From: a virus
IMG/VR virus record: IMGVR_UViG_3300025057_000029
Location: 1-33,042 of that record
Direction: 5' to 3' (one strand)
DNA length: 33,042 nucleotides
Positions 1-33,042 of the stretch are shown in pieces. The notes under the pieces were generated by a model, which was not told where the DNA came from, searched no databases, and worked only from the letters and a program-made list of their open reading frames with translations. A program made the translations under genes and the position numbers. Each line of letters opens with the position of its first letter. Position 1 is the stretch's first letter.

Positions 1-127
1 GGTCGTCAAGCGCATCAATCTCCTTATTAAGTTCTTTTATACGTTCCTTGTGTGCTTTGACCTCTGCCCTCCTTCTTTTCTCCGCTGCGCTTATAGCATC
101 ATTCTGTGTCTTGGAGTTGATGACCCC
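1..127. repeat. Exact terminal direct repeat, left copy (contig closure)
   Basis: Bases 1-127 are identical to 32821-32947; base 128 is the first difference. An exact overlap of 127 bases is what a de Bruijn assembler with k=127 leaves when a circular or terminally redundant genome closes on itself. The repeat lies inside the tape-measure gene, which stays in frame across the joint, so this is a genome join and not two gene copies. A genuine short terminal repeat is a weaker alternative. Confidence 0.9.
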
Positions 128-781
128 AAAGAACTCTAACGCTTTTGTCACACCGTAGATAGCTGCTAATAACGGACCAGCGAGTACTCCTATCAGAACC
201 TTCGCCACACCATTCATGCTTTCAAACTTGGCGATAGCGTTTTGGATAGGTTTCTGAAAGGCAACGATGCCTGCTATGAGCAATCCTATCGCTGTAACGA
301 TTAACCCGATAGGGTTCATGCTCATTACAAAGTTCAATACCTTCTGCGCTTTTGCTTGTAGCTCAGTAACGTCTGTCAGCTTCTTCATAGCCACAGCAGC
401 AGCACCCATGTCTTTAATTCCCGTAGCAAATGCCATAGCCCCCATCACCTTTGTCATGGTTTCCTCAAACGCCTCCGACTCTACACCCGCTATGGCGATA
501 GCACCTTCAACCGCTGCGAAGCCTCCTGCTAATCCTGCGACCACATCCGTTGCGGCGGTTAATTTTTGCTCCATATCCATACCCTCAAAGGACGCCTCGA
601 GGTTTTTAACTTCGCTTTCAGTCTTAGATATTTCACGCGCCATTTTCTTAAATTCCTGCGTTCCTATTGGAATGGAATCTAATTCTTCGCGCATCTGCTC
701 GAGTTCGTTGTTAAGTTGCCCTAACGTCTTTGCAGACTTCGACCCGTTAATGTCTATTTCATATACTAACTTCTCTGCCAT
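1..781 (-). CDS. Tape-measure protein, N-terminal part (continues at 32820 on the circle)
   Basis: The start codon is at 781-779, one base after the TAA of the upstream tail gene, and the frame runs open to base 1. Joined to 32820-31490 it gives 2112 bp, or 703 residues plus stop. The N-terminus (MAEKLVYEIDINGSKSAKTL) leads into a predicted coiled coil. Hydrophobic, glycine- and alanine-rich helices follow (for example MNPIGLIVTAIGLLIAGIVA and VLIGVLAGPLLAAIYGVT), as in many tape-measure proteins that insert in the host membrane. The role is to set tail length and form the inner tail rod; at the usual 0.15 nm per residue the tail would be about 105 nm, which is an inference. Assignment rests on length, coiled coil and position after tail genes. 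Confidence 0.85.
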   Translation of the reverse strand, partial: MAEKLVYEIDINGSKSAKTLGQLNNELEQMREELDSIPIGTQEFKKMAREISKTESEVKNLEASFEGMDMEQKLTAATDVVAGLAGGFAAVEGAIAIAGVESEAFEETMTKVMGAMAFATGIKDMGAAAVAMKKLTDVTELQAKAQKVLNFVMSMNPIGLIVTAIGLLIAGIVAFQKPIQNAIAKFESMNGVAKVLIGVLAGPLLAAIYGVTKALEFFGVINSKTQNDAISAAEKRRRAEVKAHKERIKELNKEIDALDD

Positions 782-782
782 C

Positions 783-3347
783 TTAATTCGCTATTTCAAA
801 CCAGCCGTCATTGGTATAAATTAGTGTTACGGTGCTTTCGCTCGAATACTCAATACTTCTACTTGCTCCATTGAGAGTTGTGCCACTCGGCGTAACCCTT
901 AGTGACCCGCCTGTTGACCTAAATGACACCTGCCTGCCAACTTCATCACCTGCGTTTAGTGTAGCTATCACCACCCCCCCGCTTGTGTCTACATTCGTGA
1001 ATCTTACGTCAGGATTAACCGTGAAGTTGCTCGATTCCTCCCCGAACTGCTGACCACCTCCCCTTGTAGGGTCTTGTGGCTGTATCTCATTACCTGAATA
1101 ACTTAACGCCTCTGCGCTGTCGGCTTCCACCACCCGCACTAATTCAAACATCGTAGTATCGTTGGCTTCGGGGTCAAATTCTTTAATCTCATTTACCCTG
1201 TACACCACCCCGTTTATCATTAACAACTGATCAAACGTAAAGTCATACATCCATTCAGCATCCACCTTCAAAAATAACGTGACTATCTTACTATCGCGTC
1301 CTGTGGTTTCTCTTACAAATCTTTCGTACCCAGTCCACAGATTGTTGTTAGTATATGCCGTTGGCTCAAAATAGATTTCTTCAGGCAGCGTCCAATTCAA
1401 GTCGAAGTCGGCATTGGTTAAATCCATCAAATGATTTGCGTTCGGGTAATCGTTGTGCGATGTGCCGTTTGTGCCGTCGTCATCGGTTAACGTGAATGTT
1501 CCCGAACTCAATGAAACTAATCCATTGTAGATAAATAGTCGGGGCTTGCCCTTGAACGGGCTTTTTGCACCTGTGGAATTGTCTATCCTTACTACTCGTG
1601 GAGAAATAATTTCGGAGTTAGGAACGGTTACTGGAATTGTTTGGCTAAATGGCAATTCAAACTTTCTTACCCCTGTTTGAAACGTCGAAGGCACTTCGTA
1701 GGTGTAGTCCCCGTAGCCCCTGCCGTATTCCTCTACATACCTTGTGGTCCAATAGTCCCCTGATGCAGACCACTTATATTCATATAACTTGCCCTCAATG
1801 CTTGACGCTGGCTTTATTACTATCGGTTTATTGTGGTCAACCAACTCGGTCACATCTACCGCGTCGTCCGTGTCTTGATAAAAATCCTCTAACGGTTCTA
1901 TTTTTATTTCCCCTTCTTCGGTTGGATCACCCACGTACAAATTAAACGCCCTTACGATTCCTTTTACAAAGTCCGAACACTTCATGTTGGGCGCGAACCT
2001 TGCAAGTTCCACCGTGTCCCCGTCTGTTATAGGTGTTTCTATTGCCTCCATTAAGAAACGCGCATCGGTGGTGGTATCAAAATCAAAGTCAATAGTAGGA
2101 ACGTTCGTCGGGTTGCCGTTCCATGTTATCGCACTGTTTAGCGTCTGTGGAAAAAATGCTACGCGAATCTCATCACCTGCCAGTAAGTCTAATTCCCCTG
2201 TTATGTTTATTGCTGTCGAAGTGTACGACGCTGTTGTGCTTGCGGGGATAGTCACAGAACTACCTGGTAAACTTGCACCGTTCCTTTTTAACAGAATCGT
2301 TAATTTCGGGTCGTGCGTTATTGTTGAAGTCGGGGTTGCTGAGAATGGTGCGCGGGCGCGTATCGTTCCGCTGAATGTTATTCGATACTTTCCTGACTGA
2401 GCGACCGTAACCCGTCCTATTGTGGTATTGAATTGCCCTATGTCGTCATCGGTTAGGGTGAAGGTAGAAATATCGCCCCAAACAGGCTGTGGTGGTCCAC
2501 CATATCTATATTCGGGCGTCCCGTTAGGGTTGCCAAAATAAAACGGTCCTTGATTGTGTGATACGCTTTCCGAATAGTCTAAGGCGTTGTCGTAGTCTAC
2601 TTCACGCGCGTCTATCTGCGCCTGCGAAAGCCTGTTCTTTTCTCCACCGCCCCAACTTACCAAAAGTCGCTTGATCTTTTCTTCGTTAATCCAGTTTCCT
2701 GTTATGGTTAAGTCTGCTACCTCCGCGCATTTCTCTAATACTTCTTTAACATACAACAAAGGAACAATATCAGTAGTGCTAAGCGTCGTTAAATCGTCCG
2801 CATAGCCCCAGTCAATGTGAGGGTAAACATAACCGAACCCGTCAGGAACTCCCGTGGTAAAGTTTGAAGTAGGTGTTGAGTTTACTACTACGGACGTGTC
2901 CCAACTATTTTCAATGTTCGTTTGGTTTAACGTGTGGTCGTATTCGGACCATCCCAACCCTCCTACGGTTAAGTCGCCTAATTCTTTGAACCAGTCCACG
3001 TAATTAGAATAAAGCCCTACTTCAAAGCTGTACTTGCCCTTTTCAATCTTTACTTGGAACAACTGTAAAAGACCATCGAACAATAAATTGCCCCCTTCAT
3101 AGACTTGTGCTTCTACCCGTACCGTTGGGTCAAACTGAAAGCCCGTACCCGCACCCAAGTCTGTTATGCTTAACGCATACGCAGAATAGAATATGTTAAG
3201 GTTGTTGCGGTCGCCTGGTAGTGTAACCGTCAACGATCCGCTGCGCTTTCTCTTTTCGGGGTTTTTAACATCCGCGATGGAGTAGTTCAAAGGAAAGGGT
3301 ATGGACTTTTCTAAAGTCGCCTCTATGCCGTTAATGTATAGCTTCAT
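783..3347 (-). CDS. Large tail protein (distal tail / tail-tip candidate)
   Basis: This 854-residue protein overlaps the preceding gene by ATGA and ends one base before the tape-measure start. The N-terminus (MKLYINGIEATLEKSIPF) and the following 150 residues look like the beta-rich domain found at the start of Bacteroidota phage tail proteins that carry long central Ig-like and adhesive stretches. No catalytic motif is visible. The C-terminal 100 residues look like a small beta domain that could contact the tape-measure end. It is encoded before the tape measure, so it is probably a tail-tip or baseplate-hub component; I cannot tell which. There is no transmembrane segment or signal peptide, as expected for a virion part. 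Confidence 0.6.
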   Translation of the reverse strand: MKLYINGIEATLEKSIPFPLNYSIADVKNPEKRKRSGSLTVTLPGDRNNLNIFYSAYALSITDLGAGTGFQFDPTVRVEAQVYEGGNLLFDGLLQLFQVKIEKGKYSFEVGLYSNYVDWFKELGDLTVGGLGWSEYDHTLNQTNIENSWDTSVVVNSTPTSNFTTGVPDGFGYVYPHIDWGYADDLTTLSTTDIVPLLYVKEVLEKCAEVADLTITGNWINEEKIKRLLVSWGGGEKNRLSQAQIDAREVDYDNALDYSESVSHNQGPFYFGNPNGTPEYRYGGPPQPVWGDISTFTLTDDDIGQFNTTIGRVTVAQSGKYRITFSGTIRARAPFSATPTSTITHDPKLTILLKRNGASLPGSSVTIPASTTASYTSTAINITGELDLLAGDEIRVAFFPQTLNSAITWNGNPTNVPTIDFDFDTTTDARFLMEAIETPITDGDTVELARFAPNMKCSDFVKGIVRAFNLYVGDPTEEGEIKIEPLEDFYQDTDDAVDVTELVDHNKPIVIKPASSIEGKLYEYKWSASGDYWTTRYVEEYGRGYGDYTYEVPSTFQTGVRKFELPFSQTIPVTVPNSEIISPRVVRIDNSTGAKSPFKGKPRLFIYNGLVSLSSGTFTLTDDDGTNGTSHNDYPNANHLMDLTNADFDLNWTLPEEIYFEPTAYTNNNLWTGYERFVRETTGRDSKIVTLFLKVDAEWMYDFTFDQLLMINGVVYRVNEIKEFDPEANDTTMFELVRVVEADSAEALSYSGNEIQPQDPTRGGGQQFGEESSNFTVNPDVRFTNVDTSGGVVIATLNAGDEVGRQVSFRSTGGSLRVTPSGTTLNGASRSIEYSSESTVTLIYTNDGWFEIAN

Positions 3348-4513
3348 ACGATTGGTGCGTAATCTACTTTACTGTAACTCAACTGCACTATTTCATTGAA
3401 AAGGTCGTCTAATCCGTCCTCTTTCAGCGTGTACCCTCCTTCGACATTCATTCTCCACGTGCCATCGGTGTCAATCATTGTGATAGATGTGGATGGTTTA
3501 AGAGAACGTACCAGCCAATTTTGTTCTGACTGCCCTATCCAGTCTGAGGAAACCTCTATTTTCTCCTGAACTCGCGCCCCGTAGTTTACCACCTCACCGT
3601 TAGAAGTAGAATATTCGTATGTTGTGCCGTTCCATCGCCCCCACTGTTGCTGATACTTCCACCTTTCTACTTCTCCTGAGATTTTAGACCTCAACTTAAA
3701 TGTATAAGATTCTATACCCCCAAATCTATCCAACCAATACAAACGCCTATCTGTTAGCGGATGGCACGTTCTATCAATGTCTATTCTTGTTTCTACTGAA
3801 CCTTTAGTGTTGATAGATATGTCCACAGTGTAATATGCTGAATCGGTAAAGTTCTGCGCTGTTAAAGTGGTGTTGCTTACCAAGTTGTCAGGGTCTACCC
3901 GCCATAAATTTATGTCGTTAGTGCTTACTGAACTATCGGTATAACTCGCCACACTCGACCCTGCTTCATCGTAAAGCGTAACCGACAAAATACTGGTTGC
4001 ACTGTCGTTTATAGTCAACAAATAAAGTTCTTCGCCTGTCTCCTGAACGTACCTATTGATTGCTGAAGGAAACGAACTCAACACTTTGTCTGCGCCTGCT
4101 TCGTTTAGGTTGTAATCGTCGCTATCCCAAGCTTCAAATTCTTCCTTTCTCAAAGATGCCTTAAAAGCGGTTATCGTTGTTGTTTGAGCGTTAGCCCCTA
4201 CGCTTGGGGTTGCCCCGTAGTATTCGTAAACAACTAACTGAACGGTGCAATAATTGGCAGCGTCTACTATTTCCGTTGTTTGCCCTCTTGTTGGTGGTGA
4301 ACAGTTTGCACGTGCTATCTCACTTGCATCGAAGTGTGCGTAATTGGAGGTCTCTACAAAGATTTTATGCGTAGAATGTATTACAGCGTTTATCCTTACG
4401 TCTACCTGAAAGTAAAAGTTAGCCTGCCCCGTTTGATCGCTGCTAAACGTCCACGTTACAGGATTATCCGAAGGTGTGTAATCTTTAGGCTCGCTTTGTA
4501 TCGTTACTGCCAT
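3344..4513 (-). CDS. Tail structural protein, beta-rich (baseplate candidate)
   Basis: This 389-residue protein starts in a TAATG overlap with the previous gene and ends in an ATGA overlap with the next, so it is probably translationally coupled on both sides. The N-terminus (MAVTIQSEPKDYTPSDNPV) resembles the fibronectin- or Ig-like start seen in Bacteroidota phage tail proteins. The middle is Ser/Thr-rich with predicted beta strands. A WKYQQQWGRWNG stretch is followed by an acidic C-terminal region. No enzymatic motif was seen. Its place between the gp10-like protein and the large tail protein supports a tail or baseplate role; the exact part is unknown. Confidence 0.55.
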   Translation of the reverse strand: MAVTIQSEPKDYTPSDNPVTWTFSSDQTGQANFYFQVDVRINAVIHSTHKIFVETSNYAHFDASEIARANCSPPTRGQTTEIVDAANYCTVQLVVYEYYGATPSVGANAQTTTITAFKASLRKEEFEAWDSDDYNLNEAGADKVLSSFPSAINRYVQETGEELYLLTINDSATSILSVTLYDEAGSSVASYTDSSVSTNDINLWRVDPDNLVSNTTLTAQNFTDSAYYTVDISINTKGSVETRIDIDRTCHPLTDRRLYWLDRFGGIESYTFKLRSKISGEVERWKYQQQWGRWNGTTYEYSTSNGEVVNYGARVQEKIEVSSDWIGQSEQNWLVRSLKPSTSITMIDTDGTWRMNVEGGYTLKEDGLDDLFNEIVQLSYSKVDYAPIV

Positions 4514-5106
4514 TACTTTTGTCTAAATGCTTCTTTTAATTCAACTGTTATTTCCCTATTCATTACTTGACCTAATTCCTTTTCCAATTCTTTGGTGCTT
4601 ACTTCGTTGATAGCATCCGTAAAGAACTTGGTAGGCTTTATACCCCTTCGTTTGATATTCTTAGCTATCATTATGGCAAACTGTCTCGGATCTACCCCCG
4701 CAGGTATACTCATCCCCGCCGATGCTATCCAAAACTTTTCAATCTTATCTACCATCCCCCGTGAGATATGCAAATTCTTAAACCTGAACTTTCCGTTATA
4801 CACTTGATGAAAGTTGGTTTGCCCTTCATATCCTGCCCATCCCATTCCTGTTACACCCTGATCTACGAAGTCTAAGTAATCGTCTGCGTAAATCTGTACC
4901 GCAACGTCAGAACCTTTAATATCCGTTCGTGGTCGTATCGACTTCTGCAACGCTCCCGTTCTTGACCTAACCCGCTCTTCGTAGTTTTCTTCTGACTTTT
5001 GAAGTATCATTCCTGTAAACTTCTGCACAGTCGCCCCGATGGATGTTTCCACCGCAAGGGTTAAACTGCCTTTGGGTTTACCTAAATCAGATACATCTAA
5101 TGCCAT
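4513..5106 (-). CDS. HK97 gp10-like head-tail connector / tail completion protein
   Basis: This 197-residue protein has the layout of the HK97 gp10 family: an N-terminal helix, then RTGALQKSIRP, a beta segment (AVQIYADDYLDFVDQGVTGM) and a late GIKPTKFFTDAI motif. In the family the RTG.L..S.. and RP..F...A. motifs are the conserved marks. Family members join head to tail or complete the tail tube. It lies 16 bases after the frameshifted chaperone gene and overlaps the next tail gene by TAATG. It is longer than the usual 110-150 residues, with an insertion around residues 90-130. The C-terminal helix is basic and acidic mixed. Confidence 0.65.
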   Translation of the reverse strand: MALDVSDLGKPKGSLTLAVETSIGATVQKFTGMILQKSEENYEERVRSRTGALQKSIRPRTDIKGSDVAVQIYADDYLDFVDQGVTGMGWAGYEGQTNFHQVYNGKFRFKNLHISRGMVDKIEKFWIASAGMSIPAGVDPRQFAIMIAKNIKRRGIKPTKFFTDAINEVSTKELEKELGQVMNREITVELKEAFRQK

Positions 5107-5122
5107 ACCATTAAAATAAGAA

Positions 5123-5389
5123 TCAACGCCTATTGTTCATTTTTCTCATTTCGGCTTCCTGTTCCTTAATGTAAAGGTTCAGAAAGTCCATCCGGTAATA
5201 AGCATGGTGAACCTCCCAGTTAGTTACGTCATCCCACGAACAACCGAACTCTTTGGAAAGTATGTGGATTATCCTTGTCCACTCATAAGTCGATTGACCT
5301 CCTTTAGTGCTTTTTGATTTACCTTCGTCGCTTTCTTCATCCGCTTTAATAGGTCCGTGTCTCTTAACATAGAAATCTTGCGCCATGCG
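5123..5389 (-). CDS. Tail assembly chaperone, -1 frame extension (gpT-like)
   Basis: The -1 frame is open from the T9 run to a stop at 5123, giving 88 residues after the slip, starting R-M-A-Q-D-F-Y-V. An ATG at 5386 (MAQDFYVKRHGP) could also start an independent 87-residue protein. The first half is charged and probably a linker (DEESDEGKSKSTKGGQ). The second half is helical (WTRIIHILSKEFGCSWDDV, then NWEVHHAYYRMDFL), like the compact domain of lambda T-type extensions. The 121-bp overlap with the upstream frame, on a homopolymer run, is the main evidence for programmed frameshifting; independent initiation is the alternative. Confidence 0.55.
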   Translation of the reverse strand, partial: RMAQDFYVKRHGPIKADEESDEGKSKSTKGGQSTYEWTRIIHILSKEFGCSWDDVTNWEVHHAYYRMDFLNLYIKEQEAEMRKMNNRR

Positions 5390-5874
5390 AAAAAAAAAGC
5401 CACACACTGAGCGTACACTTCACGCGGGAAATGGTCGATAAACACTTTTGCACGTTCGCTCATGTCTGTATTGCCATAAGTCCGACCTTCTTCGATGTAT
5501 ATCATTGCAGCCAGTCTTTCGGATTGTCGCTTAAAGTCCGTGTTGCTCATGTCCACCAACTGCCCGAACGTCCATTGCTTTTCGTTTATGGACCTGCGAG
5601 TATATTTCACCCCTTCCACTTTTAACGATTCAGGTGGTATGCTATCCCATTTTAACCCGCCCATCATTTTCATAACATGGATATACGCAGGCTTTACGTC
5701 CTTCGGTTGCAGTTCCATTATATCCGCTTCAGGAAGTTCGCAAAATATAGACAACACCTCTGCCATGTATTCGGCTGCGCGGTGGTCGTTTGCCTTTGAA
5801 TGGTCAAGGTGTGCAAATTGGTATAACTGCCACAACTCGCAGTCCTTTACTTTTGATGGTACTTCAATCTTCAT
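5269..5874 (-). CDS. Tail assembly chaperone, upstream frame (gpG-like)
   Basis: This 201-residue, mostly helical protein has no catalytic motif. It ends in a Lys-rich tail (KRMKKATKVNQKALKEVNRL). The next reading frame starts inside it in the -1 register. At 5398-5390 it carries a run of nine T on the coding strand (codons gct ttt ttt ttc, residues 159-162), from which a -1 slip would enter the downstream frame and give a fusion of about 250 residues. That arrangement copies lambda G/GT, where two chaperones in a fixed ratio guide tape-measure folding. It lies four genes upstream of the tape measure, within the tail module. It overlaps the glycosyltransferase gene by 11 bp. The function is inferred from arrangement, not from family recognition. 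Confidence 0.6.
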   Translation of the reverse strand: MKIEVPSKVKDCELWQLYQFAHLDHSKANDHRAAEYMAEVLSIFCELPEADIMELQPKDVKPAYIHVMKMMGGLKWDSIPPESLKVEGVKYTRRSINEKQWTFGQLVDMSNTDFKRQSERLAAMIYIEEGRTYGNTDMSERAKVFIDHFPREVYAQCVAFFFAWRKISMLRDTDLLKRMKKATKVNQKALKEVNRLMSGQG

Positions 5875-6541
5875 ATCTCAATCGGTATATTTCGTTGGCT
5901 ATCGCTGCCTGGTGTTCATCATTCCTTACACATTCTGCGTGAATGCTTACAGGGTTGTCAATGTGCTTTATCCAGCTCCCCTTATGTGGAATCGTGGTAA
6001 TATCAACCCCGAAGTGAACAGCGTCCAAACTAAGTAAAAGATCGGTCATTTTTCTGCGCTCATCGAACGCAATCCCTTTGGGGTAAAACTCTCTTGTATC
6101 AAATGCGCTTACACCCGTGCCACATACGTCTAACTTAGTCGTGTCGGGTTGGTTGGTTAGGCAATGGTACACTTTATGCGCTCCGTAGTATTTCTTACGC
6201 GCTCCTCGTAGTTTGCGCCCATGATGAGTGATTACCCCACCATAGTCGTTTAATGCGCTTAAGGTGCGCTTAACGTAGTCTTTCGGGTAAATTAGGTCGT
6301 CATCACAGGTAAAGTAGTATTCATGTTCTTCAATGGTATGAAGGAAGAAGAACTTGCCGTTGTCCGTCAGGTCTTGCCCTACCGTTCCTTTTACACCCAT
6401 GTCTTTAGCCCATTGTGGAACTTTAGGGTATTTGTTGAAATACACCCGCACTTCGTCGAACTGACTAAGCACAGAAGTTAACATGGTCTTCAAACTTTGT
6501 TCCCGTTGTGGAAACGTGGCGATATTGCACGTTACTTTCAT
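5864..6541 (-). CDS. GT2-like glycosyltransferase, single domain
   Basis: This 225-residue protein has a short Rossmann-like start (MKVTCNIATFPQREQSLKTM), as in GT-A family 2 enzymes, and a FTCDDDLIYP segment at residues 77-86 that fits the DXD metal and nucleotide-sugar site. Late His and Asp residues (SLDAVHFGVDITTIPHKGSW) could complete the active site. It overlaps the sulfotransferase by ATGA and the tail chaperone by 11 bp, so it is co-expressed with morphogenesis genes. I infer that it adds a sugar to a virion protein, phage DNA or a host glycan; the sequence does not say which. It is shorter than most GT2 enzymes and has no membrane anchor. Confidence 0.72.
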   Translation of the reverse strand: MKVTCNIATFPQREQSLKTMLTSVLSQFDEVRVYFNKYPKVPQWAKDMGVKGTVGQDLTDNGKFFFLHTIEEHEYYFTCDDDLIYPKDYVKRTLSALNDYGGVITHHGRKLRGARKKYYGAHKVYHCLTNQPDTTKLDVCGTGVSAFDTREFYPKGIAFDERRKMTDLLLSLDAVHFGVDITTIPHKGSWIKHIDNPVSIHAECVRNDEHQAAIANEIYRLRYED

Positions 6542-7083
6542 TTCTTTGTTATATGTCCTTCGTGTAGTAACGTCTTTGGATCGTAACCGCTTTTGGGAAC
6601 TTTCATCTGCTTGTCCAATTCCCTTACAACGTCCGAAGGGTTTAATTCAACGTCCAAAACATCGCAGTAGTCCTGAATCAACATTTCAGGGTCTTTGCGT
6701 ATCATTCCGAACTTCTGCACGTAGTTTGCTCGCTTTCTAAAGTGGTCGGCAAATACCATAAACTCGTCGAACCTTGCTATGTTCGCCTCTGCCGAAAATC
6801 TTGTGTCGGGGTTTTCCTTCAAGTACACCGCGCGTCGCTCCATGCTGCCTTTAATTTCATCGGGCTTTCGATAGGTACTAAATAAGAAGTTAGCGTTGTT
6901 AATCACCTTGCGTGGCTTGTGGGTCTTTATAATGTGAACAGGTCGCGGGTCTTCCTTTTTGTAGTGATCCACCCAGCACGAATAAACCATATCCTCCCCG
7001 AACGCCATTTCGCAGATAACACGTACAGCGTTAAATTGCCAAGTCGTTCCGCTTCTGTACATCCCCGCCGTTACTATCTTCAT
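6538..7083 (-). CDS. PAPS-dependent sulfotransferase-like protein
   Basis: This 181-residue protein starts at 7083, where ATG overlaps the TGA of the previous gene; a longer in-frame start at 7152 would run back through that gene. Three sulfotransferase marks occur in the right order. They are a 5'-phosphosulfate loop (GMYRSGTTW, residues 7-15), an IKTHKP motif (52-57) like the IKTHLP catalytic segment of cytosolic sulfotransferases, and a 3'-phosphate motif (STYRKPDEIKGS, 69-80). Known relatives move sulfate from PAPS to hydroxyls or amines of sugars, lipids or proteins. Lying between two glycosyltransferases, it probably sulfates the sugar they add. It is short for the family (usually 250-300), lacking much of the C-terminal acceptor region. 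Confidence 0.75.
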   Translation of the reverse strand: MKIVTAGMYRSGTTWQFNAVRVICEMAFGEDMVYSCWVDHYKKEDPRPVHIIKTHKPRKVINNANFLFSTYRKPDEIKGSMERRAVYLKENPDTRFSAEANIARFDEFMVFADHFRKRANYVQKFGMIRKDPEMLIQDYCDVLDVELNPSDVVRELDKQMKVPKSGYDPKTLLHEGHITKK

Positions 7084-7313
7084 TCTTTTTCGTTTAGTCC
7101 CAACACTTTTAGCACGTTGGGCGATGAATCTATCTCTGTCGAATAGTGCCAACTGTTATCCGTCCCAAAGCTAAGACAGTACATCACATCCGCATCCATT
7201 CCTATCTGTATCCGTGTCACCTGTCTTTCCTTCTGCTCAGGATCTGTCTTTAAGAAAACGAACTCCCCTAATACAAATTTAATCTTTACTTCCACACCTT
7301 CCTGATTAACCAC
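7080..7313 (-). CDS. Small SH3/KOW-like protein
   Basis: This 77-residue protein has a beta-barrel pattern beginning KIKFVLGEFVFLKTDPEQ, then RQVTRIQIG and YCLSFGTDNSWHYSTEI. Similar small proteins are common in Bacteroidota phages and mobile elements; they have no assigned reaction, and an SH3-like or KOW-like binding fold is a reasonable guess. It overlaps the preceding membrane protein by 28 bp and the sulfotransferase by ATGA, so it is expressed with the glycan-modifying genes. No catalytic residues, cysteine pairs or membrane segments are visible. Confidence 0.65.
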   Translation of the reverse strand: MVNQEGVEVKIKFVLGEFVFLKTDPEQKERQVTRIQIGMDADVMYCLSFGTDNSWHYSTEIDSSPNVLKVLGLNEKE

Positions 7314-7486
7314 ATTACAGGCATGAAAGCCACTTTAATAACTAAAGGTATAAGGAACAGCGGAGAAGTAATCATGCAGGCAAATATAAACCAGCCCACG
7401 AACTTCTCATTATTTATACTTTGCCCTAATCTTTTCGATATACTCTTTTCTCTTGTGAAAGTCCTTTTTGCTCTTTTGCGTCCCAT
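7286..7486 (-). CDS. Small membrane protein, start uncertain
   Basis: The frame encodes a basic N-terminus and a long hydrophobic segment (FVGWFIFACMITSPLFLIPL, then VIKVAFMPVMWLI), ending in a basic tail RKVWK. This suggests one long or two short membrane helices. The ATG at 7486 gives 66 residues but makes 77 bp overlap the glycosyltransferase. A GTG at 7399 would give a 38-residue protein beginning just before the hydrophobic part and is also plausible. No family was recognised. Its position suggests a partner of the glycosyltransferase and sulfotransferase group, perhaps tethering them to the membrane, but that is a guess. Confidence 0.45.
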   Translation of the reverse strand: MGRKRAKRTFTREKSISKRLGQSINNEKFVGWFIFACMITSPLFLIPLVIKVAFMPVMWLIRKVWK

Positions 7487-8666
7487 GCTTTCTATACTTG
7501 TAAGTTACGTGATCTAAGTACCCTAATTTACCGCCATTCGCCAAGACCCGCAAATGAAATTCTAATTCCTCTCCCGTCCATACTTCCTCATTCCATCCGT
7601 TTATCTCTATGGTCTTTGAAGTCCTATACATACAGCTGCCACCGTTGATAAAGTTCTTTCCCGCTAACTGTCGTGCGTTAAACTGCTTTCGTGTTGGCTT
7701 CTTTACATTCGTTGCGTTAGGACCAAAGTGCAAACTGTTAGCGTGTACCAGGTCATGACCAAAATTCATCTCTATTACTTGCCTGTCTGTTGCGTCTTTT
7801 GGTATTAAGTCGTCATCACACAGATAACGCCAGTAATGCCCTGACGCTTCCTCTAAGCCTCTGTTGATATTATACCCTACCCTATTGTTTGACTGACTTT
7901 CGATAATCTCTATATCGCCTTCGTATTCTTGCGCCTCTGCTGATTCAATCGCTTGTTCTAAATACCCCCTATCATACACGTAAGGAATGATAATCGAAAC
8001 GGGGGGCTTCCAATTTGTGATTAACGGGTGCTTCTTCCGCTCTTCAGGGTTCATCACAGATTCATGCCCCAAGTGATTCACCAACGAATAAACTACACTC
8101 CATATTTTTCCATGCTCCCTGAACGCTTCGCTCAACTTATGCCCTAATCCTGACCCGCTGGTGTTCATCTTGAAGAACTGTTCCCCTATATCTTTTAACT
8201 TGACCTTTGCTAACGTGTCGCGTGAGCAAGCGAAACATCCGTCAACCCAGCCTGTGTTCCAGTATTGAGTTTTGAAGGACTGTACAATATATGGCTTGTG
8301 GCTTTTGAATTGCTTGCGCGGTGTCCTGTTGTCTGCTAATAGGTTAAGACAACAAACTTCTTCGGGGGTATTGTAAAACTGTTCTTCTATCTCGTCAACC
8401 GTATATTGGTGGATCTCTACGTCGTCTGGCATCATTACGCACAACTCATCGACAGCGTGTTCTAATACGCATTGTATCAAATACCGAAAGGTGGCTATGT
8501 AACCCTCCTTGCCCCCGTTCTTCTTTGCGTAGTTCTCCGCGCCTTTAATTAGGTATTCTTCGCCTCCGTCCCGTAATACAACAACTCTCGCGCCTTGCTC
8601 GGTTAAATCATTAACTAACTGTTGGCACGTTTCCTTTCGATTATATGTGCATATACCTACGACCAT
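7410..8666 (-). CDS. Two-domain GT2-like glycosyltransferase
   Basis: This 418-residue protein appears to have two tandem GT-A-type domains. The first (about 1-215) begins MVVGICTYNRKETCQQLVND and holds MMPDDVEIH at 78-86. The second (about 222-418) begins VSIIIPYVYDRGYLEQAIES and carries LCDDDLIP at 282-289, a good DXD site, followed by NGGSCMYR and a late GWNEEVWTGEELEFHLR segment typical of GT2 acceptor sides. The second domain looks catalytically complete; the first is more divergent and may bind the acceptor or add a different sugar. The gene starts 10 bp inside the large terminase gene. Virion or surface glycan modification is inferred from context. Confidence 0.75.
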   Translation of the reverse strand: MVVGICTYNRKETCQQLVNDLTEQGARVVVLRDGGEEYLIKGAENYAKKNGGKEGYIATFRYLIQCVLEHAVDELCVMMPDDVEIHQYTVDEIEEQFYNTPEEVCCLNLLADNRTPRKQFKSHKPYIVQSFKTQYWNTGWVDGCFACSRDTLAKVKLKDIGEQFFKMNTSGSGLGHKLSEAFREHGKIWSVVYSLVNHLGHESVMNPEERKKHPLITNWKPPVSIIIPYVYDRGYLEQAIESAEAQEYEGDIEIIESQSNNRVGYNINRGLEEASGHYWRYLCDDDLIPKDATDRQVIEMNFGHDLVHANSLHFGPNATNVKKPTRKQFNARQLAGKNFINGGSCMYRTSKTIEINGWNEEVWTGEELEFHLRVLANGGKLGYLDHVTYKYRKHGTQKSKKDFHKRKEYIEKIRAKYK

Positions 8667-9835
8667 TTTACCGCTATCCTTCCTGCTTTTTTCTTGTGCA
8701 GCCTGTTTAATGCTACGTACCTCAGTGCGTCTATCGCGTGGTTGTCCTTATCCGTTGGTTTTCCCGTGTACTCCCCTGTTCTGTTCTTGTCCCAACTATA
8801 ACCGCGCATTTCCTTGATTAAATTTACCGAATCTCTTGTAACCTTAATGTTAAATCTTTGCAGTAGGTCTATACTCATCTTAATCGAATCAGCACCCTTG
8901 TGCGCGCCTTCGATGTTCCAGCCTTTTCGCTTTAGTTCTTCTATGCTTTTTGGCTCTGCGCTGTCCGCTACAATCTTTCCACTAACACCCCACTGATGCA
9001 GTTTTAAGTTTAGGTCTTGATTGGTTAGTTCCTTATCGTAGATGACCTCCTTAACGTACAAGTCATCCCCCATCATTCTAACCTCAACCACCGCTGCGGG
9101 ATCAAAACTAAAACCGAAGTCTAAGCCGTACCCTAATAACCTTGCATCGCTTGGGGTGGTGTCTACTATCTCAAAGTTAAATATAGTGTCCTGAAGGCTT
9201 CCTATCTCGCCTAATCCGTACACCTTCCACCAGTTCGCCCAGTAAGCTGAATCTTTTGCCTTATCCCTTGCTTTCTCTATTTCATCCCGTACTGTGCTTG
9301 GTAACGCTTCGTTATCCTTGTATGTTAATATAAGATGCTCCGCGTCGTCGTCCTTCAATACTTCTGTGTGCGCCCAAAACTCTGTGGTTGGGTTGAAGTC
9401 TAACCATATCGTTCCGCTGGTACGTATCGCCATCTGATGGTAAAAGTCAAACGGGATGTTATTAGCCTCATTCACGTAAAGAGTAGTCCGCCTTGCGCCT
9501 CTCAACCTTCCTTCCATATCCGCTGAAAAGAACTCAATATAACTTCCGTTAGAAAAGGTGTATGTTAAAAGTGACTTGTTCCAATGTGAATTTATGTACC
9601 TTCCTGTCTGCTGCATAATCTTTAGAAAGTCCTTCATTGCGCCCCGCCTAAGATGCGGTATTGATTCTGAAACTATGCTGACCTCCTGACCTGGATTTCT
9701 TATAGCGTCGTCTACCAGTATTGGTATTATCCCAAATGTCTTTCCTGCTGACGTGCCTCCTTGAACTACCCTTTTACGGGCTGTTAGTTCACGAAGTTTA
9801 TCTATGGCGGTGGTGTATTGGAATCCTAATGACAT
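8657..9835 (-). CDS. terL: Terminase large subunit
   Basis: This 392-residue packaging motor has an N-terminal ATPase with a Walker A-like loop (GGTSAGKT, residues 26-33) and a Walker B region (TTLYVNEAN, 117-125). The C-terminal nuclease has the acidic residues of the RNase H-like fold: D239 in GYGLDFGFSFDPAA, D291 in KIVADSAEPKSIEEL, and D364/D369 in DKDNHAIDALRY. The order and spacing fit the PBSX/Terminase_3 group. It pumps DNA through the portal and cuts the concatemer. It follows the small subunit by 27 bases and overlaps the glycosyltransferase by 10 bp. Length is slightly short but all key residues are present. Confidence 0.95.
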   Translation of the reverse strand: MSLGFQYTTAIDKLRELTARKRVVQGGTSAGKTFGIIPILVDDAIRNPGQEVSIVSESIPHLRRGAMKDFLKIMQQTGRYINSHWNKSLLTYTFSNGSYIEFFSADMEGRLRGARRTTLYVNEANNIPFDFYHQMAIRTSGTIWLDFNPTTEFWAHTEVLKDDDAEHLILTYKDNEALPSTVRDEIEKARDKAKDSAYWANWWKVYGLGEIGSLQDTIFNFEIVDTTPSDARLLGYGLDFGFSFDPAAVVEVRMMGDDLYVKEVIYDKELTNQDLNLKLHQWGVSGKIVADSAEPKSIEELKRKGWNIEGAHKGADSIKMSIDLLQRFNIKVTRDSVNLIKEMRGYSWDKNRTGEYTGKPTDKDNHAIDALRYVALNRLHKKKAGRIAVKWS

Positions 9836-9862
9836 ACGTTCGACGGTGAGTACCCCGATTCC

Positions 9863-10288
9863 CTAAGAAGTCTTAGTTGGATTCCCAAACAAAGGTTGCT
9901 CCGTTTTGACCTCATGTTCCTTCTTGTCAGTTAATCCGTTTATCCTTGCCGTCAAGTTAGAATTGTACTGACCTACCATGCCCCCTTCTAACTGATCCAT
10001 ACGGATTTCTTCGCGCACGCGTGTAATGATGCGGGAAAATGGCTTGTATCGCTCGTCTCTTTCCCTCATGTAGTCATCTATCCCAAAGTTTCTTTTATTC
10101 CACACAAAGGTTGTAAAGCCCTCTATTGTGAGTGGTCTTTCAAGTGGTGTTCTTACCTTGTCTCCATCCTTACCAACGTATTCTATTCTGTATCGCGGGT
10201 TTTCTTTTACGTCTTTTGCGTACTCCACGAAGTCTTCCCACATTTCTGAGGGGTCTGAATAGTTCATTGGTCTGCCTGGCTTACTCAC
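9863..10288 (-). CDS. terS: Terminase small subunit
   Basis: This 141-residue protein directly precedes the large subunit. It has the layout of the gp3-type packaging family: a short N-terminus (MSKPGRPMNYSDPSEMWEDF), a spacer, the RPLTIEGFTTFVW segment that forms the DNA-binding helix-turn-helix, helices with RITRVREEIRMDQLEGG, and a late VGQYNSNLTARINGLTDKKE. The family recognises phage DNA and starts packaging with TerL. It overlaps the upstream gene by 8 bp. The packaging site is not visible. Confidence 0.82.
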   Translation of the reverse strand: MSKPGRPMNYSDPSEMWEDFVEYAKDVKENPRYRIEYVGKDGDKVRTPLERPLTIEGFTTFVWNKRNFGIDDYMRERDERYKPFSRIITRVREEIRMDQLEGGMVGQYNSNLTARINGLTDKKEHEVKTEQPLFGNPTKTS

Positions 10289-10667
10289 GGATAATCTGTA
10301 TTACTTCTTCTTTTCTTGCGTTTGCTGGTACTGTCTTGCCTAACTTCTTTGCCTCTGCAAATAACTCCTTTCGCGTCATTTCTCCAAGTGGCTTATGTTC
10401 TTCAGGCGTCACCCTCTTAACGATTCTCGTCGCTGAAAGGTTTCGTTGCGGTTTAATCATTGCAGTGTATATGTCTTGCATGATTCTGATTTTACAATCC
10501 CCACACCCCATGTTCCATTCTGCGGGCTTACCGAGCATTTTAGACGATTGAAAATACGCCTGCTGGAGAAGTTGTATTTCTTCTTGGTCGGGGCGGTAAC
10601 TTAGTGCGTCCCCTTTTGCAATAGCTTCTACAAAGTTGGCTAATTTTTCTGTTAGCTTTACAGCCAT
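10281..10667 (-). CDS. SAP/HeH-domain protein upstream of terminase
   Basis: This 128-residue protein has a C-terminal segment (MTRKELFAEAKKLGKTVP then KEEVIQIIRE, residues 97-128) that matches the helix-extended-helix pattern of SAP, HeH and Rho-N motifs, which usually bind nucleic acid. A central CGDC pair (around residues 55-58) and a helical N-terminus are also present. Similar proteins often lie beside terminase genes in Bacteroidota phages. I infer a DNA-binding accessory role in packaging, without direct evidence. It overlaps both neighbours by 8-10 bp. Confidence 0.6.
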   Translation of the reverse strand: MAVKLTEKLANFVEAIAKGDALSYRPDQEEIQLLQQAYFQSSKMLGKPAEWNMGCGDCKIRIMQDIYTAMIKPQRNLSATRIVKRVTPEEHKPLGEMTRKELFAEAKKLGKTVPANARKEEVIQIIRE

Positions 10668-10933
10668 ATCCGATTTATTAAGTTGATTAGGAAATATGAT
10701 GTTAACGAGTATAGTAGTATTTCAGGGGCTTCAATGATGTATAGCACCCCCGCAGCCCAAAATGTTAAACACGCATCACACTCAAATGGCTTTAGCGGTT
10801 TGTCTTGGTTGGCAACCAATAGATACTTTATTCGGTAGTTGATAGATTTGCGCCCTAAGATTTGTGTTCTAAGTAAAGACCGTAGCCCTATGCCTAAGCC
10901 TATCGACGCTGTGATGAATAGCAATTCACTCAT
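10658..10933 (-). CDS. Small membrane protein with a CxxC motif
   Basis: This 91-residue protein has an N-terminal hydrophobic helix (LLFITASIGLGIGLRSLL), a polar loop with basic residues, a PFECDACLTFWAAGVLYI segment where two Cys sit at the edge of a second helix, and a C-terminal hydrophobic stretch (ILLYSLTSYFLINLINRIWL). Two or three membrane spans are likely. The F.C..C..FW pattern recurs in small Bacteroidota phage membrane proteins, but I know no function. It is encoded between the sigma-like factor and the terminase genes and overlaps both neighbours. Confidence 0.55.
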   Translation of the reverse strand: MSELLFITASIGLGIGLRSLLRTQILGRKSINYRIKYLLVANQDKPLKPFECDACLTFWAAGVLYIIEAPEILLYSLTSYFLINLINRIWL

Positions 10934-11348
10934 GGTTCTTCTTTGCCTTTTCTACAAACTTGTTACGGTAGTTGATTACCGTTCCTACACTTAACCCTAA
11001 ATCTTCTGCTGTCTTGTGGACTGATCCCAACTCGCAATACCTATTCACCACTTCGCATATCAACATACTCCTTTCGTCCTTGCCCTGTGTCTCAATCTGC
11101 TCGCCTAAGTATCTCATTTCTTCGTTGTCGTCCCATTGAAACGGTTTGCCGTAGTCTACGGGTCGTAACTGCTTTCTCTTTTGCTGAACATAAACACTAA
11201 ACGCTGACCTATAAAAGTAACACGCTGGACAATCCAACCCCCGAGTTTCATGCAAATGAATAAGGGTGTCGTGGTATAAATCTTCCCACTCGCTTCCCGC
11301 TAAACGCTTGCAAATATCTCTGCACTTATCGTTTATGAACTGTTGCAA
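10926..11348 (-). CDS. Divergent sigma-70/ECF-like transcription factor
   Basis: This 140-residue protein begins with a region-2-like helix (GSEWEDLYHDTLIHLHE, residues 18-34), matching the acidic DLVQDTF core of ECF sigma factors. It ends with a region-4-like helix-turn-helix (SVHKTAEDLGLSVGTVINYR, 109-128). A CPAC pair lies between. The start is TTG at 11348: the frame upstream meets a TGA and there is no earlier ATG. It is the first gene after the terminator region 11409-11493 and heads the packaging and structural genes, so I infer that it directs late transcription. A plain HTH activator is the alternative. Confidence 0.7.
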   Translation of the reverse strand: MQQFINDKCRDICKRLAGSEWEDLYHDTLIHLHETRGLDCPACYFYRSAFSVYVQQKRKQLRPVDYGKPFQWDDNEEMRYLGEQIETQGKDERSMLICEVVNRYCELGSVHKTAEDLGLSVGTVINYRNKFVEKAKKNHE

Positions 11349-11408
11349 ATCTAATCATTTGCGCGGAAATATAAAAAAATTCTGCCTAAAGCAGTGTTAA
11401 GAAAACGT
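11349..11408 (-). promoter_or_regulatory. Leader and possible promoter of the late operon
   Basis: The short non-coding stretch between the terminator and the sigma-like gene holds TATATTTC on the - strand (rc of gaaatata, about 11366-11373), one base off the TAnnTTTG -7 element of Bacteroidota promoters. No convincing -33 element is present. A small CTGC/GCAG stem followed by a T run also sits here. If the terminators upstream are real, a promoter must lie here; this is weak direct evidence. Confidence 0.35.
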
Positions 11409-11441
11409 AAAAAAGCAGGAGGCGATTCATTTCCCCCTGCT
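11409..11441 (-). terminator. Intrinsic terminator before the late operon
   Basis: On the - strand a stem of AGCAGGGGG and CCTCCTGCT (one mismatch, 10-base loop; arms 11433-11441 and 11414-11422) is followed at once by a T run (11414-11409). It lies after the zinc-finger gene and before the sigma-like gene, so it would end the early - strand unit. Confidence 0.75.
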
Positions 11442-11453
11442 CAGTAAACAAAA

Positions 11454-11493
11454 CGCCACCGTTGAAAAGAACGTACTTGTGAGGTTGGTGGCG
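11454..11493 (-). terminator. Second stem-loop, possible tandem terminator
   Basis: Perfect 7-bp arms CGCCACC (11454-11460) and GGTGGCG (11487-11493) enclose a 26-base loop. On the - strand the stem is followed by TTTTGTTT. It lies upstream of the better terminator at 11409-11441 in the direction of transcription, so the two may act in series. The large loop makes it weaker; it might instead be a protein-binding or processing site. Confidence 0.45.
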
Positions 11494-11543
11494 ACCCGAC
11501 ATGAACTGCTAATGTAAGCATTTATCTATACTTCTCTAATATC

Positions 11544-11954
11544 TCAGGGTGTTTTTTTAGTCACTTTAGCAATCTTACTATACTGCTCTCTAATTCTTTC
11601 GCCATTCTTCTTAACGGCCTTCTTTACATGCCACGGTAAGAAAGCAGCCATCACATGACCAAACCTTTCATCACTGATAGAATACTCCTCCAGTACCATC
11701 TGTCGAGCCCTCTCCTCGCTCGCCCCAGAACGCATTAAGTCCAGATACGTATTTCCTATTCTCTTAGACCTGTCAGCAATCTTACCCGTGTCAAGACCCC
11801 TATGGTATGACGCATTACATTCTTTTGAGCAAAATGCGTTTTTATGGGGTTGCACCTTACACCCCGCCCTATGAAAGTGTTCACCACAATAGTCACACTC
11901 CAACAAGTACCTAACCCCGTTGCCAGTTACACTTCTCTCAATTACCTTTGCCAT
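11544..11954 (-). CDS. Zinc-finger protein
   Basis: This 136-residue protein has four cysteines spaced as a zinc ribbon: CDYC at 20-23 and CSKEC at 42-46. A helical, basic C-terminal half follows (ERARQMVLEEYSISDERFGH, then WHVKKAVKKNGERIREQYSK). The N-terminal pattern resembles the zinc-binding part of HNH-associated proteins, but no HNH catalytic residues are present. It overlaps the HNH endonuclease by 17 bp and is the last gene before the terminators, so it may assist that nuclease or regulate transcription. Exact role unknown. Confidence 0.6.
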   Translation of the reverse strand: MAKVIERSVTGNGVRYLLECDYCGEHFHRAGCKVQPHKNAFCSKECNASYHRGLDTGKIADRSKRIGNTYLDLMRSGASEERARQMVLEEYSISDERFGHVMAAFLPWHVKKAVKKNGERIREQYSKIAKVTKKTP

Positions 11955-12300
11955 CTGTAAGTCCTTTTAATATTTCTTCCTTGTCTGCTTTGCTTAATTT
12001 TACCGTTTCATTTCCTTTCCGCACAAGTGCCTCCACCCATTCCCTGCCCCGCTGTTCTTCCAGCCAATGCGTAAACTTTACGGGCGTGCCGTGTGCGCTA
12101 AACTCGTTTGAGAAGACATGGTGCTTCTTGCACAGGGTAATCCCATTGTCCAAGTCCCAGCGGGTAGAGCGGTTAGCCCTTCCAATGATGTGGTGAGCGT
12201 CCAAATTCTCTGTTCGCCCGCAGTACATACACTTACCGTCTCGTTTTCGCACAAGTTCCGACCACAGCCGATCCAGTTTGCCATCTATGCCTTTAGCCAT
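11938..12300 (-). CDS. HNH endonuclease (NinG-like)
   Basis: This 120-residue protein starts at the ATG at 12300 (MAKGIDGKLDRLW), two bases after the upstream stop; a longer frame back to 12330 would overlap that gene. It has the metal-binding pair CMYC (24-27), a DAHHIIGRANRS segment with the catalytic His at 36-37, N52 in LDNGITLC, and C57 with HH at 60-61, giving a complete HNH signature with a zinc knuckle. NinG-type enzymes act in phage recombination, and free HNH proteins near terminases assist packaging cuts. Context fits either. A basic C-terminal helix could bind DNA. Confidence 0.82.
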   Translation of the reverse strand: MAKGIDGKLDRLWSELVRKRDGKCMYCGRTENLDAHHIIGRANRSTRWDLDNGITLCKKHHVFSNEFSAHGTPVKFTHWLEEQRGREWVEALVRKGNETVKLSKADKEEILKGLTDGKGN

Positions 12301-12302
12301 AA

Positions 12303-13121
12303 TTAGTCTGTACAAAAACCAGCAGAACAACCTGACCCACCACCGTAGAAAAAATCTAATTGTGGTGCAATCTTCTCAACCTGTTCCATTGTCATCTTGT
12401 GTAAAAATCTTCTACCCGTCCTTGCCTCCATTTCTTTAGCCCATTGCATAACGTTGGGAGCGTCGTCATAGTTCTTACGTAATTGCATAGGGTGTTTCCA
12501 AAAGCACATCTGACAATTAGAATCTTTTGGGAATACTATGTCTTTGCCCTTCCAAAACTGAGCTACTTGGTAGTGATCTACCCTGTCCTCAATAAGCGGA
12601 AACTCCAAGTCTCTCCAAGTTACTTCCTTCCACTTTCTGCGCCTTGTGCCGTAGTTATTTGAGTGAATAGGATACCTACTCTCTGTCGTCGCCCGTTCTG
12701 CCCGCTCTTTTTCATCATACCTGTATCCTATCTGCATGGTAACGAACTCATGGTTGAAGTAACAATGCTGAAATATCGGCTTCAATTTCATGTCCTGAGT
12801 GCAGAACCGTTGGTTTTGATTAGGAAGTGCATTAGAGTGGTTTTTGATTACTTTCTCAAACGTATCTCCTACCAGCCACTTTATCGGCTTGCCGTACTTC
12901 TGTTCTAAATCCAATACCACCTTAACAGTGTCGGGGTGTTCGGGCGTGCCTATTACTTCCTTTCCACATTTGTCCTGCACCTCTCTCCAAACGCCCTTGT
13001 CAGGGTGAGCGCACAAAGGTTCTTCGTTTGTTACCAACGCAAACAAAGATAAGTCCTGATGGTAATTAGCGTATATGTATGCGGATGTCTTACCGCCCGA
13101 TAAACTTAAGACCTTAACCAT
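12303..13121 (-). CDS. PP-loop ATPase of the PAPS-reductase superfamily, Cys-rich
   Basis: This 272-residue protein opens with the PP-loop SLSGGKTSAY (residues 6-15), the adenylating signature of the adenine nucleotide alpha-hydrolase / PAPS-reductase superfamily. RFCTQDMKLKP matches the R.C....K..P motif of the family. Later cysteines (NCQMCFWKHP and GCSAGFC near the C-terminus) could hold an Fe-S cluster or zinc, as in sulfur-transfer enzymes. It lies between helicase and HNH genes. Sulfur insertion into tRNA, DNA or a nucleotide is possible; no substrate can be named. It shares only the fold with the IbrA-like gene at 16162-17376. Confidence 0.7.
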   Translation of the reverse strand: MVKVLSLSGGKTSAYIYANYHQDLSLFALVTNEEPLCAHPDKGVWREVQDKCGKEVIGTPEHPDTVKVVLDLEQKYGKPIKWLVGDTFEKVIKNHSNALPNQNQRFCTQDMKLKPIFQHCYFNHEFVTMQIGYRYDEKERAERATTESRYPIHSNNYGTRRRKWKEVTWRDLEFPLIEDRVDHYQVAQFWKGKDIVFPKDSNCQMCFWKHPMQLRKNYDDAPNVMQWAKEMEARTGRRFLHKMTMEQVEKIAPQLDFFYGGGSGCSAGFCTD

Positions 13122-13351
13122 TCAACTATCTTTTGCATCGTCCACTCTACTTCCATTCCATCATCCCTTCGGATTCGGTAAATGTCTTTGTAACCAGCGG
13201 AGCGTTGCCCCCTTACTTCGTACTTGCGACCCCCTATAATGAATCGCTTGTGTTCAAAGTAGTGCTTCTTGTGATTGCCGTAATTTCTGGAGAACAATGG
13301 GTTGCCTTCGTGCCAGTCGTCAGGTGTTCCGTCTACGTAGTCTTGTCTCAT
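13106..13351 (-). CDS. Small conserved-looking basic protein, unknown function
   Basis: This 81-residue protein starts at the ATG at 13351 (MRQDYVDGTPDDWHEG), one base after the helicase stop; an earlier ATG at 13402 in this frame lies inside the helicase gene and is less likely. The sequence is polar and basic, with two Trp near the ends (W13 and the WTMQKIVEWLRS tail) and a GGRKYEVRGQRSAGYKD stretch, suggesting a small beta-rich domain. No catalytic motif was seen. Coupled to the helicase and overlapping the PP-loop gene by 16 bp, it may serve replication or be a partner of the PP-loop protein. Confidence 0.55.
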   Translation of the reverse strand: MRQDYVDGTPDDWHEGNPLFSRNYGNHKKHYFEHKRFIIGGRKYEVRGQRSAGYKDIYRIRRDDGMEVEWTMQKIVEWLRS

Positions 13352-13352
13352 T

Positions 13353-14627
13353 TTAGAATGGGTTATCAAAATGTTCGTTTGGTTCAAGTTTGCTTTCTTC
13401 AATCACGCTCATGCACTCAGCGTGCCAGCCTAACTCCACATTAACATTGCTTGCCCCGTTCCTGTTCTTTGCTATCAAAGATATGAATTTCCCCGCAGCA
13501 TTAAAACCATTCCAATCAAGGTTGTAATACTCAGGACGGTACGCAAACATAACAACGTCTGCGTCTTGCTCAATCGCTCCCGATTCTCTCAGGTCTGATA
13601 AATTAGGAATCTTATCGGGTCGGCTCTCTACGTTTCTTGAAAGCTGGCTCAATGCTATCACAGGTATATCTAAATCCAATGAAATTAACTTATGCTGTCG
13701 GCTTATGCTTTCTATCTGCTGCCGTCTGTCTTTGTCGTCCGATGTCATCAACTGCAAGTAGTCAGTACCAAGGCAATCTATACGCCCCTCTGCGTCTAAC
13801 TGCTTGCACTTTGCGTACAGGTCTTTAATCTTGTCGCACCGAAGTATAGTTAGGTTTTTCAGATACTCGCATTTCGTTATCGCATGGTCTACCGTGTCAA
13901 CCTTGTGCGTTCCTTTGATAAACCCTGATGCGCTTAACCCCGTTTCCTGTGAAAAGAAACGTGCGTGTATTTGTTCTTCGGGCATCTCCAAATTATTCAA
14001 AACGCATTTGTAGCCCTGTTTCAAAAGGTGTCTAAGGTGGGTGATTAACTGAGCAGACTTACCCATGCCAGGTCGCCCAGCAATGACGTATAGCCCTCCC
14101 ATCAAACCGCCTAAGAATGCGTCTAACTTGGTCAGCCCTGACGGCATACCTACAACCTCCCCCGATTGCGCTTTTTCTGCTATCGTTATGAGTGCCTTGT
14201 TTATTTCAGTGTGATCCCTGTCCTCTTGTTTCTTGCTGAGAACTTTAGAAGATGCCTCAAACAATAGGTTTGCGCTCTTGTCTGCCGGTTCGTTCTTTTT
14301 TATGTTCTGCAATACCTTTTGCGCTGCTACCTTCAAACTTCTACGGTCGGCACTCTCGTTCAATAACATAATGTACTTATGAAATTGGTCTATACTTTCT
14401 ACCCCCACCGACTCCATTACTTCATCATAGCCGTCTTCAAAGAACTTTAGCACCAAGTCATCTACGTACTCGTCTGCGTTAATGTATTCTTCGTAACGAT
14501 CAAAGATGTCCCTGCGTCTTTCGTTGTCGAATATATCAGCAGTTATCAGAGTCTTGTATCGAAAGTATAGTTTTCTGTCTTCTATCAGGCTACCAAGCAC
14601 CGCTATCTCCATTTCTTGCTGCCTCAT
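13353..14627 (-). CDS. dnaB: DnaB-like replicative helicase
   Basis: This 424-residue protein has the DnaB plan: a helical N-terminal domain (MRQQEMEIAVLGSLIEDRKL), a linker, and a RecA-like core with Walker A (AGRPGMGKS, 183-191). The core then has LNNLEMP, the Walker B region (CLGTDYLQLM), and a late segment (LSQLSRNVESRPDKIPNLSD then LRESGAIEQDADVVMF) that is a clear family signature. It unwinds DNA at the fork as a hexamer. It overlaps a 38-residue small gene by ATGA and follows the initiator-like gene, together forming the replication module. No primase domain is fused, and none was recognised elsewhere. Confidence 0.93.
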   Translation of the reverse strand: MRQQEMEIAVLGSLIEDRKLYFRYKTLITADIFDNERRRDIFDRYEEYINADEYVDDLVLKFFEDGYDEVMESVGVESIDQFHKYIMLLNESADRRSLKVAAQKVLQNIKKNEPADKSANLLFEASSKVLSKKQEDRDHTEINKALITIAEKAQSGEVVGMPSGLTKLDAFLGGLMGGLYVIAGRPGMGKSAQLITHLRHLLKQGYKCVLNNLEMPEEQIHARFFSQETGLSASGFIKGTHKVDTVDHAITKCEYLKNLTILRCDKIKDLYAKCKQLDAEGRIDCLGTDYLQLMTSDDKDRRQQIESISRQHKLISLDLDIPVIALSQLSRNVESRPDKIPNLSDLRESGAIEQDADVVMFAYRPEYYNLDWNGFNAAGKFISLIAKNRNGASNVNVELGWHAECMSVIEESKLEPNEHFDNPF

Positions 14628-14740
14628 CCTTTCAACATTTTGGTGTATATGGATAGTGATTCTTTGGCTTGGCGAACCCCATCTTTTATCGCTGGGTCGG
14701 CTGCGCCTTGAAACATCTTTATGTATTCACGGTTGGACAT
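14624..14740 (-). CDS. 38-residue small protein coupled to the helicase
   Basis: A short open frame begins at ATG 14740 (MSNREYIKMFQGAADPAIKD), 7 bases after the upstream stop, and ends in ATGA overlapping the helicase start. It is entirely helical and basic, with no cysteine and no membrane segment. The tight fit on both sides, the same strand and a sensible amino-acid mix argue that it is expressed. No family was recognised. It could be a helicase-loading or regulatory peptide; that is a guess from position. Confidence 0.5.
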   Translation of the reverse strand: MSNREYIKMFQGAADPAIKDGVRQAKESLSIYTKMLKG

Positions 14741-14747
14741 AATTATC

Positions 14748-21113: not shown

Positions 21114-21574
21114 AACTTAACTTTTAGTTCTCCGTCATAATATGGCATCCCGTGTTTCGCTGCGTACTCTCGAACGTCAAAACATGGACACGCTTTTACA
21201 TTAAACTGATTGTGTCCAGCCATTACCAAATCATGGTACACCTCTTGCCACTTTAGGAAGTCCTTAATAATGGAATTGAACTGCTCTACCGTTATGTTGT
21301 CTTCGGGCTTTCCGTCATCGCTCTTGCCTCCTGCGTAACACACCGCAATGGAATCGTGATTGTGTCCTAACGTGTGCGCCCCCCAGTGTCTTAAATCTCT
21401 GCCCTCCTGTAAAGTTCCATCTCTTTTTACAAATCGGTTATAGCCTATGTCCATCCATCCTTTTGCCTTGTGCCATCGTCTTATATCTTCAACATCGAAA
21501 TCCTGGTCGGCTTTGGTGTAAGCACAATGGATGATGTAATACTTTATCCCTCTTGATATTGCTGGGTATTCCAT
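21110..21574 (-). CDS. N-acetylmuramoyl-L-alanine amidase (T7 lysozyme-like endolysin)
   Basis: This 154-residue protein aligns with T7 lysozyme with a constant offset of one residue: zinc ligands H16, H121 and C129 and catalytic Y45 and K127 correspond to T7 H17, H122, C130, Y46 and K128. Supporting segments are YYIIHCAYT, DIGYNRFVKRDGTLQEGRD, HNHDSIAVCYAGG and VKACPCFDV. It cuts the amide between MurNAc and L-Ala of peptidoglycan to release progeny. The extra Cys at 131 is where T7 has Gly. There is no signal peptide, so it needs a holin; one candidate follows directly. It overlaps the metallophosphoesterase gene by TAATG. Confidence 0.92.
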   Translation of the reverse strand: MEYPAISRGIKYYIIHCAYTKADQDFDVEDIRRWHKAKGWMDIGYNRFVKRDGTLQEGRDLRHWGAHTLGHNHDSIAVCYAGGKSDDGKPEDNITVEQFNSIIKDFLKWQEVYHDLVMAGHNQFNVKACPCFDVREYAAKHGMPYYDGELKVKL

Positions 21575-22653
21575 TAAAAGATATGTGTTAAACGTGCTAT
21601 TTGTCCGTGAAATTTATGATGAATGAATCCTTCAACCGCCTTCGGGGCGTGTTGGTAACCATTACGGTGATGCCATCCGTCTGTACCTGATGGGCTTCGC
21701 ATTGATTCAACCGTAACCCCTACCAAGTCTTTACTTGTTTTGTGGTGGACGTGGTGGGTATAGATGTATCGGTGTTTAGTCTTTGACCAATCTAAGGGTG
21801 TTTCCTGTGCCATCAACAAAGGAAGGTCAGAAGTCTTTGCACCGTCCCCGTGAGTTGTTCCAATTAAGTTTGAGTAATACCTGTAATACTTGCGATGCCT
21901 CATATCCGCATCAAAGTCAACCATTTCGCAGTTGTGAAACCAACATTGCACAGCATCCAGCAACTGAAATCCACTCATAAAGTCATGGTTAGACGGATTG
22001 AAAACAACCCTAACAGGAGCAACCTGTATAAGCATTTCGATTATATCCGTGTATAGTTTACGTCCCATTATGAAATTCGTGTACCACATTTCCGAAGTGT
22101 CCTGCGGTGTTCCGCTTGTTGTGGTTCGTTTTGGCGTGTCGATGTGTAACACGTCATTTCCCGCCACGAATAGTATCTCATCAATAGGAAACCCTTGCGC
22201 CTTTGAGATAATGCCTCTAACGCCATCTAAGACCCTTTGGACGGCTATCTGGCTATCGTAGTCTTCCCCTGTTTCAAACGAATCACAAAGTTTCCCTATA
22301 TGGATATCGGCAGGGTCTATAACTAACAGATGCCCTTCGTTAATGCTTTCATATTTAATAACAGGGTATTCAGGAGAATAATCCTGCATTTCTTGGATAA
22401 TCTGACGCTTGACATCTAAAACGTCTTTCTGATTCTTGACATGAATTGAAAAGTTCTTACCCTTGTGCCAGTAGTGGTTGACTGAATCGGAAGGAATACC
22501 CACCTTCTCACACTCGTCTTTTAGTGCTTTGTGAGTTTCAATGGTTTCCTTTTCGTCAGGAGTTACCCAATAGTAGTTGCAGTTGTTAGGGGTTAGCCCC
22601 ATTTCAACCGCTTGTTCACGGTTTAGATAAACCCGTGTTTTCGTTCTTCCCAT
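21574..22653 (-). CDS. Calcineurin-like metallophosphoesterase
   Basis: This 359-residue protein has an N-terminal helical region (1-105) followed by the metal-binding core: D116-A-D-I-H118 region (DPADIHIGK), GNDVLH at 165-170, NHD at 222-224 (NPSNHD, with Ser in the usual Gly place), TTHGDG with H268, and YTHHVHHK with H300, H301 and H303. These are the five metallophosphoesterase motifs in order. The superfamily includes nucleases, phosphatases and 2',3'-cyclic phosphodiesterases. The N-terminal part (AVEMGLTPNNCNYYWV) may give substrate choice. It sits in the lysis cluster between a membrane peptide and the amidase. Confidence 0.82.
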   Translation of the reverse strand: MGRTKTRVYLNREQAVEMGLTPNNCNYYWVTPDEKETIETHKALKDECEKVGIPSDSVNHYWHKGKNFSIHVKNQKDVLDVKRQIIQEMQDYSPEYPVIKYESINEGHLLVIDPADIHIGKLCDSFETGEDYDSQIAVQRVLDGVRGIISKAQGFPIDEILFVAGNDVLHIDTPKRTTTSGTPQDTSEMWYTNFIMGRKLYTDIIEMLIQVAPVRVVFNPSNHDFMSGFQLLDAVQCWFHNCEMVDFDADMRHRKYYRYYSNLIGTTHGDGAKTSDLPLLMAQETPLDWSKTKHRYIYTHHVHHKTSKDLVGVTVESMRSPSGTDGWHHRNGYQHAPKAVEGFIHHKFHGQIARLTHIF

Positions 22654-22673
22654 GCCGAAAAGTTAAGGCAAAA

Positions 22674-22844
22674 TTATTTACCCTTACGCCATTGGCGTAT
22701 TTTTAACATTAAGGTAATCAAAGCAATACCGCAGCCTAACAACACAGCAATGGTCTGCCCCACTTCGTTTATCACCTTAATGTACGGGCTTATCGCTGCA
22801 AATATCGCTGCTGGAATCCCTATTATTTCTTCGTGTCCCTTCAT
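22674..22844 (-). CDS. Small membrane protein, alternative holin candidate
   Basis: This 56-residue gene starts at ATG 22844 in an ATGA overlap and stops with TAA at 22674. The hydrophobic parts are IGIPAAIFAAISPYIKVI and TIAVLLGCGIALITLMLKI, with a basic tail (RQWRKGK). One or two membrane spans are likely. Its size, its position just before the metallophosphoesterase and amidase, and its charged ends fit a holin or antiholin. The protein at 20922-21113 is the alternative. Confidence 0.55.
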   Translation of the reverse strand: MKGHEEIIGIPAAIFAAISPYIKVINEVGQTIAVLLGCGIALITLMLKIRQWRKGK

Positions 22845-23068
22845 CCCATTTCCTTTAACTGATTCTTTATAAAGACCTCAACGTCCTTGTCCTCCCACGT
22901 TTCACCGTAGGACATTCTGTTCGGTAGTTCCATACCATACTCAGAACCGTCCTCAGAGGTAATGTGAACCCACACCGTACAAGTGTTGTTGTAGTGGTCT
23001 ATGACTTGCTTTATACGCCATTCGCTGACGTTGATAATAGCCGTGTAGTTGTCGTGTGTTATGTTCAT
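22841..23068 (-). CDS. Small protein paired with the lectin-like gene (copy 2)
   Basis: This 75-residue protein starts in an ATGA overlap with the lectin-like gene and ends in an ATGA overlap with the small membrane gene. It ends ETWEDKDVEVFIKNQLKEMG. The M.Y..TWED..V pattern also occurs near the end of the 78-residue protein at 23649-23885, which lies in the same relation to the other DUF1566 domain, so the two look like paralogues. It is acidic and beta-rich with a helical tail. A chaperone or tail-fibre accessory role is possible; no catalytic motif was seen. Confidence 0.55.
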   Translation of the reverse strand: MNITHDNYTAIINVSEWRIKQVIDHYNNTCTVWVHITSEDGSEYGMELPNRMSYGETWEDKDVEVFIKNQLKEMG

Positions 23069-23649
23069 AATCCTAACTCTGTAAAGGTGAATTGCCTTTT
23101 AACAATATAAGTTATCGTGTTTATCTTTAGATTTCGTGCAACGAACTGAACCGAATCGGAATACCTCATAGCGTATGTGTTATCACTAGGACTAGTGGTA
23201 GATGTCCAAGAGTCGTCCGTTATACTGAACGGCGTGTAGTTTAATCCGCTTTCGTAATTTACAAGTGTGTGTAACTCGCCAGCATTAGGCAAATACCAAT
23301 CGCTATAACTCCCTATTGTGTACGGCTGTCCACTCATTGCCGTAGCCCAATTAACTCCTGCACCACCCTGCACTACCCGATACCAACCGATCACGGTTTC
23401 CGCTATGTAGTTGGTAGTCGCCCAATCAATCACTATATCATTAGCATACGTCTGACCGCCTAACGTATCTGTGAATCTGTTGGTGTTTCCGAATGGATTG
23501 TTAAAGTCAAGTGTGGTAAAATCCGAACCTCTACCACGTTCTAAGTCACCATCGTCCCCCGTTGCATAACTTGTGGTCTGCCCTGTTTTGTAAGGGTTCG
23601 CTGAGTTATACCTTTCAGGGCATGGGTTTATTTTAATAGTAACAGCCAT
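23065..23649 (-). CDS. DUF1566 (Lcl) lectin-like receptor-binding candidate
   Basis: This 194-residue protein is a stand-alone copy of the domain at the end of the 653-residue gene. Over KTGQTTSY...NDIVIDW I count 45 of 56 identical residues, after which the copies diverge. Marks of DUF1566 include DWYLPNAGELHTL and WTSTTSP. The fold is C-type-lectin-like and is common on surface-binding proteins. I infer a tail-tip adhesin. Its N-terminus (MAVTIKINPCPERYN) replaces the long linker of the other copy. The ATG overlaps the previous gene by TAATG. Confidence 0.7.
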   Translation of the reverse strand: MAVTIKINPCPERYNSANPYKTGQTTSYATGDDGDLERGRGSDFTTLDFNNPFGNTNRFTDTLGGQTYANDIVIDWATTNYIAETVIGWYRVVQGGAGVNWATAMSGQPYTIGSYSDWYLPNAGELHTLVNYESGLNYTPFSITDDSWTSTTSPSDNTYAMRYSDSVQFVARNLKINTITYIVKRQFTFTELGL

Positions 23650-23885
23650 TACACTTCAAATTGCACTAACCATTCGTTTACCATACCAGCGACCATGTCG
23701 TCCTCCCACGTTGGGTCGTATGGCATATCTTCAGCAGTTACACCAAATGAAGCCGTGTTGGTGGTTAATATAATATCCACGCTTAACAGTCTGTCAATAG
23801 CTTTATCCCGAATGGTGTTCATGTCAACCGTTACCGTTGGGTTGTCTATCTCTACTTTGAATTGTTCAAATTTGTAAGTTGCCAT
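23649..23885 (-). CDS. Small protein paired with the lectin-like gene (copy 1)
   Basis: This 78-residue protein begins MATYKFEQFKVEIDNPTVTV, 3 bases after the 653-residue gene, and ends DPTWEDDMVAGMVNEWLVQF plus EV. Its late TWED..V pattern is shared with the 75-residue protein at 22841-23068, which follows the second lectin-like copy. It shows no catalytic or membrane motif. As the partner of each lectin domain it may fold, cap or display the adhesin. Function is inferred from the repeated order only. Confidence 0.55.
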   Translation of the reverse strand: MATYKFEQFKVEIDNPTVTVDMNTIRDKAIDRLLSVDIILTTNTASFGVTAEDMPYDPTWEDDMVAGMVNEWLVQFEV

Positions 23886-23888
23886 AAT

Positions 23889-25850
23889 TTATGATAATGT
23901 TGTTCCTGTTACTGTGAATGTGCGGCAGGGGATTGCTCTGTATGATGCAGATGTGTTTGTTTTAATTCTATCCCTTACCATGTTATTGTTTGTATTTTGA
24001 AAAGTCAAAGCATTTCCAGTAGCCGCTGCATTTGTTGTTGAACTCCAAAAAACAATTCCCGTACTAAAATTAAAAGGCGCATAATTCAAAGGGTTTGAAG
24101 CATTTGAATTTTTTAAGTTTATCAACTCATTTATATTAGGTAATCTCCAACCGCTCGTAAATGTTCCAATAGTAAAATTCAAAGAATTATCAATTGCGTC
24201 ATTCCAATTAAAATCAGTGTATGTTCCTCTTAACCTATAATACCCCAATACCGTACTACCATCATAAGTGCTCCAATCAATTACTATATCATTCGTGTAG
24301 GTCGTACCCCCTAATTCATCTGTAAATCTATCTGTATTACCAAAGGGGTTATTTGAAGCCAACGTGTAAAAGTCCGTTGCCCTGCCTACCTCCAAATCCC
24401 CATCGTCTCCTGTTCTATAAGAAGTGGTTTGCCCCGTTTTCATCAGCGTAGCACCAACTGGCGCACCGCCAGCAGCAGGCACTTCAATCGTTACCGTATT
24501 GCCAACAATACTTACAGCATTAGGAGTTACAGGGCTACTTCCATCAGTAACATCAATATCAATAGTCTTAGCACTTACAACCGTACCTTCCAAAGAACTA
24601 TTGACGTTTACATTTGAATCAGGGACAACCAACGTGCCACCGCTTTCAATCGTATCTGTATAGCTTGCATCGCTGTTTTCTACATTAGCATCGGGTGCAG
24701 TAATATCTTGCGCTTCCGTTGCAGGAACATTCGTAGTGGATAGCGTATTATTCGCTGTATCTTTTAGCGTAATCACACTATCGTCAACCCTCCAATACTG
24801 CCCTTGCAAGCTGCCTATTTGATCGCTTGTATTTTCTTTTCTAACCTCAATCGAATCACTATCTCCGCTCGGTATCGTAGCTACTTGTGTGCTGTTGATG
24901 CTGAATGTCGCATCAGGTGCAGTTATGTCGTCACTTGTTCCGCTCGGTATATTGGTCGTACTTAAAGTAGTGCCGTCCGTGTTTTTCAAAACAGCAGTAG
25001 CATCATCGCAATAAGTGCTTATATCAATTTGTTGATTCTCATAAACAGGAAAGGTCAATGTTTGCTGCAACACATCGTTTTGGTCCACCACGTTGATGGT
25101 TTCATCGGGAGCAACAATTGCATCACTATCGCCACTTGGAATAGCCCCTGTATCTATTTGAGTTGACAGCGTGTTCTCTAACGTCCAAGACGCATCAGGT
25201 GCGGTGATTATTTCGCTATCCCCCGCAGGAATTGCGGTGGTTGAAATAGTAGTGCCATCTGTATTCTTTAGAATAGCAGTAGCGTCCCCGCTCGCAGGAA
25301 TCGTATAACTCCCACCGCTTGCAACGGTAGTATTAACCGATCCGTCAGCGTTTAGAATTGTAACAGGCGCACACGCGGGGCTTAAATCCATTTCCAAATC
25401 GTAGGACGAATCTAAAGGAATAGAACATAAGTCCGTTGGGTCCTGGATTGAAAACGTAAAGTCTGCAAACCAACCAAAGACGCTTTCGTTTTCTTTGTAC
25501 TCAAACCATTGAGCGCTTGGTCGGTTGTCGCCCAAAGTGATAAACGACCGCCAGCGTTTAGAACGCATTACATTGTAAACGTCCTTTAGTATCTGCGCGG
25601 TGTCGCTCTGTACGTCGTCGTAATTTTCTCTCCCGTCACGTACTAAATCACTGATAAAAATGGTTACAGTTAACTCAGTTGTCAGGTTGCTCATGGTGGC
25701 ATTTTGCACCGTTACAACCATCGAAGGGTGCGTTAAAGCATTCCCGTTGTAAGCGTCCACAAACCGCCCCCAATAGAACGAATTTAATTGCTCATGCGCC
25801 TCAAACAACTCTTGAAACTGATCCCGTATTTTATTTACACTATTCAGCAT
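23889..25850 (-). CDS. Chimeric tail protein: terminator-like domain, repeats and DUF1566 lectin
   Basis: This 653-residue protein has three parts. Residues 1-150 (MLNSVNKIRDQFQELFEAHE, then WFADFTFSIQDPTDLCSIPL) resemble the tail-terminator or completion proteins that follow the connector in Bacteroidota phages. Residues 150-450 are repeats of a pattern like DGTTLSTTNIPSGTSDDITAPD, interrupted and degenerate. Residues 470-653 are a DUF1566/Lcl domain (GWRLPN at 568-573, FWSSTT at 601-606), a lectin-like fold. It overlaps the connector gene by 7 bp. The C-terminal third looks more A+T-rich than the rest, hinting at domain exchange. It is probably a receptor-binding tail component. Confidence 0.65.
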   Translation of the reverse strand: MLNSVNKIRDQFQELFEAHEQLNSFYWGRFVDAYNGNALTHPSMVVTVQNATMSNLTTELTVTIFISDLVRDGRENYDDVQSDTAQILKDVYNVMRSKRWRSFITLGDNRPSAQWFEYKENESVFGWFADFTFSIQDPTDLCSIPLDSSYDLEMDLSPACAPVTILNADGSVNTTVASGGSYTIPASGDATAILKNTDGTTISTTAIPAGDSEIITAPDASWTLENTLSTQIDTGAIPSGDSDAIVAPDETINVVDQNDVLQQTLTFPVYENQQIDISTYCDDATAVLKNTDGTTLSTTNIPSGTSDDITAPDATFSINSTQVATIPSGDSDSIEVRKENTSDQIGSLQGQYWRVDDSVITLKDTANNTLSTTNVPATEAQDITAPDANVENSDASYTDTIESGGTLVVPDSNVNVNSSLEGTVVSAKTIDIDVTDGSSPVTPNAVSIVGNTVTIEVPAAGGAPVGATLMKTGQTTSYRTGDDGDLEVGRATDFYTLASNNPFGNTDRFTDELGGTTYTNDIVIDWSTYDGSTVLGYYRLRGTYTDFNWNDAIDNSLNFTIGTFTSGWRLPNINELINLKNSNASNPLNYAPFNFSTGIVFWSSTTNAAATGNALTFQNTNNNMVRDRIKTNTSASYRAIPCRTFTVTGTTLS

Positions 25851-26377
25851 TTCGGTCTGTTACCTTTTACGAACATGAAACTCTTAGAATTGCCTTGCTT
25901 TTCAGGCTTCATCTGCTCGGCTTTTGTTGGGTCGTAATCATCGTACTCAGGGAACGAACTTTTATTATCCAACAAATACCCAATCATTCGATTTTTGTAG
26001 AAACTTGCGTCTTTGCGTACTTCGTCCCGTAAATACTCCACTTCGTCAACTGTCGAAGGTTGCCATTCGGGGTCTTGGCTTCGACCTACCCCTGAGTTTC
26101 TTGCTTTGAAAGTGATATGAGGAAAACACTTCATTTCTACATACGCAGCCATGCAAGGCACTATGTAATTATTCAACAATGTTTGGTAAACACCCGTTAC
26201 CGTTCCCGCTTCTACTTTGTTAAGCATAGAAACATACAGCGGTGTGCCTAAAATCGGTTGAATAGTCATATCCTGAACCCTGCGTATCATTTTAGAAACC
26301 GTTTCCGATGAAACGTTCTTAGACAACACCATATAGTCGTCTAACTGCCCTGCGTTTATTAAATACCTAAACTCCAT
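25844..26377 (-). CDS. Head-tail connector (DUF6712-like)
   Basis: This 177-residue, helical protein begins MEFRYLINAGQLDDYMVLSK, with SETVSKMIRRVQDMTIQPIL, LNNYIVPCMAAYVEMKCFPH and a late EYLRDEVRKDASFYKNRMIG. The pattern of a short N-terminus, a ..MI...Q...I.PILG..LY segment and a C-terminal helix matches the DUF6712 group that follows portal genes in Bacteroidota phages and is thought to be a head-completion adaptor. It starts in a TAATG overlap with the portal, which supports this role. It ends with a short basic tail. Confidence 0.65.
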   Translation of the reverse strand: MEFRYLINAGQLDDYMVLSKNVSSETVSKMIRRVQDMTIQPILGTPLYVSMLNKVEAGTVTGVYQTLLNNYIVPCMAAYVEMKCFPHITFKARNSGVGRSQDPEWQPSTVDEVEYLRDEVRKDASFYKNRMIGYLLDNKSSFPEYDDYDPTKAEQMKPEKQGNSKSFMFVKGNRPKC

Positions 26378-28197
26378 TACCTTTCAATTAAAAGTTGCGA
26401 CCATGAGTGACGGCAAAACGGTTTGTTTTTACCGCCATCGTTCCACCATCCACCCCTATAAGTCCACACGTCACGACCTACACGGGTGGAAATAGTGCTG
26501 ATTTCTTCTCTTGTAAACACCTTTCCGCTTCTCAATAAAGTCCTGCAAAAGTCCCGCGTTCGCCCTTGCCCTAAATCGGGCGGACCTTCAACGCCTGGTG
26601 TCTTTACATATTCATAGACTATCTCGAAAGACCTCTGTTCCTTAGATACTTCGTCCAACCCGTCGGGTGTTACGTTGCCATCCGAATCAATGAACCCCGA
26701 AGATGTAAGCGCATCAATGATCTGCCGTACTTCTACCTGAGTGATCCCAAGTGAACGGGCTATCTTCTTAACTGAATCGCCATTTTCAATGCCTATCAAT
26801 ACACCTAAGTCACGACCGTCTACGAATTTATGTCCTTTTAATTCCTTTTCAAACGTGTCGAGTTCTTCAGAAGTAAACACCGCTGGCAAATTCCTTTCTG
26901 CTATTACCTTAAACTTGCTCTTTTCTTCCCCGACCTTCATCAACTCGTTTAACACAGGGTCGCCTTCTTCCTCCGTAGGCTGTTCGGCAGGCTTTTCGGT
27001 AGGCTCTATTCCGAACGCTTCTAAAACTTGCTCGTTAGACAGTGCGTTTACAAGTTTAGTGGCGACCACTTGCGGTGCTTTTTGGATCTTCTCTAACAGT
27101 GAATCCGATTCCTTTACACTCAATGGAGAATCGGGTAAGCACAATTTAATCTCACCCTCTACACCTGCAATCTGCATAAGGTACTTTAGAGGCACTTTAA
27201 GAAACTGGTGCGCTGCTTTTACATATCCTTCTACAAATGCGTTAAACCCTACCTGTAACTCGTTAGAATTGCCTAAAGAACCAGGTGTTTGTACTCCAAA
27301 TAGCGCAGGTGTTGTAATCGAATGAGAATATAGAATAGACTTGGTTACCTGTTCGTACTGATTAGCGTACCTATCGGGAAGGTCGTTACCAACCAAAGAA
27401 TTTATTGATACATCTTCTTCTCCAAATGTCACCAATAGACTGCCTGACGCATCGCGGTTAGTACCGCCCGTTTGAATTTCGTCCCTAATCTCATCTTCGT
27501 CCTCTGCGTTTTCAGGTCGCCCGTCCCTAAAGTGGATGTGCGTGCCTGACTTGAATCCATTGATTACCTCATAAAATCCGAAGTAGTTAATTTCGGCTTC
27601 GGTCATCATTGCAGGAATACCACCTGAATACAAAGGCTTAGGATATACCCCTAAATCGTTTTTGTCGTAACTCTTTGTCTCGCTTGGAAAGTAAAGAACC
27701 ATTTTCCCGCGCGGGTTCTCAGGATCATAAGCAGGGTATTCTTTTATTCCAAGTTCTGACTGATTCTCCCAATTCTTGCAATGCCAAAACGTTGAATAAT
27801 CCTTGTTGGTTCTTAATTCATCGAATCCTATCGGCTCAAAGTAACTAAAATCACCCGCAAGGTCAAAGCATACCAATATAGCACATCCGTTGTACCTTTC
27901 GCGGTCGTTTGTTATTGCTTCGTATAACTCTTGTAGTTTATACTCGCCCTTTACGTTGTTGGCAAAACTTGCAAACGCTATTTCATCGCCCTCAAACTTT
28001 AACCCCGCTGAAGTAATATAATTGACCTTAGAGTTAAGGATGTTAGCGTGCATAGAACTTTCATCCGCAAGCCTGTTAAGGAACTGCGGGTAGTCGTTCT
28101 TTCTGCCCCATGCAATTCCGTAAGTGCCTTTAACCTCTCGCGGCTCAGGTACTTTTTTAGTTACGCTCCAATCGGTGCTAAATTTTAATTTCTTCAT
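26377..28197 (-). CDS. Portal protein with embedded winged helix and a Cys/His C-terminal domain
   Basis: This 606-residue protein has the portal plan of Bacteroidota phages in residues 1-400: KKLKFSTDWSVTKKV, DYPQFLNRLADESSMHANIL, ITTPALFGVQTPGSLGNSNE, then a long helix QVGFNAFVEGYVKAAH. Portals form the dodecameric ring through which DNA passes. Residues 473-515 (GDSVKKIARSLGITQVEVRQ, then IIDALTSSGFIDSDGNVT) look like a winged helix-turn-helix. Residues 528-600 (RTRDFCRTLLRSGKVFTREE, YRGGWWNDGGKNKPFCRHSW) form a Cys/His domain seen at the ends of Mu gpF-type head proteins. It overlaps both neighbours by ATGA and TAATG. Confidence 0.82.
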   Translation of the reverse strand: MKKLKFSTDWSVTKKVPEPREVKGTYGIAWGRKNDYPQFLNRLADESSMHANILNSKVNYITSAGLKFEGDEIAFASFANNVKGEYKLQELYEAITNDRERYNGCAILVCFDLAGDFSYFEPIGFDELRTNKDYSTFWHCKNWENQSELGIKEYPAYDPENPRGKMVLYFPSETKSYDKNDLGVYPKPLYSGGIPAMMTEAEINYFGFYEVINGFKSGTHIHFRDGRPENAEDEDEIRDEIQTGGTNRDASGSLLVTFGEEDVSINSLVGNDLPDRYANQYEQVTKSILYSHSITTPALFGVQTPGSLGNSNELQVGFNAFVEGYVKAAHQFLKVPLKYLMQIAGVEGEIKLCLPDSPLSVKESDSLLEKIQKAPQVVATKLVNALSNEQVLEAFGIEPTEKPAEQPTEEEGDPVLNELMKVGEEKSKFKVIAERNLPAVFTSEELDTFEKELKGHKFVDGRDLGVLIGIENGDSVKKIARSLGITQVEVRQIIDALTSSGFIDSDGNVTPDGLDEVSKEQRSFEIVYEYVKTPGVEGPPDLGQGRTRDFCRTLLRSGKVFTREEISTISTRVGRDVWTYRGGWWNDGGKNKPFCRHSWSQLLIER

Positions 28198-28574
28198 ATC
28201 TTATACACGAAATTGTCATTGTCAGGCGCGTTACCTGAATACGTTGTTGGATCGGGAGCAATAACATCGACTATCCCTTCTTCTACAAGTTCATCCGCTA
28301 AGTCAGGGTCTGTATTTGTTGGCGATGTCTGTGCATATACCTTGTAAAACCACTGACCAGGATAAGTTAAAGTAACCGTTGTTCCTTCGGTTATCTCAAA
28401 CTTGTTATATCTCCTTCTCTGCGGTGCCGTCGCTGTGTCCGCTATTATCACCGCCACGTCCGTCTTTTGCTGTGGGTGGTTGAACACCCAAAGATACGTC
28501 GGATCGCTTATTGTTGTCAGCTCGCTTAGTGTTACCCTTACGTCGTTTGACTGTCCCTGCACTATTTTTATCAT
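28194..28574 (-). CDS. Beta-rich minor structural protein
   Basis: This 126-residue protein starts at ATG 28574 (MIKIVQGQSNDVRVTLSELT). The earlier in-frame ATG at 28610 is less likely because this start fits the known family and a frame on the other side is coding. Related small beta-rich proteins, beginning MIK..GQSN or similar and containing a RYN.F.ITE segment (RRRYNKFEITEGTTVTL), recur in Bacteroidota phages. They are thought to be minor virion proteins with an Ig-like fold. It overlaps the upstream reading frame by 170 bp in the +1 register and the portal by ATGA. Confidence 0.6.
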   Translation of the reverse strand: MIKIVQGQSNDVRVTLSELTTISDPTYLWVFNHPQQKTDVAVIIADTATAPQRRRYNKFEITEGTTVTLTYPGQWFYKVYAQTSPTNTDPDLADELVEEGIVDVIAPDPTTYSGNAPDNDNFVYKI

Positions 28575-28698
28575 TTTCAAAGTATTTAGCGACCAATCCG
28601 AACGCCTCAAAGTATCGGAAATTCTCCATTGTAACCTCCAACAACCCCACAGGTTTAAGATACACCTGTTTTCCTTTATATTCGTTTCTTACCTTCAT
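28405..28698 (-). CDS. Small basic protein overlapping the next gene
   Basis: This 97-residue frame begins at ATG 28698 (MKVRNEYKGKQVYLKPVGLL) directly after a terminator-like hairpin. The first 45 residues (EVTMENFRYFEAFGLVAKYF) look like a real small domain common between tail-tube and portal genes. The rest (KRRKGNTKRADNNKRSDVSL then GGDNSGHSDGT) is low-complexity and overlaps the next gene by 170 bp in another register, so it may be a random extension. Independent translation with an overlap is the simple reading; frameshifting is possible but no classic slippery site was found. Confidence 0.5.
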   Translation of the reverse strand: MKVRNEYKGKQVYLKPVGLLEVTMENFRYFEAFGLVAKYFENDKNSAGTVKRRKGNTKRADNNKRSDVSLGVQPPTAKDGRGGDNSGHSDGTAEKEI

Positions 28699-28705
28699 TT
28701 TTTTC

Positions 28706-28741
28706 AAAAAAATAGGGGGTGGTGTCCCCACCTAACCCCCC
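28706..28741 (-). terminator. Intrinsic terminator or attenuator after the tail-tube gene
   Basis: On the - strand GGGGGG (28741-28736) and CCCCC (28719-28715) form a stem, helped by a 4-bp inner stem, and are followed by TATTTTTTT to 28706. It lies only 8 bases before the next ATG at 28698, so it probably works as partial attenuation rather than full stop, lowering downstream genes relative to capsid and tube. Confidence 0.65.
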
Positions 28742-28764
28742 TTTACGGTTTCCCAACCAAATAA

Positions 28765-29298
28765 TTAAGATTCAGGTATTAACAAATTTGCGATAATGGT
28801 AGAATCTACGTCGTATGCTGGTGCAGTTTCCTGACCGTTTGCCGTAATTGTGTACCCGTTACGCTCGTTGATTGTTGTTCCTGATGCGTTTTCTGCTGTC
28901 GCTACGTTAAGACCTCTATACGCCCCTAACAACTTGTATTCATCGCCTGCCACTTGCTTTACAATCGCGCAAAAACGCTGCTTTACAAGTGTTGCAATTA
29001 GATTACGTGTAGCCTTTTTGTTGTCGTTTAAGACCGCGACTAAACTTTGATCGCTCCATGACGTTCCCGCTGCTCTGTCGCTGGACGGTGTGTCTGTGAA
29101 ACTTGACGCGTCGTCCGACAACTCAAATTTCCATGCACGCTTCCCGCTTTTTAGGGTAATATCAGTTACTTGCCCGTCTGTAATGGTGTAAGGAGTAGTA
29201 TCGTCAAGGTCGTTAACCTTAAATACGTACACTTCCGTAATTCCACCGTTACGGTCCATGCAATCCCACTGATAACCCGCTGTTAATTCACAACTCAT
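28765..29298 (-). CDS. Major tail (tube) protein candidate
   Basis: This 177-residue protein begins MSCELTAGYQWDCMDRNGGI, a pattern (M.C...G....C.D..GG) of Bacteroidota phage tail-tube proteins. Middle segments (KSGKRAWKFELSDDASSFTD, then LVAVLNDNKKATRNLIATLV) fit an alternating beta-strand and helix fold, and the C-terminus ends TIIANLLIPES. It lies just after the major capsid gene and a strong stem-loop, and is followed by a terminator, as is common for highly made virion proteins. Tail tube subunit is the best guess; a head decoration protein is a weaker alternative. Confidence 0.65.
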   Translation of the reverse strand: MSCELTAGYQWDCMDRNGGITEVYVFKVNDLDDTTPYTITDGQVTDITLKSGKRAWKFELSDDASSFTDTPSSDRAAGTSWSDQSLVAVLNDNKKATRNLIATLVKQRFCAIVKQVAGDEYKLLGAYRGLNVATAENASGTTINERNGYTITANGQETAPAYDVDSTIIANLLIPES

Positions 29299-29316
29299 TT
29301 ATCTAAAGTTTTAATA

Positions 29317-29335
29317 GCGGGGGACAAACCCCCGC
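29317..29335 (-). promoter_or_regulatory. Strong stem-loop between capsid and tube genes
   Basis: GCGGGGG (29317-29323) and CCCCCGC (29329-29335) form a perfect 7-bp G+C stem with a 5-base loop. On the - strand the bases after the stem are TATTAAAAC, not a T run, so it is unlikely to be a full terminator on that strand. It may protect the capsid mRNA 3' end or adjust read-through. Confidence 0.5.
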
Positions 29336-29344
29336 GTTTTGTTA

Positions 29345-30310
29345 TTACGACCCGCCTAAGTTCCACTTAACAATCTGATCTGCGAAAGCATAGTTCACAT
29401 CTACGTAGAACTGAATACGTAGGTAGATTGCATCGTCCTTCTGATGGTAGAATACTTCTGCGCTTCCTTCGTCGCCTGATGTACCCAAGAATAGGTTTTC
29501 AGTGGATGTAGCGTAGATTCCGTACTGACCCGCTGAACCTGAAAGACCTGGCACAGCCTGAACTGTTACGTTCGTTCCTGGAAGAGTCAATCGGTTATTC
29601 TCATAGTCAACCATTGAGAAGTTAAAGTAGTTGCTATCAAACAGGTCATCTTGCAGAAGGTTGAAAGCATCCAATCCACAGAACATGATTCCCGTTCCGT
29701 CTACCTGAATTGCAGAAGGAAGGTCACGCGCTACCAGTCTAAACTGGCTGTATGCGTTAGATGAAGTCAGCGAAGATGTACCCGCAGTGTTAGCGTTAAT
29801 TGCGCTTGGGCTTTCGTCAATCTTCTTTTTCAGACCGTTGATAAACGCAAGGTTACCCGCGCCCGCCTTGTCGCCTCTCCACAAAAGGTTGTCATACTCA
29901 AAGGAGTGCTTGTCAAGGATGTAATTAACAACCTGATCTTGGAAAGGAAGTTCTTTCATTTCAGCAGCAGCACCCATAGGAAGGTTCTTCTGTGGGTAGA
30001 AACCTTTGATGTCGTCGTTACAGAACTTCTTGAACACCATAACCTTTACAGGGTCAAGAAATCGCTGTCCCCAATCGTCGTTTCCTGATGCGGTAGCCTC
30101 ACAAGCAGCAGCCTGATATGTTACTGTTGAATCAAACTTTTTGATTTTCTCATTTCCACCACGTACTTCCTGTGCAGTCAAAAGTGCCGCTGTACGTCCT
30201 GTGAATACCGCACGACGTGCGATGTCCTGTGAATCTTCATCGGTGTACGGTGTCAAGTCCGCAACATCCCAATCGAAGTTTTGCTTTAATGTCTTTTTAA
30301 GTGTTCCCAT
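29345..30310 (-). CDS. Major capsid protein (HK97 fold)
   Basis: This 321-residue protein (MGTLKKTLKQNFDWDVADL) follows a protease and a scaffold gene directly. Segments such as DPVKVMVFKKFCNDDIKGFY, LLWRGDKAGAGNLAFINGLK and the late LRIQFYVDVNYAFADQIVKW fit an HK97-type coat protein with a long helix, an E-loop-like region and a P-domain. No unusual insertion is visible. Length is typical. Conserved order (protease, scaffold, coat) is the strongest evidence. Its start overlaps the scaffold end by a shared A. Confidence 0.85.
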   Translation of the reverse strand: MGTLKKTLKQNFDWDVADLTPYTDEDSQDIARRAVFTGRTAALLTAQEVRGGNEKIKKFDSTVTYQAAACEATASGNDDWGQRFLDPVKVMVFKKFCNDDIKGFYPQKNLPMGAAAEMKELPFQDQVVNYILDKHSFEYDNLLWRGDKAGAGNLAFINGLKKKIDESPSAINANTAGTSSLTSSNAYSQFRLVARDLPSAIQVDGTGIMFCGLDAFNLLQDDLFDSNYFNFSMVDYENNRLTLPGTNVTVQAVPGLSGSAGQYGIYATSTENLFLGTSGDEGSAEVFYHQKDDAIYLRIQFYVDVNYAFADQIVKWNLGGS

Positions 30311-30837
30311 TATTTTCTGTAATAAGCTGGATTAACGTTTTTCATTTTTACTGGCGCTTTCTGCTTTTCAGGCTTTGGTGCTTCCTTACCAAACTTTTCA
30401 ATCTTTTCGTTGACCTCTGCAATCTGAGCTGCAAATTCCTCTTTTGCCTTTGCAATCTCTTTAGACTGTTTTACAATCTTTGCTTCGTACAAGTCAAGAG
30501 TTTCGATTAGGTTTTTCACTTCCTCTTTTGAAAGTGTTACCTCCATTTCTTCCTCTTCTTCGTCTTTTGCTTCGGTTGGCGCAATAACCTCAGTTACCAC
30601 TCCGTCAACGTCAAGAACAACTTGTGTTCCTTCGGGGGCGTCGCCTCCTGTTACAATGTGAGTGCCTTCGGGTGCTGGTGTCATTTCTTCTTCAGTCATA
30701 ACGAACACTTCCGTTCCGACTGCGAGTTCACCTTCCCAAAAGATTTCGACGGCTTCTTCGCCTTCGCCAACAAGAGCAGACTCAAACTTTTCACGGTTCG
30801 CCATCTCCTGCGCGCGGTTTTTCTTTAATTTGAACAT
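30310..30837 (-). CDS. Scaffold-like protein
   Basis: This 175-residue, highly acidic protein precedes the coat gene. The first part has a repeated W.GEL..GT pattern (EIFWEGELAVGTEVF, then PEGTHIVTGGDAPEGTQVVL), as in Bacteroidota phage scaffolds. A coiled coil (VKNLIETLDLYEAKIVKQSK, then EIAKAKEEFAAQIAEV) and a basic tail (PVKMKNVNPAYYRK) follow. Scaffolds bind coat subunits during prohead assembly and are then cut away by the protease encoded just upstream. The cleavage site cannot be seen. Confidence 0.7.
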   Translation of the reverse strand: MFKLKKNRAQEMANREKFESALVGEGEEAVEIFWEGELAVGTEVFVMTEEEMTPAPEGTHIVTGGDAPEGTQVVLDVDGVVTEVIAPTEAKDEEEEEMEVTLSKEEVKNLIETLDLYEAKIVKQSKEIAKAKEEFAAQIAEVNEKIEKFGKEAPKPEKQKAPVKMKNVNPAYYRK

Positions 30838-30882
30838 AATTGGTTAATACTTTACTTTAAGATAAAATACACCCCCTAATGT

Positions 30883-31458
30883 TCAACCCCTTGCTTTAGT
30901 TTTTGCAAATTTATACATCCGCTTTAGCTTTGCCTGACGGTGCATTTCTACCAAAGTATGATCGAATATCCCTTCAATGCTCATGCCGTACTTGCCGTCG
31001 CGGATTTCTTCGTACTCCTTTCTGTCTTTAATATAGAATGATGCCATCCACGAACCTTCGTTGATGTTTTGATCTTTGAACGCTTCAGGCACTCCGATAC
31101 CTTTGCGGGAATCAATGATGAATGAATCCGTCATTACAACCTCAATATCATCTTCGTCAGAATGGTATTTACTTGCGAAGTTGTTGTAACCTTCTTCCAT
31201 CACTTGCTGTCGTACTTTCCTAACCGTGTCTTTGGGGAATCTTACGAAATACTCCCCTTCTTCATCGCGTCGGTAAATCTGTACGTCTGCCTGAATCATA
31301 ACGCCCATAATCTCCTGAAGGTCGTCATTGGCAAAGAACTGTTCACGCCCGTTAAACGCTTGCGCCTTCTTCATATGTGCAGGGTTCTTGACAAAGCTAA
31401 ACTTGTCCATTATCAACCCGCTTTCGGGGTCTATGTCTAAATCGTATAGTGGTAACAT
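30883..31458 (-). CDS. XkdF-like capsid maturation protease (Peptidase_S78_2)
   Basis: This 191-residue protein begins MLPLYDLDIDPESGLIMDKF and continues with SFVKNPAHMK, IYRRDEEGEYFVRFPKDTVR, DSFIIDSRKGIGVPEAF, GSWMASFYIKDRKEYEEIRD and YGMSIEGIF, the order of conserved pieces in the XkdF-like serine protease family. H99 (YHSDEDD) and S160 (GMSIEG) are the candidate catalytic residues. It would process scaffold and coat during head maturation. It is the first head gene after the tape measure, with 31 bases between and 45 bases to the scaffold gene. Confidence 0.75.
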   Translation of the reverse strand: MLPLYDLDIDPESGLIMDKFSFVKNPAHMKKAQAFNGREQFFANDDLQEIMGVMIQADVQIYRRDEEGEYFVRFPKDTVRKVRQQVMEEGYNNFASKYHSDEDDIEVVMTDSFIIDSRKGIGVPEAFKDQNINEGSWMASFYIKDRKEYEEIRDGKYGMSIEGIFDHTLVEMHRQAKLKRMYKFAKTKARG

Positions 31459-31489
31459 ATCTAAAAGATTGAATTATATATCAAATTGT

Positions 31490-33042
31490 TCAAGTTTCGC
31501 GGATTTGTGCTATCTGATTGACTCTATTCTGCGTTCGTGTTATATCCCCTTCGGTTACATATACCCGTTGGCTCATTTGACCACCTCCACCGCTTCCAGG
31601 CAATAACGTTTCAGGGTCTATACCCTCCGCGTCAGGTGTTGACGGTTGCGATGTTGTACCGCTAAACGAAGGCGCGGGAACAGATACCGAACCACCGCCT
31701 CCCGACGGGTTAAACTTTTGTGCTGCTATCGCTGCTATTTGCACCGCCCCTGTTGCGGCTGCGAACGCGCTAAACGGTAACCCGAAAGTAACGGGCGATG
31801 CTGCTACCGCGCCCATGATTGCTTTCGATGTTTCAATAGCAGTAGACGCAATGTTAAAGGCTTTCTCACGGTTAAATCGGTTCTTCTGTTGTTGCAGGCT
31901 TGCTTTCTCGTCTTTGTTTCTTAGGTTGTCCTGTAATTGATTAAACGCATTGTTGAGTTGTGAGAACGAACTAAAATACTGGTCAACTATTGCAATTCGC
32001 TTTTCAAATTCTTCATTGAATTGTTGCAACCTTAGTTGTCGGGTCTTTCGATCTCGTTCCGCACGCCTCTCTTCTTCTGACTGGTATTCGTTGTTGTATT
32101 CCGTTACAACCATCTTTCTGTTCTCGGCTGCGCGACGTTCCTCTTCTTTTAACCGTTCCTCCCTTCGCTGCGCTGCTTCCTTTTCCAGTTGTTCTATCTG
32201 CTCAATCCTTCGCTGGGTTTCGGTTTTCTCAATTCTCAACAAATTTGCTTGGTGTTCAATTTCAAGCTGCTCCAATACCTCTGCATGACCTTTATATTCA
32301 TCTTGAAGACGCTCGTACCTTAATCGCTCTTGTTCTAATTCTCTTTCGTATTCGTTCGATATGTTCTCGGCTCTTAAATCTTCAAGGAACATTTCTATGT
32401 CACGCATCTTCTGAAGGTGATCCCGATACCTATCTCTCGCCTCTTGCTCTGCATCACTCTGCTCTTTTGCCACTTCCGCATTGTGAACTTTTCTATCGTG
32501 CAAAAGTTCGTCTAGCATATTTTTGGCTTCTGCAACCTCATTCCGCCGACCTGTTACAAGTTGTTTTTGAAGGTCTAGGAAGTTGCTTGATATAACGTTT
32601 GCTTCCTTTTTTGCAAGTTCTGTTCTTTCCCGCAGAATATCTTGTTCTTTGCGGTAACGCTCTTCTAACGCTATTATCTCTTTACGAGCTGTTTCAATAG
32701 TTTCGTCTAACTTCCCTTCCTCAAGTTTTGTGGTTTCCTTGCCCGCAGCACGTGCAAGTTCAATCTCTCGGTTATACCTTAACTCTACAGCCTGCCCCAC
32801 TTTCCTTATTTGAGCAATTTGGTCGTCAAGCGCATCAATCTCCTTATTAAGTTCTTTTATACGTTCCTTGTGTGCTTTGACCTCTGCCCTCCTTCTTTTC
32901 TCCGCTGCGCTTATAGCATCATTCTGTGTCTTGGAGTTGATGACCCCGAAGAACTCTAACGCCTTTGTCACTCCGTAGATAGCTGCCAACAACGGACCAG
33001 CGAGTATGCCTATCAGAACCTTTGCGACCCCATTCATGCTCT
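31490..33042 (-). CDS. Tape-measure protein, C-terminal part (partial at the window end)
   Basis: This is the distal part of the tape-measure gene; the unique portion is 32820-31490, since 32821-33042 duplicates the window start. It is a very long charged coiled coil rich in Glu, Arg, Lys and Gln, with repeated patterns such as EEERRAAENRK and SEEERRAERDRK. A hydrophobic Ala-rich segment (AIMGAVAASPVTFGLPFSAF) follows, then a low-complexity Gly/Ser/Pro stretch and a short conserved-looking tail ending QIAQIRET. The ATG at 33037 is an internal Met codon, not the real start. It is followed after a 31-base gap by the capsid protease gene, so tail and head modules meet here. Confidence 0.85.
   Translation of the reverse strand, partial: SMNGVAKVLIGILAGPLLAAIYGVTKALEFFGVINSKTQNDAISAAEKRRRAEVKAHKERIKELNKEIDALDDQIAQIRKVGQAVELRYNREIELARAAGKETTKLEEGKLDETIETARKEIIALEERYRKEQDILRERTELAKKEANVISSNFLDLQKQLVTGRRNEVAEAKNMLDELLHDRKVHNAEVAKEQSDAEQEARDRYRDHLQKMRDIEMFLEDLRAENISNEYERELEQERLRYERLQDEYKGHAEVLEQLEIEHQANLLRIEKTETQRRIEQIEQLEKEAAQRREERLKEEERRAAENRKMVVTEYNNEYQSEEERRAERDRKTRQLRLQQFNEEFEKRIAIVDQYFSSFSQLNNAFNQLQDNLRNKDEKASLQQQKNRFNREKAFNIASTAIETSKAIMGAVAASPVTFGLPFSAFAAATGAVQIAAIAAQKFNPSGGGGSVSVPAPSFSGTTSQPSTPDAEGIDPETLLPGSGGGGQMSQRVYVTEGDITRTQNRVNQIAQIRET
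32821..33042. repeat. Terminal direct repeat, right copy, with a divergent 95-bp tail
   Basis: Bases 32821-32947 repeat 1-127 exactly, and 32948-33042 continue as a variant of 128-222. By eye there are 11 substitutions and no indels, at left-copy positions 128, 143, 152, 167, 170, 187, 188, 203, 206, 209 and 221. Ten fall at the third codon position of the tape-measure frame. The one first-position change turns Val into Ile. The tail therefore looks like sequence from a second, closely related strain. Confidence 0.88.

What the first reader, a model, noticed from the sequence alone, without database searches (positions are those of the whole stretch)
26377..28197. Winged helix inserted in the portal gene before a Cys/His end domain
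Residues 473-515 read as a winged HTH and 528-600 as an F-C...C-R-H domain of Mu gpF type. A DNA-binding element on a portal could act in packaging start or ejection, and the end domain might be a nuclease, toxin or metal-binding unit delivered with DNA.
Basis: partly seen in the sequence, partly recalled or inferred. Interest (0 to 1): 0.58.

Follow-up and report, generated by a model that had tools for sequence, protein, structure and literature searches.

The report
Portal protein with swappable winged-helix tail
A phage portal protein carries an extra tail made of a winged-helix fold and a small Cys/His head domain, and close relatives have exchanged that tail for one ending in a protease-like domain, so the inner end of the portal looks like an exchangeable docking site.

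Summary
The 606-aa ORF on the minus strand (26377-28197) is a portal up to about residue 407. After a flexible linker come a real winged helix (457-523) and a Cys/His end domain (524-606). The winged helix matches MarR/CggR folds (VIA Z up to 10.5) and Lrp profiles (95.9%, 0 of 40 shuffles as good).

The end domain is not a PF04233 (MuF) member by direct tests. It is linked to MuF through standalone minor-head-like proteins, and the same metallopeptidase-like cargo sits behind this domain in portals and behind true MuF domains in other phages.

In 148 related records, 128 have the winged helix, 14 have a peptidase-like cargo instead, 6 have neither, none has both. A tree forces at least 5 switches. 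One pair has nearly identical cores and downstream DNA but different tails. One cargo type brings a small companion gene in all 9 records with room to look.

DNA binding by the winged helix is unproven: its region is acidic (mean -4.6), while matched cellular HTHs are 0 to +4. I favour a docking or spacer role inside the capsid. No nuclease or toxin is seen in the window's own tail. This is a new variant of the known portal-MuF fusion.

The parts
26977..28197 (-). Portal fold, residues 1-407 (crown at its C-terminal end)
   Evidence: PHROG portal families; AF2 model against solved portals, VIA Z 19.4
26965..27066 (-). Low-confidence linker, residues 378-411
   Evidence: pLDDT under 50 at 378-411 in the full model
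26830..26964 (-). Conserved strand/helix segment leading into the extension, residues 412-456
   Evidence: Alignment of 27 relatives; helix 414-421, strand 430-436, helix 443-454 in the model
26629..26829 (-). Winged helix-turn-helix cassette, residues 457-523
   Evidence: VIA against PDB, Lrp profile comparison, Pfam hits in window and L009, absent from P12024-type and cargo-type portals
26380..26628 (-). MuF-like Cys/His end domain, residues 524-606
   Evidence: Invariant R548 F550 C551 I566 Y580 G582 G583 C595 H597 W599 in 24 aligned portals; bridge to MuF proteins
26545..26547 (-). Cys551, predicted metal ligand
   Evidence: Invariant; metal binding inferred
26407..26415 (-). C595-R596-H597, predicted metal ligands
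   Evidence: C595 and H597 invariant, R596 in at least 90%; metal binding inferred
25844..26377 (-). Next gene after the portal, DUF6712 family; no cargo companion gene lies between
   Evidence: Pfam PF20459 E 4.8e-19; no companion hit in the window
28194..28610 (-). Gene before the portal, unknown; same place in L009
   Evidence: gene order in L009
29345..30310 (-). Probable major capsid protein (inferred from position)
   Evidence: phrog_11320 of unknown function E 1.6e-9; same order in L009
30883..31458 (-). Probable head protease (XkdF-like)
   Evidence: Pfam PF14550, 33.2 bits over cut-off 24

Best explanation
The gene is a phage portal whose C-terminus, which in solved portals faces the inside of the head (recalled), has been extended by a fused MuF-like minor-head module. 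SHOWN by computation: portal fold to about 407, a low-confidence linker, a winged helix at 457-523 and a Cys/His end domain at 524-606; the winged helix is a cassette, and in relatives the whole tail is an exchangeable block. INFERRED: twelve tails line the inner mouth of the portal. The acidic winged helix acts as a protein-docking or spacer element that holds the end domain in place. The end domain, basic and probably metal-bound, does the MuF-like job, contacting packaged DNA and helping the start of ejection as SPP1 gp7 does as a separate protein. In cargo-form relatives the same end domain carries a peptidase-like effector, and no winged helix is present.
For: Solved portals stop matching where the extension begins. 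Winged helix by fold and profile. P12024L portal has the end domain without the winged helix. Winged-helix and cargo forms exclude each other: 128, 14 and 0 (both) of 148 records. Block swap between near-identical phages (L075 against L099). At least 5 switches forced on the tree. End domain bridges to MuF: end domain against L169/L180 97.6%, L169/L180 against MuF 35.9 with shuffled maximum 17.3. The same cargo sits on true MuF proteins. Charge: HTH region -4.6, end domain +4.3 on average. No separate MuF-like protein found in the window. SPP1 gp7 binds the portal, goes to the procapsid interior, and only about 25% of virions lacking it are infectious (PMC6316719, passages).
Against: No experiment. 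Direct end-domain against MuF profile comparison is no better than shuffles (25 of 60 as good). The helix 2-3 segment is mildly basic (window +2), which fits DNA contact. Stoichiometry differs: SPP1 has one to two gp7 copies per capsid (PMC5576092, passages), a fusion would give twelve. The AF2 model is a monomer, so docking partners are not seen.
Confidence: 0.5

Rival explanations
1. The winged helix binds DNA: it grips a genome end or the last-packaged turns at the portal mouth, acting in packaging start, DNA retention or ejection.
For: Genuine Lrp/MarR-type winged helix; helix 2-3 mildly basic, window +2; K/R common at aligned positions 464, 481, 492 and 496 (16, 14, 14 and 11 of 21). SPP1 gp7 is called a DNA-binding protein in the title of a reference printed in PMC5576092; that reference itself was not read.
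Against: Whole region net negative or neutral in 77 distinct sequences (-8 to 0), cellular controls 0 to +4; helix 3 mean +0.39 against +1.33; many surface positions of helix 3 vary.
Confidence: 0.3
2. The winged helix with the end domain is itself a delivered effector: cut from the portal by the head protease, ejected with the DNA, and acting on host or phage transcription.
For: It occupies the same exchangeable block as the peptidase-like cargo and never co-occurs with it; resembles Lrp/AsnC-type regulators; a probable head protease is encoded nearby.
Against: The winged helix lies before the end domain, while cargo lies after it; acidic region; no cleavage site shown.
Confidence: 0.12
3. 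The helix-turn-helix is only a chance resemblance of crown helices.
For: In the window alone the Pfam hits are below cut-off and Foldseek gives no E <= 0.001.
Against: VIA Z about 10 at 2 A; Lrp profile match 0 of 40 shuffles; L009 passes two HTH cut-offs at the same place; solved portals stop matching near residue 407.
Confidence: 0.03

Closest known systems
Portal-MuF fusions of Microbacterium phages (PMC7302621, passages) and effector domains fused to MuF and portal domains (PMC5512222, PMC9503650, passages)
   Same: Portal and a MuF-like function in one gene; portal used as a carrier for head-packaged domains
   Different: Here an Lrp-type winged helix is inserted, the MuF part is trimmed to a Cys/His end domain outside PF04233, and the tail swaps with a peptidase-like form
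SPP1 gp7 / Mu gpF (MuF, PF04233)
   Same: End pattern of strand, R-x-x-[HC], G-K-[VI]-[FY], C-R-[CH] by eye; function tied to the portal
   Different: Separate proteins; ligand order H..C.C in most MuF rows against C..C.H here; no direct profile match
Nonlabens phage P12024L portal
   Same: Portal plus the same Cys/His end domain
   Different: No winged helix; about 50 residues follow the end domain
Flavobacterium phage vB_FspM_lotta8-1 gp028-gp029
   Same: Same metallopeptidase-like cargo and same companion gene as in cargo-form relatives
   Different: Cargo sits on a standalone true MuF protein next to a separate gene with a Pfam PF06074 note
Lrp/AsnC and MarR winged helices
   Same: Fold and profile
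   Different: Here acidic, in a virion protein, without a ligand domain

Membership tests
Phage portal protein (HK97/SPP1-type fold) | Portal fold and match to portal families | tested here: met
   VIA Z 19.4, Foldseek 2.4e-8; PHROG 11226 and 33693
Phage portal protein (HK97/SPP1-type fold) | Dodecameric ring at the packaging vertex | not testable with these tools
   Monomer model only
Winged helix-turn-helix | wHTH fold and profile similarity | tested here: met
   VIA Z up to 10.5; Lrp profile 95.9%, 0 of 40 shuffles
Pfam HTH families | Curated cut-off passed by the window protein | tested here: not met
   Best PF24409 23.4 of 27 bits in the whole protein, 26.5 of 27 in the fragment; L009 passes HTH_24 and HTH_11
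DNA-binding wHTH regulator | DNA binding | not testable with these tools
   Indirect only: acidic region, mildly basic helix 2-3
MuF (PF04233 Phage_Mu_F) | Pfam model over cut-off | tested here: not met
   No hit in the window
MuF (PF04233 Phage_Mu_F) | Direct profile-profile similarity above shuffles | tested here: not met
   Score 10.5, 25 of 60 shuffles as high
MuF-related (wider superfamily) | Link through intermediates | tested here: met
   End domain to L169/L180 97.6%; L169/L180 to MuF 35.9 against shuffled maximum 17.3; intermediates L208 and L218 hit PF04233 below cut-off
MuF polymorphic toxin | Toxin or enzyme domain after the MuF domain | tested here: not met
   Window ends 9 residues after CRH; cargo is present in relatives

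The most novel reading that the evidence does not exclude
The inner end of the portal is a polymorphic slot in which near-identical phages alternately place a winged-helix tail or a peptidase-like effector with a companion (immunity- or inhibitor-like) gene. On this reading the winged helix is itself a head-carried effector that acts on the incoming genome or on host transcription at the start of infection.
Probability: 0.13. Interest if true: 0.75.

Novelty: new variant of a known kind. Interest (0 to 1): 0.5.

Why it matters
Portals are usually treated as conserved rings. Here each portal subunit appears to carry a regulator-type fold into the head, and in relatives the tail is swapped as a block between near-identical phages for a peptidase-like effector. 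That would make the role of MuF-type proteins in ejection and effector delivery testable in one gene, by exchanging or deleting defined blocks.

Tried and rejected
Rejected: (1) a chance HTH in crown helices. (2) The HTH as a remnant of the MuF helical half: HTH against MuF scored 21.4 (16.6%; shuffled maximum 11.9, 0 of 40) over only 25 columns at the N-terminal end of MuF, against 46.5 for Lrp; weak, not excluded. (3) A nuclease at the end: no Pfam or PHROG hit to the end fragment. (4) Direct MuF membership. Led nowhere: single-sequence scans with the window portal in viral contigs and genome contigs; PDB sequence search (best E 0.069); viral scan with L169; cargo search in 395 genomes of the phylum, 0 hits and without a positive control; paper searches for winged helix plus portal (0 papers) and minor head plus metallopeptidase (0 papers).

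Limits: relatives come from scans that keep the best 80 hits, so counts are of a sample; one search found at least 524 relatives and 80 were read, one search found 303 and kept 80. The scan used a cargo-form query and that the cargo itself, which raises the share of cargo forms. In one search, 16 loci were dropped as second copies of the same contig (or of P12024L) by a list I made by hand from the tables; the window itself is not among the 148. In the tree seven distant loci (L009 and the P12024 group) were left out on purpose, and the window was not in the input; in the tree the window sits on a long branch and its place is unsure.

Full report
WHAT IS THERE. The window is a 33,042-base IMG/VR virus record. 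The ORF at 26377-28197 (minus strand) encodes 606 aa. Residues to about 407 are a portal: PHROG portal families, a full-length model (pLDDT 72.7), and matches to solved portals of GTA, lambda and Haloferax tailed virus 1. In the 50 rows the aligned stretch ends at model residues 353-426, in most rows by 410. Residues 378-411 are low-confidence, which I read as a linker.

THE WINGED HELIX IS REAL. A model of residues 400-606 made from 26 sequences has pLDDT 81.3 and pTM 0.63. VIA-align puts model residues about 58-124 (window 457-523) on MarR, CggR and related repressors, Z about 9-10.5 at about 2 A over about 66 residues; Foldseek gave its best E at 0.016 and none at 0.001 or below. An HTH alignment of 21 portals against Lrp-size HTH proteins from genomes of the phylum of L009 scores 46.5 (95.9%), shuffled maximum 12.2 in 40. 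The relative L009, from a Bacteroidetes MAG, has full-length similarity (E 4e-64) and passes HTH_24 and HTH_11 cut-offs at the same place.

THE END DOMAIN. The Nonlabens phage P12024L portal has the Cys/His domain but no winged helix (end-domain alignment E 5e-5). R548, F550, C551, I566, Y580, G582, G583, C595, H597 and W599 are invariant in 24 aligned portals; 156 of 157 relatives keep the pattern, the other being cut by its contig end. Direct tests for MuF fail: no PF04233 hit, and profile comparison with MuF domains from 23 genome loci plus Mu gpF is no better than shuffles (25 of 60). Two standalone proteins, L169 (300 aa) and L180 (282 aa), share the end domain (97.6%), and their profile matches MuF over most of the MuF domain (score 35.9; reversed 11.5; shuffled maximum 17.3, 0 of 60). 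Further relatives of L169 hit PF04233 below its cut-off: L208 E 7e-5 and L218 E 0.002. L220 carries a CdiA_C domain over cut-off at its end. So the end domain is MuF-like and reached through intermediates; I do not file it as a PF04233 member.

THE TAIL IS AN EXCHANGEABLE BLOCK. Scans gave at least 524 relatives, of which 80 were read, and 80 loci were kept from 303. Of 166 portal ORFs, 138 have winged helix and end domain, 12 have the end domain, no winged helix and a C-terminal extension of 198 residues or more, and 7 have the end domain without either; the remaining 9 lack a detected end domain (7 of them cut by contig ends). After removing second copies of the same contigs and adding loci: 148 records, 128 winged helix, 10 cargo type A, 4 cargo type B, 6 neither, 0 with both. 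Type A has HEMxH and NEFHAE, type B HELRH; Pfam gives only weak metallopeptidase hits, all below cut-off. Two trees of the portal core need 4 switches for 4 cargo rows of 46 and 6, of which 5 are forced, for 7 cargo rows of 49. L075 (type B) and L099 (winged helix) have nearly identical cores (27-30 of 30 residues per block up to about residue 360), then diverge, and the downstream DNA is about 97% identical again. I read this as a recent block exchange.

COMPANION GENE AND MuF CARGO. A small gene (64-65 aa in those read) directly follows the portal in 6 of 6 type A loci with room, 0 of 124 winged-helix loci, 0 of 3 type B and 0 of 7 loci with neither; three further type A records have it too (L227-L229), making 9 of 9 type A records with room. 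It has no Pfam match. In Flavobacterium phage lotta8-1, gp028 (annotated structural protein, with a PF04233 note by sequence similarity) is a true MuF protein with the same type A cargo (E 4e-27; MuF model E 7e-26), followed by the 66-aa companion gp029. MuF proteins in five more viral contigs carry a more distant version of the cargo (E 4e-9 to 7e-9) without a detected companion. The same cargo on MuF and on this end domain supports that the end domain does a MuF-like job.

DOES THE WINGED HELIX BIND DNA? The region has net charge -4.6 on average in 77 distinct sequences (range -8 to 0; window -5); 17 cellular HTH hits with the same model are 0 to +4. The helix 2-3 segment is +0.96 in portals, +2.33 in 15 controls and +2 in the window. 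The end domain is +4.3 on average and +5 in the window. This weighs against, but does not exclude, DNA contact by the winged helix. My committed reading is a docking or spacer role, with any DNA contact by the end domain.

LITERATURE (passages only, unless stated). MuF genes lie next to portal genes and often carry toxins (PMC5576092; PMC3482391). Portal-MuF fusions are reported in Microbacterium phages (PMC7302621). Effector domains fused to MuF and portal domains are reported in PMC5512222 and PMC9503650. SPP1 gp7 is targeted to the procapsid by the portal, and only about 25% of virions without it are infectious (PMC6316719). lotta8-1 comes from PMC7077304, whose text held no occurrence of 'mass spectrometry'. 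I found no paper on a winged helix in a portal in searches (search listings only), which does not prove absence. That the portal crown faces the head interior and that portals are dodecamers is recalled, not from a call.

VERDICT. Observation confirmed, interpretation partly supported. It is a new variant of a known kind (portal-MuF-like fusion) with a winged-helix cassette and a tail that is swappable in relatives.

Noticed in passing
L073, L093, L094, L095, L128, L155, L227, L228, L229 (portal 3' ends): HTH-less portals of the same family end in a HEMxH/NEFHAE metallopeptidase-like domain and are followed by a small gene (64-65 aa where read), a candidate immunity or inhibitor protein.
   Followed up: partly
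L236:7125-8853 (Flavobacterium phage lotta8-1 gp028-gp029): A true MuF protein with the same cargo, followed by the same companion gene, in an isolated phage: a practical laboratory system.
   Followed up: partly
L220, L215, L218: Standalone proteins with the FC...CRH end domain and extra C-terminal stretches; L220 carries CdiA_C over its Pfam cut-off.
   Followed up: partly
23065-23649 and 23889-25850 (-): Two neighbouring genes share a similar stretch (TGDDGDLE...NNPFGNT.RFTD.LGG), seen by eye; possibly a duplicated tail or receptor-binding domain.
   Followed up: no
30310-30837 (-): Gene between protease and probable capsid gene with a weak, below cut-off HAD_SAK_2 hit (E 9.5e-4); by position perhaps a scaffold or head protein.
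   Followed up: no
L012-L091, residues about 380-440 of the portals: Many relatives carry an extra 'DVAKSALNGAQIASL...' segment before the tail that the window portal lacks.
   Followed up: no
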